A stretch of DNA of 64,000 nucleotides. Source: Psychrobacter arcticus 273-4 (GTDB lineage Bacteria > Pseudomonadota > Gammaproteobacteria > Pseudomonadales > Moraxellaceae). The notes beneath the pieces were generated by a model that saw only the letters and a program-made list of their open reading frames with translations, was not told where the DNA came from and did no database searches. This document shows, piece after piece, positions 1-64,000 of this stretch (its first letter is position 1; every line of letters begins with the position of its first letter). A program made the translations under genes and the position numbers. The DNA is taken from the NCBI RefSeq assembly GCF_000012305.1, contig NC_007204.1, forward strand, positions 1 to 64,000. The letters run 5' to 3'.

Positions 1-38
1 TTACAGAGGATATTTAACTTCTTAAATATCCTCTGTAA
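1..38. repeat. Perfect 17-bp inverted repeat with 4-nt loop
   Basis: Positions 1-17 are the exact reverse complement of 22-38, with CTTC between them. There is no T-run after either arm in the visible sequence, so it is not a typical Rho-independent terminator. It could end the transcript leaving on the other side of the window, or be an origin-border structure. Confidence 0.75.
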
Positions 39-519
39 AATTGATCAATCCTTTACTGTAAATCTTATTACCTAGTCTAAAAATAACCCATATTATTGGC
101 GATAATTTTCAAGTTATCCACAATTTTTGGCGAATCTTATAATAATTAATTGATTAATATATATAGATATTGTTGTTATTGGGGGACTGTTTTTCTGTGG
201 TTAAGTGTTAATTTACCTTTATAATCAAAACTATAGACTATGGGTAACCCTGTGTATAACCTGTTGGTGGAATATGGATAACTCACAATCCTTATTTATC
301 CACAAAACTATCCACAGCCTTATCCCCAAAAAACAAGGTGTTATCCACAGGGGTTTGTGTTAGATTAGCCACCAACTGGATGTATGATTTCAAGTGCTCT
401 GACTATAGAGACTCTTAGCTAAGAAAAAAGTTACTCTATGAGTAAGGATTCACTGATTTTCACAATAAAAAAATTGTTTTTTTGACAAAATATTTTGGAC
501 TATAGGGTTAGTAATTTTC
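1..519. other. oriC: oriC region upstream of dnaA
   Basis: Non-coding, AT-rich stretch directly before dnaA. DnaA boxes seen: TTATCCACA at 114-122, 296-304 and 341-349 on the plus strand; near matches CTATCCACA at 308-316, TTATACACA as reverse complement at 251-259, and TTATCCATA as reverse complement at 273-281. A very AT-rich segment at about 130-180 is a candidate duplex-unwinding element. An exact 17-bp inverted repeat lies at 1-38. In this group the origin normally lies between rpmH and dnaA, so the boxes plus dnaA make the assignment likely. No protein gene is visible here. Confidence 0.85.
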
Positions 520-1965
520 ATGATAGACACAGCAAATATTTGGGATAAATGCTTAAACGACTTACGGTATCATGTTAAAGATAACGTGTTTACCATGTGG
601 TTAAGGCCGCTATCCGCTCATCAAGAAAATAATAGTTTGATTATTCTTGCACCTAATGATTACTTTGTAACTTATATTAAAAAGAATCACTTAGAGGATA
701 TTCAGCAGCTGGTTACTAAGCATAGTCAAGGAAGTATTGAGGAAGTTATTGTACGTGTTGATAATGCTGGTCGTGATACCGATGATGGTAGTTCGCTACA
801 ATCAGGATCTTTATTTGCAGAAGATGCCCTCCCCTCTTCTCCTGCAGATTATAAATTCGAAACCATCCATCATAATAATGCCAAAGCAGATATCGACGCC
901 AATATGCGTCATGCAGAAATGGTTGACTCTGCTGATGCAAAATCCTTAAGTTATTTAAATCCTGACTTTACCTTTGAGACTTTTGTCACAGGTAAGTCTA
1001 ATAACCTTGCTTATAAGGCTTGTTATGAGCTTGGCAAACGTCAATCAAAAAACCGTCATAACCCTTTATTTATATATGGACCTTCGGGTTTGGGAAAAAC
1101 GCATTTAATGCATTCTGTAGCTCATCGCTATTTAAAAAATAATCAGACTTTTTATTATTTCACTTCTGAAAAATTTATTAATCAATTGGTTTATTCATTA
1201 AGAAATAATAAAATAGAAGATTTTAAAAAGAAAATTAAAAAAGTAGATTTATTAATTGTAGATGATATTCATGTACTGGCTGGAAAGACAAAAAGCAGTA
1301 ATGAATTTTTAACATTATTTGCAGATTTTACCAGCGGTGATAAACAATTGATTTTGGCTTCAGATAGGCATCCATCACAGATGACCGAATTTGATGAACG
1401 TTTTAGATCACGTTTTTCTTGGGGGTTGACGGTTGCTGTAGATCCACCTGAGATTGATACACGGGTACAAATTCTACAGAAAAAAGCAGCATCTTATGGC
1501 ATGAGCCTTCCTAAAGAATGTGCGTTATTCATCGCTCAAAACGTCGTCTCTAACGTGAGACGTTTAGAAGGTGCATTGAACCAAGTCTTTGCTAATGCCA
1601 ATTTAACAGGCGCTCCAATCACGCTTGAGATGGTGCAATACGCGCTAAAAGACATCGTTGCAATGCGCGTACAAGCCGTTAATATGGATAATATCCGTAA
1701 AGTGGTCGCTGAATATTATGATGTAACGATTAAAGATATGTTGGGACGCAAACGTACGCGTAGTATTGCTAGACCACGCCAAATAGCGATGGCACTATCA
1801 CGGGAGTTGACTAGCGAGAGCTTTCCTGAGATTGGACAATCCTTTGGTGGACGTGACCATACGACAGTGATGCATGCTTGCGACAAGGTCAATGAGCTGC
1901 GAGCAGCAGACCCAGCGTTTGACAAGGATTACAAGACGCTAGCATTGATGTTGCAAGCGGGTTAG
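520..1965 (+). CDS. dnaA: Chromosomal replication initiator protein DnaA
   Basis: Binds DnaA boxes in the origin and opens the duplex for helicase loading. The N-terminal domain (about 1-90) is followed by a variable linker, the AAA+ domain with Walker A GPSGLGKT at 187-194 and Walker B LLIVDDIH with the acidic pair near 248-249, and the C-terminal box-binding domain with the signature GRDHTTV at 444-450. Length 481 aa is normal for the family. The adjacent DnaA-box cluster at 114-349 allows autoregulation, which is inference. First gene of dnaA-dnaN-recF-gyrB, all on the plus strand. Confidence 0.98.
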   Translation: MIDTANIWDKCLNDLRYHVKDNVFTMWLRPLSAHQENNSLIILAPNDYFVTYIKKNHLEDIQQLVTKHSQGSIEEVIVRVDNAGRDTDDGSSLQSGSLFAEDALPSSPADYKFETIHHNNAKADIDANMRHAEMVDSADAKSLSYLNPDFTFETFVTGKSNNLAYKACYELGKRQSKNRHNPLFIYGPSGLGKTHLMHSVAHRYLKNNQTFYYFTSEKFINQLVYSLRNNKIEDFKKKIKKVDLLIVDDIHVLAGKTKSSNEFLTLFADFTSGDKQLILASDRHPSQMTEFDERFRSRFSWGLTVAVDPPEIDTRVQILQKKAASYGMSLPKECALFIAQNVVSNVRRLEGALNQVFANANLTGAPITLEMVQYALKDIVAMRVQAVNMDNIRKVVAEYYDVTIKDMLGRKRTRSIARPRQIAMALSRELTSESFPEIGQSFGGRDHTTVMHACDKVNELRAADPAFDKDYKTLALMLQAG

Positions 1966-2124
1966 AAGGCTTTGCTATCACTATATTTTAGTGGGTAGAT
2001 ATGGTTTATAATATTGAAAATAAGCATACACAGACACCCAATGGATTATCGTCAGTAGACAAGGTGTTATTAAGCCATTATTTTATTTTTTTATAAAAAA
2101 TCATTTAAATAAGAGTAACTAAGC

Positions 2125-3300
2125 ATGCAATTATCGATCAATCGAGAGTCGTTACTAAAAGCCATTAACTTGATCGCCAAGGCTGCTGATAAACGCCACA
2201 ATATGGTTATCTTGGGTAATATCAAGTTACAATTGTCTGAGTCAGAGCTGGTGTTAACGGCTTCTGATTTAGAAGTAGAGCTGACATCGACGTTGAAATT
2301 GCCTGCTGGCGCTTGTGTGCAAGCAGGTACAACGACGTTACCTGCGACTAAATTACGAGATATTTGTAAATCATTACCTGCTCAAGCCCAAGTAAATCTG
2401 ACCACTCAAGAAAACGAGCGCTGCTTACTGACCAGTGGTAAAAGTCGTTTTACCTTGGGCACATTGCCTAGCGAAGACTATCCAAGTTTGGGTAACCCTG
2501 AAAATATCACGCCATTAACTATTAGCCGTAGCCGCCTTATTGATTTGATTCATAAGACTCAATTTGCGATGGCGATTCAAGATGTACGCTATTATTTAAC
2601 AGGTATGTTGTTTGATGTATCGCAGCAGCAACTAACGACCGTTGCGACCGATGGACATAGACTGGCATTAGCACGTAGCGTTATCGATGTGAATGCTGAT
2701 TTGAATATGCAGGCTATTTTGCCCCGTAAAGCGGTAATTGAGCTTGAACGTTTAGCTTCTGAGCTGGGTAAGATGCTTGGCGACCAAGATAATGCAGTTA
2801 CCTTAAGTTTCGGTCGTGAGTTTCTGCAAGTAAGTTTGCCGTTCGGTGATGTGGATAGTGCCGGTCAGACCAGTCAAAATCTCATGGTGACTTTTACTGC
2901 GCGTCTGATCGATGGTAAATTCCCTGATTATCGCCGTGTGATGCCTAGTAATACCGATAAGCTGGCCTTATTCAATCAAGAGAAAATGATGGATGTGCTG
3001 CGCCGCGTAGCGATTTTAAGTAATGAAAAATCTCGCGGCGTGGTGTTTAATTTTGCAAGTGATGGCATGGTAGAAGTACGCGCTAATAATGCTGAGCAAG
3101 ATGAAGCGGTTGAGATGATACAAGCCAAGTATCAAGGTGAACCAATGGAGCTGTCATTTAATGCCGCTTATTTACAAGACGTGCTGGGTGTTATCCAAGG
3201 TGATTTACAAATGCATATGAGTCAATCAAATGCGTCGGTATTGGTTAATCAGTTAAATGATGAGTTCCATCAGTATGTCATTATGCCAATGCGTATTTAG
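2125..3300 (+). CDS. dnaN: DNA polymerase III beta sliding clamp
   Basis: Ring-shaped processivity clamp that tethers Pol III and other enzymes to DNA. The protein begins MQLSINRESLLKAINLI and ends in YVIMPMRI, the conserved C-terminal pattern at the partner-binding pocket. Length 391 aa is slightly above the E. coli protein (366 aa), with small insertions. It follows dnaA after 159 bp that contain an A+T-rich imperfect hairpin but no clear terminator, so cotranscription with dnaA is plausible. Confidence 0.97.
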   Translation: MQLSINRESLLKAINLIAKAADKRHNMVILGNIKLQLSESELVLTASDLEVELTSTLKLPAGACVQAGTTTLPATKLRDICKSLPAQAQVNLTTQENERCLLTSGKSRFTLGTLPSEDYPSLGNPENITPLTISRSRLIDLIHKTQFAMAIQDVRYYLTGMLFDVSQQQLTTVATDGHRLALARSVIDVNADLNMQAILPRKAVIELERLASELGKMLGDQDNAVTLSFGREFLQVSLPFGDVDSAGQTSQNLMVTFTARLIDGKFPDYRRVMPSNTDKLALFNQEKMMDVLRRVAILSNEKSRGVVFNFASDGMVEVRANNAEQDEAVEMIQAKYQGEPMELSFNAAYLQDVLGVIQGDLQMHMSQSNASVLVNQLNDEFHQYVIMPMRI

Positions 3301-3462
3301 TCTGCTATTTAAAAAGATTGGGTGGTTAGGCTTTAACGCAAAATTTGAGTAGCTTTTCAAGCTCAAAATTGCTTTATAAGCTTAAAATTTAGTTCCTTAT
3401 ATTTATATTTTTAATGGTCTTTTGTTTATTAAAAAATAACTCTATAGGCGGCTGTCGGTATT

Positions 3463-4677
3463 ATGATTGAACGTCTACAAATCTCATATTTGCGTAATTT
3501 AACGCCCATCAATTTAGCACCTGCTGCTTGCAACGTCATTATCGGCGCTAATGGCAGCGGTAAAACCTCGCTACTTGAAGGTATGTTTTTGCTATCAAGA
3601 GGTAAGAGTTTCCGCCACAATCAGCCCAAACGCTATATTCAGCATCATAAAGACGCCGCAACTGTACATGCTAAACTTAGTGATGGCCGTACTTTGGCTA
3701 TCCAAAAGCAAGCAGACGCTACGACAATTTTACGTCTCAATCAAACCACGGTATACAATCAAAGTATTTTAACGGAGCAGCTTCCTACCTTGCTTATAGA
3801 TCCATCGACGATGGACATGCTAGAGCAGGGCAGTGCCAGTCGTCGGCAGTTATTAGATTGGTTGGTGTTTCACATGAAACAAGGTTTTCATCCACAGTGG
3901 ATTGCGTATCAGCGCTTATTAAAACAGCGCAATAGTTTACTCAAACAACGACGTCATTTGACTCACGTTCAGCTTGCTGAGCTTAGAGCTTGGGACAAAG
4001 GACTTGCCAGTCATGCAGCGCTGATTCATCACTACCGTGAAGCTATATTTGAAGCTTGGCAACCTTATTTTTCTGAGAGCATTGCACAGTTATTGCCTGC
4101 TTATGCTGAGCAATTAAGCTTGAGCTACAATGCGGGCTACGATACGAGTGTAGCGCTCGATATACAGCTTAATGAGCGCTTAGATCAGGATTTACAGTTG
4201 GGTTATACGCGTATTGGTAATCACCGCGCTGACATCCATGTGCATTGGCGCTCTATAAGACCAATACATAAGGCTAATGAGCACCTAAACTCACCTTTAG
4301 CAGCAGCAGCGGATTCGACTTTTAAGTTACCTATTTTGAAAGAGCAAGCGGCCAACATTTTGTCTCGTGGAGAGAAAAAATTGTTGATTACGGCATTGCG
4401 CTTATCACAATTACCACTTTTGCTTAACACTGGGAATGATCTAGAGGCATCTGTTAATGACGCTAAATTAAGCGCTACACCAGTGGTATTACTAGATGAT
4501 ATCACCGCAGAGCTGGATGATAGGGCGATAGAGATTTTATTATCAACCTTAGCACAGTTGCCATGCCAGGTATTTATGACCAGTTTGACCGATAGTATTT
4601 TACCTTTAGTGTATGAGTATTGGGAAAAACCCCAAGTGTTTCACATGAAACAAGGTAGTATTTTACCAGCTCAGTAG
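3463..4677 (+). CDS. recF: DNA replication and repair protein RecF
   Basis: SMC-like ATPase that loads RecA at gaps together with RecO and RecR. Walker A GANGSGKT is at 28-35, an ABC-type signature LSRGEKKL lies near 305, and Walker B is PVVLLDDITAELD. At 404 aa it is longer than E. coli RecF (357 aa), with an extra segment just before the signature. Unusually, the coding sequence holds two copies of a parS-like 16-mer (3866-3881 and 4637-4652), both read as the peptide VFHMKQG. The gene sits 162 bp after dnaN in the usual order. Confidence 0.96.
   Translation: MIERLQISYLRNLTPINLAPAACNVIIGANGSGKTSLLEGMFLLSRGKSFRHNQPKRYIQHHKDAATVHAKLSDGRTLAIQKQADATTILRLNQTTVYNQSILTEQLPTLLIDPSTMDMLEQGSASRRQLLDWLVFHMKQGFHPQWIAYQRLLKQRNSLLKQRRHLTHVQLAELRAWDKGLASHAALIHHYREAIFEAWQPYFSESIAQLLPAYAEQLSLSYNAGYDTSVALDIQLNERLDQDLQLGYTRIGNHRADIHVHWRSIRPIHKANEHLNSPLAAAADSTFKLPILKEQAANILSRGEKKLLITALRLSQLPLLLNTGNDLEASVNDAKLSATPVVLLDDITAELDDRAIEILLSTLAQLPCQVFMTSLTDSILPLVYEYWEKPQVFHMKQGSILPAQ
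3866..3881. other. parS-like site inside recF (1)
   Basis: TGTTTCACATGAAACA, one base from the ParB-binding consensus TGTTNCACGTGAAACA. Lies within recF and encodes part of VFHMKQG. Site type inferred from the match. Confidence 0.55.
4637..4652. other. parS-like site inside recF (2)
   Basis: Second exact copy of TGTTTCACATGAAACA, near the recF 3' end, again encoding VFHMKQG. One mismatch to the parS consensus. Confidence 0.55.
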
Positions 4678-7794
<3,117 letters not shown>

Positions 7795-7817
7795 ATGGCA
7801 TAATATTGTGAATCAAT

Positions 7818-7856
7818 GAAAAACCACCGCATTGGTTACCAAAGCGGTGGTTTTTT
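7818..7856 (+). terminator. Rho-independent terminator of gyrB
   Basis: Stem AAACCACCGC-TTGG / CCAA-GCGGTGGTTT with a short loop, then six T. Lies just after the gyrB stop. Confidence 0.9.
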
Positions 7857-7867
7857 AATGTTAATCT

Positions 7868-7883
7868 TGTTTCACGTGAAACT
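7868..7883. other. parS site between gyrB terminator and mntP
   Basis: TGTTTCACGTGAAACT, 15 of 16 bases of the parS consensus. It directly follows the gyrB terminator. Confidence 0.75.
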
Positions 7884-7918
7884 TAATTGAATAAATGCTT
7901 TAAATAATGGATATAGAA

Positions 7919-8500
7919 ATGATCGAAGTTATTTTACTAGCGATAGCCTTGGCAATGGATGCGTTTGCGGTATCAATTGGCTTGGGCGCTAAGTCCCAAA
8001 AACAATCGTCTGCTTATGTTCTACGTTTAGCTGTTTACGCAGCGCTGTATTTTGGTATCGCACAAGGTGTCATGCCGCTGATAGGTTATTTGTTGGGTGC
8101 AGTATTGCTAGGCTGGTTGGCGACTGCTGCACCGTGGATTGGCGGTGGTATTCTTATTGTGCTTGGCGCTAAGATGTTATATGAAGCTTTTAATGGTGAG
8201 ATTGAAGCGGTACTAGAAGATGGTTTCGATGAAAATATACGAAAAAAAATCAACCATCGTATGATGTTTACACTGGCTATTGCCACCAGTATTGATGCGA
8301 TGGCAGCAGGCTTCACCTTAAATTTACTAGCACTTAATGCATGGTTAGCGTGCTTAATCATCGCTATCGTCACTGCTGGATTTGGCTTTTTTGGCATCTA
8401 TTTGGGTAAGTCTTCTGGAACTTGGCTTGAGGATAAAGCTGAAATATTAGGGGGGCTGGTGCTTATTGCGATCGGCGTAAAGGTTATGCTTTTTAGCTAA
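7919..8500 (+). CDS. mntP: Manganese efflux pump MntP
   Basis: Inner-membrane Mn(II) exporter of the MntP/YebN family. Two repeats of three membrane segments are visible, each with the family motif: [17 protein letters not shown] near the N-terminus and [16 protein letters not shown] in the middle, both with the conserved acidic residue. The ATG at 7919 has GGA eight bases upstream. An in-frame ATG at 7907 would add four residues. Flanked by two identical parS-like sites (7868 and 9999). No yybP-ykoY-type leader is recognisable in the short 5' region. Its terminator downstream has been split by an IS. Confidence 0.92.
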
Positions 8501-8532
8501 TTACCTTGAGTATTTCAATTTATTTCCTCTAT

Positions 8533-8552
8533 AAAAAAACACCGCTTTGGAT
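8533..8552 (+). terminator. Left half of mntP terminator, split by IS
   Basis: AAAAAACACCGCTTTGG ends just before the IS. It pairs with CCAGAGCGGTGTTTTTT at 9980-9996 on the far side. Without the IS they form an 11-bp stem with one mismatch and a 3-nt loop, flanked by A and T runs. Confidence 0.8.
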
Positions 8553-8585
8553 TGAACTGACCCCCAAATCTTGGACGGTTTACGT

Positions 8586-9371
8586 TTATTTCAAAGACTG
8601 AGTTCTGTACTGTACAGGACTCAGTCCTTTTAGTTTAAGCTGAATACGTTCATGATTGTAGTAATGAATATACTCATGAATCTGTCTCTCTAAAGCTTCA
8701 ATCGTTTTAGGCTTCTCAATATAGATAGTCTCACACTTTAGCGTACCGAAGAACCCCTCCATTAACGCATTATCCAAGCAGTTGCCTTTCCTGCTCATAC
8801 TCTGTTTTATCTGATGCTTTTTAAGCATCTCCCTAAACGGCTTCATTTGATAATGCCATCCCTGATCAGAATGTAGCATTAATGTCTTATGACGATGTTT
8901 TCCAGTCTTGTCCAACGCCTTATCAAGCATTTGGCTTACCAAATCATAGGTTGGCCTTCTTGAGAGCGTATAACTGACTATCTCATTGTTATAACAATCG
9001 AGTATTGGCGATAAATATAACTTATGGTCACCTACCTTAAACTCAGTAATATCAGTGAGCCAACGTTTATGTGGTTTGCTTGCTTTAAACCGACGTTTTA
9101 AATAATTCTTTGCTATTTTACCTTGCTGTCCTTTATAGGAGCGGTACTTTTGTCTTCTTATCTTTGCACTGAGTGTCAACTGTTTCATGAGTTTGGCAAT
9201 AAGCTTATGATTATGATGAACACCTAACTGTTTTAATGCGACAGTCATTCTACGATAGCCATATCTGCCTTTATGCTTGTGGTATAGCGCCGTGATACGC
9301 TGTTTTAAGTCAGCGTATTTATCTTTATCCCCTAGCATGGTTCTATGGTAGTAGAAACTGCTTTTCGGCAT
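8586..9371 (-). CDS. IS3-family transposase OrfB (DDE integrase)
   Basis: Catalytic half of the IS3-family transposase. After an HTH_21-like region comes the rve integrase core: first Asp in WLTDITEF, second in LHSDQGWHY, and Glu in NALMEGFFGTLKCE. The frame is open upstream of the ATG and overlaps the orfA end in phase -1. The active protein is therefore probably an OrfAB fusion made by -1 frameshifting at AAAAAAG (9476-9482, minus strand), as is known for this family. The fused frame has no stop between the slip site and OrfB. Confidence 0.93.
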   Translation of the reverse strand: MPKSSFYYHRTMLGDKDKYADLKQRITALYHKHKGRYGYRRMTVALKQLGVHHNHKLIAKLMKQLTLSAKIRRQKYRSYKGQQGKIAKNYLKRRFKASKPHKRWLTDITEFKVGDHKLYLSPILDCYNNEIVSYTLSRRPTYDLVSQMLDKALDKTGKHRHKTLMLHSDQGWHYQMKPFREMLKKHQIKQSMSRKGNCLDNALMEGFFGTLKCETIYIEKPKTIEALERQIHEYIHYYNHERIQLKLKGLSPVQYRTQSLK

Positions 9372-9412
9372 GTCTGCTACTTTTAGTAAGTTGGATAAAA
9401 GATGTTGCTGTC

Positions 9413-9931
9413 TTAATCCTTCGATGAGCCTTGCTTTGTCGCCGCTTGTTCCCTTTCCCTGAGCAAGGCATCGAGCTTTTTTAGGTAGGCGTTCTCTGCA
9501 CGCAGGTATGCCAGTTCACGCTTTAATTCAGCAGGTGTTTTGTCGTCATCTGGTTTGTTTGTGATCACGGGCTTGGTCATGGCGCCTCTACCTTGTCGTT
9601 TGGGAGTGAGTCCAGACATACCATACTGTCGATACGCTTTATGCCAATGGCTGATAAGAGCGGGTGCGCTGATGTTGAACTTTAGTGCCGTCTCAGGTTG
9701 ACTTAAACCTTGCTTTAACATGGTCGTTAATACTTGGTGTTTAAAGTCAGCACTGTAGACAGCTTTACTGGTTTTAGGTCTGATCGCTTCTATACCACCG
9801 CTTTGGTATTGCTTTACCCATTTGCGTACAAATTGGGGGTTTACTGCAAACTTTTTACCTGTAGCAAGTCCGGTATGTCCTTGCTTGTAGTATGCGATGA
9901 TTTTGATCTTAAAGTCTAGATTGTAACGCAT
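9413..9931 (-). CDS. IS3-family transposase OrfA (helix-turn-helix)
   Basis: DNA-binding half of the transposase, 172 aa. Two HTH segments are visible: around 1-50 (YKQGHTGLATGKKFAVNPQFVRKWV) and around 60-110 (LSQPETALKFNISAPALISHWHKAY). A leucine-rich coiled coil ending in LRAENAYLKKLDALLRE follows. The A6G slippery heptamer lies in the LKKL codons. The SD-like GGGG before its ATG is in the 3' arm of the end hairpin. Confidence 0.92.
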   Translation of the reverse strand: MRYNLDFKIKIIAYYKQGHTGLATGKKFAVNPQFVRKWVKQYQSGGIEAIRPKTSKAVYSADFKHQVLTTMLKQGLSQPETALKFNISAPALISHWHKAYRQYGMSGLTPKRQGRGAMTKPVITNKPDDDKTPAELKRELAYLRAENAYLKKLDALLREREQAATKQGSSKD

Positions 9932-9938
9932 AAAAATA

Positions 9939-9966
9939 CCCCATAAGTTGTGTCCAACTTATGGGG
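9939..9966 (-). promoter_or_regulatory. Hairpin at IS right end covering the orfA SD
   Basis: CCCCATAAGTTG and CAACTTATGGGG are exact reverse complements separated by TGTC. On the minus strand the second arm contains the GGGG that precedes the orfA ATG by about 8 nt. Transcripts entering from outside would fold it. Role as a block to read-through translation is inference from known IS biology. Confidence 0.6.
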
Positions 9967-9979
9967 GTCAGTTCAGATA

Positions 9980-9998
9980 CCAGAGCGGTGTTTTTTAT
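9980..9998 (+). terminator. Right half of mntP terminator, split by IS
   Basis: CCAGAGCGGTGTTTTTT, the 3' arm and T-run of the terminator interrupted by the IS. On its own it cannot form the original stem. Confidence 0.8.
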
Positions 9999-10014
9999 TG
10001 TTTCACGTGAAACT
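9999..10014. other. parS site downstream of mntP
   Basis: TGTTTCACGTGAAACT, identical to the site at 7868 and 15/16 to the consensus. Directly abuts the terminator half and lies 5 bp from a 138-bp repeat copy. Confidence 0.75.
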
Positions 10015-10019
10015 ATAGC

Positions 10020-10157
10020 TATAGTCGGTGAAAAGTAATATCGATACAACACGTACTACTAGTGCAAATTTTTCTTGCTTGCTGTGCCTACGCAGACAGA
10101 GGCTGCAAAAAATTTACACCAGCAATACTGTAGCGACTTTAAAGTATTTCAACTATA
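10020..10157 (+). repeat. 138-bp palindromic repeat, family I, copy A
   Basis: Starts TATAGTCGGTGAAAAG and ends CAACTATA. Internal arms CTGGTGCAAATTTTT / AAAAATTTACACCAG (here ACTAGTG in the left arm) flank a conserved core. Lies 20 bp from the rlmF stop. Confidence 0.9.
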
Positions 10158-10177
10158 TTTCTAACGCTAATTATTAC

Positions 10178-11215
10178 TTACTCTTCATCAGTATTAAAAC
10201 GCCATGCGAGTATACGAGTGCTTTTCTGACCTTGACTCATCTCTATGATGCGCATTTGGGCGACGCCAAGTTGTTTTAACAGCAATTGCATAGGCTTTAC
10301 GTTTTCTGACTTAGATACCAGTGTGGTAAACCAGCCAACATGTTCAGCGAAGTCTTGACTCTCTTTTGCCATCTTGGTCAAAAAAGCAATCTCGCCGCCT
10401 TCACTCCACAGCTCTTTATGCTGACCACCAAAGTTTAAATTCTGTGCTGCATTGCCAGACTTTGTTGAGCTACGGCTGATTTGTTCGTTTTCATTCTTAC
10501 CACGATGTCGTTGCAAATTATGCTGCTTACGGCTATTGGCTTCCATCGCTTCTTCTAATGAGGCATGAAACGGAGGGTTACACACCACCACATCAAAGTA
10601 ATCTTGGCGACCAATAATATTAGCAAAAATGCGCTTAGGCTCAGGTTGTAGTTTTACTTTAACTGCGCTTTTTAGCTTGGGATTGGTTTCACAAATAAGC
10701 GCTGCAGTATTGACCGATATCGGATCAATATCTGAAGCCGTAAAGCGCCAACCATAACTTTGACTACCAACAATGGGATAAATCGCGCTGGCACCGGTAC
10801 CAATATCAAGAGCGTGAATCTCTTTGCCAGTCGGTGGCGTATTATCCTTATTAACATGCGTCGTTTGCGCGAGCAGGTCGGCAATATAATGAATGTAATC
10901 AGCACGTCCTGGAATCGGCGGACATAGATAGCCTTCTGGAATATCCCAAAATTTAACACCGTAATAATGAGCCAATAATGCCTGATTAAGTACGCGCACA
11001 GCTGCACTGTCCGAGAAGTTAATCGTCGGCTCGCCCTTAGGGTTGGTGATGGTATGCTTAGCAAGCTCAGGTAACGCGTGAGTTAATGCCACAAAGTCAT
11101 AGCGACCTTGGTGCGGATTGCGTGGATGCAGCTGACCGAGTTTTTTAGCAGTCTCAGGTGATCTGTTTCTGTGATTATTGGCGGTCGGGCGACGGGTCAT
11201 AGGCTTACTTGTCAT
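10178..11215 (-). CDS. rlmF: 23S rRNA (adenine(1618)-N6)-methyltransferase RlmF
   Basis: SAM-dependent enzyme that N6-methylates one adenine of 23S rRNA. The basic N-terminus continues into [15 protein letters not shown], typical of the YbiN/RlmF family. The SAM site is [14 protein letters not shown], and the amino-methyltransferase motif is CNPPFH. The ATG at 11215 (345 aa) was chosen. A GTG at 11248 would add 11 residues and no clear ribosome-binding site favours either. Single gene with a repeat copy right after its stop that may end the transcript. Confidence 0.93.
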
Positions 11216-11280
11216 AGTATCGGGCTTTGATATGTGAATATAATGCACTATTTTAGCAGATTTCGCGAGTCACTAGCGTC

Positions 11281-11481
11281 TTATCGGCTACGTAAAATAA
11301 GATTTAATCCCAGTATTATCATCGCTGTATCCAATACGCGGTCTATCTAATGCTCAAAGCGCTGAAATCGTTGATGAATGGCAGGAGTAGAGAGCAGCAT
11401 CACTACCGTGCTAAACCATGCTATTTGTAAGACCATCATCCATACACCATAAATAGCCAATTGCCAAAGCGGAATATTGGG
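11281..11481 (-). pseudogene. C-terminal remnant of a LysE/RhtB-family exporter
   Basis: Reading the minus strand from 11481 gives a hydrophobic segment (IPLWQLAIYGVWMMVLQIAW, then FSTVVMLLSTPAIHQRFQRFEH). It meets an in-frame TAG at 11347-11349 and continues IDRVLDTAMIILGLNLILRSR before TAA. The pattern 'RFQRF..IDRV...I.LGL.L' is the usual C-terminus of LysE/RhtB amino-acid exporters. The N-terminal part is missing, and the break point coincides with a repeat copy at 11488. A dead gene is the best reading. Confidence 0.7.
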
Positions 11482-11487
11482 TATAAC

Positions 11488-11603
11488 TATAGTCGGTGAA
11501 AAGTAATATCGATACAATACGTACTACTGGTGCAAATTTTTCTTGCTTGCTGTGCCTACGCAGACAGAGGCGGCAAAAAATTTACACCAGCAATACGGTA
11601 GCG
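11488..11603 (+). repeat. Family I repeat, truncated copy B
   Basis: Matches copy A from TATAGTCGGTG to GGTAGCG but lacks the last 22 bp. The centre reads GGCGGCAAAAAA instead of GGCTGCAAAAAA. Lies at the broken edge of the LysE remnant. Confidence 0.88.
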
Positions 11604-11820
11604 GGCTATCTAACTGCTGATAACAAAGTGGTCATACCATATAAGTCTGAATTTTTAATTAATTTAGCCTATCACAATATAGACGATTGTCTAAGATAAG
11701 AATGAACATAAGTACGATATAGTAAAGATAGTCAATAATAAACGCATATCTAACCGCCATTACATTACCGAAACTTGTTAAAATAGCGTACCAATTTATT
11801 TATTGATGGACACTTTGTTT
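11604..11820 (+). other. Region upstream of guaA
   Basis: About 215 bp of AT-rich sequence with no gene and no recognisable riboswitch. guaB is not adjacent. It must contain the guaA promoter, but no clear -35/-10 pair stands out. Confidence 0.4.
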
Positions 11821-13416
11821 ATGACCACTGTAACTGCCACCCCCGCAATCAAAGAAGATCGCATCTTAATTCTCGATTTTGGCTCGCAGTACAGCCAGCT
11901 TATCGCCCGCCGTGTACGCGATTCAGGCGTATTCTGTGAGATGTTCCCTTACGATATCGACACCCAGCGCATCACTGATTTTGGCGCAAAAGGCATCATC
12001 TTATCTGGCGGTCCTGAGAGCGTTCACGCGGAAAACAGCCCACGCATTAACGATGCCGTATTTGAGCTAGGCGTACCCGTACTTGGTATCTGCTACGGTA
12101 TGCAAGCAATGGCAGAGCGCTTCGGTGGTAAAGTTCACGCCAGTGATATCCATGAATTTGGCGCAGCGACCATTAATATCGATGGTAAATCGACGCTGAC
12201 TAATGGCATCGAAGACGCAGCAGCGAAGCTCAATGTCTGGATGAGTCATGGTGATAAAGTGGTCGACGCCCCACAAGGCTTCGATATCGTTGCCAGTACG
12301 CCAAGCTGCCCGATTGCTATCATGGCTGACGATTCGCGCCACTATTATGGTCTTCAGTTCCACCCAGAAGTCACTCATACCGCCCAAGGTCAGGCATTGC
12401 TAGGACGTTTTGTCCATGAAATCTGTGACTGTGCGGGTAGCTGGACGCCCGATAACATCATCGATATGCGTATTGAACAGCTGAAAAAGCAAATCGGTGA
12501 TAAGCAAGTATTGCTCGGTCTTTCAGGTGGTGTTGATAGTTCAGTCGTCGCGGCACTTTTGCATAAAGCCATTGGCGACCAATTAACGTGTGTGTTTGTT
12601 GATACTGGTCTGTTGCGTCTACACGAAGGCGACCAAGTGATGCAAATTTTCGCAGAAAACATGGGCGTAAAAGTCATTCGTGTTGATGCTGAAGAGTTAT
12701 TCCTAACGGCATTGGCTGGCGAGTCTGACCCTGAAGCCAAGCGCAAAATTATTGGTAAAACCTTTATCGACGTCTTTGCCAATAGCGCCCGCGAAATCAG
12801 TGAGCAAAGCGATGGTAAAGTCATCGAATTCTTAGCGCAAGGGACGATTTATCCAGATGTGATTGAATCAGCGAAGTCGCATCAAGGTAAAGCGCACGTG
12901 ATTAAGAGCCATCATAATGTTGGTGGTTTGCCAGATGATTTGGCATTTGAATTGGTTGAGCCGTTACGTGATTTGTTTAAAGATGAAGTGCGTAAATTAG
13001 GTATCACTCTTGGTTTACCTGCGAAGATGATTAACCGTCATCCGTTCCCAGGACCGGGTTTGGGTGTGCGTATCCTAGGCGAAGTGACCAAAGAATTCGC
13101 TGATATCCTGCGTTCTGCTGATGCTATCTTTATGGAAGAGTTAGAAAAATCAGGCTGGTATGAGAAGACCGCGCAAGCGTTTGCGGTATTCCAACCAATT
13201 AAATCGGTCGGCGTGGTCGGTGATGGTCGTCGTTATGCGTGGGTGATTGCGCTACGTGCGGTTGAGACCGTGGACTTTATGACCGCGCGTTTTGCTCATC
13301 TACCGTATGATTTGATTGAGACGGTATCGAATCGCATTATGAATGAGATCGCTGAAGTATCACGCGTGACTTATGATGTGTCGAGCAAGCCACCGGCTAC
13401 TATTGAGTGGGAGTAA
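11821..13416 (+). CDS. guaA: GMP synthase (glutamine-hydrolysing)
   Basis: Converts XMP to GMP using glutamine and ATP, the last step of de novo GMP synthesis. The N-terminal class I amidotransferase begins [12 protein letters not shown]. The nucleophile Cys is in GICYGMQ and the His-Glu pair in QFHPEVTHT. The ATP pyrophosphatase domain has the PP-loop [11 protein letters not shown], and the C-terminal dimerisation domain ends in KPPATIEWE. Start taken at ATG 11821 (531 aa). ATG 11806 and TTG 11803 are in frame but have no better ribosome-binding site. A strong terminator follows, so it is probably monocistronic. Confidence 0.97.
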
Positions 13417-13442
13417 TATCCTGCTTAATCTTTAGCTGACAT

Positions 13443-13476
13443 AAAAAAACACTCAACTTGGTTGGGTGTTTTTTTT
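13443..13476 (+). terminator. Rho-independent terminator of guaA
   Basis: AAAAAACACTCAAC-TTG-GTTGGGTGTTTTTTTT: compact stem with a 3-nt loop and a long T-run. Confidence 0.9.
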
Positions 13477-13572
13477 GGTTTGAATCTCTAAAGCTAAATT
13501 TTAGTTGATTATGTAGCCAATAGTCCCTAAATACTAACTAATTAAAACTGGCTAAAAAAGGGATGGATATCG

Positions 13573-14865
13573 ATGGATAAGAAACAGCTTGAGGATATAT
13601 TTAAACCATCGGTAATGGAAAGGATGAATGAGATCCAAAGACAAATAGACCCTTTACATCAGATTAGAAGTTCATCGAAAATTTCAGAAATGATGGGAAA
13701 AAATGCACGTGTAAGTTCAGTTGCTAATATTGGAGAAATTGCCAGAAAAGCATCTCAACAGTCTGGCTTAGATTTTGCCAGTTTTGAAAATCAAAGTACA
13801 ATAGCAAGGTATGCTGATTTAGGTTTTCAAGACATGGTAGCGCTTCAAGATACGTTTCTTGAAGCGAGAAGAGGATTAAGTGCTTACTCTGATACTTTGT
13901 CTATGAAAGATAGAATGATACAAAGTATAGGGGGAAATAATGCATATAAAGACATGATGGCATCATTCAGTCAATTTAGAGAATCAATAGAACCATTGAA
14001 AGGCTCTTTCAATGCAGCTCGTGCTATATTCGAAACAAGCGAATCTTTTAAACTTGTAAAAGAGATACAGTCACAGGCAGCTTTAGTCAATTCCTTATCA
14101 TCAGAGTATTCAAGTGTTTTCAAACAGTTTGAGTCATTACGCAACCTTGAATCTTTTAAAGCAATATCTAGACTTGAAAATTTCCCAAATGATAAAGTGT
14201 GGACACAAAACTATGATAAAGCACGTGAGATAACAGAAGACTCTTTAGCTGAAGCCAAAAATATAGATGCAAGTATAAGTGATGAAGTATCTTCTGTGGA
14301 TGACTTCAATAAACTTTCTGAAGAAAGACAGAGTATTTTACTTAGCTTATACAGTAATTATTACTATCCAATAATATTAACCTACCTCGTAATAGGTATA
14401 TGGTGGAACATTTTTTTAAATGAGAATTTAGATTTATCGAATAGAGTTTTTGTGTATTTCGAAAGTACAAAGGGTGTTTTCTCTTATTTAGGCACTAACT
14501 TTTATCTTCCAAGTTCAGGAGTAATAGATGGGCTCGTCGCAAGCTTTATTTACATGAAGTTTCCTGAATTTAAGAAAAACTCAAAAGACGTAGGAGTTAA
14601 AAAAGCGATAAAGATGCTTTTTTATTCTTCTGACTCTGTCATAAACCGTTCAATGCTTAAAGGGTGTCGAGTAATTACTGAAGATAATACTTATTTGAGA
14701 GAAAGTCATCATGCTGATGCTATAGGAATCGAAATTTTATCAAAAGGAACCATAGTAAGAGTAGTTGGAAAGGAAGGCAAATCTTGGCTACTAGTAGAAC
14801 CTTTGTTTAATACAGAAATAGGTAAAGGATGGATTTTGAGAAGTGACACCATAACTTTTAAATAA
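13573..14865 (+). CDS. Unknown membrane protein with helical N-terminus and SH3-like C-terminus
   Basis: I do not recognise the family. Residues 1-250 are predicted mostly helical and polar, rich in Ser, Gln and Glu, with heptad-like patches. A membrane segment lies at about 264-284 (PIILTYLVIGIWWNIFL) and a weaker hydrophobic one at about 315-332. Residues about 365-429 resemble a bacterial SH3 fold: VITEDNTYLRESHHADAIGI, then GTIVRVVGKEGKSWLLVE and GKGWI. The gene is more AT-rich than guaA or the oxidoreductases beside it and is enclosed by two terminators, which suggests horizontal gain as a single cassette. Function unknown. A defence or surface-sensing role is only a guess. Confidence 0.75.
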   Translation: MDKKQLEDIFKPSVMERMNEIQRQIDPLHQIRSSSKISEMMGKNARVSSVANIGEIARKASQQSGLDFASFENQSTIARYADLGFQDMVALQDTFLEARRGLSAYSDTLSMKDRMIQSIGGNNAYKDMMASFSQFRESIEPLKGSFNAARAIFETSESFKLVKEIQSQAALVNSLSSEYSSVFKQFESLRNLESFKAISRLENFPNDKVWTQNYDKAREITEDSLAEAKNIDASISDEVSSVDDFNKLSEERQSILLSLYSNYYYPIILTYLVIGIWWNIFLNENLDLSNRVFVYFESTKGVFSYLGTNFYLPSSGVIDGLVASFIYMKFPEFKKNSKDVGVKKAIKMLFYSSDSVINRSMLKGCRVITEDNTYLRESHHADAIGIEILSKGTIVRVVGKEGKSWLLVEPLFNTEIGKGWILRSDTITFK

Positions 14866-14925
14866 GTATATATTATCGTTTATTTTTCATACGAAAGTTT
14901 TATCTACATTAGATTAAATTTAGAG

Positions 14926-14962
14926 AAAAAGGCAGCAATCCAAAGGGAGTGCTGCCTTTTCT
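14926..14962. terminator. Bidirectional terminator
   Basis: AAAAAGGCAGCA and TGCTGCCTTTT pair around a 12-nt loop, with A and T runs on both sides. Serves the convergent SH3-like gene and the oxidoreductase at 14993. Confidence 0.85.
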
Positions 14963-14992
14963 TACAATATTTAGCTGTCAATATCCAAAACC

Positions 14993-15997
14993 CTAACCCC
15001 GCACATTCACCACATAACGACCCACGACTTGACTCGACATAAAGCGGTCTAAGTATTCTGGCGTTTGCTCTAAGGTGATTTCTTCGCCATAGCTCTCAAG
15101 ATTGGGCAGTTTCATATCGGTGGCGACGCGCTCCCAGATAGCCTTTTTATCCGCCAGCGGAATATATACCGAGTCGATACCCAACAACGACACCGCTCTA
15201 GTGATAAACGGCATGACCGTCATCGAAAATTCAGCGCCGCCCGCTAGGCCACAACTAGTAACCACCCCGCCAGCTTTGGTCTGTTTAAGCAAGTTTGCCA
15301 AATAATCACCGCCGATCGTATCAATGGCATTGGCCCATAATTCACGGCCAATAGGTTTATTGCCGATTTCATTGATAGTATCGCGATGACGCACTTCGCT
15401 TGCTCCTAAGTCTTTTAGGTGCTCGCTTTGCTCAGGCTTCCCTGAGAACGCAATGACCTCATAGCCGAGTTGTTTTAAGATGGCGATACTGATGCTGCCC
15501 ACACCGCCCGTTGCACCAGTGACGGCTACTGGACCATCGCTTGGTTTTGCACCCATTTTTTCTAGCTTTTGGACACTTAGTGCTGCGGTCAAGCCACCAG
15601 TACCATAAGTCATCGCTTCTTTTAGTGTCAGTGTTTCTGGGCACGCCAGCGCCCAATCTGCGGGTATAGATATCATTTGACTTAAGCCCCCATCGGTATT
15701 CATGCCCAAATCATAGCCAAATACCAATACTTCTTGCCCTGCGGTAAACGTGCCTGATTTGTCGCTGACGACGACGCCTGCTGCATCAATACCGGGGGTA
15801 TGTGGATATTGTTTGGTGATCCTTTTATTACCCGATGCCGACATCGCGTCTTTGAAATTTAATGATGAATAATGCACTTCGATTAATAGATCATTTTCAG
15901 GTAGGTCACTGACGCTGCGTTCTTGAATGCTTTTGCTAAAAGTGCCGTTAGTATTTTCTTCGACGACCAAAGCTTTAAACGTTCTGTGCTTAGACAT
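14993..15997 (-). CDS. acuI: YhdH/YhfP-family quinone oxidoreductase (AcuI-like)
   Basis: Medium-chain dehydrogenase/reductase without the zinc ligands. The N-terminal GroES-like domain has SSLNFKDAMSASGNKRI and PHTPGIDAAGVV. The NADPH-binding Rossmann fold has VTGATGGVGSIS. Closest in pattern to the YhdH/AcuI group, whose characterised member reduces acrylyl-CoA to propionyl-CoA. The true substrate here is unproven, so the symbol is tentative. SD AGGA lies about 8 nt before the ATG. Length 334 aa is typical. Confidence 0.88.
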   Translation of the reverse strand: MSKHRTFKALVVEENTNGTFSKSIQERSVSDLPENDLLIEVHYSSLNFKDAMSASGNKRITKQYPHTPGIDAAGVVVSDKSGTFTAGQEVLVFGYDLGMNTDGGLSQMISIPADWALACPETLTLKEAMTYGTGGLTAALSVQKLEKMGAKPSDGPVAVTGATGGVGSISIAILKQLGYEVIAFSGKPEQSEHLKDLGASEVRHRDTINEIGNKPIGRELWANAIDTIGGDYLANLLKQTKAGGVVTSCGLAGGAEFSMTVMPFITRAVSLLGIDSVYIPLADKKAIWERVATDMKLPNLESYGEEITLEQTPEYLDRFMSSQVVGRYVVNVRG

Positions 15998-16071
15998 AAA
16001 GCTATTCCTAATTAGATTTCTTTATAAAGATATTTATTTGCGAGTAGAGAAAAATGCTCGAAACCTTAAGA

Positions 16072-16209
16072 TATAGTTGAAATACTTTAAAGTCGCTACC
16101 GTATTGCTGGTGTAAATTTTTTGCAGCCTCTGTCTGCGTAGGCACAGCAAGCAAGAAAAATTTGCACCAGTAGTACGTGTTGTATCGATATTAGTTTTCA
16201 CCGACTATA
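16072..16209 (-). repeat. Family I repeat, copy C
   Basis: Full 138-bp copy in reverse orientation, starting TATAGTTGAAATAC and ending CGACTATA. Lies 11 bp from the stop of the oxidoreductase at 16221. Confidence 0.9.
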
Positions 16210-16220
16210 TAAAATGAACC

Positions 16221-17198
16221 TTAAGGTTTTAACAGCACTTTACCGTTCTTTTCTGACTGCATTTTCCCATCAACCGCTTTTAAAATATCCGACAAATCAA
16301 AAGTCGCTTCAGTCGGTAGTTTTAACTGACCATTTACCGCGCGCTCAATCAGCTCATCAACCAAGCGTTGCTTATTCTCAACGCTCATTTCTTGGCTAAG
16401 CTTACTGCCCCAAAAGCCTTTTAAGGTCGCTTGTTTAAAAATCATATCCGTAGGATTGAGCATCATCGGCTTACCTGACATCGCGCCAAACACTGCAAAT
16501 GTTCCGCCATGACCGAGTAGTGATAATAAAGCACCACTGTCTTCGCCACCAACAGAGTCAACTGCTGCGCTGATTTTGTCATCGCCAAGGATGGATTTTA
16601 CTTGGTCTTTCCAATCATCTTCTTCGGTATTGATATTGTTTTCGACCCCAATAGCTTCTAGCTCTGCTACCGCATCGCTACTGCGTACCACGTTAATGGT
16701 TTTTACGCCGCGCGCTGCTGCTAGCATAGCGAGTGACTTACCGACTGCGCCATTGGCGGCGTTCTGGATAACCCATTGACCAGCTTGTAAATCTAGGAAC
16801 TCAAGCAACATCAAAGCGCTTAGTGGCATCGCAATCAATTGTGCTGCCATCTCATCGTCTAAGCTGTCGGGCATCGGGAATACCATGTCTTCCACAGCCA
16901 CGAAATACTCTGCCCAAGTCGCTTGCACACTGGCTGCTGCGACACGTTGACCCACTTTTAATTCTTTGACGTCGCTGCCTACCGCATCGATGATACCAAC
17001 CGCTTCACTACCACCGATGGCAGGCATTTCGGGTTTAAAGCCATATTTACCGCGAATGGTCAGCAAGTCATGATTGTGAATGGAAGCTAAGATGGTTTTG
17101 ACGCGGACTTGATTGGCTTTGGGTTCTGGAGTAGGGCGATCACCGATGCTGAGTACTTCAGTTGGTTTGCCAAAATGGTCATAAGTTGCGCTACGCAT
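16221..17198 (-). CDS. Zinc-binding-dehydrogenase-type NADPH quinone/enoyl reductase
   Basis: 325-aa medium-chain dehydrogenase/reductase. GroES-like N-terminus with KPTEVLSIGDRPTPEP and GGSEAVGIIDAVG. Rossmann motif NAANGAVGKSLAMLAAARG. The C-terminal half has AVDSVGGEDS and GGTFAVFGAMSG. No structural zinc cysteine cluster is visible, so it belongs with the quinone reductase / trans-2-enoyl reductase branch rather than zinc alcohol dehydrogenases. AAGGA about 6 nt before the ATG supports the start. Not obviously cotranscribed with the similar gene at 14993 because a repeat lies between them. Substrate unknown. Confidence 0.85.
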   Translation of the reverse strand: MRSATYDHFGKPTEVLSIGDRPTPEPKANQVRVKTILASIHNHDLLTIRGKYGFKPEMPAIGGSEAVGIIDAVGSDVKELKVGQRVAAASVQATWAEYFVAVEDMVFPMPDSLDDEMAAQLIAMPLSALMLLEFLDLQAGQWVIQNAANGAVGKSLAMLAAARGVKTINVVRSSDAVAELEAIGVENNINTEEDDWKDQVKSILGDDKISAAVDSVGGEDSGALLSLLGHGGTFAVFGAMSGKPMMLNPTDMIFKQATLKGFWGSKLSQEMSVENKQRLVDELIERAVNGQLKLPTEATFDLSDILKAVDGKMQSEKNGKVLLKP

Positions 17199-17340
17199 GA
17201 TAAATCCTTTATTTAGTTTTTAGATGTGTATCTAATAAGCGAATTGATTTACAGTCATCAACAGTAACAACTCTGCCTGTCAGTTATCAGTACTTGTTTG
17301 GTTAAGGAGCATTGTTATGTACTTATGGCAGTAGATATTT

Positions 17341-17595
17341 TTAATAAAACTCAATCCGACTAAGCACGTGCTCTTGCACAAAGTAGGCACAAACATAAGC
17401 ACTTGGCCAAGCAAAGACAAAGGCTAGTCCCCACGAATGCATTAATTCCCCAAAGAAGCCGTCAACGAACCCTACTTTTACCAATAGCAGAGCGGATGAG
17501 ATAATGAGTGACATCATCAGCGCCATCAGACCGGTAAAGATAAGACGGTAGTACTTGCGCCGCGCGCGTATTCTGATGATAGGGAAGTTTGTCAT
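17341..17595 (-). CDS. DUF2798 small membrane protein
   Basis: 84 aa. Basic start (RIRARRKYYRLIF) followed by two membrane segments, about 19-41 and 52-73, the second with WPSAYVCAYFV. This is the pattern of the DUF2798 family, whose function is not known. Short ORF, but it has SD-like GGA before the ATG and a family match. Confidence 0.8.
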   Translation of the reverse strand: MTNFPIIRIRARRKYYRLIFTGLMALMMSLIISSALLLVKVGFVDGFFGELMHSWGLAFVFAWPSAYVCAYFVQEHVLSRIEFY

Positions 17596-17673
17596 AATGT
17601 TGAGTTGTCCTGCATGGTGATAGTTACGCTCAATGAACGATGGTGAATAGCGTTATGAGGCGTCATTACTGAC

Positions 17674-17811
17674 TATAGTTGAAATACTTTAAAGTCGCTA
17701 CCGTATTGCTGGTGTAAATTTTTTGCAGCCTCTGTCTGCGTAGGCACAGCAAGCAAGAAAAATTTGCACCAGTAGTACGTGTTGTATCGATATTACTTTT
17801 CACCGACTATA
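17674..17811 (-). repeat. Family I repeat, copy D
   Basis: Full 138-bp reverse-orientation copy, TATAGTTGAAATAC to CGACTATA, between the DUF2798 gene and the small lipoprotein ORF. Confidence 0.9.
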
Positions 17812-17989
17812 TGATATCGCATGCTGATGAGTGAATAAAATCGTTATTACCAATAGTAAGGTTCGTTATATTTTAAGAACCGTTATTTCGTTTCTAAAAA
17901 TAAGGATATTCTGGAAAATACCCAACTAAAGGTGGTTAGTTTTGCTACGATACATGAAATTAACAACACACATAGAATAGGATATTTCG

Positions 17990-18076
17990 ATGCTATTAAA
18001 ACGCCTAGGACTTGCCGCTCTGTTAAGTTTTACAGTCGTCGGCTGTACCACCGCGCCTAATATTTATTGGGTATGA
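17990..18076 (+). CDS. Possible 28-aa lipoprotein
   Basis: ATG to TGA encodes a basic start (MLLKRLG), a hydrophobic stretch (LAALLSFTVVG) and a lipobox VVGC with Cys19, then only nine more residues. AGG lies about 9 nt before the ATG. It could be a genuine tiny lipoprotein of the entericidin sort, or the signal-peptide stub of a longer lipoprotein whose body was lost. A weak hairpin follows (18083-18108). Confidence 0.5.
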   Translation: MLLKRLGLAALLSFTVVGCTTAPNIYWV

Positions 18077-18082
18077 GCTATT

Positions 18083-18108
18083 GTAGGCTGGGTTAAAAAT
18101 CAGCCTAC
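18083..18108. terminator. Weak bidirectional hairpin
   Basis: GTAGGCTG and CAGCCTAC around a 10-nt loop, between convergent genes. No T-run on the plus strand, so strength is uncertain. Confidence 0.5.
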
Positions 18109-18118
18109 GTCGATCAAA

Positions 18119-19162
18119 CTAACTCTCTCTTACCAGTCGCTCTAGCAGTTCAACCGTGCGCTCTTGTCTGACCAAAGCGACGCCTTGTCCTGCCCATAAA
18201 GATTGATGTTCGGCATCGAGGTTTTTGGTTGCATGGGCACGCAAAAATTTGGTCATCGCATTTAACTGTGGGTAAGGTGGCAGCTTATGAGCGCTCTCAA
18301 ATTTTGCAAAGTCACGCAGATAATCATTTAATAAACCGCGAGCCTGTTTCCCTGAGAATAATCTGGTTAAGCGCGTCTCAGAGCTGCGTTTATCTTGACT
18401 GGCATCGAGTAGCGCTTGTTTATAGATATCATTGATACCGCACTGATCGGTGGTCAAAAATGCTGTACCGAGTTGCGCAAGCTCAGCACCAGCTGTTTGT
18501 ACTGCCTTGATAGCTTGTCTTGTCATAATGCCGCCCGCAGCAATCAAAGGAATATCGGTGCAGGCACGCGTTTGACTTATCAGCGTCAATAATCCCAATG
18601 GATCGTTTTCACTTTGCGGCAACCAACCACCGCGATGCCCACCAGCTTCTAAACCTTGTACACACACCGCATCTGCGCCAATATCTGCCCATGCTTTTGC
18701 TTCTAATGGATGATTGGCAGTACCGACGACCCGTGTGCCTAGACTCTGCAAACGCTGTACCTGCTCAGCGCTGATAATGCCAAAGGTAAAACTGGCGACA
18801 GGAACGGGATTGTCATAGAGCACTTGTAGCTGCTCTGCAAAGCTTAGCGCTGGGTGCTTCGGTAGAGTAACTTCGATGTTTTTCTCTTGATAATACTCGC
18901 TTAGCCAAGTAGGTATTTCGCTGTCCAAAGCACTAGATTCGTGCTCTGATAAAACCATCAGATTGATCATAAAAGGGCGATCGGTGAGCGATTTAATAGT
19001 GTTGATTTCACTGTTTAAAACGTCTGGCGCCGTCATGCCAGCCCCCAATGACCCTAATCCACCAAAATTACTGACCGTCGCTGCCAGCTCAGGTGTGGTT
19101 GCTCCTGCCATCGGTGCTTGAACGATAGGGTAGGTTAAATTGAGAGTGTTAAGTAAGGTCAT
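18119..19162 (-). CDS. Nitronate monooxygenase
   Basis: FMN-dependent enzyme of the nitronate monooxygenase / 2-nitropropane dioxygenase family, which oxidises propionate-3-nitronate and similar compounds. TIM-barrel motifs: start YPIVQAPMAGATTPELAA, NFGGLGSLGAGM, VCVQGLEAGGHRG (FMN phosphate loop with the conserved His) and PLIAAGGI. Length 347 aa is typical. AAGGA about 9 nt before the ATG. Tandem operator-like repeats lie about 115-155 bp upstream (19276-19318). Confidence 0.92.
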   Translation of the reverse strand: MTLLNTLNLTYPIVQAPMAGATTPELAATVSNFGGLGSLGAGMTAPDVLNSEINTIKSLTDRPFMINLMVLSEHESSALDSEIPTWLSEYYQEKNIEVTLPKHPALSFAEQLQVLYDNPVPVASFTFGIISAEQVQRLQSLGTRVVGTANHPLEAKAWADIGADAVCVQGLEAGGHRGGWLPQSENDPLGLLTLISQTRACTDIPLIAAGGIMTRQAIKAVQTAGAELAQLGTAFLTTDQCGINDIYKQALLDASQDKRSSETRLTRLFSGKQARGLLNDYLRDFAKFESAHKLPPYPQLNAMTKFLRAHATKNLDAEHQSLWAGQGVALVRQERTVELLERLVRES

Positions 19163-19275
19163 GACCGGCGTCCTTGTTATTTTATGAGGAGGTTTGCATG
19201 ACTTACTTTAACAGAACAGGATAAAGAGCGTGTTGGATAGTGTTTGTTTAGTTGCTGAATATAGGAATGAGTTTT

Positions 19276-19318
19276 GACTACGATTTTGTAGTTAAAATGT
19301 TTGACTACGAAGTTGTAG
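19276..19318. promoter_or_regulatory. Tandem operator-like inverted repeats
   Basis: GACTACGATTTTGTAG (19276-19291) and GACTACGAAGTTGTAG (19303-19318) are two copies of CTAC-N6-GTAG, 27 bp apart. Such paired dyads are typical of HxlR/MarR-type repressor sites. They lie upstream of the nitronate monooxygenase, the likely target. No such regulator gene is adjacent. Confidence 0.5.
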
Positions 19319-19334
19319 CTAAGTTATGAAAAAG

Positions 19335-20568
19335 CTAGATTACTGGAATAAAGCCATAGCGACCGGTGTTCTGATTTTTAGTAAACTCAATAATATGCAT
19401 GCTTGATTTTAGATTTTCAGGCACATCTTCATTTTCGAAAATTATAACTTGTTCATTTTTAAATTCTAATAAAATATCATTAAAGAAATTATATTTTATA
19501 TTTTTTTCTTTGCCTTCTATGTCAGGCTCAGGTTCTTTGAATACAACTAGGGGCGAGTCAACTATTACCAACCCTGGGTGTGGTAAATGTTTTTTAATAC
19601 AGTATTTTAGAAGAGCAAGTGAAAAGGCTGTATATGTCAATGCTCTAACCCCCTTACCATAGGTTTTACGCTCGTGACCAGAGATAATATAGTCCCAGAT
19701 TTTTGAGTCATAGTTAAATGTGATGCGAGTATTATCGAACAAACCCCACTCAATCAGTCTATATTCAATTTCTTTACACAAATCTTCTATTTTGTTATTT
19801 ATCAATACATCGTTTTGATAGCTAGGTTCGGTCTTAGTAACAACTAAGTTTTGTATGTCTACTACTTTATTATTTAGATAATTAAGTCTTTCAATGTCTT
19901 TAAGAGTGTCTTTTTTTTCAAAAATTGTATCTTGCGTCGATTTCATATCACTGACTATTTTATTGATTTTAGGTTTTAAATTACCTTCAATTTTACTCTC
20001 AATTGATTCTAATTCTAATTCCTGTTTATCTAATGAAGAATTTAATTGATAAAGAACTTCTTGAACCTCATTCATCGTGAGATTTAATTCCTTTTTTAAG
20101 ACTTCTATACTCTTAATTTCGTATAAGCAGGAACGTTCTATGATGTTAAAATCATATTGTTCAACAGCTGTTTTTTTTTGATGTTCAGGTAGTGATTCAC
20201 AGAAGAAGCAATTAGTAGATGGTAAGCCGTCTAATTGAGTGTTTGCTTCAATTGTAGAGTTTAATCTCTCTAAATCAGATTTATACTTCTTTCCTAAAAC
20301 CTCAAACCTTTCTAAGAGTACTTTTTTAGTATGTAGCGTGCTACTTAGGTACTGAGTGTTTTTCCACAGTTTTTGACGCTCTTTTTCCTGTAAAGTGATT
20401 TTGATCTTTAAAGGTACAGTTTGGTCTTCAAGACTTTTATAAAATGATTCCAACCTATTAATTTGCTCTTTTAATTCTAATAGGTTAGGAAAATCTTTTC
20501 CGCTAGAAAAATTTTGAATTATATCTTCTAACAATTCAATTTTAGCAGTTTGCTTAGCTTTAGATAGT
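19335..20568 (-). pseudogene. ABC-3C system ATPase, C-terminal fragment (IS-interrupted)
   Basis: The 3' part of an ABC/SMC-type ATPase gene cut by the IS at 20569-21845. Long coiled-coil segments (about 60-330 of this piece) surround a CFFC motif in TNCFFCESL, reminiscent of the Rad50 zinc hook. Near the end, GLVIVDSPLVVF is a Walker B-like strand, after a signature-like region YGKGVRALTYTAFSLALLKYC. Joining it to 21849-22450 and removing the IS plus one copy of the AGT duplication gives a continuous frame of 611 codons (DDKLSKAKQTA across the junction). No start of its own is evident, so it is probably not expressed as a working protein. Confidence 0.85.
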
Positions 20569-20633
20569 TGAGCTATGCTGAAGAAACCGTACAAGTAAAC
20601 TTGGTAAACTAAGCACAACAACAGGAGTTTACC

Positions 20634-20930
20634 ATGACCAAGAAAATCAGAACCTATAGTGCAGAATTCAAAGCAGAAGCCGTCAAGAAGATAGCGGACA
20701 ACGATGGGAATATTTCAGCGACTGCAAAGCAGCTTGGTATCGCCATGCAGACCTTATCTAATTGGCACAATAAAGCCAATCAAGGCAAACTTGAGGGAAC
20801 AGCTCAATATGATCCTGAACTCATAGCAGTGATCGAAGAAAACAAACGCCTCAAACGACAGCTTAAAGTTGCCGAGGAGGAACGAGAGATCCTAAAAAAG
20901 GCGACGGCGTACTTTGCAAGGCACAGTTAG
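20634..20930 (+). CDS. IS3-family transposase OrfA
   Basis: 98-aa HTH_Tnp_1 protein: begins MTKKIRTYSAEFKAEAVKKI, with recognition helix in NISATAKQLGIAMQTLSNWHNKA. The C-terminal leucine-zipper region (NKRLKRQLKVAEEEREILKKATAYFA) holds the AAAAAAG slippery site. The SD AGGAG lies just before the ATG. The stop TAG overlaps the GTG of orfB by one base. Confidence 0.94.
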   Translation: MTKKIRTYSAEFKAEAVKKIADNDGNISATAKQLGIAMQTLSNWHNKANQGKLEGTAQYDPELIAVIEENKRLKRQLKVAEEEREILKKATAYFARHS

Positions 20931-21799
20931 TGAGGTACGCCTTTATCAAAGATAACCAGCACTTCTTTAGCATCACCACTATGTGCCGCGTGCTAAGTGT
21001 TAAGCCATCAAGCTATTACGACTGGCTAAGTCGTGATCTCAGCGACCAACAGATACATCGCAATCAGTGTGAACTACTGGTTAAAGTCGCTCATACTGAG
21101 ACCAAGCAGTGCTATGGCGTAGATCGACTGCATGCCCACCTAAGTGCGCAAGGGCACGATATCAGCCAATATATGGTTAGAAGCATCAAAGAAGAACATG
21201 GCATCAAATGCCGTCGCCACAAACGCTTTAAAGTCACCACCGACTCCAATCACAACAAGCTGGTCTATCCAAACGTACTGGATCAGAAGTTTGATGCCAG
21301 TCGCCCTAACCAAGCGTGGGTCAGTGACATCACCTATATTTGGACGCTTGAGGGCTGGTTGTATTTAGCGGGGGTTAAGGACTTATACACCAAAGAGCTT
21401 GTTGGATATGCCATCAATAAGCGCATGACTGCTGATTTGGTTTGCCGTGCACTTAATATGGCAATTAAGAATAAAGGGCCAAGCCAAGGGCTGACTGTGC
21501 ATTCCGATAGAGGCAGCCAGTATTGTAGCCATGCGTACCATAATATTATCAAGCAGCATCATTTTAAAGGCTCAATGAGTGGCAAAGGTAATTGTTATGA
21601 CAACGCACCCATAGAAAGCTTCTGGGGCACATTAAAGAATGAGCTGGTATATCATCAAGACTATAAAACAAGGTTTACAGCCATTACCGATATCATTAGA
21701 TATATCGAGCTGTATTACAATCAGACTAGGATTCAAAAGGGCTTGGGCTATAAATCGCCAAGACAGGTGTGGTTTGACTTTTATCGTCATGCTGCGTAA
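20930..21799 (+). CDS. IS3-family transposase OrfB (DDE integrase)
   Basis: 289 aa. HTH_21 region (YGVDRLHAHLSAQGHDISQYMV), then the rve core: Asp in WVSDITYIW, Asp in VHSDRGSQY, Glu in NAPIESFWGTLKNEL, and the C-terminal YNQTRIQKGLGYKSPRQV. Starts with GTG at 20930 overlapping the orfA stop. Probably also made as an OrfAB fusion by -1 slippage at 20894-20900. All catalytic residues are present. Confidence 0.94.
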   Translation: MRYAFIKDNQHFFSITTMCRVLSVKPSSYYDWLSRDLSDQQIHRNQCELLVKVAHTETKQCYGVDRLHAHLSAQGHDISQYMVRSIKEEHGIKCRRHKRFKVTTDSNHNKLVYPNVLDQKFDASRPNQAWVSDITYIWTLEGWLYLAGVKDLYTKELVGYAINKRMTADLVCRALNMAIKNKGPSQGLTVHSDRGSQYCSHAYHNIIKQHHFKGSMSGKGNCYDNAPIESFWGTLKNELVYHQDYKTRFTAITDIIRYIELYYNQTRIQKGLGYKSPRQVWFDFYRHAA

Positions 21800-21848
21800 T
21801 TAAAATCTCCCAAGTTTAACTGTACGGATTTGACAGCAGGGGTCAAGT

Positions 21849-22450
21849 TTGTCATCTTCAATTGGTATTAGTTCTGAATCATCGATATTTGTTAACAGTA
21901 GTGAAAAAACAGACTTTGCCTTAGTTTCTGCTGTTTTACGAGAAGTAAATAGAGGAGATTTTTCGGTAATAATTTTTTCTTCATGTATCAAACAAAGATG
22001 AGCAAGGTCTCTAAAACTTAGATTATCTGTTGAATTTTTTTTATTCGTTCTTACTTTCTTATTTACTAACCCAGTCAATCTTAAAAGAAATAGTGAAATA
22101 TTATCCTTGTTACTTTTAGAGTCTAGTTTAGGTTGTAGTATAAAGGTGTCATCACTCGTACTCACTGTGACAACACCAAATTTATGCAAAGCTCTCTTAA
22201 GATAATACTTTTTGTTGTCACCATTAGTTTTTATAGTTAAATGAACAGATTCATATAATTCCGCTTCTGGGATGCTCTTAGGGATTTCACCAGCACCAAA
22301 CATATAGTCAATACAGTTTAAAATGAAAGACTTTCCAGTATTTGATGCACCAGTAATTACGTTCAAACCATCAGTAAAATTAACAACAGCAGGTCGTAAG
22401 CCTTCACCCTCTAGCGATAGGCTTAAGATTTTAAAGCCAAAATTAGTCAT
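21849..22450 (-). pseudogene. ABC-3C system ATPase, N-terminal fragment (IS-interrupted)
   Basis: Start ATG at 22450 overlaps the middle-component stop by 8 bp. The RecN/SMC-like N-lobe begins FGFKILSLSLEGEGLRPAVV and has Walker A GASNTGKS at 34-41. The native frame runs to DDK at the IS. Translation then enters the IS end and stops after about 15 foreign residues. Without the Walker B and signature half it cannot form an ATPase site. In ABC-3C systems (classified by Aravind and colleagues) this is the predicted sensor/motor. Domain assignment is from sequence recognition. Confidence 0.85.
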
Positions 22451-22952
22451 CGCTATTACCCTTAATGAGGTTTGTCTCACTGAAAGTATCAAAATGCCAG
22501 CTTTTAAGATTTTGATCAATTATTTGATTAAGCTCATTCTCTGTGAATTTTTTTAAATTTTCGCTCAACCAATCTGCTTTTTTCGTAAGGCTCATGGTGT
22601 AATTATTACTTAACAAATCTAAAAAATACCTCGAACTCTCACTAGCACTGTACTCGAAGCCTTGGTCAGATAAATTTAGCTCCACTAATCCTTTATGCAT
22701 GTATAAGTGTAAACCTTTTTCTAAGTTGTTTCGTTTAATAAGTAGTTCCCCACTTCTAAAAGGGACTGGAGGATGTAGACTTTCTTCAGAGTCATTAGAT
22801 AAATCTTTTGAGTGCACTAAAAAGTAGTCTAAAACTACGAGATCATGTAGTTTGTACGATTTAGGGTATGAAGATACTAAGATAACTAAAGCTCTTAAGC
22901 CCAACTCAACTTCACTATTAAAAGGATTTTTATTCAATGATATGTTATCCAT
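22443..22952 (-). CDS. ABC-three-component system middle component (MC2-like)
   Basis: 169 aa. Pattern FNSEVELGLRALVILVSSYPKSY, DLVVLDYFLVHSKD, SLHPPVPFRSGELLIKRNNLEKGLHLY matches, as I recall it, the middle component 2 family of ABC-3C systems. It is thought to link the ATPase to the effector. Its ATG overlaps the effector stop by 8 bp (ATGGATAA) and its stop overlaps the ATPase start by 8 bp (ATGACTAA), so the three genes are translationally coupled. Gene appears intact. Confidence 0.8.
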   Translation of the reverse strand: MDNISLNKNPFNSEVELGLRALVILVSSYPKSYKLHDLVVLDYFLVHSKDLSNDSEESLHPPVPFRSGELLIKRNNLEKGLHLYMHKGLVELNLSDQGFEYSASESSRYFLDLLSNNYTMSLTKKADWLSENLKKFTENELNQIIDQNLKSWHFDTFSETNLIKGNSDD

Positions 22953-23997
22953 TTTTCGCCCATGCTATTGATTCATTGTCATTTGCTAACTGATGACAGA
23001 TGCCACCCCTGTCATTAACCATTAAGCAGTCAATTAAAGCATGTGAAGTTATTTGAAGAGCACGAGCTACTTTTACTACTTCAAGCAATCTAAGATATCC
23101 GTTAGCATGTACAGGGTTTCGTATTTCATCTTTTATTCCATTTAAAAATTCTTGTTGTAGCAACTTGAATTCATTTTCTGGTAGTGCATCTCTGGAGAAT
23201 CGTTTTAAAGCTTCTGCACTGTAAAACTGTATTCTAGAATCTTTGTAATGTTCGGTAAGATCAATGTCTGTAACGTCATCTATAGTAGATATATCTTGTT
23301 TATTAAAATCACTGTATGCTTGAAGAATTTTTTTTAAATATTCGCTCTCTTCAGAAGTTGATTTTATAGGAGGTTCAGGAGGAATTTCTCGTTTAGGTAG
23401 ACCACCACCAAAACGAGTTATAAAATGGGGAGTTTTTCTGTGTTGTTCAATGATAGTAAGAGGTGTAACGTAACCAAAAATTGAAAAGTCGATTTTTTCT
23501 AGTTGTGGCTCCATATCGCTTAATTTAATTAGACAGTTCTGTGTTATTTTATCTTTGCAATATTTGTCCCAATTCTCTCGAAGACCTTGAACAAGTTTTC
23601 TTGGGTTTTTTAGTAAGTCTGATAACGATGTCCCAACACCTAAAGGTGCAATAAAAAAATACTTTCTAGGACAAGTAAAATCTCCTATAGCAGTGTAATA
23701 AACAAGCTTACCTATTTCAGTCCATATATCACTAGGTCGTAAGGAATGACCATAATGTTTACACTGATAGTTATCCCATATCTCTGCGTTTTCTAATTGA
23801 GCTACAATATCCCGACCTTTATCACCTGCACCACCAAGTCTTTCAACTTTAAAGTATTCTTTTTTTAAGCTATCTGTCCATTCTTCGATGAACTCCTCCC
23901 ACTCATCAGCGTTCATAATTCTGAGTCTTTGAGCTGGAGATATATGCTTACCAGTTTCAATATCTTTTGAGGTTATAATTCTTGTAGGGGTGCTCAT
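22945..23997 (-). CDS. ABC-3C system effector with Mrr-like restriction endonuclease domain
   Basis: 350 aa. The N-terminal PD-(D/E)xK nuclease fold of the Mrr type: acidic helix WEEFIEEW (33-40), RLGGAGDKGRDIVA with Asp63, then YQCKHY with Gln78 and Lys80. The C-terminal part (about 200-350) lacks nuclease motifs and is probably the system-specific domain that docks on the middle component. First gene of the operon, so it is still expressible although the ATPase partner is broken. Role in anti-phage or anti-plasmid conflict is inferred from the family. Gene is AT-rich relative to the core genes. Confidence 0.8.
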   Translation of the reverse strand: MSTPTRIITSKDIETGKHISPAQRLRIMNADEWEEFIEEWTDSLKKEYFKVERLGGAGDKGRDIVAQLENAEIWDNYQCKHYGHSLRPSDIWTEIGKLVYYTAIGDFTCPRKYFFIAPLGVGTSLSDLLKNPRKLVQGLRENWDKYCKDKITQNCLIKLSDMEPQLEKIDFSIFGYVTPLTIIEQHRKTPHFITRFGGGLPKREIPPEPPIKSTSEESEYLKKILQAYSDFNKQDISTIDDVTDIDLTEHYKDSRIQFYSAEALKRFSRDALPENEFKLLQQEFLNGIKDEIRNPVHANGYLRLLEVVKVARALQITSHALIDCLMVNDRGGICHQLANDNESIAWAKNG

Positions 23998-24096
23998 GTG
24001 AAATACACTATCCGTATTTGGTAAAGTATTCTGTAAACTACTTTATATCACATAGTTTCTACATAATAAACAAACGTAGATTAATTACACAGAAAA

Positions 24097-24152
24097 TGGG
24101 CCAGTTCCATAAACTATCAAAAAGATAATTAAGAAAACCGACCCATTTTTCT
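24097..24152 (-). terminator. Likely terminator of the DsrE-family gene
   Basis: AAAATGGG-C-GTT and AAC-G-CCCATTTT pair at long range around an AT-rich loop, with T-runs on both strands. Lies after the 24177 stop. Confidence 0.55.
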
Positions 24153-24176
24153 AAACTAATTGTTTAGCTTAAATAC

Positions 24177-24554
24177 TTAGTTCAACTGAAATGACCCTTT
24201 TGCATTCATCAGCAGCTCAACCACGTCATCACCACTGATGACGGTGAAGCGCTTATCGATGGCTGATTCTTCTACGCCATTGTGTTTCATACAGGCGCCG
24301 CAGACCAATACTTGACCCCCTTTTTCGATAAAAGCTTCTAGCAATTCGCCAGCCGGTTCAAATGGCGCACCAATATTGACGTTATCTAACGCGTTCGGCA
24401 ATGCCAAATATACCGCGTCTACCATCAATATGACCGATGCAGAATGACCTTTTTTAAGCGCTACGCCCGCCATGGTAAAGGCTAAGGTAATCTTACTTAG
24501 GTTTGATTCACTATTATCAAACAGCGTGCCGACATAATCCGTATTATTAACCAT
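24177..24554 (-). CDS. DsrE-family protein
   Basis: 125-aa DsrE/F-like fold. Family features are the central hydrophobic strand SVILMVDAVYLA and the cysteine-containing QVLVCGACMKHNGV. Members handle sulfur relay or act as accessory proteins, and the exact role is unknown. The CxxC could carry persulfide. AAGGA about 7 nt upstream supports the ATG. Stands alone. Confidence 0.85.
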   Translation of the reverse strand: MVNNTDYVGTLFDNSESNLSKITLAFTMAGVALKKGHSASVILMVDAVYLALPNALDNVNIGAPFEPAGELLEAFIEKGGQVLVCGACMKHNGVEESAIDKRFTVISGDDVVELLMNAKGSFQLN

Positions 24555-24677
24555 ATTATTTTCCTTATTAAACTATTTTAATTAGACAATATTTAGTTGA
24601 GCATAAAACCCACTACCATCCTAACATTTACTATATGTATTTATATAATGTATTGTTAGGAAATAGTAGCTATAAGG

Positions 24678-24773
24678 TTACTTAGTTGTGAAGAGCTGCT
24701 TGAGCAGTTGGCTGCCAAGTCCGCTACGCACGGCATGAACAATGGTACTGGCGTAACGGATAAATGGATACAT
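24678..24773 (-). pseudogene. 31-codon remnant resembling a thioesterase N-terminus
   Basis: ATG at 24773 with GAGG upstream opens MYPFIRYASTIVHAV and ends at TAA after 31 codons. Starts of this kind (MYPFIR...) are common in hotdog-fold acyl-CoA thioesterases, but no further thioesterase sequence follows. Probably a stub, or a chance small ORF. Confidence 0.35.
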
Positions 24774-24824
24774 AAAGCAGCCTCAGAATGTTTAAAGATA
24801 AACTGATGTTATTTGGTTTATAAG

Positions 24825-25877
24825 TTATTTGGTTTTATTAGACGGCACACCAATATGGTTAAAGTAGGCGCTCACGGTTTCGGGTATCCAGTTGATATCA
24901 AATTTTGATTTTTTACTTGGAGTTTTTACATTGCTCCTGTCTGCACGATAGCGCAAATAGCCGATATGACCACCGTGTGCCGTATCTAAAATAGTGACAC
25001 TATCTGAGACATCATTGGGCGTGGCAGTAAAGCCAATAAAGGGATCGTCTTTGGCGCTAATGAGTAATAGCGGGCGTGTGACATTCCGTAAATATGGCAG
25101 GGCAGAAGACGAGTGATAGTAATCGTTTTTGGAGCGATAGCCATGACGCGGCGCAGTGAAGATATTATCAAAATCGCTAATACGCTTTACCGCTTTGATA
25201 GCAGCAATCTCATCTGCAGTAATTTCATTCGCCAAGGCTTTTTTGATAATAGGGTTGAGCAAATAGGGTGTATAGATACGATGGCTCAAAAAGCTGTGCA
25301 TCGTAATGGCAGCCGATGACATATCAACCGGCGCGGAAATCACTGCGGCGCCATCGCATAGCGCCTCATCATCATATTCACCCATATACTTTGCCAACGC
25401 ATTACCGCCAAGTGACACGCCAACCCCATAAATATGCGCGTAATTCTCGCGCAAATTCTCTAACATATGATGCACTTCGCTAGTGTCACCAGCGTTATAA
25501 AACACTTTGCCATTAGCGGGGATACCGCCACAACTGCGAAAGTGAGCGACAACAAAATGCCACCCTTGCGCATGTATTTGATACGCTAACGCGCGGGCAT
25601 AGTGACTGTCGCTGCTGCCTTCCATTCCATGAAACAGCACGATTAATGGCGTTTGCTCAAGCGCACCGTTTTCTGCATGTTGGACAGGATAGGCATCATA
25701 AAAGTCATAAGCGATATCTGTTTCGGCAAGTGAATCTTGCTTGATAACACGCCTATAATTGGGCGTTTTGGGTGCAAAAAACTTAGGTAAAATGCTTTGT
25801 AGATGAGGATTGGTCAGCCAAAATGGCGGCTTAAAAGGCGCTGGTGAGAATGGCTTTGTCAGCTTTGAGGTTGGCAT
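24825..25877 (-). CDS. YheT-family alpha/beta hydrolase
   Basis: 350-aa alpha/beta-hydrolase of the YheT/ABHD group. Entry motif KPPFWLTNPHLQSILPKFF, oxyanion region LFHGMEGSSDSHYA, nucleophile elbow GVSLGGN, acid in ISAKDDPFIG and His in AHGGHIGYL. Substrates of bacterial members are poorly known (short-chain esters or lipids). No clear Shine-Dalgarno, but the start fits the family. Single gene on the minus strand. Confidence 0.9.
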   Translation of the reverse strand: MPTSKLTKPFSPAPFKPPFWLTNPHLQSILPKFFAPKTPNYRRVIKQDSLAETDIAYDFYDAYPVQHAENGALEQTPLIVLFHGMEGSSDSHYARALAYQIHAQGWHFVVAHFRSCGGIPANGKVFYNAGDTSEVHHMLENLRENYAHIYGVGVSLGGNALAKYMGEYDDEALCDGAAVISAPVDMSSAAITMHSFLSHRIYTPYLLNPIIKKALANEITADEIAAIKAVKRISDFDNIFTAPRHGYRSKNDYYHSSSALPYLRNVTRPLLLISAKDDPFIGFTATPNDVSDSVTILDTAHGGHIGYLRYRADRSNVKTPSKKSKFDINWIPETVSAYFNHIGVPSNKTK

Positions 25878-26020
25878 ATATTAGTCTTATTTTATGTTTG
25901 TTAAAGAATCGTTGTTAAAAAATCATGGTTAAAAATTAGTGCTTTATCATACCCACGCTCGTTGTCAAAACCAATGGTTTTCAGTGAACGCATGGTTACT
26001 CAAAACAATTAAGAAAAAAA

Positions 26021-26156
26021 TAGTTGAAATACTTTAAAGTCGCTACCGTATTGCTGGTGTAAATTTTTTGCAGCCTCTGTCTGCGTAGGCACAGCAAGCA
26101 AGAAAAATTTGCACCAGTAGTACGTGTTGTATCGATATTACTTTTCACCGACTATA
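26021..26156 (-). repeat. Family I repeat, copy E
   Basis: Reverse-orientation copy. The left end reads AATAGTTG, so the outer TA is altered. The right end CGACTATA is intact. Lies 21 bp from the yigZ stop. Confidence 0.88.
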
Positions 26157-26177
26157 GCCTTTATAAACACTCATTTC

Positions 26178-26774
26178 TTATGGTGACTCTAAGACGCGTC
26201 CATCCATGGCCAGGCGTTCTTTTAAACGGTCGACATTTGCCTCAGCGAGCGTCACAGTCAATATCACTTGTTTACTATAATCGACATCATCGATGCTGCC
26301 GCCTAAACTCTCGACAATGTAACGGCACTGGGCTTCGGTGGCAAATTCTGCCAATATCTGTGCTTGTACCATGGGTATATAAGGACTTAATGTCATTTCA
26401 TCGACCGCTGCTTGCGCCGAGCCTGCATAGGCGCGAGTTAGGCCACCAGCACCGAGTTTGATGCCACCAAAATAACGGACGACGATGATAATGACATTGC
26501 CGATAGATTTGTGCTGCAAGACATTTAATATCGGTCTTCCTGCGGTGCCATTGGGTTCGCCATCATCATCAAAACCTGCACTAGTGGTGTTATTAGGATC
26601 ACCAATAATATATGCCCAACAGTGGTGGCGGGCATCAGCGTATTGTTTACGCAGCTGTTCCACGTGAAACATTGCTTGCTCACGTGAGGTCACGGGATAA
26701 GCATAGGCAATAAAGACAGATTTTTTGATTTCTAAGCGTGCAGTGATGGCATGTTTTAGCGTTTGATAGCTCAT
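26178..26774 (-). CDS. yigZ: YigZ/IMPACT-family protein
   Basis: 198 aa of the UPF0029 family. Core motifs HHCWAYIIGD, FDDDGEPNGTAGRPILNVL and VVRYFGGIKLGAGGLTRAY, followed by a C-terminal ferredoxin-like domain. Related eukaryotic IMPACT regulates Gcn2, while the bacterial role is not established. A perfect parS match lies in the codons for MFHVEQ (26656-26671). Confidence 0.9.
   Translation of the reverse strand: MSYQTLKHAITARLEIKKSVFIAYAYPVTSREQAMFHVEQLRKQYADARHHCWAYIIGDPNNTTSAGFDDDGEPNGTAGRPILNVLQHKSIGNVIIIVVRYFGGIKLGAGGLTRAYAGSAQAAVDEMTLSPYIPMVQAQILAEFATEAQCRYIVESLGGSIDDVDYSKQVILTVTLAEANVDRLKERLAMDGRVLESP
26656..26671. other. parS site inside yigZ
   Basis: TGTTCCACGTGAAACA, an exact match to the consensus TGTTNCACGTGAAACA. 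Confidence 0.75.
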
Positions 26775-26850
26775 ATTTCATCAGGTCTAGGTTGGATATG
26801 GTAAACTTGTCTAACTTTCACTGTTGTCCGTATTTGGCGCAGTGTAAATT

Positions 26851-26880
26851 TCATTTTTCATTTTTCATTTTTCATTTTTT
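26851..26880. repeat. 7-bp tandem repeat (CATTTTT) x4
   Basis: Four uninterrupted units of CATTTTT in the 218-bp gap between divergent yigZ and rsuA. A simple-sequence tract in a promoter region could change spacing by slippage. Confidence 0.7.
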
Positions 26881-26992
26881 ATTATAGTACCACTTCTAAC
26901 CATTGAAGATAGCCAACAACAGACGTGCGAGTGCATGCATCGTTGGTCTTTGATTGAGAGTGAGTATCCCAAAACGGATGGTAGGCAATCGT

Positions 26993-27697
26993 ATGCGTCT
27001 AGATAAATTTCTGAGTAAAGCCACTGAACTGTCGCGTAAAGAATCAAAAAAAATTCTGCACGCTGGTGAAGTCACAGTAAACGAGCAGGTCATCAAAGAT
27101 CCCGGCGTACATGTCGATATCGTCAATGACGATGTACAGTGGGCAGGCGAGCCATTATCGGTCGCGACTGGCAATCGCTATATCTTGCTTCATAAACCTG
27201 AAGGCTTTGAATGTACCTTAAAAGCTAAAGAATACCCAATCGTCACTGACCTTATTGCGGTGCCAGAGCTTGGTAGTTTACGTATTGCTGGGCGTCTTGA
27301 TGTTGATACGACTGGCGCATTGCTCATCAGTGATGATGGCGGCTGGCTACATCGTGTAACTAGCCCGAAGCACGAACATGCCAAAGTCTACGAGTTGACG
27401 TTAGCAGATGCTATGGATAGTGACGCTCAAGCCAATGCTATCAAAGAAGTGGCAGAAGGGATTTTGTTAGAAGGTGACCACGAAGAAACCAAGCCTGCAA
27501 CCCTCGAGTTCATCGATGAAACTCATGCGCGTTTAACCTTGGAGCAAGGTAAATATCATCAAGTAAAACGTATGATGGGTTATTTTGGTAATAGAGTGGT
27601 TGAGCTGCATCGTGCCAGTGTCGGTCATATTACTTTAGACGGGCTAGAGAAAGGCGACAGTCGTTTCTTAACGCCAGAAGAAGTGGTAAAATTCTAG
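26993..27697 (+). CDS. rsuA: 16S rRNA pseudouridine(516) synthase RsuA
   Basis: Isomerises one uridine of 16S rRNA. S4 RNA-binding domain at 1-60 (MRLDKFLSKATELSRKES), catalytic motif GRLDVDTTGALLISDDG with the conserved Asp, and RsuA-type C-terminus EQGKYHQVKRMMGYFGNRV. Start chosen at ATG 26993 because the S4 domain begins there and TAGG precedes it. An in-frame ATG-less extension to 26954 would start with a weak codon. 234 aa. A terminator follows at 27751. Confidence 0.92.
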   Translation: MRLDKFLSKATELSRKESKKILHAGEVTVNEQVIKDPGVHVDIVNDDVQWAGEPLSVATGNRYILLHKPEGFECTLKAKEYPIVTDLIAVPELGSLRIAGRLDVDTTGALLISDDGGWLHRVTSPKHEHAKVYELTLADAMDSDAQANAIKEVAEGILLEGDHEETKPATLEFIDETHARLTLEQGKYHQVKRMMGYFGNRVVELHRASVGHITLDGLEKGDSRFLTPEEVVKF

Positions 27698-27750
27698 GGT
27701 TATAGTCTATTAAATTGCAAATAGCACATTGAAAGTTTTATTCCCAAATC

Positions 27751-27779
27751 AGCAGCCACTCAACAGTGTGCTGCTTTTT
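27751..27779 (+). terminator. Rho-independent terminator of rsuA
   Basis: AGCAGC-ACT and AGT-GCTGCT stem followed by TTTTT. Confidence 0.75.
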
Positions 27780-27827
27780 GCGGTCTGCTATTTCTGTGAA
27801 TGATGCCTCTCACTTGTTTCTGTCAGT

Positions 27828-27965
27828 TATAGTCGGTGAAAAGTAATATCGATACAACACGTACTACTGGTGCAAATTTTTCTTGCTTGCTGTGCCTACG
27901 CAGACAGAGGCTGCAAAAAATTTACACCAGCAATACGGTAGCGACTTTAAAGTATTTCAACTATA
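27828..27965 (+). repeat. Family I repeat, copy F
   Basis: Full 138-bp forward copy between rsuA and dsbC. Confidence 0.9.
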
Positions 27966-28178
27966 GCATTAGAGGCTGCCTGTGTTGCCTATCTCTTAAA
28001 GCTCAGTAGCAGTTTTGCAAAATTAAGTCTTTAAGACTTTGAAAAAAACCTCCTTGTGCTACAGTCAGCCTATCTTTTTTAATCTATATTTTTACATAAT
28101 ATAGTTATTTAAAGTTTCCTTGTTAAAGATTTTTTATTAAATAACTATCGTTATTAAAAACCAGATAGGACGGTCTCT

Positions 28179-29264
28179 GTGAAACTCCCTGTATTAAAAT
28201 TAGCAAGTTTGAGTGGTGTTATGTTGGTAGCAACCACTGCTTGCGCGCAGCCGAACACTGCCGATATGACCAATAAAGCAGTCAGCCAAAAGGTTAGCCA
28301 AAGCGCCCAAACTAGCCAGAATACGCAAGCTATTGGCACGGTCAGCAAGTCTGTTGATAGCCGTTTGCGCCAATTGCTTACTCAAGCAGGTATCAAAACG
28401 CAGATAACCTCGATTGTACCCTCAAAATTACCCAATATGTATCAAGTCAATTTGGCGGAACAGTTGCCGTTACATATCACTGAAGATGGCAAATATGTCA
28501 TTCAAGGCGAGCTGCAAAAGAATCCAAGCAAGCGGGTAGTGACCAAAACGCCAGCGCGTAGCACAAGTGCACAAATAGGTAAGCCGGTCAGTGCCAGTAT
28601 CAAATCTGACATACTGGCAAATATGGGCGCGCTTAAAAATATGAGTGCCAAAACACCGTTCTTTTACACTGCAGTACCGGGCGTGATTTGGGGTGCGACT
28701 TTAGAGGGTGTACCGTTCTTGTTATCAGATGACGCACAGTACATCACTGATGGTGAAATATCAGTCATCGAAAAAGGTCAATTTACTGGGCTTGATAGCA
28801 GCTTTGAAAAACTTAAAAATCAATCTGTCCTGACCACGTTGGATACTAAGCAGCTGATTACCTATCCTGCAACCAGTGCTGAAAAAGCGGTGATTTATGT
28901 CGCAACCGATGTCAATTGTCCGTATTGCCGTAGACTACATAAACAGATGTCGATGCTCAATGCCAAAGGCGTGACGGTAAAAATGATTGGCTATCCGATT
29001 TATGAAGAGTCGCCTGAGCAAATGCGCGGTATCTGGTGCCAAGGTAATGAGGATAGTCGTCGTAAAGCGCTTGATAAGGCAATGCTACAGGGCAAGATGA
29101 CGCCTGCGCCTGCAACTTGTAAAACTAATGATGTGGCAGGAAATCGCGAAAAGGCTGCAGGTCTAGCCGTCATGGCAACCCCTGCTATTTATCGTGAAGA
29201 TGGCGTACTGTTTCAAGCGAGCTTTGAGAGTCCTGAATTTTTAGAATTCTTGGGAGTAAAGTAA
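28179..29264 (+). CDS. dsbC: DsbC-family protein disulfide isomerase
   Basis: Periplasmic thiol-disulfide isomerase. Secretion signal MKLPVLKLASLSGVMLVATTACA, possibly a lipoprotein since Cys22 follows a small residue, though the lipobox is not canonical. A Gln/Ser-rich spacer leads to two DsbC N-domain-like segments, then the thioredoxin domain with CPYC at 247-250 and the cis-Pro in VMATPAIYREDG. At 361 aa it is about 120 residues longer than E. coli DsbC, owing to the low-complexity spacer and an apparent duplication or extension of the dimerisation part. Terminator follows. Confidence 0.88.
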   Translation: MKLPVLKLASLSGVMLVATTACAQPNTADMTNKAVSQKVSQSAQTSQNTQAIGTVSKSVDSRLRQLLTQAGIKTQITSIVPSKLPNMYQVNLAEQLPLHITEDGKYVIQGELQKNPSKRVVTKTPARSTSAQIGKPVSASIKSDILANMGALKNMSAKTPFFYTAVPGVIWGATLEGVPFLLSDDAQYITDGEISVIEKGQFTGLDSSFEKLKNQSVLTTLDTKQLITYPATSAEKAVIYVATDVNCPYCRRLHKQMSMLNAKGVTVKMIGYPIYEESPEQMRGIWCQGNEDSRRKALDKAMLQGKMTPAPATCKTNDVAGNREKAAGLAVMATPAIYREDGVLFQASFESPEFLEFLGVK

Positions 29265-29332
29265 GTCGTTGAAACTTTTATAGTGTGATATTTATATAAT
29301 AGTTGTGATGTATATCATAATGAACAATGACT

Positions 29333-29376
29333 AAAAAACCGCCCTAGGAGATATGTTCCTAAAGCGGTTTTTTTTT
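29333..29376 (+). terminator. Rho-independent terminator of dsbC
   Basis: AAAAAACCGC-TAGGA and TCCTA-GCGGTTTTTTTTT around a 7-nt loop. Confidence 0.9.
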
Positions 29377-29408
29377 GCTGCAGCCAAAAGTTAATGATGG
29401 CAAGTCGA

Positions 29409-30059
29409 TTATGGCAAAATTATATCGATGATTTTCCAATCAATCAGTCCTTCACGCTCCATCTCTATGACGAGAGGATAACCTTTCACTTGCCCACTGA
29501 TGGTGAAGCAATTAATACCGCAGTAGCTTAGTTTGGGCTTGTCACTATGCGTTCCTTGTACCGCCTGTTTTTCTAGCTCATCTGCTTGCTTTTCCATGAT
29601 TTGCTGCATCTGATTCTTGACCACGGCATTGACATCACCGCGATGAATAATCAGATTCTGGATGAGGTTTTTTAAATCTACTTGATTGCTGGCGATTGCC
29701 CATGCTGCCGCCAGCTCTTTGGTGGCCGTATTGGCTTGACCTTGGGTATTGATGACTTTTTCGATGTTTTGCGGTGTGATGGCGCCAGCGACTGCTTGTA
29801 TGATAAAACCGTTTGCTGCCTCTTTTAATGGCTCGCCACCAAGCACAGCGACCAATGGATACTTTGTCATGGTCACAGCAAATTGCTCAGTGAGCTGTTT
29901 TTGCATACTTGGGCGCACTTGCTCGTAGTCGATAGCTGCCGCGATAGTCGCACCATCTTTAGCATCATAAGCCTTTTTAAGCTGATAGGCGCTGTAATAA
30001 GGCGAGCCTGCATAGATAGTAATGGCAATGACAATCAATAAAACAATCAGCTTTTTCAT
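29409..30059 (-). CDS. DUF2939 domain protein
   Basis: 216 aa. One N-terminal membrane anchor (KKLIVLLIVIAITIYAGSPYYSAYQL) and a soluble region with DAKDGATIAAAIDYEQVRPSMQKQL, the DUF2939 pattern. Start at ATG 30059; an upstream in-frame codon at 30158 would add a segment without signal features. Probably faces the periplasm. Function unknown. Confidence 0.82.
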   Translation of the reverse strand: MKKLIVLLIVIAITIYAGSPYYSAYQLKKAYDAKDGATIAAAIDYEQVRPSMQKQLTEQFAVTMTKYPLVAVLGGEPLKEAANGFIIQAVAGAITPQNIEKVINTQGQANTATKELAAAWAIASNQVDLKNLIQNLIIHRGDVNAVVKNQMQQIMEKQADELEKQAVQGTHSDKPKLSYCGINCFTISGQVKGYPLVIEMEREGLIDWKIIDIILP

Positions 30060-30542
30060 AAAATCAATACCTTGATGCAAGCGTAATGGCGATGAGTGTA
30101 AATAGGGGTCTAAATAGTAATAGTTGAGTAGGGTCAGATCAAAATAGAAGAGCGTCACCTTGAGTGGCAGTTATTTTTAAACGGACTTGACTACAGCTAT
30201 CAATATGGCGATAAATACTAGCATGGCTGAGCATTATCAAGGTATAAAAACCTTTGTTCATTCCTTAATCAACTCTTTTTAATATTCACCAAAGAGTCTA
30301 ATTAACACTTTGTACCTCCGCCAACTTGATAAATGGCGCTGCCATCTCCATAAATAGCGCAAACTTTTAATAATTGATTTGACTAAGCAGCACCCCACTG
30401 TATTCGCTGGTAAGATTTATATGATTATCATCACTGTTCTCTATATTCCGCTATGTTTCATGTGAAACTTTTAGTGCGATGATGAGCATTATTGAACGAT
30501 AAATTAACCAAGCGGTGGACTGTGAAGACGATAGGAGAGCCT
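30060..30542. other. Intergenic region before dnaJ
   Basis: About 480 bp between the divergent DUF2939 gene and dnaJ. It contains one parS-like site (30454-30469). I see no other gene, and dnaK or grpE are not here. Confidence 0.5.
30454..30469. other. parS-like site before dnaJ
   Basis: TGTTTCATGTGAAACT, two mismatches to the consensus. Lies 74 bp upstream of the dnaJ start. Confidence 0.5.
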
Positions 30543-31667
30543 ATGAGTAAGCGCGATTTTTATGAAATACTAGGTGTCAGTAAGACCGCTGATAACAAAG
30601 AGGTCAAGCGAGCCTACCGCAAGCTTGCCATGAAATACCATCCAGACCGTAACTCTGACGACCCTGATGCTGAAGACAAATTTAAAGAAGCATCGATGGC
30701 TTATGAAGTATTGAGTAGCGAAGAAAAACGCTCAGCGTATGACCGTATGGGTCATGCTGCTTTTGAAAACGGTATGGGCGGTGGTGGTGGTGGTGGAAAC
30801 TTCCAAGATATCTTCGGCGATATTTTTGGTAACTTTGGCGATATTTTTGGTCAATCACGTGGCGGCGGCGGTGGACGTTCGCGTCGCGGCTCAGACCTGC
30901 GTTATGTGATTGAGCTGACTTTAGAGGAAGCGGTACGCGGCTGCAAAAAAGAAATCAGCTTTACTGCACCTGCGCCTTGCGATACCTGTGATGGTAAAGG
31001 CGCAAAAAATGCCTCTGATATCGTGACTTGTCAAACCTGTCATGGTCAAGGTCAAGTCCGTATGCAGCAAGGTTTCTTTGCTGTTCAACAAGCCTGCCCA
31101 CATTGTGGCGGTACTGGCAAACAAATCAAAAATCCTTGTTCTGACTGTCATGGTAATGGCGTCAAGGATAAGTCGCGCACGCTAGAAGTCTCTATCCCAG
31201 CAGGCGTTGATGATGGCGATCGCGTACGTTTGTCAGGCGAAGGCGAAGCGGGCGGCGCTGGCGTACAAAACGGCGATTTATACGTCGAAGTACGTGTTAA
31301 ACCGCACAATGTCTTTACACGCCAAGGTGCCGATCTGTATATGGATGTACCTATTAGTATTACTGATGCAGCTTTGGGTAAAGAAGTTGAAATCCCAACC
31401 TTAGACGGCAAAGTCAAAATCAAAGTCGCCGAAGGGACACAAAGTGGTAAGTTGCTGCGAGTACGTGGTAGAGGTGTGACGCCAGTACGTACTACGATGA
31501 AAGGTGATTTGATTTGCCGTGTGGTCATCGAAACGCCAGTGAATTTAACCCGTGAGCAAAAAGATCTGTTACGTCAGTTCCAAGATACGCTTGATGGTGA
31601 TAGCAAGCATCAGCAGTCACCACATAAAAAATCTTTCTTTAAAAAGATTGGTGATTTGTTCGACTAA
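30543..31667 (+). CDS. dnaJ: Chaperone DnaJ
   Basis: Hsp40 co-chaperone that stimulates DnaK ATPase. J-domain 1-70 with KYHPDRN, Gly/Phe-rich linker ([21 protein letters not shown]), then four zinc repeats [24 protein letters not shown] and CSDCHGNG, and the C-terminal substrate domain. Start at ATG 30543 with AGGAG 8 nt upstream (374 aa). A longer frame from 30492 begins at a non-ATG codon. Flanked by a parS-like site on each side. Confidence 0.97.
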
Positions 31668-31697
31668 CAATATCCTTTACTTAAATGAATAACTCAT

Positions 31698-31735
31698 AAA
31701 AGCCTGATAGTTTCACGTGAAACTATCAGGCTTTT
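31698..31735. terminator. 38-bp perfect palindrome: dnaJ terminator with parS at its centre
   Basis: AAAAGCCTGATAGTTTCAC (31698-31716) is the exact reverse complement of 31717-31735, with no unpaired centre, and a T-run follows. The middle 16 bp (AGTTTCACGTGAAACT, 31709-31724) fit the parS consensus at 14/16 and are fully symmetric. Terminator function and ParB binding are both inferred. Confidence 0.75.
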
Positions 31736-31738
31736 TGC

Positions 31739-31884
31739 TATAGTTGATTCCAAATAAAGTAGATACATCATGTTTTGACGCGGCACTGGTATAAATTTTT
31801 CTGGCGTGCTGTGCCTGCGCAGACAGAGGCTGCAAAAAATTCATTCCAGTCCCGCTGTATCGTTTTTATACTGGGCTTACTATA
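31739..31884 (+). repeat. 146-bp palindromic repeat, family II, copy 1
   Basis: TATAGTTGATTCCAAATAAA ... TTACTATA. Shares the core GCTGTGCC(T)GCGCAGACAG / AGGCTGCAAAAAATT with family I, but the arms differ. Lies 3 bp from the dnaJ terminator palindrome. Confidence 0.88.
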
Positions 31885-31995
31885 GTGCTATAAAAAACCA
31901 TTCATGGGCTGATATTTGCTAAAATTAGCCTAATAAACTTAGCCTAATAAATTTAGAAACTAGCGTATTAAAAATAAAGCATTCAGGATAATTAT

Positions 31996-32832
31996 ATGAG
32001 TCAGCAAGAGAACAAAAAAATGATTAACGTCGGCGTTATCGGTGCAGGCGGGCGTATGGGGCGTATGCTTATCGAAGCGATACAAGACAATCCACAAACG
32101 GCACTCAATGCAGCGATTGAGCGTCAAGGCTCAAGTCTTGTCGGAGCAGATGCAGGAGAAGTTGCTGCTATTGGGCGCTTAGAGGTACAGATTGTTGATG
32201 ACCTAAAAGCAGTTATTAATGATATTGATGTATTGATTGATTTTAGCTTACCTGCTGCTACTGAACAAAACATGCAAGTCTGTGCTAAGCACAACGTCGC
32301 TATGGTCATCGGTACGACAGGATTTAATGAGCAGCAAGAGCAGGTGCTGGCAAAAGCGAGTGAGCAAGTGGCTATCGTTTACGCGGGCAATTATTCAACA
32401 GGCGTTAATCTGTCATTAAAATTGCTAGGTATGGCTGCTAAAGCGTTTGGTACGGACGCCGATGTCGAAATCATCGAAGCACATCATAAGCATAAAATCG
32501 ATGCTCCGTCAGGTACTGCCTATATGATGGCAGAAGCTGTCGCAGAAGCCCGTGGGCAGAATCTAAAAGAGGTTGTTGTTTATGGCCGCGAAGGGCAAAC
32601 CGGCGCGCGCGAAGCAGGCACTATTGGTATTCATGCGATACGCGGCGGTGAAATTATTGGCGATCATACTGTGATGTTTATAGCTGATGGCGAAGTCGTT
32701 GAGATTACCCATCGCGCGCGGGCAAGAATGACCTTTGCTGCTGGTGCGGTGCGTGCTGCTACGTGGATCGTTCAGCAGCCCGTTGGTCAATATAATATGC
32801 AGGATGTCTTAGGTTTAAATGACTATATCTGA
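31996..32832 (+). CDS. dapB: 4-hydroxy-tetrahydrodipicolinate reductase
   Basis: Second step of the DAP/lysine branch. Rossmann NAD(P)H motif VIGAGGRMGRM, substrate loop EAHHKHKIDAPSGTA, and C-terminal HRARARMTFAAGAVRAATWI. 278 aa against 273 in E. coli. AGGA about 7 nt before the ATG. Ends at a bidirectional terminator shared with speC. Confidence 0.96.
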   Translation: MSQQENKKMINVGVIGAGGRMGRMLIEAIQDNPQTALNAAIERQGSSLVGADAGEVAAIGRLEVQIVDDLKAVINDIDVLIDFSLPAATEQNMQVCAKHNVAMVIGTTGFNEQQEQVLAKASEQVAIVYAGNYSTGVNLSLKLLGMAAKAFGTDADVEIIEAHHKHKIDAPSGTAYMMAEAVAEARGQNLKEVVVYGREGQTGAREAGTIGIHAIRGGEIIGDHTVMFIADGEVVEITHRARARMTFAAGAVRAATWIVQQPVGQYNMQDVLGLNDYI

Positions 32833-32850
32833 TGAGTAACAAAGTAAGCA

Positions 32851-32892
32851 TGAAAAAGCGCGGCACTGTTATTCACAATGCCGCGCTTTTTA
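32851..32892. terminator. Bidirectional terminator between dapB and speC
   Basis: AAAAAGCGCGGCA and TGCCGCGCTTTTT pair perfectly around a 13-nt loop. Confidence 0.92.
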
Positions 32893-32914
32893 TAGTAACG
32901 ATTATTTATCAAAA

Positions 32915-34090
32915 TTAGTTAACATAGACCACTTCTAACGGTGGGAAGCCATTGAACTCGATAGAGGAATAAGAGTTGGTATAAGCACCCGTAGTTAACC
33001 AAAATATTTTGTCACCAATCTCAAGCTCTTCTGGTAGCTGATAACCCGCTTCTTCATACATGATATCAGTTGAATCACAAGTTGGTCCTGCCAATACGAC
33101 CGTACCTGCACTGGTCGAGGTTTCCATTTTTGGTGTATAAACAGGGTACTTGATGGCTTCACCCAAGGTTTCGATTAAACCTTGAAATAAACCCACATCG
33201 GTATAGACCCAGCGCGTCAAATCAGTATGCGATTTACGAGAAATTAATACCACGTCACTGACCAGTACCCCTGAACCGCCAACCAACGAGCGACCAGGCT
33301 CTAAAATAATCTCAGGCATGTCTTCAGCACTATAGTCATCGCTTAAGTAGCTTTTAATCTCTTCAGCATAGACTTTAATAGGATTGACTTCGCTCAGGTA
33401 GTTTGCCGGAAAGCCGCCACCCAAATTAATCATTTGAAGCTTAATGCCTTCCTCGTTCTTCATCCAGTCAAACATATACTTGACCTTAGCTAAAGCGTCA
33501 TCCCAAGCAGCAACGTCTTTTTGCTGACTGCCCACATGGAATGAGATGCCATAAGGTACCAAGCCCAATTCTTGCGCTTGAATCAAGAGCTCAATCGCCA
33601 TATTGGGGTGGCAACCAAACTTGCGTGACAACGGCCACTCAGCGGTCTCTGATCCTTGTACCAAGATACGCACGAATATTTTTGATCCAGGCGCATGTTT
33701 TGCGATGTTTTTTAAATCTGCTTCTGAATCAGTCGCATACAAATCAATCCCTTTATCAAAGGCATATTTGACATGCTCAGGCTTTTTGATGGTATTGCCA
33801 TAAGAGATACGTGAGGCCTCAACGCCGCAGTCAAGCACGCGATCAAGCTCATAAATCGACGCACAGTCAAAGTTTGAACCAAGCTCAGCAAGCAGATTGA
33901 TGACTTCGACAGCAGGGCTTGCTTTCATCGCATAATGAATTTTAGCATTAGGAAAAAAACCAACCATTTCATGATATTTTATTTTAATACGATTAAGATC
34001 AACCACCAAAAATGGCGTTTCACGACCTTCAGCCGCTTTGGTAAATTTCTGCCAGCCGGCAGGGTCAAAATATTGGTCGATTTTAATCAT
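32915..34090 (-). CDS. speC: Ornithine/lysine decarboxylase (PLP fold type III)
   Basis: Makes putrescine or cadaverine by PLP-dependent decarboxylation. Alanine-racemase-like barrel with PLP Lys56 in HYAMKAS, His in FHVGSQ, GGGFPANY, EPGRSLVG, and the C-terminal GPTCDSTDIMYE with the catalytic Cys at the dimer site. 391 aa, close to the Pseudomonas SpeC (387 aa) and unlike the large E. coli form. Specificity between ornithine and lysine cannot be fixed from motifs alone. Confidence 0.9.
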   Translation of the reverse strand: MIKIDQYFDPAGWQKFTKAAEGRETPFLVVDLNRIKIKYHEMVGFFPNAKIHYAMKASPAVEVINLLAELGSNFDCASIYELDRVLDCGVEASRISYGNTIKKPEHVKYAFDKGIDLYATDSEADLKNIAKHAPGSKIFVRILVQGSETAEWPLSRKFGCHPNMAIELLIQAQELGLVPYGISFHVGSQQKDVAAWDDALAKVKYMFDWMKNEEGIKLQMINLGGGFPANYLSEVNPIKVYAEEIKSYLSDDYSAEDMPEIILEPGRSLVGGSGVLVSDVVLISRKSHTDLTRWVYTDVGLFQGLIETLGEAIKYPVYTPKMETSTSAGTVVLAGPTCDSTDIMYEEAGYQLPEELEIGDKIFWLTTGAYTNSYSSIEFNGFPPLEVVYVN

Positions 34091-34197
34091 AGTAAAAACC
34101 TTTAATGAAAACGGGTATTTGATAGAGGTAAAAAATAAAGACGATAAAACTATCTAATGATAAACCTATGTGACAATCCGCTTATCAGAGAAATATA

Positions 34198-34752
34198 TTA
34201 AGAATTTGCTGGCTGCGGCTCTTTTTCCGCAACTTGCTCGCCTTGTTTTTCACGTATTTTAAGGACTTTACGCACCTTATCACGCGCACGCGTCTGTTTC
34301 AAACGCGATAAATAATCAACAAAAATCACCCCATTTAGATGATCTATTTCGTGTTGAATACATACTGCCAGTAAGCCTTCAACTTCTTCATCGATAGCAT
34401 TGCCATTTTGATCTATTGCTTCAATTCGCACTTTATTTGGGCGCTCAACCTTATCATAGACATCTGGTACCGACAGACAGCCTTCTTCATACGGCTGCTT
34501 TTCTTCCACCAATGGCGTTACTTTTGGATTGATAAACACTCTTGGGCTGTCTTTATCTTCTGATAAATCCATCACAATAAGCTGAATATGATGATCAACT
34601 TGGCTTGCAGCCAGACCGATACCTTCTGCATCGTACATGGTCTCAATCATATCGGTGATTAAGGTTTTGATTTCAGCAGTGACTTCCTTGACAGGCGTTG
34701 CAATCATGCGCAGTCGCGGGTCGGGATAGCTTAAAATAGGGAGTAACGCCAT
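34198..34752 (-). CDS. def: Peptide deformylase
   Basis: Removes the formyl group from nascent peptides. Family motifs [17 protein letters not shown] and HEIDHLNG (metal Cys and two His). Start taken at ATG 34752 with GAGGTGAG upstream (184 aa). A longer frame to 34830 would add a hydrophobic leader not typical of this enzyme. The usual fmt partner is not adjacent. Confidence 0.96.
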
Positions 34753-34970
34753 AAGGCTCACCTCAATGATAAAGATAAAAAATAGGTTGGATATTATAAG
34801 ATAAATGGAGACAAAAGTAATGCTTATCAATAGCTAAAGGTAGATATCCTTACCGATAAACATAAGAAAACTATAGTATTAATCTATTGATAGAGGAATT
34901 TGAAACAATAAAAAAAGCCTTGATTGCACAAGACCTTTATCTTATATATGAGTTGTTTAAATATATTAGC

Positions 34971-35108
34971 TATAGTCGGTGAAAAGTAATATCGATACAA
35001 CACGTGCTACTGGTGCAAATTTTTCTTGCTTGCTGTGCCTACGCAGACAGAGGCTGCAAAAAATTTACACCAGCAATACGGTAGCGACTTTAAAGTATTT
35101 CAACTATA
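34971..35108 (+). repeat. Family I repeat, copy G
   Basis: Full 138-bp copy, with ACGTGCTAC instead of ACGTACTAC. Lies 15 bp from the glsB stop. Confidence 0.9.
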
Positions 35109-35123
35109 TTTAGCTGTACCTAA

Positions 35124-35378
35124 TTATATGCGGCGTTTACTCATAATCATCTCGTAGATGAACAGTAAGGTAATCGCACCGATTACTGAGAAGATTAGAC
35201 CAGTGAAACCGCCATCAGCGTTGATACCGATTAATCCAGCAACGAAACCACCAAGCATCGCACCAACGATACCCAATACAATGGTCATAATCCAACCCAT
35301 AGGGTCGCTACCTGGCTTAATCGCACGTGCTAATAAACCTGCAACCAGACCAACGATAATCATCCAAATAAAGCTCAT
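35124..35378 (-). CDS. GlsB/YeaQ/YmgE stress-response membrane protein
   Basis: 84 aa of the transglycosylase-associated family. Three membrane segments and the motif FIWMIIVGLVAGLLARAIKPGSDPMGWIMTI, with glycine-rich GIVGAMLGGFVAGLIG. Expressed under stress in relatives, with no known enzymatic role. GGGAGA before the ATG. Sits between two repeat copies. Confidence 0.9.
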   Translation of the reverse strand: MSFIWMIIVGLVAGLLARAIKPGSDPMGWIMTIVLGIVGAMLGGFVAGLIGINADGGFTGLIFSVIGAITLLFIYEMIMSKRRI

Positions 35379-35593
35379 ATTGATTCTCCCAAAGTGTGTT
35401 TCATTTATAATGGTTTACTTATTTTGTTGAATCCATTGTAAACACTATCAAGATTGAGAAATAAGCAAAAAATGTTACCTATGTATGGGCTCTGTGAGGA
35501 AAAAGCGTTATTTGCTATTTAGCAGGGGAAATAGGTAAACGGGGTGTTACAAAAGTAGTAAAGTCGCTAATGAAATGGTTATATGCTATTAAC

Positions 35594-35731
35594 TATAGTC
35601 GGTAAAAAGTAATATCGATACAACACGTACTACTGGTGCAAATTTTTCTTGCTTGCTGTGCCTACGCAGACAGAGGCTGCAAAAAATTTACACCAGCAAT
35701 ACGGTAGCGACTTTAAAGTATTGCAACTATA
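35594..35731 (+). repeat. Family I repeat, copy H, overlapping the mpl 3' end
   Basis: Full 138-bp copy with two substitutions (GGTAAAAAG and TTGCAACTATA). The mpl frame ends inside it at 35713, so the last residues of Mpl come from the repeat. Confidence 0.9.
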
Positions 35732-37230
35732 TTACCTAAAGCAGTTAATAAACGCTGATGAATGCCTTCGAAGCCACCATTAGACATAATCACTATCGCA
35801 TCACCTGCCTTGGCATGTGTACAGATATGCTTAATAATGTCATCCACGCTAGAGAGTACCTGTTGGCTGCCAATACTTGGGTTTGCGATAGTGGCATTAT
35901 CAATGACTTCTTTTAGACCCCATTCAAGTCCGGTAGGCTCGTACCATAATGTATGGTCAGCGAGGGTAGCGGACTGCGCTAGACTATCTTGATGGATACC
36001 CATTTTCATAGTATTGCTACGCGGCTCAATAATTGCCCAAAGTCGTCTATCCGCTAGCTTTTTCTTAGCACCATCCAAAGTGGTAGTAATCGCCGTTGGG
36101 TGATGAGCAAAATCATCAAAAACTAAGATGTCATTTACATCGCCGATAAGCTCCATCCGGCGCTTGATACCGGCAAATGCTGATAAAGCGGCGCAAGCAG
36201 TTTTGACACTCACCCCAATATTATAAGCTGCCGCTATGGCAACGAGGGCATTATTGACGTTATGCAGACCACTCATTGACCAATTGACCAATGCCGTTGC
36301 TTCTTTATTATCATTGAAACTCACAGTAAATTGACTACCATCTGCACTAATAAGTTCAGCTTGCCAGTCGCTACTATTTTCTGCTTGGCTGTTTTCTAAG
36401 GGGCTATCTTCTCTACGAACACTAGAAATTGTTGAGTCAATAACAGATGTACGCCAGATAGGCGTCCAAACCCCTTTTGCCAAAGTATCTTCTAGGCTAA
36501 TGGTCGCCGCTGGCATAATGATTTTACCGGTGCTCGGAATCATACGTACCATATGGTGAAATTGGGTTTGAATAGCATCTAGATCAGCAAAAATATCGGC
36601 ATGATCAAATTCTAAGTTGTTTAAAATTGCCGTACGTGGACGATAATGCACGAATTTTGAGCGCTTATCAAAAAATGCAGAATCATATTCATCTGCTTCA
36701 ATGACAAAATAGCCTGTGTTTACTGAGTTATCACTATCGTCTTTTTCTGTGCCCAAATAACTGCTATGAGCAAAAACTTGCTGCAAATTCGTATCAGTAG
36801 TATTGACTAATGGCACACCGCCAATCAAAAACCCTGCATCGATACCGGCATAATGCAGTATCCACGCGAGCATGGTCGTCGTCGTGGTCTTGCCATGAGT
36901 ACCTGCCACCGCAATGACATGGCGAGATTGCAATACTTGCTCAGATAAAAACTGCGGTCCAGAGGTATAGCGCAGACCTGTATCGAGCATATATTCAATC
37001 ACATCCATGCCGCGTTTCATCGCATTACCGACGACTACCAAATCCGGCGCTGGCTGCAAATGCGCTATCAAATAGCCCTCTTCGATAGTGACGCCTGCCT
37101 GTTCAAGCTGGGTGGACATGGGCGGATAAATATTGGCATCTGAACCAGTCACCGTATGTCCAAGCGCGCGTGCCAGCAATGCCAGCGAGCCCATAAAAGT
37201 ACCACAAATACCAAGAATATGAATATGCAT
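35713..37230 (-). CDS. mpl: UDP-MurNAc:L-Ala-gamma-D-Glu-mDAP ligase Mpl
   Basis: Cytoplasmic cell-wall recycling enzyme that joins recycled murein tripeptide to UDP-MurNAc. MurC-like start HIHILGICGTFMGSLALLARALGHTVTGSD, ATP loop VAGTHGKTTTT, EADEYDSAFFDKRSKFVHYRP, and FDDFAHHPTAI. 505 aa against about 457 in E. coli, with an insertion near 260-310 rich in Ser, Asp and Asn. The final IVAIL and stop are encoded by the overlapping repeat. The catalytic domains are upstream and intact, so it should still work. Confidence 0.95.
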   Translation of the reverse strand: MHIHILGICGTFMGSLALLARALGHTVTGSDANIYPPMSTQLEQAGVTIEEGYLIAHLQPAPDLVVVGNAMKRGMDVIEYMLDTGLRYTSGPQFLSEQVLQSRHVIAVAGTHGKTTTTTMLAWILHYAGIDAGFLIGGVPLVNTTDTNLQQVFAHSSYLGTEKDDSDNSVNTGYFVIEADEYDSAFFDKRSKFVHYRPRTAILNNLEFDHADIFADLDAIQTQFHHMVRMIPSTGKIIMPAATISLEDTLAKGVWTPIWRTSVIDSTISSVRREDSPLENSQAENSSDWQAELISADGSQFTVSFNDNKEATALVNWSMSGLHNVNNALVAIAAAYNIGVSVKTACAALSAFAGIKRRMELIGDVNDILVFDDFAHHPTAITTTLDGAKKKLADRRLWAIIEPRSNTMKMGIHQDSLAQSATLADHTLWYEPTGLEWGLKEVIDNATIANPSIGSQQVLSSVDDIIKHICTHAKAGDAIVIMSNGGFEGIHQRLLTALGNIVAIL

Positions 37231-37428
37231 AGACGTTCCGTACGAGCTTGAATAAAAGGAATGAAAATCTAATGTAAGCCAATAAAAGATAGATAGATAG
37301 TGCTATATCAAAGCTAATATTAGATTAGCAAAATATTGGCTTAGTCCAATGTTCTTTTACGCTGAGCCAATGATTGTAGTACAGCAGGCAAGCGCTCATT
37401 GTAAAGTAATCATGGTTCGTTGACCAAT

Positions 37429-37455
37429 AAAAAACGCCTAGTAGGTAGGCGTTAT
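37429..37455 (-). terminator. Terminator of the NlpE-like gene
   Basis: On the minus strand AACGCCTA-CCTAC-TAGGCGTTTTTT. Confidence 0.8.
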
Positions 37456-37522
37456 CGAAATTATAAAGTGCTCTGATTTAATATCATCTCAAAGATGTTG
37501 TATGGCGTCATTATTCACGCAT

Positions 37523-38146
37523 TTATTGACGCGCTAGGGCATAGTCTTCATCAGGGTTTTTATACTCATCCATCATAATCAAGTGATTGTTTTGAATCTG
37601 ATAAGTTTCGATATTTTTTTTCTCATAAACAATAGTAATCACATCGTTGTCTTGACGATACACACCAGATTCTATTAAAGGCGGTTGCGGCGTTTCAGCC
37701 TGATTAAAGACACTGGTCTTTAATACTGAACCGTCGGCGAATAAGTTTAAAGTAATATTAATACTGCCACAAGATGGGCAGGGGACAACACCACCATAAT
37801 CGCCCATCAAGGTCGCTTGCAATATACTATCGCTATTTGATGCTGAAATCATCGGTGAACGTGCTGAGCTATCATTGGAGCTTGCTGCTGCAATGAGTGC
37901 CTGTCCTTCTTGACGACCGTCTTCATTAACTGACGCTTTGGCACTATTTTCTTCTAAAACAGCCTCATCATTATTCAAAACTTTACTCTGGTCGCTGTTA
38001 ATCGGCGCACCTTGGGTATTTTTATTTGTAGAAGAAGAGGCACTGTCACAGCTTACCAGTGCTATACAGACTGGCACGGCTAATAATAGGCTTGTACAGC
38101 GTTTGATAATCAAGGAGGTAGAAAATACAGGCGAAAAATTTATCAT
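37523..38146 (-). CDS. NlpE-like lipoprotein
   Basis: 207 aa. Basic start and hydrophobic signal ending in lipobox IALVSC, so an outer-membrane lipoprotein is likely. After a Ser/Asn-rich linker, the NlpE_N domain follows with MGDYGGVVPCPSCGSINITLNLFADG, including the CxxC typical of the family. C-terminus carries VITIVYEKKNIETYQIQNNHL. Members sense envelope or copper stress, which is only inferred here. Confidence 0.85.
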   Translation of the reverse strand: MINFSPVFSTSLIIKRCTSLLLAVPVCIALVSCDSASSSTNKNTQGAPINSDQSKVLNNDEAVLEENSAKASVNEDGRQEGQALIAAASSNDSSARSPMISASNSDSILQATLMGDYGGVVPCPSCGSINITLNLFADGSVLKTSVFNQAETPQPPLIESGVYRQDNDVITIVYEKKNIETYQIQNNHLIMMDEYKNPDEDYALARQ

Positions 38147-38340
38147 AGTATTACCATGGAGCAGGTTTTTAAACAGTATTGCTAATCACAACTGATGTTA
38201 TTTTGAATCTAAAATCAGCGTAAAAATCACGTAAAATGAAAACGACTAGAGTAACGACAATAAGCCCGCGTTGCGAGCTTGATTTCGTTAAATTATGTGA
38301 TAAAAATGGGAAAAACTATGACTAGCGCGCCGTTCGGTAT

Positions 38341-38871
38341 TTATCGAGCGAGAGGCTTAGGAGTAGAAGGACGTACGATACGCCACAAGATCAGCAAATG
38401 TGTCAGTATAAGAATACTAAATAAAATCAAGGATTGTTCAGGGATGCTTAAGCCCAAAAACGTCCATTCAATGGAGGCGCATTCACCAGAGCCGGCAAAC
38501 ACTTCTTTTAATACCTGCTGCATAGGCAAGGTATCGAGCCAATAATCCAAACCCGGACCACATGACGGTACTTGATCCGCTGGCAAATGCTGTAGCCAAA
38601 CATGACGCCCTGCGACTATTGCCGCCCAGCCAATACCAGCTAAGCTACCAAGCCAAAGTAACAGTCTGATAACCATCGATTTTGGATGAAACAAAGCGGC
38701 GATTAAAGCGAAACCGCCCATTATCATCAGCCCAATACGCTGAAAAATACAAAGCGGGCAAGGTGAGAACCCCATATAACGCTGTAAGAAAAATAACGCA
38801 AAGCTCATACCTATAGCAGTCATTATGACTAAAAACACTTGTAGGTTGCGGTAAGTGGTCAGCTGTAGCAT
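38341..38871 (-). CDS. dsbB: Disulfide bond formation protein B
   Basis: Inner-membrane quinone reductase that reoxidises DsbA. Four membrane segments. First redox pair in FSPCPLCIFQR (CPLC), second pair in VPSCGPGL and SGEC. 176 aa is typical. Lies 54 bp downstream of gshA in the same direction with no terminator between, so cotranscription is possible. Confidence 0.94.
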   Translation of the reverse strand: MLQLTTYRNLQVFLVIMTAIGMSFALFFLQRYMGFSPCPLCIFQRIGLMIMGGFALIAALFHPKSMVIRLLLWLGSLAGIGWAAIVAGRHVWLQHLPADQVPSCGPGLDYWLDTLPMQQVLKEVFAGSGECASIEWTFLGLSIPEQSLILFSILILTHLLILWRIVRPSTPKPLAR

Positions 38872-38925
38872 GGGTAAATACTCTTGTAATGTGCTCGTTA
38901 ATGAATGACAGAAAGGTATGAAAAA

Positions 38926-40500
38926 TTAGCGATATTGCTGTAAGAAATTCATAAAGTCTTCTGTTTCAGCTTCTTCCATCTCCGCTTGTTGTAAGATGGA
39001 TTTCTCAGCGAGCACTTCATATTTGGCTTGCGTATTTGGACTGAGGGTTTGTTGTAATAATGACTCACGATGCTGCTGAGCCAAAGTAAAGCCCAACTGC
39101 CATAAACTGCCCAAACGCTTACTATCAGAGTTGACTTGCGCTGAAATAGTCGATTCAGAGTGACCAGCCTTGCCTTGCATTAAGGCAACTGCCGCACGAT
39201 AATCATTGCCGCCATAATGGGCATCAAGCAATGCTGCTAGCGGCTGCATACGATTCAAATGCATCAGCATCCAGCTCTCTAATGATTGCTCGACACCATT
39301 ATTAAGGATTTGTAGATTTTCACGGCGGCCTTCATTGACGACGCGCTCAATATTGATAGCCAGCGCTTCCTCTTCTTCAGGCATCAATTCAGGGGAATCA
39401 CTCAGTAGGCAATATAGTGCCATTACTTCTAAAAAGCAGGCACTAGATAGGCGAATGCCAATATCGCTATAAGGGTCTAAATCAATCGCACGAAACTCAA
39501 CATAAGCAATACCACGACGCTCAAGCGCTTCGGTCGGACTTTCACCACTCATCGCTATTTGCTTAGGGCGAATAGGACTGTAATACTCGTTTTCTATTTG
39601 TAGAATATGATTGTTGATTTGAATAGGATTGCCATTCTCATCATCTAAGCCCAATTTTTCAAAGCTTTCATGCGGGGTTTGAATCGCACGGCGCAGCCCT
39701 TTGATATACTCTGGCAAATTGTTGTAGCGGATATCAAGGTGCTCTTGAACACTATTGGTATAACCAAGTTTGCCCATACGCAGACTAGTGGCAGTCGGTT
39801 TGTAATAGGTTGAGTTATTGAACAGCTCAAGGTCGTGCTCAATCCCTGAAACAAAGCAAGGGCAGACACTTGGACTTGCGCCCAATAGATACAACACCAA
39901 ACTGGTCAGGCGCTTAAAATTACGAATCAGACCTAAATACTTATCATTTTTAAACTCTGTTAACGTCATAGCTTGTGCTGTAGGCGTTTGCGCTTGCCAT
40001 GCGGTAAATAAGTTATCACCAAATGATAAATTATAATGTAAGCCTGCAATCGTCTGCATTCGGCGACCATAACGAACCCCAAGCCCACTACGGTACAAAG
40101 TTTTCAGCTTACCGGTATTAGAGCTGCCATAATCTGCCAACGGAATATCTTCATCATTAGAAGACAGCATACAAGGCATAGATAGCGGCCACATCAGCTC
40201 ATCTTCAGGCATACCTTGATATACCAGCAGATGCAGTTGACGCAGCATGGTCAGCGTCTCTTTTGGCGAGGACTTGGGATCGGTAATCAGCTCAAGTAAG
40301 CTTTCTGAATAGTCGGTTGTGATATAAGGATGCGTGAGTTTTGAGCCAAGTTTGGCAGGATGTGGCGTTTGTGCCAAATAACCATCAGGTTTAACGCGCA
40401 ATCCTTCTTTTTCGATACCACGTAGCATGCCTGCTAAATGCTCGCTGGCAAACCAGTTTGGAATATCAAAATCGACAAAGCTACTCGCAAAATTACTCAT
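38926..40500 (-). CDS. gshA: Glutamate-cysteine ligase
   Basis: First step of glutathione synthesis. Proteobacterial type: GIEKEGLRV, HPYITTDYSESLLELIT, GLHYNLSFGD, SSACFLEVMALYCLL. 524 aa from ATG 40500 (an ATG at 40509 adds three residues), close to the 518 aa of E. coli. Enzyme is cytosolic and ATP-dependent. Confidence 0.95.
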   Translation of the reverse strand: MSNFASSFVDFDIPNWFASEHLAGMLRGIEKEGLRVKPDGYLAQTPHPAKLGSKLTHPYITTDYSESLLELITDPKSSPKETLTMLRQLHLLVYQGMPEDELMWPLSMPCMLSSNDEDIPLADYGSSNTGKLKTLYRSGLGVRYGRRMQTIAGLHYNLSFGDNLFTAWQAQTPTAQAMTLTEFKNDKYLGLIRNFKRLTSLVLYLLGASPSVCPCFVSGIEHDLELFNNSTYYKPTATSLRMGKLGYTNSVQEHLDIRYNNLPEYIKGLRRAIQTPHESFEKLGLDDENGNPIQINNHILQIENEYYSPIRPKQIAMSGESPTEALERRGIAYVEFRAIDLDPYSDIGIRLSSACFLEVMALYCLLSDSPELMPEEEEALAINIERVVNEGRRENLQILNNGVEQSLESWMLMHLNRMQPLAALLDAHYGGNDYRAAVALMQGKAGHSESTISAQVNSDSKRLGSLWQLGFTLAQQHRESLLQQTLSPNTQAKYEVLAEKSILQQAEMEEAETEDFMNFLQQYR

Positions 40501-40900
40501 AAGGATCATCTGTTGTTATTGGTTATAATGGATTAAAAGACCATAAATGGCTAATCGAAAAAGAGGACATAGTGCCGTCAGTTTAGCCCAAAGGCACTGT
40601 AAAAACCACGTGCGATTACAAATACAGTAAGCTTCACTTGCGGTAAGTTCTACCCTGTTTGGCAGAAAATATAGCCATAAAACCACAGTAAAACTCTAAG
40701 ATACACGTGATTTTTATTGCTCATTTATGCTTATTCTCTTGGAAACTTTTATGGAGGACAACTCTATTTTATCAATAGCCAATGCACCAGGTTTTTACAG
40801 AAATATTTGAAATAAAAAGCACCTACCAATCGGATAAGTGCTATAGCAAAACAATCTTTTTGCATAATCATTGGATATTGAGCGATACCAAAGCGAGTAT
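40501..40900. other. Intergenic gap between gshA and erpA
   Basis: About 400 bp. Contains the erpA terminator at 40813-40841. An ATG-led 19-codon frame at 40751 has no family resemblance. Otherwise nothing recognised. Confidence 0.5.
40813..40841 (-). terminator. Terminator of erpA
   Basis: Minus strand GCAC-TA-CC / GG-TA-GTGC imperfect stem followed by TTTTTA. Confidence 0.6.
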
Positions 40901-41281
40901 TTAGATCGAGAATGACGAGCCGCAGCCACACGTGGTCGTGGCATTAGGGTTGGTCACAATAAAGCGTGCACCCTCTAAGCCTTCGGTATAATCAACGGTA
41001 GAGCCTTGTAGATATTGATAGCTTAATGAGTCAACGACCAAAGTCACATCGTTATTATCGAAGTTGGCATCATCTTCATTGAGCTCATTGGCGAAGTTAA
41101 AGCCATAAGAAAAGCCTGAACAGCCGCCGCCAGTGACATAGACGCGGAGCATAAGGTTGCTATCGCCTTCTTCTTCACGCAGGCGACGTACTTTTTGTGC
41201 CGCACTGTCAGTCAGGTTCAAAACGGTTGGATCGACAGGTTGGCTTGAGCTTGGATTAAATTGGTTGGCTGGTTGGTTCAT
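40901..41281 (-). CDS. erpA: Iron-sulfur cluster insertion protein ErpA
   Basis: A-type carrier that delivers [4Fe-4S] clusters to apo-enzymes. Ligand cysteines in [11 protein letters not shown] and the C-terminal TTCGCGSSF. The family core starts at [14 protein letters not shown]. 126 aa, with an Asn/Gln/Pro-rich N-terminal extension of about 20 residues. Single gene with its own terminator. Confidence 0.95.
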
Positions 41282-41786
41282 ATCTACCTCAATTGCTAAA
41301 ATCAGATGTTATTATTTTTTACGTATGCGAGGTCGTCTATTGATACAGGCTAGGATGAACTGCTAGTAGCTTTTAATGGCTGCTGCTCATAACCCACAGG
41401 CAACTGCACTATTATTTATGCAAAGTAGGCGGTGGTTTTGGGTCACAACTGTGGTGTAGGCGGCATAGCAAGTAGTCCTAAACTGATAATATCAGCACTT
41501 AACTGCCTGATGTCAATAGTGTTTTTCTAGTATAACATAGTTGGGCTAACGATTAAGTTGTCAAGGGCGATAGCCGCATTTACTATTATAACGTACTTAT
41601 ATATGCCCTTTGTTGTTTGTTAATACAAGGGAGTTATTAGCAGTATAAAGGTTTGAATTTAAAATACTTATTTAATTGTTTGCCTATCGGTTAGGCGTTT
41701 GAAATAATAGCCGCCAGTAAACACGCCAGATAAGTGTTTTTCCTATTGCCTTAAGTTTTATATTACCGCTGAGATGAAGAAATTAT
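41282..41786. other. Intergenic region between erpA and yheS
   Basis: About 500 bp between divergent genes. It holds promoter-like TTGACA elements for erpA on the minus strand (near 41505-41515 and 41555-41565) and a short hairpin CTGATAATATCAG at about 41485. No coding potential recognised. Confidence 0.4.
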
Positions 41787-43805
41787 ATGATCGAATTTAA
41801 AGACGTTGGTGTTCGCCGTGATGGTCGTGAGTTGTTTGCAGGGGCAAGCTTCCAGCTACATCCGGGCCACAAAGTTGGCTTAACGGGCAATAACGGGACC
41901 GGAAAATCGACCTTATTTGCCTTATTATTGACACGAATGGGTACCGGTGACACCGAAGTGACGCTTGATAAAGGTGAAGTGAGTATCCCTGATAGTTGGC
42001 ATGTGGCGCATATGGCGCAGGAAGTTGGCGCGACCACACAGACGGCGATTGATTATGTGCTGAGCGGTGATGAGCAATGGTACGAGATTAACGCCACTTT
42101 GAATGACCTAAGCAGCGTCAGCGATGAGCAGATTGGGGTATTGCATCAGCAGTTTGATGAAATTGATGGTTATCGTACACCGACCAAAGCCGCACAAATC
42201 ATGGCGGGTTTAGGTTTTAATACCAACCAACATGAGCTGCCAGTAGAAGGGTTTTCGGGTGGCTGGCGCATGCGCTTAAACCTTGCTAAAACCTTGATGA
42301 GCCGTGCAGATTTGATGCTACTTGATGAGCCAACCAACCATTTGGATTTGGATGCTATCTTGTGGCTTGAGACGTGGATTAATGCTTTTACCGGTCTAGT
42401 TATCGTTATCTCGCATGACCAAACGTTCTTGGACAATACGGTTGGTCATATCTTGCACGTTGAGCAGCAAAAAATCACTCTGTATACCGGTAACTATCAG
42501 CAGTTTATTCGCACGCGTCACGAGCGTATGGCACAGCAGCAGCAAGCTTTTGAGAAGCAAGAAGCGACCAAAGCACATTTGGATGACTTTATTCGGCGTT
42601 TCCGCGCAAAGGCCAGTAAGGCAAAGCAAGCGCAGAGCCGTATCAAGCAGCTTGAGCGTATGGCTGAGCTGTCACCGATGATGGCAGACAATCCGTTTTC
42701 GTTCCGCTTTTATGAGCCAGCTAACATGAGCTCGCCGTTGATTGAGTTGACCGATGCAGATATTGGCTATAGCGACACACCGCTACTTTATAATGCCAAT
42801 GTGCAAGTCACCCCTGATACTCGTATCGGGCTGCTAGGGATGAATGGCGCAGGTAAATCGACCTTGATTAAAGCATTGGTCGGTGAGCTTGGTGTATTAA
42901 CAGGCAGCTATAATGTCTCAGATACGCTAAAGCTAGGCTATTTCAACCAGCATCAAATGGATATCCTTGATCCTAAGGCAACCCCGATAGAGATGTTACG
43001 CCGCTTAGCAGGCAAAACTTCTGATGCGATGCTACGTTCGTTTTTAGGTAGCTTTGATTTCCGTGGCGACCGTATCGATACCATCAGTGAGCTATTCTCT
43101 GGTGGCGAGCGTGCGCGCTTAACGTTAGCTTTGATTGTTTGGCAACGTCCGAATGTGCTGGTACTCGATGAGCCAACCAACCATTTAGACTTACAAATGC
43201 GTCAAGCGTTGACGATTGCTTTGCAAGGCTTTGAAGGGGCAGTGGTACTGGTATCGCATGACCGTGAGCTGATTGCCAACGTCTGTGATGAGCTATTTTT
43301 GGTACATGATGGCCAAATCGATGAGTTCGATGGTGATATCAGCGACTACGGTAAATGGCTTGCCGAAAAGCGTAAACAAGAAAACTCGCAAGATAAAAAT
43401 ACCAGTAAGAAAAAAAGTAAAAAAGAGAGTAAGAAGTTTGTTTCACGTGAAACAAATGCCAATTCAGCAGGCAGCCAAGCAGGCAAGCAAGTGGGCAACA
43501 GCGAGTCTCAACCTGCGCTTAGTAAAGATGCGCAGCGCAAGCTGGCGGCTGAACAACGCAAATTAACCGCGCCTATCCGCCGTGATATCGAAACTACAGA
43601 AAAGACCTTAGCGACCATTGATGAAAAGCTGCTGGTTTTAGAAGAAAAACTGGCGAATACTGATCTTTATGAAGAAAGCCGTAAGGCTGATTTGATGACA
43701 TTGTTGAACGAGCAAACCATGCTACAGCAGCAACATAGTCAACATGAAGAAAAGTTGCTACTGGCAATGACAACCTTGGAAGAAATGGAAGCCAGTATCG
43801 GCTAA
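41787..43805 (+). CDS. ABC-F family ATPase (YheS-like)
   Basis: Duplicated ABC ATPase without membrane domain, of the ribosome-acting ABC-F class. First Walker A GNNGTGKST, signature FSGGWRMRL and LMLLDEPTNHLD; second GMNGAGKST, FSGGERARL and LVLDEPTNHLD. The linker between them has the Arg/Gln-rich helices typical of the class (RHERMAQQQQAFEKQ). The C-terminal tail (about 530-672) is Lys-rich then coiled coil. 672 aa against 637 for E. coli YheS. The only 16/16 parS is in the tail codons (43439-43454). A terminator follows. Confidence 0.92.
   Translation: MIEFKDVGVRRDGRELFAGASFQLHPGHKVGLTGNNGTGKSTLFALLLTRMGTGDTEVTLDKGEVSIPDSWHVAHMAQEVGATTQTAIDYVLSGDEQWYEINATLNDLSSVSDEQIGVLHQQFDEIDGYRTPTKAAQIMAGLGFNTNQHELPVEGFSGGWRMRLNLAKTLMSRADLMLLDEPTNHLDLDAILWLETWINAFTGLVIVISHDQTFLDNTVGHILHVEQQKITLYTGNYQQFIRTRHERMAQQQQAFEKQEATKAHLDDFIRRFRAKASKAKQAQSRIKQLERMAELSPMMADNPFSFRFYEPANMSSPLIELTDADIGYSDTPLLYNANVQVTPDTRIGLLGMNGAGKSTLIKALVGELGVLTGSYNVSDTLKLGYFNQHQMDILDPKATPIEMLRRLAGKTSDAMLRSFLGSFDFRGDRIDTISELFSGGERARLTLALIVWQRPNVLVLDEPTNHLDLQMRQALTIALQGFEGAVVLVSHDRELIANVCDELFLVHDGQIDEFDGDISDYGKWLAEKRKQENSQDKNTSKKKSKKESKKFVSRETNANSAGSQAGKQVGNSESQPALSKDAQRKLAAEQRKLTAPIRRDIETTEKTLATIDEKLLVLEEKLANTDLYEESRKADLMTLLNEQTMLQQQHSQHEEKLLLAMTTLEEMEASIG
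43439..43454. other. parS site inside the ABC-F gene
   Basis: TGTTTCACGTGAAACA, exact and fully palindromic. Sits in the sequence for FVSRET in the low-complexity linker of the C-terminal tail, where coding constraint is low. Confidence 0.8.
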
Positions 43806-43865
43806 CACTAGAAGGCGATTAACACTTGGTTTTTAATTAAAACTAAGCGATAAAACTCAGTCATT

Positions 43866-43899
43866 AAAAAAAGGAAGGCTTACGCCTTCCCTTTTTTTT
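43866..43899. terminator. Bidirectional terminator
   Basis: AAAAAAAGGAAGGC-TTAC-GCCTTCCCTTTTTTT between the convergent ABC-F and RlpA-like genes. Confidence 0.9.
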
Positions 43900-43910
43900 A
43901 CTTTATTGCC

Positions 43911-44279
43911 TTATTCTCTACGATATCGACCATCACCATAAGATAGGATTTCCATCGTAGTAGTACAAAGCTGACAGTTTATTTGACCAGCAGCAGCTTT
44001 CGATAAATCAAGAATGCGACCTCGTATAAAAGGGCCTCTATCTGTAATTTTTACAATCACGCTCTGCTTTGTCTTTTTGTTGGTCACTTGTACCTTCGTA
44101 CCAAACGGCAGCGTTCTATGTGCGGCTGTCAGGGAGTTCATATTGAAGATACTACCACTTGCAGTGCGTTTACCGTGGAACTTACTACCGTAGTAGCTAG
44201 TGTTAGTGTTATGGGCAAAAGCAGTGGCGCTCAATAGTATTGATAAAGTGATGACTAAAGACTTGATTAAATAAGACAT
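43911..44279 (-). CDS. RlpA-like double-psi beta-barrel protein
   Basis: 122 aa, secreted: signal peptide ILLSATAFA. Mature RlpA-like barrel with TSYYGSKFHGKRTASGSIFN, LTAAHRTLPFGTKVQVTN and ITDRGPFIRGRILDLSKAAA. No SPOR domain. Such proteins cleave or bind denuded glycan strands. Activity here is unproven. Confidence 0.88.
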   Translation of the reverse strand: MSYLIKSLVITLSILLSATAFAHNTNTSYYGSKFHGKRTASGSIFNMNSLTAAHRTLPFGTKVQVTNKKTKQSVIVKITDRGPFIRGRILDLSKAAAGQINCQLCTTTMEILSYGDGRYRRE

Positions 44280-44823
44280 TTAAAACCTTTTCGCTATTGA
44301 AGAAATAGACAGATACTCTTGCCTATGTTATGCATACTCCCTATGAGTACAAATAATAGAAAACATCATACAAGAAATAACTTTTCCCATTCTTACAGCT
44401 CTGTAAAAAAACTTCTAAGGTCAAAAATTCTTTTTTAACAGTAAGTTATCGAATGTATTCTTATTTTGCTATATTTAGATTACTATCAATATAAACAATT
44501 TATGGGTCGATTCTCTCGCTATAAAATCAGTTGAAAGTAAAAATTCTTCGTATTAAACAGTATGTTTCAGAGATAAATATCCCTTGCATACTACTATCTG
44601 CCTAGTAAAGACGATAATAATTTATAGCAAGCGCATGGTATCGTTTTTAAGTTGAATCCCCTATATTGGTAATATTTCTATAACGGTATTTGGTTTTTTT
44701 AGCGCTATCATTGTAAGTAGACTAGGGTCACAATCTGTTATATCACCAACCTAATTTCGATTACTAGCGTTTACAATTGGCATTTCATTATTATTAATAG
44801 GTCTTATTTTGAGGAACAACAAC
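44280..44823. other. Intergenic region before cbpA
   Basis: About 540 bp of AT-rich DNA between divergent rlpA-like and cbpA genes. I looked for a heat-shock promoter or a repeat copy and found nothing convincing. Confidence 0.4.
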
Positions 44824-45822
44824 ATGGCAGAAAAAAACTACTATGACATTTTAGGGGTCAAAAAAGATGCCTCAGATGCTGATATTAAAAAAAGATACCG
44901 TAAGCTCGTCCGTCAATATCATCCGGATGTTAGCGATGCTCCAGACGCTGATAATAAGATTGCCGAGATTAATAATGCTTATGAAACCATTAGAGACAAA
45001 GACAAGCGCGCTGAATATGATGCCATGCTAAACAATCCATTTGCCGGTCAAGGTGGTGGTGGCTTCGGTGGACAGGCGGGCGGAGCCGGTCAAGGTGGTC
45101 AACGCTGGGAGGATATCAAAGATCAGTTTGGTGATGGTGAAGCCTATGGCGACGGGGGGTTTCGATTTGATGATATTTTTTCGGCATTTGGGCGCGGTGC
45201 ACGCGGACAAACTAATGGACAGGCGGGCGGTCAGTCGCAATATGGCGGCTTTGGTAGCCAAGATAGCAAAGGTCAAGACCAACATGCTGAGATTACCGTT
45301 GATTTGGCTTCGGTCTATAACGGTGATGACTACAGTATTAAGTTAAATGTTCCAATTCGTCAGCCAAATGGCAGTGTGGACTACGATAATAAGACCCTTA
45401 AAATCAAAATCCCTAAGGGCATTACTGATGGTAAGCAAATTAGATTGGCTGGACAAGGAGCGGCGGGCAGCGGTAGCGGCAAAAACGGCGATTTATTTCT
45501 AAAAGTTAAACTCAGTCATGCGGCTAATATTCGTATCGAAGGCGCTGACGTTTATCAAACTGTGAATATCGCCCCATGGGAGGCGGCACTGGGTGAAAAA
45601 ATTAATGTTAGCACGCCAGCAGGTACACTTGGTGTGACGATTCCCAAGAACAGTAAATCAGGTAGCAACTTGCGCCTAAAAGGTAAAGGTATTCCTGCCA
45701 AACAAGCGGGCGATTTATACTTAACCTTAAATATTGTCAATCCACATATCAATAGTGAAGCGGCAACCAACGCTTATGAAGCACTAAAACAAGCCTTTGC
45801 TGACACCACTATTGAGCGATAA
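44824..45822 (+). CDS. cbpA: Curved-DNA-binding protein CbpA (DnaJ homolog)
   Basis: J-domain protein without zinc repeats. J-domain 1-70 with RQYHPDVSD, Gly-rich linker (GGGGFGGQAGGAGQGGQ), and C-terminal substrate domains. Acts as DnaK co-chaperone and nucleoid protein in relatives. ATG 44824 has GAGGA upstream (332 aa). Followed by cbpM after 85 bp, so a cbpAM operon. Confidence 0.93.
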   Translation: MAEKNYYDILGVKKDASDADIKKRYRKLVRQYHPDVSDAPDADNKIAEINNAYETIRDKDKRAEYDAMLNNPFAGQGGGGFGGQAGGAGQGGQRWEDIKDQFGDGEAYGDGGFRFDDIFSAFGRGARGQTNGQAGGQSQYGGFGSQDSKGQDQHAEITVDLASVYNGDDYSIKLNVPIRQPNGSVDYDNKTLKIKIPKGITDGKQIRLAGQGAAGSGSGKNGDLFLKVKLSHAANIRIEGADVYQTVNIAPWEAALGEKINVSTPAGTLGVTIPKNSKSGSNLRLKGKGIPAKQAGDLYLTLNIVNPHINSEAATNAYEALKQAFADTTIER

Positions 45823-45907
45823 ACAACGAGATTCATGAAAGCCGTTTAATACCCTAATAGAGATGTAGACGATAACGATAAAATAAAGAAAAACGAGGAT
45901 AATCGCT

Positions 45908-46231
45908 ATGAAACACTCGCCTGAATTTAATGACATTATCATGAGCTTAGATGAGCTAATATCTGCCTGTGGTCAAGAGCGCCAGTGGGTGATCGAACTG
46001 ATTGAAGAGAATATCATCGAATATGACGTACCAGAGCGCGAACAGTTTACCGGCTATCAGCTGACGACTGTGCGCCGTGCTTCAAGGCTAAGCCGCGACT
46101 TTGAAGCCAGCGTGCCAGCGATTGGTTTGATACTTGAGCTGTTGGCTGAGGTCGAGCAACTGCGCCAACTAAAACGCCAATTGGATATGCAAGCGCCCGT
46201 TATTGAAATAAACATTGAGCATTTAAAGTAG
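45908..46231 (+). CDS. cbpM: Chaperone modulator CbpM
   Basis: 107-aa MerR-like HTH protein that inhibits CbpA by binding its J-domain. Pattern MSLDELISACG...WVIELIEENIIEYDVP and the C-terminal leucine-rich helix LELLAEVEQLRQLKRQL. Adjacent to cbpA, which supports the call. GAGGA before the ATG. Confidence 0.88.
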   Translation: MKHSPEFNDIIMSLDELISACGQERQWVIELIEENIIEYDVPEREQFTGYQLTTVRRASRLSRDFEASVPAIGLILELLAEVEQLRQLKRQLDMQAPVIEINIEHLK

Positions 46232-46254
46232 TTAAATAAATAGCAGAGAGTAGC

Positions 46255-46291
46255 AAACAAAAAAGAGCCCAATCATCAATTGGGCCCTTCG
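46255..46291 (-). terminator. Terminator between cbpM and sstT
   Basis: GAGCCCAAT / ATTGGGCCC stem with T-run on the minus strand. Serves sstT and possibly cbpM. Confidence 0.8.
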
Positions 46292-46319
46292 AAGTTTAAA
46301 AATACGATTTTATAGCAAA

Positions 46320-47522
46320 TTAACGGGCATATTTTGGATCAGCAGCAGCGGTAAATAAGACGTCTGTTGATGAGTTCAGAGCAGTTTCTGCTGAGTCTTG
46401 TATCACACCGATAATAAAACCAATGGCGACCACTTGCATGGCAATGTCATTTGGGATACTAAATAAACTGGCTGCCAGTGGAATCAGCAGCAATGAGCCA
46501 CCAGCGACACCGGATGCGCCGCACGCACTAATCGTTGCAACCAAACTTAGCAGCAGCGCTGATGCAAATGTCACTTCAATACCAAGCGTATGGGCAGCAG
46601 CAAGCGTTAAGACGTTAATGGTGATTGCTGCGCCCGCCATATTGATGGTTGCGCCTAGCGGAATAGTCACCGAATATGTGTCCTCATGCAGACCTAGTTT
46701 GCGCGCAAGGTTCATATTGATGGGGATATTTGCCGCTGAACTGCGGGTAAAAAATGCGGTGATACCAGACTCACGTAAGCATATGAATACGAGTGGATAA
46801 GGGTTCTTTCCTGTCTTAACTAAAATGATAAGTGGGTTGACGACTAGAGCGATAAACAGCATACAACCGACCAATACCATTAAGATACGAGCATAACCTG
46901 CCAAAGCGGCGAAGCCTGTCTCAGCGACCGTATTTGCGACCAAACCCAAGATACCAAAAGGGGCTAGGGCGATGACCCATTTGACCACTTGTGAGATGGC
47001 ATCAGAAAAATCGCCAACCACGGTACGAGCAGTGTCGCTCGCTTGACGTAAGGAAAAACCAATGATGATGGCCCATGCTAAAATACCAATGTAGTTGGCT
47101 TCAGCGATGGCATTGACAGGATTAGCAACTAGATTCATCAGCAAGTTGGTCAAAACTTCTTTTAAATTTGCTGGTGGTACTGGCTCAATAACGGCATTGA
47201 CCAAGACCAACTCTGTTGGAAATAAGAAGCTTGCCCCTACGGCTGTCAACGCTGCCAAGAAAGTGCCAAACATATACATGATAAGCACTGGTTTGACATA
47301 GACTTCATTACCGCTGCGATGTTGGCTAATGGCTGCCATGACCAAAACAAATACCAGTATCGGTGCGACGGCTTTTAGTGCCCCCACAAATAAGGTACCC
47401 AATAATCCTAATGCAATACCAATATTTGGTGCCAACCAACCTATCAATACTCCTAATACCAAACCGATAATAATAAGCGGTACTAGTCCTATACGCTGGT
47501 ACATTGCAATCAATGAACGCAT
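46320..47522 (-). CDS. sstT: Serine/threonine:sodium symporter SstT
   Basis: 400-aa Na+-coupled transporter of the dicarboxylate/amino acid:cation symporter family. Eight or more membrane segments. SstT patterns: [49 protein letters not shown] and [17 protein letters not shown]. Family length about 400-415 aa. Takes up L-serine and L-threonine. Confidence 0.93.
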
Positions 47523-47665
47523 CTATACACCCTCAATTTTGTCAATAAATAAGATATTTATAGCGAAAACAGAAAAATAATCGGAGGATGGTAGCATTTT
47601 TTAGGATAAGCGCCTACCTTTAACCTTCATCTGTCTGGGTTGATAGGGCTAAAGAAAAAGCGTTG

Positions 47666-47811
47666 TATAGTCGATTCCAAATAAAGTAGATACATCATGT
47701 TTTGACGCGGCACTGGTATAAATTTTTCTGGCGTGCTGTGCCTGCGCAGACAGAGGCTGCAAAAAATTCATTCCAGTCCCGCTGTATCGTTTTTATACTG
47801 GGCTTACTATA
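47666..47811 (+). repeat. Family II repeat, copy 2
   Basis: Nearly identical to the 146-bp copy at 31739 (TCGATT in place of TTGATT). Lies 49 bp from the holC stop. Confidence 0.88.
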
Positions 47812-47860
47812 TGTGGCAAACAGAATGATTTTATCGTAACAGATAAAGAGGTTTAATGGA

Positions 47861-48319
47861 TTAAACGTTGAAATGGGTCAGCTCATAGCCTAGTTGTTGG
47901 TAGCTTTTATATTTGTGACGACCTTCTTGCACACTAGTCGCATCAGGTTTTATCAGTTCAAGTACTCGAGTAGGCTGCGCATTGTTGGTTGCTGCCATAA
48001 AGGTGTTCACTGGATATATGGTGGTATTAAGAACCATACCTTTAAAGTTAGCAGGCATATAACTGCTAAGAAGGATGGGTGCTAATGTTTTATGATTAAT
48101 ATCGGTATCAGCGTCCAAAAGGTATTGATGGGGTATAAAGCTAGTAGCCTCTTGCGTCCATAACGCCTCATTAAGCGCCGACAGCAATGCGGCATCATCT
48201 TCAATAAGAATCAGCAGTGATTGCGTGCTTTTATTAAGCGCGGTTTGGGTCAGCTGACAAATAAAGCCCAAGAAATCTTGAGCTTTACTCTCACTTAAAA
48301 CATAAAAACTGATTTTCAT
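47861..48319 (-). CDS. holC: DNA polymerase III chi subunit
   Basis: 152 aa. HolC-like start MKISFYVLSESKAQDFLGFICQLTQTAL and the C-terminal REGRHKYK-like segment (QEGRHKYKSYQQLGYEL). Links the clamp loader to SSB. Directly downstream of pepA (35-bp gap), the order common in proteobacteria, so a pepA-holC operon. Confidence 0.9.
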   Translation of the reverse strand: MKISFYVLSESKAQDFLGFICQLTQTALNKSTQSLLILIEDDAALLSALNEALWTQEATSFIPHQYLLDADTDINHKTLAPILLSSYMPANFKGMVLNTTIYPVNTFMAATNNAQPTRVLELIKPDATSVQEGRHKYKSYQQLGYELTHFNV

Positions 48320-48354
48320 AAACTGATTTTCATTAATTGGTTTGCATCAATAGA

Positions 48355-50013
48355 TTATGCCATGTTTGCGCTGTTTTTTAGATATTGCATAAATAATGGC
48401 ACTGGACGACCGGTTGCCGCTTTGTCTTGACCTGAAATCCATGCCGTACCAGCAATGTCTAAATGTGCCCATGCTTGACCTTCTTCAACGAAGCGCGATA
48501 AAAAACATGCGGCAGTCACAGCACCAGCACCTTTACCACCGATGTTTTGCATATCAGCGATAGGCGAGTCAAGCTGTGCTTGGTACTCATCATCCATTGG
48601 CATATGCCAGATAAGATCACCCGATAAATGACTGGCATTTTCTAAGTCAAACAACACATCTTCATCATTACTAAAGACTGCTGAGCGTACATGACCCAAT
48701 GCAACCACACAGGCACCGGTCAAAGTCGCCACATCAATAATGGCTTTTGGTTGATAGCGCTGTACGTAGCACAAGGTATCGCACAATACTAAACGACCTT
48801 CGGCATCAGTATTTAATATTTCAACTGACTTACCATTCATTGCTCTGATGATATCGCCTGGACGGGTCGCATCCCCTGATGGCATGTTTTCAGCACAAGC
48901 TAGCGCACCAACGACATTGATAGGTAGACGCGCTTCACACAAGGCTTTGATGGTACCGAGTACCGCAGCTGAACCGCCCATATCAAATTTCATCTCATCC
49001 ATTGCCGCACCCGGTTTGATTGAGATACCACCTGAATCGAAGGTCACGCCTTTACCGACAAGAACGATAGGCGCATCATTGTTTGCAGCATGGGCATTGT
49101 CTTCGCTATTTTGGTCAGCTTTTTTAGCGGCTTTCTTACTAGGTAGTTTATCAGCCAACGCTTTTAGACCACCAGCTACTTTTGCGCTGTTGGTAGTGGC
49201 TTTGCTAGTATCGGCAGTGGCGCTAAAATTAGACTGACCGCGATATTCCATTAGTACAAGTTTGCCTTCTTTGGTAGAGCCTTGCGCGACCGCTAAGAAG
49301 CAGTTCATACCCAGTGCTGACATCTCTTTTTCACCCAGGACGGTAACTTTTAATAAGTTAGGATAGGTGGCTGCCAGTTCCTGTGCTTGCTCAGCCATAT
49401 ACGCTGGGAAACAGATATTACCCGGCTCATTGGCGACATCACGGGTCAAGCTTTGACCAGCAAAGACCGCTTGTGCAAAGTTTAACGAATCTTCTAAAGA
49501 CGGATCTGCCAGTAAGTAGATATCTGTTAAAACAGGCGTCTGCTGCTCAGATTTATACTTGTCAAAACGATAGCTTGCTGCCAGTAGATTCAGGGCAAAT
49601 TGACCAAACTGATTTTCTTCTAACGTATCACCTAAAGCCACAGTGATAGAGTCGACCCGCTTTTGCGTGCTTTTATAAATGGTATTGGCGATTTTTTGTA
49701 AGACGCTATGACGAAGCTTATCAAGGCTCCCGACACCAACCAATAATAGCTGTACTGGATTTTCTTTGGTGGTTTTTTTATCACCAGCCAGTGCGTAGTC
49801 CGCGACCGTTTCACAAGCTTTACCGTTAAAGTGCGACACTTCAATCAATTGCTCAATACGGGTTTGATAGTCGCTCAATACCGACTCTGCTAAGATATTT
49901 TTTTTATCATCGATTAAGACGACAAGGCAGGCGGCGTCTTTACTTTTGGCTTCTTTTTTAAGAATTTTTTGTGTATGGGTTTTTGGTAAACTTTGCGTTA
50001 ATTTAATATTCAT
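48355..50013 (-). CDS. pepA: Leucyl aminopeptidase PepA
   Basis: Di-metal M17 aminopeptidase. Metal and catalytic motifs VGKGVTFDSGGISIKPG, MKFDMGGSAAVLG and NTDAEGRLVL. 552 aa against 503 in E. coli. The extra residues are mainly an insertion at about 262-311, rich in Ala, Lys, Asn and Ser (KLPSKKAAKKADQNSEDN), between the N-terminal domain and the catalytic core. Homologues of PepA also bind DNA at recombination sites, which is not testable here. Confidence 0.95.
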   Translation of the reverse strand: MNIKLTQSLPKTHTQKILKKEAKSKDAACLVVLIDDKKNILAESVLSDYQTRIEQLIEVSHFNGKACETVADYALAGDKKTTKENPVQLLLVGVGSLDKLRHSVLQKIANTIYKSTQKRVDSITVALGDTLEENQFGQFALNLLAASYRFDKYKSEQQTPVLTDIYLLADPSLEDSLNFAQAVFAGQSLTRDVANEPGNICFPAYMAEQAQELAATYPNLLKVTVLGEKEMSALGMNCFLAVAQGSTKEGKLVLMEYRGQSNFSATADTSKATTNSAKVAGGLKALADKLPSKKAAKKADQNSEDNAHAANNDAPIVLVGKGVTFDSGGISIKPGAAMDEMKFDMGGSAAVLGTIKALCEARLPINVVGALACAENMPSGDATRPGDIIRAMNGKSVEILNTDAEGRLVLCDTLCYVQRYQPKAIIDVATLTGACVVALGHVRSAVFSNDEDVLFDLENASHLSGDLIWHMPMDDEYQAQLDSPIADMQNIGGKGAGAVTAACFLSRFVEEGQAWAHLDIAGTAWISGQDKAATGRPVPLFMQYLKNSANMA

Positions 50014-50260
50014 ATATTGTTATCCTTATTAGATGAATGCATTTTTTTAAAAGCGTGAGTACAGTCGTGAGTACAGTAAGGTATCAAATTTAAACTGGCA
50101 ACGCATTTGAATCGATATTGTATTTGAACTGCTACCAATCTTAAATAGGCACACCTATCGAGCAAGCGTAGTAGTGTAGCATATCGACGCACAGTACGCA
50201 GTTAGCAAGGGTTGGGTAATGTTTCTGAACCTATTTCCTGCATTATTTTAGCGTCTGTCG

Positions 50261-50866
50261 TTAGCTGTTAGTCAACTTATCAGTCGCTACTAGAGCGGCA
50301 AATCTATCTTGAAGTGCAGCCATTGCACTATCGTGCACAGTGCTAGCGGTTATGACTTGTCCTGCAACACTAGGCAGATCGCGGGTGGCGCAGGCATCAT
50401 GGCAAACAAAACTCTCAAAACCTAAATCAAAGGCCGCTCTGACGCTTGAGCTGACGCACATATGGCTCATAAAGCCTGCAAAAATAATCTGTTGCTTGCC
50501 GGCCGATGTTATAAGCGCTTGGAGCTCGGTATCATAAAAGGCGTTAGGGTGCATTTTGATAATGGTTTTTTCATCATCAAGGGGCTGCAGGCTATCAATA
50601 ATATCTACCTTTGATGATAACGGATTGAAAATCTTGTCATTATCCTGACCATGATGAGCGACATGAAATATCGGGATGTTTTTGTTCCTAGCTTTATAGA
50701 GCAGCAGGCGCGCGTTCGCAGTGGCTTTATTTCCGGCATCACCCAACGGCATTGCGCCGTCAACATATTCATTTTGGAAATCAATCATAACAATAGCGCA
50801 GTTGGACCAATCAATCTCATTAAATTGACCACCAGATAATCCGAGTAAGGTAGAGGGAATAGACAT
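50261..50866 (-). CDS. Isochorismatase-like cysteine hydrolase
   Basis: 201 aa. Catalytic Asp in VMIDFQNEYVDG, Lys in KTIIKMHPNAF, and Cys in GFMSHMCVSSSVRAAFDLGF. These match the cysteine hydrolase/isochorismatase fold. Substrate is unknown: nicotinamide, N-carbamoyl compounds and isochorismate are all used in the family. Confidence 0.88.
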   Translation of the reverse strand: MSIPSTLLGLSGGQFNEIDWSNCAIVMIDFQNEYVDGAMPLGDAGNKATANARLLLYKARNKNIPIFHVAHHGQDNDKIFNPLSSKVDIIDSLQPLDDEKTIIKMHPNAFYDTELQALITSAGKQQIIFAGFMSHMCVSSSVRAAFDLGFESFVCHDACATRDLPSVAGQVITASTVHDSAMAALQDRFAALVATDKLTNS

Positions 50867-51311
50867 TTTATGCTCCGTTAATTAGTAAACGACATGAGTG
50901 TAGATGCTAAATCTTAAATAATTTTGAGTGCTAACTGACGTTAAATACTAACAACTAACGCTGAAAGTATTCAGTACGTAATACGTACAGTACACAAATT
51001 CAGTTAGAAAACATGCATGAGAGACTTAATCGTGATGTCTTAGTTAGAGAACTTGTATCTTATATGGTGCGCTTATGTTTCAAATAGCTAAATTACGTCC
51101 CAATTTAACCCTGTTGATGAGCAAGCAATAACTGCTTTATCAGTAACGGCTAGGTAATGTATTCAAATACATTTTCCCGCTATTTTTTATAGAAATATGC
51201 TAGCATTAGCGGTTACACCTATTGCCTCTATTCAAGCTTAACTACCCTTACCAATACAGACGCGATAAACCGCACAAACGCCAACCACTACAACCGCTAA
51301 GAGTGCCTACT
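50867..51311. other. Intergenic region upstream of lptF
   Basis: About 440 bp between divergent genes. It contains an imperfect palindrome around GTACGTAATACGTAC (about 50976-50990). Presumed promoters of both genes, but no convincing boxes are identified. Confidence 0.35.
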
Positions 51312-52634
51312 GTGATATTACGCCGCTATATGACCCAACAAGTTGCCTCAACGACCGCATTGGTCTTGGGGTTTTTAGTGGTGATGATGCTCGGCGGTCG
51401 CTTGATCCGATATTTCGGTATTGCAGCCGAAGGTAATTTAGATATCAGCTTATTATTCACCATCATTGGTTATAATTTGCCGTATTTTTTAGAACTGATC
51501 CTGCCATTGGCATTTTTTATTGCCTTGATGCTGGTATTCGGTCGACTTTACGTTGATCAAGAAATGGCAGTTATCAATGCTAGTGGTATCTCACGCGGTC
51601 GGCTTGGGCGCTTGATGACACCATTAATATTGGCATTGTTCGTTGGTGAGGCAGCATTATCCATCGTTGGTAAGCCATGGGGTGTGCGTTCATCTGAGAA
51701 TGTTTGGCAGCAGCAAGCCTTAACCAGTGCCTTTGATTTGATTCGCCCCAATCAATTTATCAGTAGTGGTAATTATCATCTGTATGTGGGCAGTTTGAGT
51801 GATGATAAAAAACAATTGCAAGATGTGATATTGATTCAGTCTGAGCCTGAAAAAAAGGGCAGTGCGGTTAAAAATAATACTGCTAAAACTAACACTGCTA
51901 AAAATAGTGCCATGGATGTCGAAAATAATATAGACCCCGAAACAGCCGAGCAACTCAATATTCCAGAGCTGCCAAATGCGCTTGCAAATAGTACCAATAT
52001 TAGCAAAGATGCTATTACGCTTGCCAAACGTGCTCAGCAAGTAGACACGGGCAATAGTGGCGTGACGCAATTGGATTTATTCCAAGGTCGGCGTTATGAA
52101 GTCGGCGCGGGTAGTCTAAAATACAATCAAGTAGGCTTTGATCGTTATCGTATTACCTTGACGGAGTCGTCAAAAGAAGTCATCACTGAAGACAATATCG
52201 AGACCCAAGCGATTGGACCGTTATGGCAAGCTGCAACGGGCAATGCGCAAGTGGGTAGCAACAATGCCATGCGTGCGGCGCAAGGTGAACTTGGTTATCG
52301 TTTATCGCTACCTTGGCTGATGATTATCGCGCCGATGCTGGCAGTGCCACTGGCGCAAGTCCGTCCACGTCAAGGCCGCTGGTTACGCCTGTTTCCCTCT
52401 ATTTTATTGTTTGTCAGCTGCGTGCTCGGTATTATTTCACTCAAAAATGCAGTCGGCAAAGGAAGTGTAAGCGTTTGGGCGTATGCATGGCTGATTTTAG
52501 GATTTATGGCATTGGCACTTTATATAAATTGGGGCAGCCGCGTGCAGCATCGATTGCGCTTTCGCAAACCAGAGACTGACCTTTTAACAGTGACTGATCA
52601 CCAAAACAATGGCTCACAGGGAGGGCAGTCTTAA
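51312..52634 (+). CDS. lptF: LPS export permease LptF
   Basis: One of two permeases of the LptB2FG transporter that extracts lipopolysaccharide. Begins VILRRYMTQQ with a GTG at 51312 and TAAGAG upstream. A TTG at 51222 is in frame but gives an atypical basic extension. Membrane segments near the N-terminus and three at the C-terminus flank the periplasmic beta-jellyroll, which here has an inserted Lys/Asn/Thr-rich loop of about 45 residues (NTAKTNTAKNSAMD region). Stop overlaps the lptG start by one base. Confidence 0.94.
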   Translation: MILRRYMTQQVASTTALVLGFLVVMMLGGRLIRYFGIAAEGNLDISLLFTIIGYNLPYFLELILPLAFFIALMLVFGRLYVDQEMAVINASGISRGRLGRLMTPLILALFVGEAALSIVGKPWGVRSSENVWQQQALTSAFDLIRPNQFISSGNYHLYVGSLSDDKKQLQDVILIQSEPEKKGSAVKNNTAKTNTAKNSAMDVENNIDPETAEQLNIPELPNALANSTNISKDAITLAKRAQQVDTGNSGVTQLDLFQGRRYEVGAGSLKYNQVGFDRYRITLTESSKEVITEDNIETQAIGPLWQAATGNAQVGSNNAMRAAQGELGYRLSLPWLMIIAPMLAVPLAQVRPRQGRWLRLFPSILLFVSCVLGIISLKNAVGKGSVSVWAYAWLILGFMALALYINWGSRVQHRLRFRKPETDLLTVTDHQNNGSQGGQS

Positions 52635-53842
52635 TGCGCTCCTTATTTGAAAAATCCCCAGCGACTAATCATTTGGCTGCAAAACCGACCAATCTAAAAG
52701 TGCTCAGTCGTTACGTAAAGCTCAATGCATTGCTGGCAATTATCGCAGCGGTCATAGGATTGTGGGCATTACAGCTGGTATTCTCTTATTTATCAGAACT
52801 TGATTCGCTAGATGATAGTTATACGATGGGAGAGGCGATCAAATATATCTTTTATCGCTCGCCTTATTTTTTAGAGCAATTTATTCCGACTGGTGCCTTA
52901 TTGGGCGCGGTCATTGGTTTGGGGTTGCTGGCTAATAACAGCGAGCTGGTCGTCATGCGCGCTGCTGGAATCAGTGTCTATCGCATCGTCAGTTGGGTAT
53001 TACAACCTGCTCTGATTTTTGTGGTATTGGCGCTGATAATCAATCAATTTGTATTGCCACATTCTAATCAATTGGCAAATGAGATTAATAGTAAGGGTAA
53101 CAGCTCGCTGGTGACTTCAGTACGTGGTTATTGGACGGTGCAGCCGCGCTTTGAGAATACAAAAAGAGGCACTACAAAACCTGATGGCAGTGATATTCTC
53201 TATATCGATTATGCTGATGTAAAAGGCAATATCGGTCAGGTAAAGCGTTGGCACTTGGATAATAATGGTAGTTTGCAAACCGCCATCCATGCGGAAGGTG
53301 GGCAATATATTGGGCGCGAACCACTTGATACTGTCAGTAGTAAACCGAGTGAGCAATATCGTTATGAGTGGCAGCTGAACAATATGACCAAGCTGATGAT
53401 TAATCAAGGCTTTGAAAGTAGCCAAGCCATATCGCCCACCGACACACTGAGTTTACCCTTTGCCCCTGAGTCTGTGTATTTGCTCACGCATCAAGCTGAG
53501 GATTTATCGTTGACTCAGCTATATGAGCACCGTCAGTTTATGCGTCAACAAGGTCAGCGCTCTTTAAGTCATGAGCTGGCGTTTTGGCAAAAGCTATTAT
53601 CACCCTTATCTATCTTATCGCTAGTGATTGTCGCCTGCTCATTCGTTTTTGGTTCCTTGCGTACGCATAGTCTTGGCTTGCGAATTGTCGTGGCATTATT
53701 ATTTGGTTTGCTGTTTAGTTACGTGCAGGATTTGGTTGGTTTTGTCTCGCTTGCTACTGGCTTTTCGCCACTACTGATGGTGCTATTACCAATTATTGCC
53801 AGTGCGCTATTGGGTGAGTATTTACTGAAACGGCAGATGTAA
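52634..53842 (+). CDS. lptG: LPS export permease LptG
   Basis: Partner permease of LptF in the Lpt bridge. 402 aa. N-terminal segments (LNALLAIIAAVIGLWALQLVF), coupling-helix region SELVVMRAAGISVYRIV, periplasmic jellyroll, and C-terminal segments ending GEYLLKRQM. Translationally coupled to lptF (TAATG). A strong terminator follows. Confidence 0.94.
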   Translation: MRSLFEKSPATNHLAAKPTNLKVLSRYVKLNALLAIIAAVIGLWALQLVFSYLSELDSLDDSYTMGEAIKYIFYRSPYFLEQFIPTGALLGAVIGLGLLANNSELVVMRAAGISVYRIVSWVLQPALIFVVLALIINQFVLPHSNQLANEINSKGNSSLVTSVRGYWTVQPRFENTKRGTTKPDGSDILYIDYADVKGNIGQVKRWHLDNNGSLQTAIHAEGGQYIGREPLDTVSSKPSEQYRYEWQLNNMTKLMINQGFESSQAISPTDTLSLPFAPESVYLLTHQAEDLSLTQLYEHRQFMRQQGQRSLSHELAFWQKLLSPLSILSLVIVACSFVFGSLRTHSLGLRIVVALLFGLLFSYVQDLVGFVSLATGFSPLLMVLLPIIASALLGEYLLKRQM

Positions 53843-53862
53843 TCTTCAAAGTTTAGCCATAA

Positions 53863-53901
53863 AAAAGCACGCTAAATCATTATGATCTAGCGTGCTTTTT
53901 A
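53863..53901. terminator. Bidirectional terminator after lptG
   Basis: AAAAAGCACGCTA and TAGCGTGCTTTTT around a 13-nt loop, between convergent lptG and the methyltransferase. Confidence 0.92.
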
Positions 53902-53919
53902 TTTGTCTGATTCTAGGAC

Positions 53920-54528
53920 TTAATCTTTGGTTGCCATGGTAATCGTATAGGTTTTACCTTGTTTGACCTTTTCGCTATTACCAAATACTTCGATAAATGA
54001 GCGCTTCATGAATTGACGTAAACCATTAATCGTCACCACGTAAAAGCGTCCACCTTTACGCATACGCGCATGAGCATCAAGAAAATATAGGTAATGCTGC
54101 TCTTTGCCTACCTTGGCTGGCAGGTTCGACATCACAAGGCTAAAGTCTTTCGCTTTATCCACATGATTAAAACCGTTTGATAAATGCACATCGACATTAT
54201 TCAGACCATTCTTTTCACAATTAAGGCGCGCATATTCAACCGCCATAAAGTCTTTATCAATTAAAGTATGCTGACCATTAGGGCATTCACGCGCTGCGGC
54301 CATACCCAATACGCCATAGCCACAGCCCAAATCTATCGAGTCATCATCATTTTGAAAATCCACATAATCGAGCAACATCAAGCTACCATCATCAAGTTTT
54401 TGTGGTGAAAAAATACCCCACGTGGTCGCAAAATCAAACGGCTTGCCCAGCACATCTTGACGAAAATTGATGTCTTCGCGCCAGTATTTGGCTTTTTCTA
54501 ATAGATCGCTAGGTGGTCTATGGCTCAT
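53920..54528 (-). CDS. RsmC-like small methyltransferase
   Basis: 202-aa class I SAM methyltransferase of the MTS family. SAM loop IDLGCGYGVLGMAAA, then MSNLPAKVGKEQHYLYF, where the usual NPPI is NLPA, and RKGGRFYVVTING. It matches the C-terminal catalytic half of RsmC or the single-domain YbxB group. Probably an rRNA guanine-N2 methyltransferase. Target unknown. Confidence 0.82.
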   Translation of the reverse strand: MSHRPPSDLLEKAKYWREDINFRQDVLGKPFDFATTWGIFSPQKLDDGSLMLLDYVDFQNDDDSIDLGCGYGVLGMAAARECPNGQHTLIDKDFMAVEYARLNCEKNGLNNVDVHLSNGFNHVDKAKDFSLVMSNLPAKVGKEQHYLYFLDAHARMRKGGRFYVVTINGLRQFMKRSFIEVFGNSEKVKQGKTYTITMATKD

Positions 54529-54868
54529 TGGATTCTCGGATTATGGATAAGTAAAAGGTGGTGCATTGCTCAAACGAACAGCGTGCACATTATGGTGAGT
54601 ATTGTAACGATAAAACAGGAGGTTTGCAGCTATGGATTGATAGAAATTGTGGTTGGTATTAAAGGAGGGTCATTGAAAACCCTCTGCTACTTTTGCAAGT
54701 GGTCTATTAGAAATTAACACTAACATTAGTTGACTTGTAAAACAATTTAATAAATTCTTATTAATCAAAAATATCTTTCAGGATTCGATGGGAAGAGCAC
54801 CGTTTTCGTTCGTAAAATACTTTGCTTAGGTCTATATAAATTCTGAACCCAGTAGGATAAAAATTAAC
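54529..54868. other. Intergenic region with weak hairpin
   Basis: About 340 bp without a gene. A hairpin GAGGGT...ACCCTC lies at about 54665-54684. No other feature is recognised. Confidence 0.35.
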
Positions 54869-55006
54869 TATAGTCGTTGAAAAGTAATATCGATACAACA
54901 CGTACTACTGGTGCAAATTTTTCTTGCTTGCTGTGCCTACGCAGACAGAGGCTGCAAAAAATTTACACCAGCAGTACTGTAGCGACTTTAAAGTATTTCA
55001 ACTATA
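54869..55006 (+). repeat. Family I repeat, copy I
   Basis: Full 138-bp copy, with TCGTTGAAA in place of TCGGTGAAA and GCAGTACTGT near the right arm. Confidence 0.9.
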
Positions 55007-55287
55007 TTATTTTCGATCTATACTGCTAACCAGATATTCGTTTTTTAATTACGAAAAAAGTAACAATTATATTTTGGTATCTTCTAATGCTAGATAGCAA
55101 TGTATCTATATTTTTTACTTTTTGCCTTAATTTATCATTTTTATTAGAAAGTTCAGCATGTGTTGTGCCAATGGAAGCACATGAACAGTGTGCGAATATC
55201 ATTCTGCAAAAATTTGGCAATACTACATCTATATCATAGTAGCTGTGACCTAAGAAAGTATGGTTAATAACGATCAATAGATATGAA
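55007..55287. other. Gap between repeat copy I and the DMT genes
   Basis: About 280 bp. A minus-strand frame runs through it (55026-55421) but overlaps the transporter gene out of phase and resembles no family. I treat it as non-coding. Confidence 0.4.
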
Positions 55288-55752
55288 CTACTGAGCCTCT
55301 TTAGGTTCAGAGTTGCTGCTAGCATAAATAAAATAAAGCGCGATTGCCAAACAAACCAAAGCACTGATTCGACTGCCTGAAAGGCTGATGGCCTCATTAC
55401 CAAGTAAACCAAAATTATCAATTAATACACTCATACTCAGCTGACCAAAAATAACTGCCACCGTTGCCACAGCAGTCCCAATACGCTGGACCGCAACCAC
55501 CATAATGACAATATAAGGAACACCACACAATGCACCAAGTAGTTGCCACTTAGGGACATCCATCAAAGTAACGGTATGATTTGGCTCAAAAAATAAAATA
55601 AGCAAAGCGGTCACAACCGCACCCACAGAAAAGGTTAAAAAGGCACTTTTAAACACCCCAACGTTGCTGCCAAGGCGACCATTTAATGCTGCCTGGATAC
55701 TTAAAGCCGCACCGCCAATTATTGCTAATACAATCATTAAAATAAGCGTCAT
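55288..55752 (-). CDS. DUF606/YdcZ-type DMT transporter, second subunit
   Basis: 154 aa with about five membrane segments. DUF606 pattern: LAIIGGAALSIQAALNGRLGSNVG and LCGVPYIVIMVVAVQRIGTAVATVAVIFGQLSMSVLIDNFGL. Half-size drug/metabolite transporter. It follows a paralogue after a 5-bp gap, and the upstream stop region supplies its SD (AAGGATAA). The two may form a heterodimer. Substrate unknown. Confidence 0.85.
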   Translation of the reverse strand: MTLILMIVLAIIGGAALSIQAALNGRLGSNVGVFKSAFLTFSVGAVVTALLILFFEPNHTVTLMDVPKWQLLGALCGVPYIVIMVVAVQRIGTAVATVAVIFGQLSMSVLIDNFGLLGNEAISLSGSRISALVCLAIALYFIYASSNSEPKEAQ

Positions 55753-55757
55753 TTAGG

Positions 55758-56192
55758 TTATCCTTTTGCCATAAAAAAAAGTGCGGCAATAATGAAAAAT
55801 AAAGCGATAATTCGTTTGCTGTCTATTTTTCGTTCCATGGTTTCGAACAAACCATAATGATCTATGATTAAACTCTGAAATACTTGCCCAGCCAATATCC
55901 CAATCATCGTCAGCGCAATGCCAATAACAGGCGTCACTACGGTTAATACCACAACATAAACAGGCCCTAAAATACCACCAACCAGTAGTAAAGGCGGCTG
56001 TGAGAAAAAGGAAGGGCTGTCTCGCGGACTAAAAAACAACATTAAAAAGAATGTTAAAGCAGCGCCAACACCAAAAATGCTCAATGTTGCCCACAGCTCG
56101 CCTACCTGACTCCCTAAAGGCCCAAGTAACCCTGCTTCAACAGACAACCCCATGCCGCCTAACACAACAATGAGTATCAATAAAATTTGCAT
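55758..56192 (-). CDS. DUF606/YdcZ-type DMT transporter, first subunit
   Basis: 144 aa from ATG 56192 (AAGGA upstream). About five membrane segments, with GGMGLSVEAGLLGPLGSQVGELW and GPVYVVVLTVVTPVIGIALTMIGILAGQVFQSLIIDHYGL. Paralogue of the next gene. Divergent from a LysR regulator 98 bp away, so likely under its control. Confidence 0.85.
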   Translation of the reverse strand: MQILLILIVVLGGMGLSVEAGLLGPLGSQVGELWATLSIFGVGAALTFFLMLFFSPRDSPSFFSQPPLLLVGGILGPVYVVVLTVVTPVIGIALTMIGILAGQVFQSLIIDHYGLFETMERKIDSKRIIALFFIIAALFFMAKG

Positions 56193-56254
56193 GAAAAAAT
56201 CCTTAATGAGCAATACGCTGCAGCTTACAGCAATGTATACCCATTAAAAAACGC

Positions 56255-56291
56255 TATAATACGAAAATGACCTTTGCATAAGTTGCACAAA
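56255..56291. promoter_or_regulatory. lysR / transporter divergent promoter region
   Basis: TATAAT at 56255-56260, and a partial dyad TTTGCATAAGTTGCACAAA at 56273-56291 touching the LysR start. A LysR-type binding site is plausible. Inference only. Confidence 0.4.
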
Positions 56292-57226
56292 TGAATACGG
56301 TAGATACCATCAACATACAAACACTCTTATTTTTTATAGAGGTTTTTGACGCTCAGAGTTTTTCTGTAGTGGCTCGAAAAGAAGGCGTCTCGGCTTCTAA
56401 AGTGTCACGTATTATCAGGCAGTTAGAGGACTCACTGGGACAGCAGCTTTTTTACCGTAATACACGCGCTGTTACTCCTACTGAGGCAGGTCGCGTATTT
56501 ATGCGCTATGCAAAATCCATGACCGAGAGCATGAGTGCAGCACAGCAGGAGCTTCAAGACAGGACATTAGAACCGGGTGGTTTAATTAGAATCAACGCTC
56601 CCGTATTTTTTGGACAACGACATATCGCACCTTGGCTGCCACAGCTTAGTGCTCAGTATCCTAAATTACAGATAGATTTGAGTTTAACGGATGACTTTAT
56701 TGATCCTCATCATTATGCAACAGACGTTATTTTTAGAATTGGCACCTTAAATGATTCGGCCTTTCATGCTCGTATTTTTGGCGAGCAAACCTATCATCTT
56801 GCCGCCTCTCCATCGTACATAAGCACGCATGGTAAATTGCAAGTGCCAGCAGATCTGACACATCATAAATGTTTACTATATAAAGGCTCAACAGGACCCA
56901 ATCGTTGGCTTTTTAAAACAGAAAGTGAAGATTGGACGCCATTCTTAGCACCCGCTTTATTGATGTCCAATAATGCAGAATCTTTATTGGTATCTGCACT
57001 CAAAGGTATGGGGATTGTGCTTTTTCCAGATTGGCTCATCGGTGAGCATTTAAAGAGTGGTGAGCTCATTAAGCTACTGCCTAATTATAGTACGGCCGTC
57101 AAAACCACACCTCAACATGTCGCAGCTATTTATCCTCATACTCGTCATGTCTCTCTAAATGTTAGAGCATTAATTGATTATTTTGCTAAGGTTTATGGTC
57201 ATCCTCTTTATTGGCAACTCAATTAA
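56291..57226 (+). CDS. LysR-family transcriptional regulator
   Basis: 311 aa. N-terminal winged HTH with FIEVFDAQSFSVVARKEGVS and SKVSRIIRQLEDSLGQQLFYRNTRAVTPTEAG, then the periplasmic-binding-like effector domain starting near 90 (GLIRINAPVFFGQRHIAP). Divergently transcribed from the DUF606 pair, its likely target. Effector unknown. Confidence 0.92.
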   Translation: MNTVDTINIQTLLFFIEVFDAQSFSVVARKEGVSASKVSRIIRQLEDSLGQQLFYRNTRAVTPTEAGRVFMRYAKSMTESMSAAQQELQDRTLEPGGLIRINAPVFFGQRHIAPWLPQLSAQYPKLQIDLSLTDDFIDPHHYATDVIFRIGTLNDSAFHARIFGEQTYHLAASPSYISTHGKLQVPADLTHHKCLLYKGSTGPNRWLFKTESEDWTPFLAPALLMSNNAESLLVSALKGMGIVLFPDWLIGEHLKSGELIKLLPNYSTAVKTTPQHVAAIYPHTRHVSLNVRALIDYFAKVYGHPLYWQLN

Positions 57227-57547
57227 AAAACAAGAGTTTTAGGAATATCCAATATTTTATTTTTGCTCATAAACACCTGTTATATAAAATTTTACACGCG
57301 AGGCAAGAAGGCATTATTTACAGAAACAGGAATTCTGATACTACGTAACTGTGTTAAAGGCGGGGTATTTACCCCATTCAACTTGGATTCATTATCTCCA
57401 CTAAACATGCCCTTTGATCTTGATCTAAAGGTTCCGTAACGTCATATAAAAATCGATTTAATGCAATAAGTCTTGATAATAATCATTATATTGCATTTAT
57501 AATCGTTTTTCCGCAAAATAGCTTATCTATAATCGCTTGAGCCACTC
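57227..57547. other. Region upstream of the Fic gene
   Basis: About 320 bp. Contains a 14-bp palindrome GGGGTATTTACCCC at 57362-57375. No gene. Presumably holds the fic promoter. Confidence 0.35.
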
Positions 57548-59107
57548 ATGATGAATACCTCTACCTCAGATCCTATTGGCGCAGCATGGCTTATCCGTTA
57601 TGCCAGCATCGAGCTGGTTTCGCCTTTATATATCACTAGTAGTATCGGTGGGCGTCGACAAACCTATAAAGAGGGTAATGTCATCCATAACGCCTATCAG
57701 GAAACGGCACGTCCATTGGACACTATCATTGCTCACTTACAGTTTCATATGCGTCATGAAGTACTGAATTTAGAATTACTGGTTCGTCTATTTGAGCAGA
57801 TAGGTGCTGATGACGTACAAGCATGGGTAAACGCTGAGCCAACAGGCAGCTATGCCCGTAGAATGGCTTTCTTATATGAATGGCTCATGGATAAGGAGTT
57901 AGCAGTATCGAGCAATTTAGGCGGCAATTATGTGGACGCTTTGGATACCAAGAAAATGGTTACCTCAAGCCCTGAGCATATCATCAAAAACGCTCGCTGG
58001 CGTATCAATGACAATCTAGCAGGAACCCGTCATTTCTGTCCGATGCTGGTAAAAACAGAGGCGTTTACGCAAGCAGCAGCACTCGATATTGCCACGATGG
58101 TTGAGAAGCTGAACGATGAATTTGGGCAAGACTTACTGATGCGTGCCTCCGTATGGATGACTCTACGAGAGAGTAAAGCCAGCTTTACCATAGAAGGTGA
58201 AGGGAAAGAGTTAAAGCGGATTGAACGTTTTGCCGAGGTGATGGCACGGCGCACTGGTAAGGGCGACATTCCGCTTGATCCTGAATCGCTGGCAGAATTA
58301 CAACAAGAGATATTAGGGAGTAAAACGGTCATCCAGCAGTATGGTATCCGTCAATCCCCAGTTTTTGTGTCGCATACTCAGGTCAATGGCTTTAAAGAGA
58401 TTGTGCATTATATTGCCCCGCCTTCAGAGGATATTGCTTATAAATTAACAGGGTTACAAGCATTAATGAAAAAGACCGAGGGACAATCAGCACTGATGCG
58501 TAGTGCTGTTGCTTCCTTTGCTTTTGTGTATATTCATCCGCTAGCTGATGGCAATGGTCGCGTACATCGTTTTTTAATTAATGATGTCCTCAGACGAGAC
58601 CAGGTTATTCATGAGCCAATTATCCTACCTATATCACAAGCCATTGCTGAACATCCCTCAGACCGTCATGCCTATGATAAGATTTTAGACCGTGTCTCTG
58701 TGCCGCTCATGAGGCAAATCCGTGATCATTACCGCTTTGATAAACAGGCGGTTACTTACCCTGATGGTATTCGCTCAAACTTAAATTTTGCAGACAGTCA
58801 CCTTATTCAACCTGCATGGCGCTTTATGGACCTGACGCCTCACGTTCAGTACTTATCAGGACTGATTGCTCATGTTATTGAAAAAGAGATGCATAACGAG
58901 TCACAGTACCTAAGACAACATGACCATGCACGACTGGCGATAAAAGAGATTGTTGAGATGCCCAATAGCTATGCCGATAGAATCATTCGCAGTATGCTAC
59001 AAAATAAGGGCGCTAAAAGTAATAAGCTACTGCAGGATTATCCGTTTTTGGCAAATGAGGCGGTTTGGGATGATGTTTTTTCTGTCGTTGTAGAAATCTT
59101 TAAATAA
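57548..59107 (+). CDS. Fic-domain protein with N-terminal inhibitory motif
   Basis: 519 aa. Fic core with HPLADGNGR starting at His330, a variant of HPFxxGNGR with Leu for Phe; the catalytic His, Asn and Arg remain. Before it lies SFTIEGE at 212-218, which fits the inhibitory pattern (S/T)xxxE(G/N). This makes it a class II Fic protein that is self-inhibited by that Glu. A Fic_N-like domain precedes, and the C-terminus (about 430-519) has a helix-turn-helix-like end. Most class II members AMPylate proteins. Target unknown. No antitoxin gene is adjacent. Confidence 0.88.
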   Translation: MMNTSTSDPIGAAWLIRYASIELVSPLYITSSIGGRRQTYKEGNVIHNAYQETARPLDTIIAHLQFHMRHEVLNLELLVRLFEQIGADDVQAWVNAEPTGSYARRMAFLYEWLMDKELAVSSNLGGNYVDALDTKKMVTSSPEHIIKNARWRINDNLAGTRHFCPMLVKTEAFTQAAALDIATMVEKLNDEFGQDLLMRASVWMTLRESKASFTIEGEGKELKRIERFAEVMARRTGKGDIPLDPESLAELQQEILGSKTVIQQYGIRQSPVFVSHTQVNGFKEIVHYIAPPSEDIAYKLTGLQALMKKTEGQSALMRSAVASFAFVYIHPLADGNGRVHRFLINDVLRRDQVIHEPIILPISQAIAEHPSDRHAYDKILDRVSVPLMRQIRDHYRFDKQAVTYPDGIRSNLNFADSHLIQPAWRFMDLTPHVQYLSGLIAHVIEKEMHNESQYLRQHDHARLAIKEIVEMPNSYADRIIRSMLQNKGAKSNKLLQDYPFLANEAVWDDVFSVVVEIFK

Positions 59108-59254
59108 TGAATTACTTCAGTCTTATGCGGTTCATTGACCGTTTCAGCCAATGCAGCTTTACTTAACTAGAAAGGATGCTTAAATATGAAGTCTAAAATC
59201 AAAACGAAAATAAACCCAGCATAAGAAGTCTTTATTCATATCGTACACAGTATT

Positions 59255-60193
59255 CTACCCCCGTGGATGATGCTCCGCATGGAGTTTTTGCAATCTTGCC
59301 GTCGCCACATGAGTATATATCTGCGTCGTTGATAAATTACTATGACCCAGCAACAACTGCACGCTACGTAAATCTGCACCATGATTGAGTAGATGGGTGG
59401 CAAATGCGTGACGTAGCGTATGCGGTGATAACGCTTTATCAATACTGGCAACTTTGGCGTACTTCTTTAACAGATACCAAAAATTTTGCCGTGTCATATA
59501 GCCGCCTTGCGCTGTCAAAAACACCGCTTGGCAATTTCCTGCTTTTAAATGGGCTATCAAATCACCACGTCCATGCGTCAAATAATCTTCTAACGCATCT
59601 GATGCATATTCTCCTAATGGCACTAAACGGGTCTTATTTCCTTTCCCTGTGATTTGTAGCCAGCCAGAGTTTAGATTCACTTGTTCTAATGATAAATTCA
59701 CCAATTCACTGACGCGCAAACCGCAAGCATAGAGTACCTCTAACATGGCTTTATCACGTAGCCCTAGCGCAGTACTGCTATCGGGCGCGGCAAGGAGATT
59801 ATCGACGTCAGCTTCCGCCAAATCTTTTGGCAGTGGACGACCAAGTTTTGGGCTTTTAATACGCTCACAAGGGTTGTCTTCACGTAGGTTACTGGCAATC
59901 ATCCACAGATAAAACTGGCGTAGGCTTGAAAGCATGCGTGCTTGCGTACGCGGCGTTTTGCCATCTTGAGTAAGAATAGACAGGCAGCACAGCACATCTT
60001 CGGGCTGCCAACGCGTTAGTGCCGCGTGATTGGTTAACTCGCAGGAGCGCAAATCACGCACATAAGCATTACGGGTACGCGTTGCCAAACCACGAGCCAG
60101 CATCGCTTGACGAAATTCGGTCATATAAGCCGGTTCATCATCTACTGCCAGCGCTTTTGGTTGGCGCTGCTGTACGGCACGGTCGCGGCTCAT
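59255..60193 (-). CDS. xerD: Tyrosine recombinase XerD
   Basis: Resolves chromosome dimers at dif together with XerC. N-terminal SAM-like domain (about 25-110), then catalytic core: Arg in YACGLRVSEL, Lys in TGKGNKTRLVPLG, HTLRHAFATHLLNHGADLRSVQLLLGH with His/Arg, and Tyr in STTQIYTH. The tail KLHAEHHPRG is XerD-like rather than XerC-like. 312 aa. Confidence 0.92.
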   Translation of the reverse strand: MSRDRAVQQRQPKALAVDDEPAYMTEFRQAMLARGLATRTRNAYVRDLRSCELTNHAALTRWQPEDVLCCLSILTQDGKTPRTQARMLSSLRQFYLWMIASNLREDNPCERIKSPKLGRPLPKDLAEADVDNLLAAPDSSTALGLRDKAMLEVLYACGLRVSELVNLSLEQVNLNSGWLQITGKGNKTRLVPLGEYASDALEDYLTHGRGDLIAHLKAGNCQAVFLTAQGGYMTRQNFWYLLKKYAKVASIDKALSPHTLRHAFATHLLNHGADLRSVQLLLGHSNLSTTQIYTHVATARLQKLHAEHHPRG

Positions 60194-60298
60194 AAGACAT
60201 ACTCGGCAGTGGTATCAGAAAGTAAAGGTTAATATAGACAATATTTTTTATATTAAGCTGACTATCAGTTAATAATATTTTGCAAAGTCATTTTTATG

Positions 60299-60440
60299 TA
60301 TAGTTGAAATACTTTAAAGTCGCTACAGTATTGCTGGTGTAAATTTTTTGCAGCCTCTGTCTGCGTAGGCACAGCAAGCAAGAAAAATTTGCACCAGTAG
60401 TACGTGTTGTGTTGTATCGATATTACTTTTCACCGACTAT
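60299..60440 (-). repeat. Family I repeat, copy J
   Basis: Reverse-orientation copy with a 5-bp duplication (GTGTTGTGTTGTATCG). The right end is GACTAT followed by C instead of A. Lies 7 bp from the 60448 stop. Confidence 0.9.
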
Positions 60441-60447
60441 CTATGTA

Positions 60448-61662
60448 TTAGGTATTGAAAGGAACTAAACACCATAATGAGGTGATTTCCGCATTGCGCG
60501 CTGCAAATAGTGGGTCAGTATCATCTTGGCTTCGACCGTGTTTAGGTTGAGTATCCAGACGGTATTTTACCTCTAAACCGGCATTTGCAAACCAGCTCAA
60601 TAATTCATCACGGCTGCGCAACTGCAAATGTTCCGCTAAATCCGACAGAATTAACCAGACCTCTCCATGCTCAGCTAAATGCTGTTTTGCGCTTTGCAAA
60701 AACCCGCGCAACATCGTGCTATTGGCATCATAGACGGCGAATTCTAAGGGTGAGGTTGGCTTGGCGGGTAACCAAGGTGGATTACAGACCAGCAGATTAG
60801 CCAGTGGCGCATCAGTCGGATACAAGTCCGCTTGCTGTAATTGCACAGCAGGTAGTTCTAAACGCGCAAGGTTTTCACTAGCGCAGGCTAATGCACGCGG
60901 ATTTAAGTCCGTCGCAATCACTTGCTTCACACCGCGCTGCGCTAGAATAATAGCTAGCAAACCGGTTCCGGTGCCAATATCAAAGGCGACATCATAAACG
61001 GCTGGCAACGGTGCATCGAGTAACAGCTGCACATATTCATGACGGGTTGGCGCAAAGACCCCATAATGCGGGAAAATTGATAGACCTAAATTTTCAATCG
61101 CCACGCCTTTTACGCGCCACCCCGCTGCACCTAACGCACCTTGCAGGTCACGAAACGAGAGTAAGCATGACTCATTCAGCTCGCCAAAAGCAGCCGTACA
61201 AGCAGCACTGACATCAGGGGCGCGACGTAACTGGCTGACATAACCGGCATCCAACTCTAATAATAAACGGCTTAATAAGCGCGAACGCTGAGATTGGGTT
61301 TGGCGTTGCTGATGAAACAAATTAGGGATCACTTTAGATGTTACCGAAGCCTCATCTGTGGGTTTACCAGACTTAGCGGATTTGTTGGCCGCTTTGTTAA
61401 TTTTGCGCTGCTCAGAACGTTCATTGGTACGGTCAATGCGTCGAGTGAGGGCTTGCAATAGTTGCCTTGCATTATTAAAGTCACCGCGCCACAGCATCGA
61501 GGTGCCAGCACAAGCCAAGCGATAGGCCTCATCGGCTGTTGTTTTGTCGTCGACCACAACAATACGCGCAGGCGGCACATGATTGCTTTGAGACAACCAG
61601 CGGGCTTGACGTAAGGTTTCATTTTCGTGCCACTGCACGTACTGTATTTCTGTTGCTAACAC
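60448..61662 (-). CDS. Class I methyltransferase with long N-terminal region
   Basis: 404 aa from GTG 61662 (AAAGGTAGG upstream). The other in-frame option, at 61707, adds 15 residues. The N-terminal part (1-190) has no clear domain and a Lys/Ala/Ser-rich linker. The C-terminal half has the SAM loop FDIGTGTGLLAIILAQRG and VCNPPWLPAKPTSPLEFAVYD, the NPPW motif of HemK/RlmG-type amino-methyltransferases. Target not identifiable; rRNA or protein Gln are both possible. Confidence 0.8.
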   Translation of the reverse strand: MLATEIQYVQWHENETLRQARWLSQSNHVPPARIVVVDDKTTADEAYRLACAGTSMLWRGDFNNARQLLQALTRRIDRTNERSEQRKINKAANKSAKSGKPTDEASVTSKVIPNLFHQQRQTQSQRSRLLSRLLLELDAGYVSQLRRAPDVSAACTAAFGELNESCLLSFRDLQGALGAAGWRVKGVAIENLGLSIFPHYGVFAPTRHEYVQLLLDAPLPAVYDVAFDIGTGTGLLAIILAQRGVKQVIATDLNPRALACASENLARLELPAVQLQQADLYPTDAPLANLLVCNPPWLPAKPTSPLEFAVYDANSTMLRGFLQSAKQHLAEHGEVWLILSDLAEHLQLRSRDELLSWFANAGLEVKYRLDTQPKHGRSQDDTDPLFAARNAEITSLWCLVPFNT

Positions 61663-61723
61663 GCGACCTACCTTTAAGATGTGAATGATATGTGTTTTAT
61701 AACGCAAAGATATTTTTGCATTA

Positions 61724-61860
61724 TATAGTTGAAATACTTTAAAGTCGCTACAGTACTACTGGTGTAAATTTTTTGCAGCCTCTGTCTGCGTAGGCACAGC
61801 AAGCAAGAAAAATTTGCACCAGTAGTACGTGTTGTATCGATATTACTTTTCACCGACTAT
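61724..61860 (-). repeat. Family I repeat, copy K
   Basis: Reverse-orientation copy, with the right end GACTAT followed by C. Lies 8 bp from the tusA stop. Confidence 0.9.
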
Positions 61861-61868
61861 CTATTGCG

Positions 61869-62129
61869 CTAAGCGCTCTTTTTCTTGACTAAATAACGAT
61901 AGGTTGGCGCATCATTTAGTATTTCTTGACGGACAAGCGTATGACCTAAATGCCGACAGAAATTAGGAATATCACGCGTAGTGGCAGGATCTGTAGCTAA
62001 TATCTCAATAACATCGCCGCCATCCGCTTTGCGAATTATCTTATGGAGCATCATAACCGGCTCAGGACAAATAAGCCCTTGGGTATCTAAATGATGATTA
62101 ATATTTGAATCTAATGTTGAAGTCGTCAT
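61869..62129 (-). CDS. tusA: Sulfur carrier protein TusA
   Basis: 86 aa. SirA/TusA fold with the active Cys21 in DTQGLICPEPVMMLH, and GGDVIEILATDPATTRDIPNFCRHLGH. Passes persulfide sulfur from IscS to the tRNA thiouridine pathway. The size is right for the family. Confidence 0.94.
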   Translation of the reverse strand: MTTSTLDSNINHHLDTQGLICPEPVMMLHKIIRKADGGDVIEILATDPATTRDIPNFCRHLGHTLVRQEILNDAPTYRYLVKKKSA

Positions 62130-62204
62130 ATTTTATTTTATAAACCTAATAGATAAGTTTGATAGCTGTAAGCTTGTTTATTGCTGATCTTATAAAGTCG
62201 TATC

Positions 62205-62717
62205 TTATGCGTCAGTAGTAGTAATGGTTTCATTGTTTTCAGCACTTTTGTTATTCTCAGGTAAGTCGGCTAGGGCTAAAAAATTAAAGAAACGTTTAAA
62301 GCTGACTTTGAATAAAAATGCCACGCCAAGCCATGATGCCAATCCTAACCAAGCGGTATCGGCAAATAATAGCCCGCCGATAAGAATGATGCTTGAGACA
62401 CCAATGGTCATGATAACCATCGAGGTTTGATTGAGACGATAGCGATAGATAATAAAGGCATTATATAGCGTCAGTGGAATGGTCAGCGCCACCAGAGCAT
62501 AAGGCAGGTTATAGAATAGTTGATACAGTAGCTGATTATCATGAAAGGCTTTGATACTGGCAATGGTGCCAAAAACCATAAAAGCGATAATAGCGGCATA
62601 AATGAGATAGACGGCTATTTGGTTGACACGTTGGGCGCCTTTGATACGCGCAATAGCAAGCGGTGCAAAACCATGTCGCGAGCTATTGTGCAAAGATTGG
62701 TCTGAGACAGTGGTCAT
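62205..62717 (-). CDS. Uncharacterised four-segment membrane protein
   Basis: 170 aa. Four membrane segments at about 33-55, 67-86, 97-118 and 121-138, with a basic N-terminus and an Asn/Glu-rich tail. No family recognised. It lies between tusA and ruvX on the same strand, but the gaps (75 and 78 bp) leave the operon open. Confidence 0.7.
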   Translation of the reverse strand: MTTVSDQSLHNSSRHGFAPLAIARIKGAQRVNQIAVYLIYAAIIAFMVFGTIASIKAFHDNQLLYQLFYNLPYALVALTIPLTLYNAFIIYRYRLNQTSMVIMTIGVSSIILIGGLLFADTAWLGLASWLGVAFLFKVSFKRFFNFLALADLPENNKSAENNETITTTDA

Positions 62718-62795
62718 AGTAATCAGTCATTTATTCGTTTGGATTGAAGGTGTATCAGATATTGATGAGACATTAAAAAGCAATCTAACGCTCAA

Positions 62796-63329
62796 TTAAT
62801 CTGCTTTGATGGCGTCGATGGCAATACTACTATTAGGATCAGCAAAGTAGGTCGACATTAAAATACAAGCAGAGATGTCATCAATCGGGTCGCGCTCATT
62901 TTGAATCCAGCCATTCTCCCATGCTATCTCACGCGCTGCGACGGATGTTAATCGCTCATCGCATAGAGATACGATCACAGGTAGATGCTGTTCCATTATT
63001 CTATGTGCTAGACGACGGGCAAATTTATGTGCTCGTTTTGATAGCATGGAGCTGCTACCGTCCATATTTAATGGCAGTCCGACCACCACCTTTGCCACGC
63101 CCCACACCTTGATGATACCTAATAGATTATCCCAATCAGGTTGACCATTATTCATCGCTAATATATCAAAGGCACGCGCTGTTTCTGTCAGGCTATTACC
63201 GAGTGCCATGCCCATTTTTTTAACCCCATAATCTAAGGCTAAGATAAGATGCGGCTTAATAGCTGGTTCAGCAACGCCAGTATCAGTATCAGTATCATTG
63301 CTATCTTTTATAAGAGTGCTGTCTACCAT
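62796..63329 (-). CDS. ruvX: Putative Holliday junction resolvase RuvX (YqgF)
   Basis: RNase H-like fold. First Asp in LILALDYGVKKMGMALGN, then VVVGLPLNMDGS and LCDERLTSVAAREIAW with the other acidic residues. Required for 16S rRNA 5'-end processing in E. coli. 177 aa, with an N-terminal extension of about 25 residues. Follows yqgE after 50 bp, the classic yqgE-ruvX pair. Confidence 0.92.
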   Translation of the reverse strand: MVDSTLIKDSNDTDTDTGVAEPAIKPHLILALDYGVKKMGMALGNSLTETARAFDILAMNNGQPDWDNLLGIIKVWGVAKVVVGLPLNMDGSSSMLSKRAHKFARRLAHRIMEQHLPVIVSLCDERLTSVAAREIAWENGWIQNERDPIDDISACILMSTYFADPNSSIAIDAIKAD

Positions 63330-63379
63330 AATAAAGGGAATTTCCTATTTTCATTTCTGTATTCGCTAAGCATATGATG

Positions 63380-63943
63380 TTAAGCATGACCGATGTCGCT
63401 GCTTAAATAATCAAAATTAACCCCAATCTTATCAGCGGCAATTTGCCAACGTTCTTCAAATGGTGTATCAAATAATAAGTTTAAATCAGCAGGGCATACC
63501 AGCCAGTCGCCGTTAGCAAGCTCCTGATCGAGCTGTTTTTTACCCCAACTGGCATGACCCAAGCACAGCTGATAATGCCCAACGCCTTGACCTGCTGCAA
63601 TACGTTTGAGGATATCTTGGCTAGTGGTAATGCAGACGTTTTCTGAGATGGCAAATGAGGATGCCCATTCTGGCTGTCCTGTATGCAGCACAAAGCCCAC
63701 CTCAGGATACATAGGACCACCTTCTAATGCCAGATCTTCCATTACCTGTGCATCAGTAACCTCAATATCCAAGTCTTCTAGCAACTTACCCACCCTAGAT
63801 TGCTCTAAAGGGCGGTTGATCATTAGACCGAGTGCGCCGTGTTTATCATGACGACAGATATAAATCAGTGCCTGCTCAAACCGTGGGTCTGACAGCTCAG
63901 GCGCCGCGATTAAGAAATGATGGGTCAAATTGGCTTTGGACAT
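63380..63943 (-). CDS. yqgE: YqgE/AlgH family protein
   Basis: 187 aa. Family motifs: [60 protein letters not shown] and [17 protein letters not shown]. Linked to alginate regulation in Pseudomonas, with no confirmed biochemistry. First gene of the yqgE-ruvX pair. Confidence 0.93.
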
Positions 63944-64000
63944 AGAGACAAACGCAACCTACTAATAAAGGTGAGAGACCACTATATGGCGATAATGAGT

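Follow-up and report, generated by a model that had tools for sequence, protein, structure and literature searches.

The 3′ end of dnaJ in Psychrobacter arcticus 273-4 raises the question of whether one short sequence can both end transcription and act as a parS site for loading of ParB. The window analysed here is the first 64,000 nucleotides of the genome, which is a single contig of 2,650,701 bases. The window begins at the replication origin, and dnaA is at position 520.

The palindrome following dnaJ

The initial annotation described a 38-bp perfect palindrome with a parS-like centre and a T-run at its end, and this description is correct. The sequence AAAAGCCTGATAGTTTCACGTGAAACTATCAGGCTTTT at 31698–31735 is perfectly palindromic (19 + 19), and is the longest palindrome in the window, the runner-up being 10 + 10. 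It begins 30 nt past the dnaJ stop codon and ends in TTTTT (Table 1). From base composition, the expected number of such palindromes in the window is about 4 × 10−7, and the expectation for any of eight parS-like sites gaining 12 more pairs is about 7 × 10−7. The 16-mer at the centre has two outer mismatches to the parS consensus TGTTTCACGTGAAACA, but matches it exactly over the 14-bp core. This site lacks the T/A that flanks the core in the 16-mer consensus, which counts against a dual use.

Table 1 Features of the dnaJ 3′ region. Positions are those of the window.
Feature	Position	Strand	Basis
38-bp perfect palindrome, predicted hairpin of the dnaJ terminator	31698–31735	+	Palindrome search, RNA fold, arms covarying across 92 aligned loci
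5′ stem arm, AAAAGCCTGATA	31698–31709	+	Pairs with 31724–31735; compensatory changes in relatives
Predicted parS core, GTTTCACGTGAAAC, 14 bp, centre of the palindrome	31710–31723		Core match; 12 non-central positions nearly unchanged
3′ stem arm as far as the T-tract, TATCAGGC	31724–31731	+	Alignment and change counts on the dapB tree
T-tract of the predicted terminator, TTTTT	31732–31736	+	Sequence; 0–1 changes per site over 89 aligned loci
dnaJ, gene ended by the predicted terminator	30543–31667	+	Family match from residue 18 (= 30543); listed ORF start 30492
dapB, next gene downstream, co-directional with dnaJ	31996–32832	+	ORF list and family match
Second parS-like site, TGTTTCATGTGAAACT, about 74 nt upstream of dnaJ	30454–30469		Outside any terminator

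The palindrome was also said to have no loop bases. This holds for the DNA but not for the RNA, which is predicted to fold into a 17-bp stem with an ACGU tetraloop. The fold energy of 31680–31750 is −27.1 kcal/mol (z = −7.1), and none of 200 shuffled sequences was equally stable. The element thus has a stable stem-loop, a T-tract adjoining the stem, and covariation within the stem (described below). In its stem-loop, its T-tract and its place just 3′ of a coding sequence it resembles ordinary Rho-independent terminators, from which it differs in that the sequence of the apical stem, and of most of the loop, is fixed rather than free to vary. A generic terminator scan of the window did not list the dnaJ element, and we think that this is because the stem absorbs the T-run.

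parS-like sites cluster at the origin

The whole genome was searched for parS-like sequences with up to two mismatches, using the reversed pattern as a control. All 13 sites found lie between −10 and +94 kb from the origin, and the reversed pattern gave no matches anywhere in the genome. Because the matches are clustered at the origin, they are very unlikely to have arisen by chance, and since all 13 are origin-proximal, the site within the predicted dnaJ terminator would appear to belong genuinely to the parS cluster. The sole ParB-family match in the genome is TIGR00180, at 1589555–1590103 (163.7 bits, with a cutoff of 58.45). It lies well away from the parS cluster, about 1.06 Mb from the origin along the shorter arc. 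The dnaJ site combines a core match, origin clustering, a genome that encodes ParB, and a core more conserved than its surroundings. The parS sites of chromosomal ParABS systems (TGTTTCACGTGAAACA and variants) are similar in core sequence, in occurring as several origin-proximal copies, and in having a ParB gene in the genome; the difference is that here parS forms the apex of a predicted intrinsic terminator.

None of the 12 other parS-like sites of the genome lies within a comparable terminator hairpin, which counts against a dual use, and a fusion at the window's other sites was rejected on this basis. Two of these, at 7868 and 9999, had been annotated as touching terminators. The first does have a separate gyrB terminator hairpin nearby, but lies 12 nt beyond it and is not part of it; the second follows a T-run, but there is no convincing hairpin. 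A minus-strand match to the pattern at 4625–4651 has no strong hairpin and was set aside as a chance match.

Some other features of these sites can be recorded. The parS sites within 7820–7883 and 9980–10014 have TGTTTCACGTGAAACT in common, and the flank of the 9999 site, accagagcggtgtttttt, is similar to the right arm of the gyrB terminator preceding 7868. An IS-like transposase fragment lies close to the 9999 site, at 9413–9931. The likeness of the two flanks and the nearby fragment hint at a rearrangement. dnaJ itself has a parS-like site on either side, the pair being about 1.3 kb apart, and the same arrangement is found in genomes G001, G005, G010 and G016. Finally, the sequence starts, adjoining the origin, with an inverted repeat whose 17-bp arms match perfectly and are 4 nt apart (TTACAGAGGATATTTAA-CTTC-TTAAATATCCTCTGTAA, positions 1–38).

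Arms that covary around an almost invariant core

The dnaJ 3′ regions of 102 congeneric genomes were compared with that of P. arcticus, giving 103 in all. In 89 of the 103, a hairpin with a T-tract after it contains an intact GTTTCAYRTGAAAC core. In six the hairpin is kept and the core is altered (L032, L038, L042, L057, L091 and L114). The remaining eight have no parS after dnaJ, and most of these have an ordinary terminator, although in one (L104) no terminator is visible there. The altered-core and parS-less congeners imply that the terminator and parS functions are separable, and that their fusion can be lost and is not essential. The suggestion that parS was lost through dnaJ leaving the origin region is unsupported: in genomes with both genes on one contig, dnaJ is about 23–93 kb from dnaA, with or without parS.

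The arms were aligned for 92 loci (75 distinct), and changes at 89 loci were counted by parsimony on a tree of dapB. There are 43 different right-arm 8-mers among the aligned loci, and nonetheless the arms remain paired: arm pairs 1–7 are paired in 96.8% of cases, compared to 70.8% when the arms are shuffled (shuffle maximum 75.6%), and no fewer than 79 two-sided compensatory changes are needed on the tree. The core behaves quite differently. Its 12 non-central positions have 4 changes summed, as against 15.9 per site for dapB third codon positions. The central dinucleotide, which sits in the RNA loop, has 15 and 14 changes, and its variants CA and TG are also found at the genome's other parS-like sites. 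The only symmetric change in the core is in L091, where it gives GTTCCACGTGGAAC, which is also the core found in the parS2 type of P. aeruginosa (PMC4368675). Judged from the alignment, this pattern is the signature of two constraints, namely RNA pairing in the arms and sequence recognition in the core.

It is of interest to compare this pattern with what would be expected if only one of the two functions were present. An ordinary terminator with a coincidental parS-like centre would account for the palindrome, since palindromicity is normal for terminators, and also for congeners such as L057 and L114, whose hairpin surrounds a changed core, and for those with an unrelated terminator. However, it is hard to see why the arms should turn over while the core is nearly invariant across the 92 aligned loci, and the core pairs do not covary as the arm pairs do, which disfavours termination as the only function. 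The centre is moreover an exact 14-mer, one of 13 sites that are all at the origin, and the same design is found at unrelated loci across phyla (see below). We regard coincidence as extremely unlikely.

The converse proposal is that the element is solely a parS, with the arms acting as an extended ParB-binding or cruciform element and with no role in termination. The perfection of the palindrome is consistent with this, as in this genome an A4 and a T4 on opposite sides make it symmetric. However, the upstream A-run is missing in many relatives. The T-tract is conserved, and is on the coding-strand side. The arm sequence varies freely and only the pairing is kept, so the arms are not bound sequence-specifically. 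ParB alone would need neither the arm pairing nor the T-tract, yet both persist, and elsewhere the element sits after gene ends in the correct orientation. A site with no part in termination is therefore very unlikely.

Recurrence in Moraxellaceae and other bacteria

Of 349 Moraxellaceae genomes, 88 have a parS with GGNTTTTT after it, as compared to two for the mirror control CCNAAAAA. Nine Acinetobacter genomes have parS hairpins after an alpha/beta-hydrolase gene, with arms of two different sequences (GCCGAT and CCCAGT), located 20–40 kb from dnaA in the eight genomes measured. A Moraxella-like genome has a parS hairpin after an EamA-type gene, and Psychrobacter G010 has another after a threonine synthase gene. 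An even sample of 369 other Gammaproteobacteria contained no genome with the pattern, and the fusion was accordingly rejected as a general gammaproteobacterial trait.

A scan of GTDB contigs, covering exact-core sites near GGNTTTTT, gave at least 119 stretches. Among the 109 matches listed from outside the Moraxellaceae, 37 have four or more further Watson–Crick pairs beyond the extended 18-mer, whereas permutation of the flanks of the same 109 gave a mean of 1.2 and a maximum of 6. A co-directional ORF ends within 150 nt before the element in 28 of the 34 testable hairpin cases listed, compared to 31 of 63 non-hairpin cases. Hairpin examples among the matches listed include Rothia (AACCCTCGGTGAT-parS-ATCACCGAGGGTTTTT), Domibacillus, Sinobaca and Legionellaceae, with further examples in Vreelandella (after gyrB), Dadabacteria, Spirochaetaceae, Desulfobacteraceae and many Clostridia. 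A scan of viral contigs gave 15 stretches.

Among the matches listed, the element is directly 3′ of parB in six (L204, L197, L191, L168, L279 and L220), in groups that include Rothia, Phascolarctobacterium, a Clostridia MAG and Spirochaetaceae. In many Clostridia it is 0.8–1.2 kb upstream of parB, a spacing that leaves room for a presumed parA gene. In L263, L173, L185, L281, L250, L264, L268 and others, all Clostridia, the putative parS-terminator separates the parAB operon from the gene before it, which in several cases is gidB. On the evidence of these sequences, parS-terminator fusions appear to have arisen independently and repeatedly at unrelated loci in other bacterial groups, among them actinobacteria, firmicutes and spirochaetes.

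A probable dual-use site

The dnaJ element is very probably a dual-use site, a predicted intrinsic terminator in RNA and a predicted parS in DNA. That one sequence could have both roles was proposed in the initial annotation, and the proposal now has strong comparative support, because the arms covary, the core is invariant, the T-tract is conserved, the element follows dnaJ, and the parS sites cluster at the origin. Termination and ParB binding at the element are both predicted from sequence.

We hypothesise that in the transcript, the stem, capped by the parS half-sites and followed by a U-tract, would form the intrinsic terminator of dnaJ, while in the duplex the central 14 bp would be one of the 13 origin-proximal parS sites where ParB loads as a CTP-dependent clamp. 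The two functions can share the same bases because termination takes place at the level of the transcript, whereas ParB is loaded on duplex DNA, and also because any perfect palindrome of 14 bp can already form the apex of a hairpin. Selection would then hold the core for ParB, the arms for pairing alone, and the T-run for termination. A parS near a gene end could become a terminator by the addition of G+C-rich complementary arms and a T-run, or the reverse route may have been taken. As to why this would be favoured, our guess is that a palindrome is tolerated in the non-coding stretch where a transcription unit ends, and that stopping transcription there may limit read-through over the downstream DNA where ParB clamps slide.

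A further proposal is that the two functions are not only superimposed but coupled, with ParB blocking or assisting RNA polymerase, or transcription evicting ParB, so that dnaJ (and elsewhere parAB) would be regulated by ParB occupancy. The parS-like sites on both sides of dnaJ are in keeping with this, as are the fusions listed directly after parB and 0.8–1.2 kb upstream of it, but position by itself does not demonstrate coupling. Precedents point both ways: in P. aeruginosa, ParB at the intergenic parS3 and parS4 represses the adjacent genes (PMC7022226), whereas genes adjoining parS are unchanged after loss of Spo0J in B. subtilis (reviewed in PMC7022226). Overall we consider coupling unlikely.

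The geometry also bears on how ParB could act. The front edge of RNA polymerase is about 15–18 bp ahead of the active site. Polymerase must pass the core before the hairpin can form, and a bound ParB would thus be expected to halt it upstream, before the core is transcribed; a roadblock could therefore replace intrinsic termination but not assist it. The roadblock suggested in the initial annotation is unsupported, and roadblock-assisted termination was rejected as the main reading on these geometrical grounds.

It is somewhat unlikely, though worth stating, that the fusions make up a recurrent and selected class across phyla in which termination and ParB loading are coupled. If so, the terminator might for example keep polymerase off ParB-loaded DNA, and at positions after parB or before parA, ParB could adjust transcription around its own operon.

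Comparison with known systems and significance

No description of parS within terminators was found in the literature searched, the coverage of which was incomplete. The nearest analogue found there would seem to be the DUS-containing terminators of Neisseria, as described in PMC2397512 (with Ambur 2007 and Kingsford 2007 cited there). In both, a sequence recognised for some other purpose also serves as a Rho-independent terminator. DUS terminators consist of two closely spaced inverted copies of the motif, whereas at dnaJ a single palindromic parS would form the apex and the arms are outside the parS motif. DUS is highly abundant across the genome, whereas the parS-like copies here are few (13) and all near the origin.

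Scans for parS motifs and scans for terminators each detect half of such an element, and the terminator scan used here missed the one at dnaJ. The element would place a bacterial centromere site and a predicted transcription terminator on the same bases, an arrangement kept in most of the genus and repeated elsewhere. It may thus offer a natural system for the interplay of ParB loading and transcription, in which relatives that have a hairpin with an altered core, and those with an ordinary dnaJ terminator, provide the contrasts.
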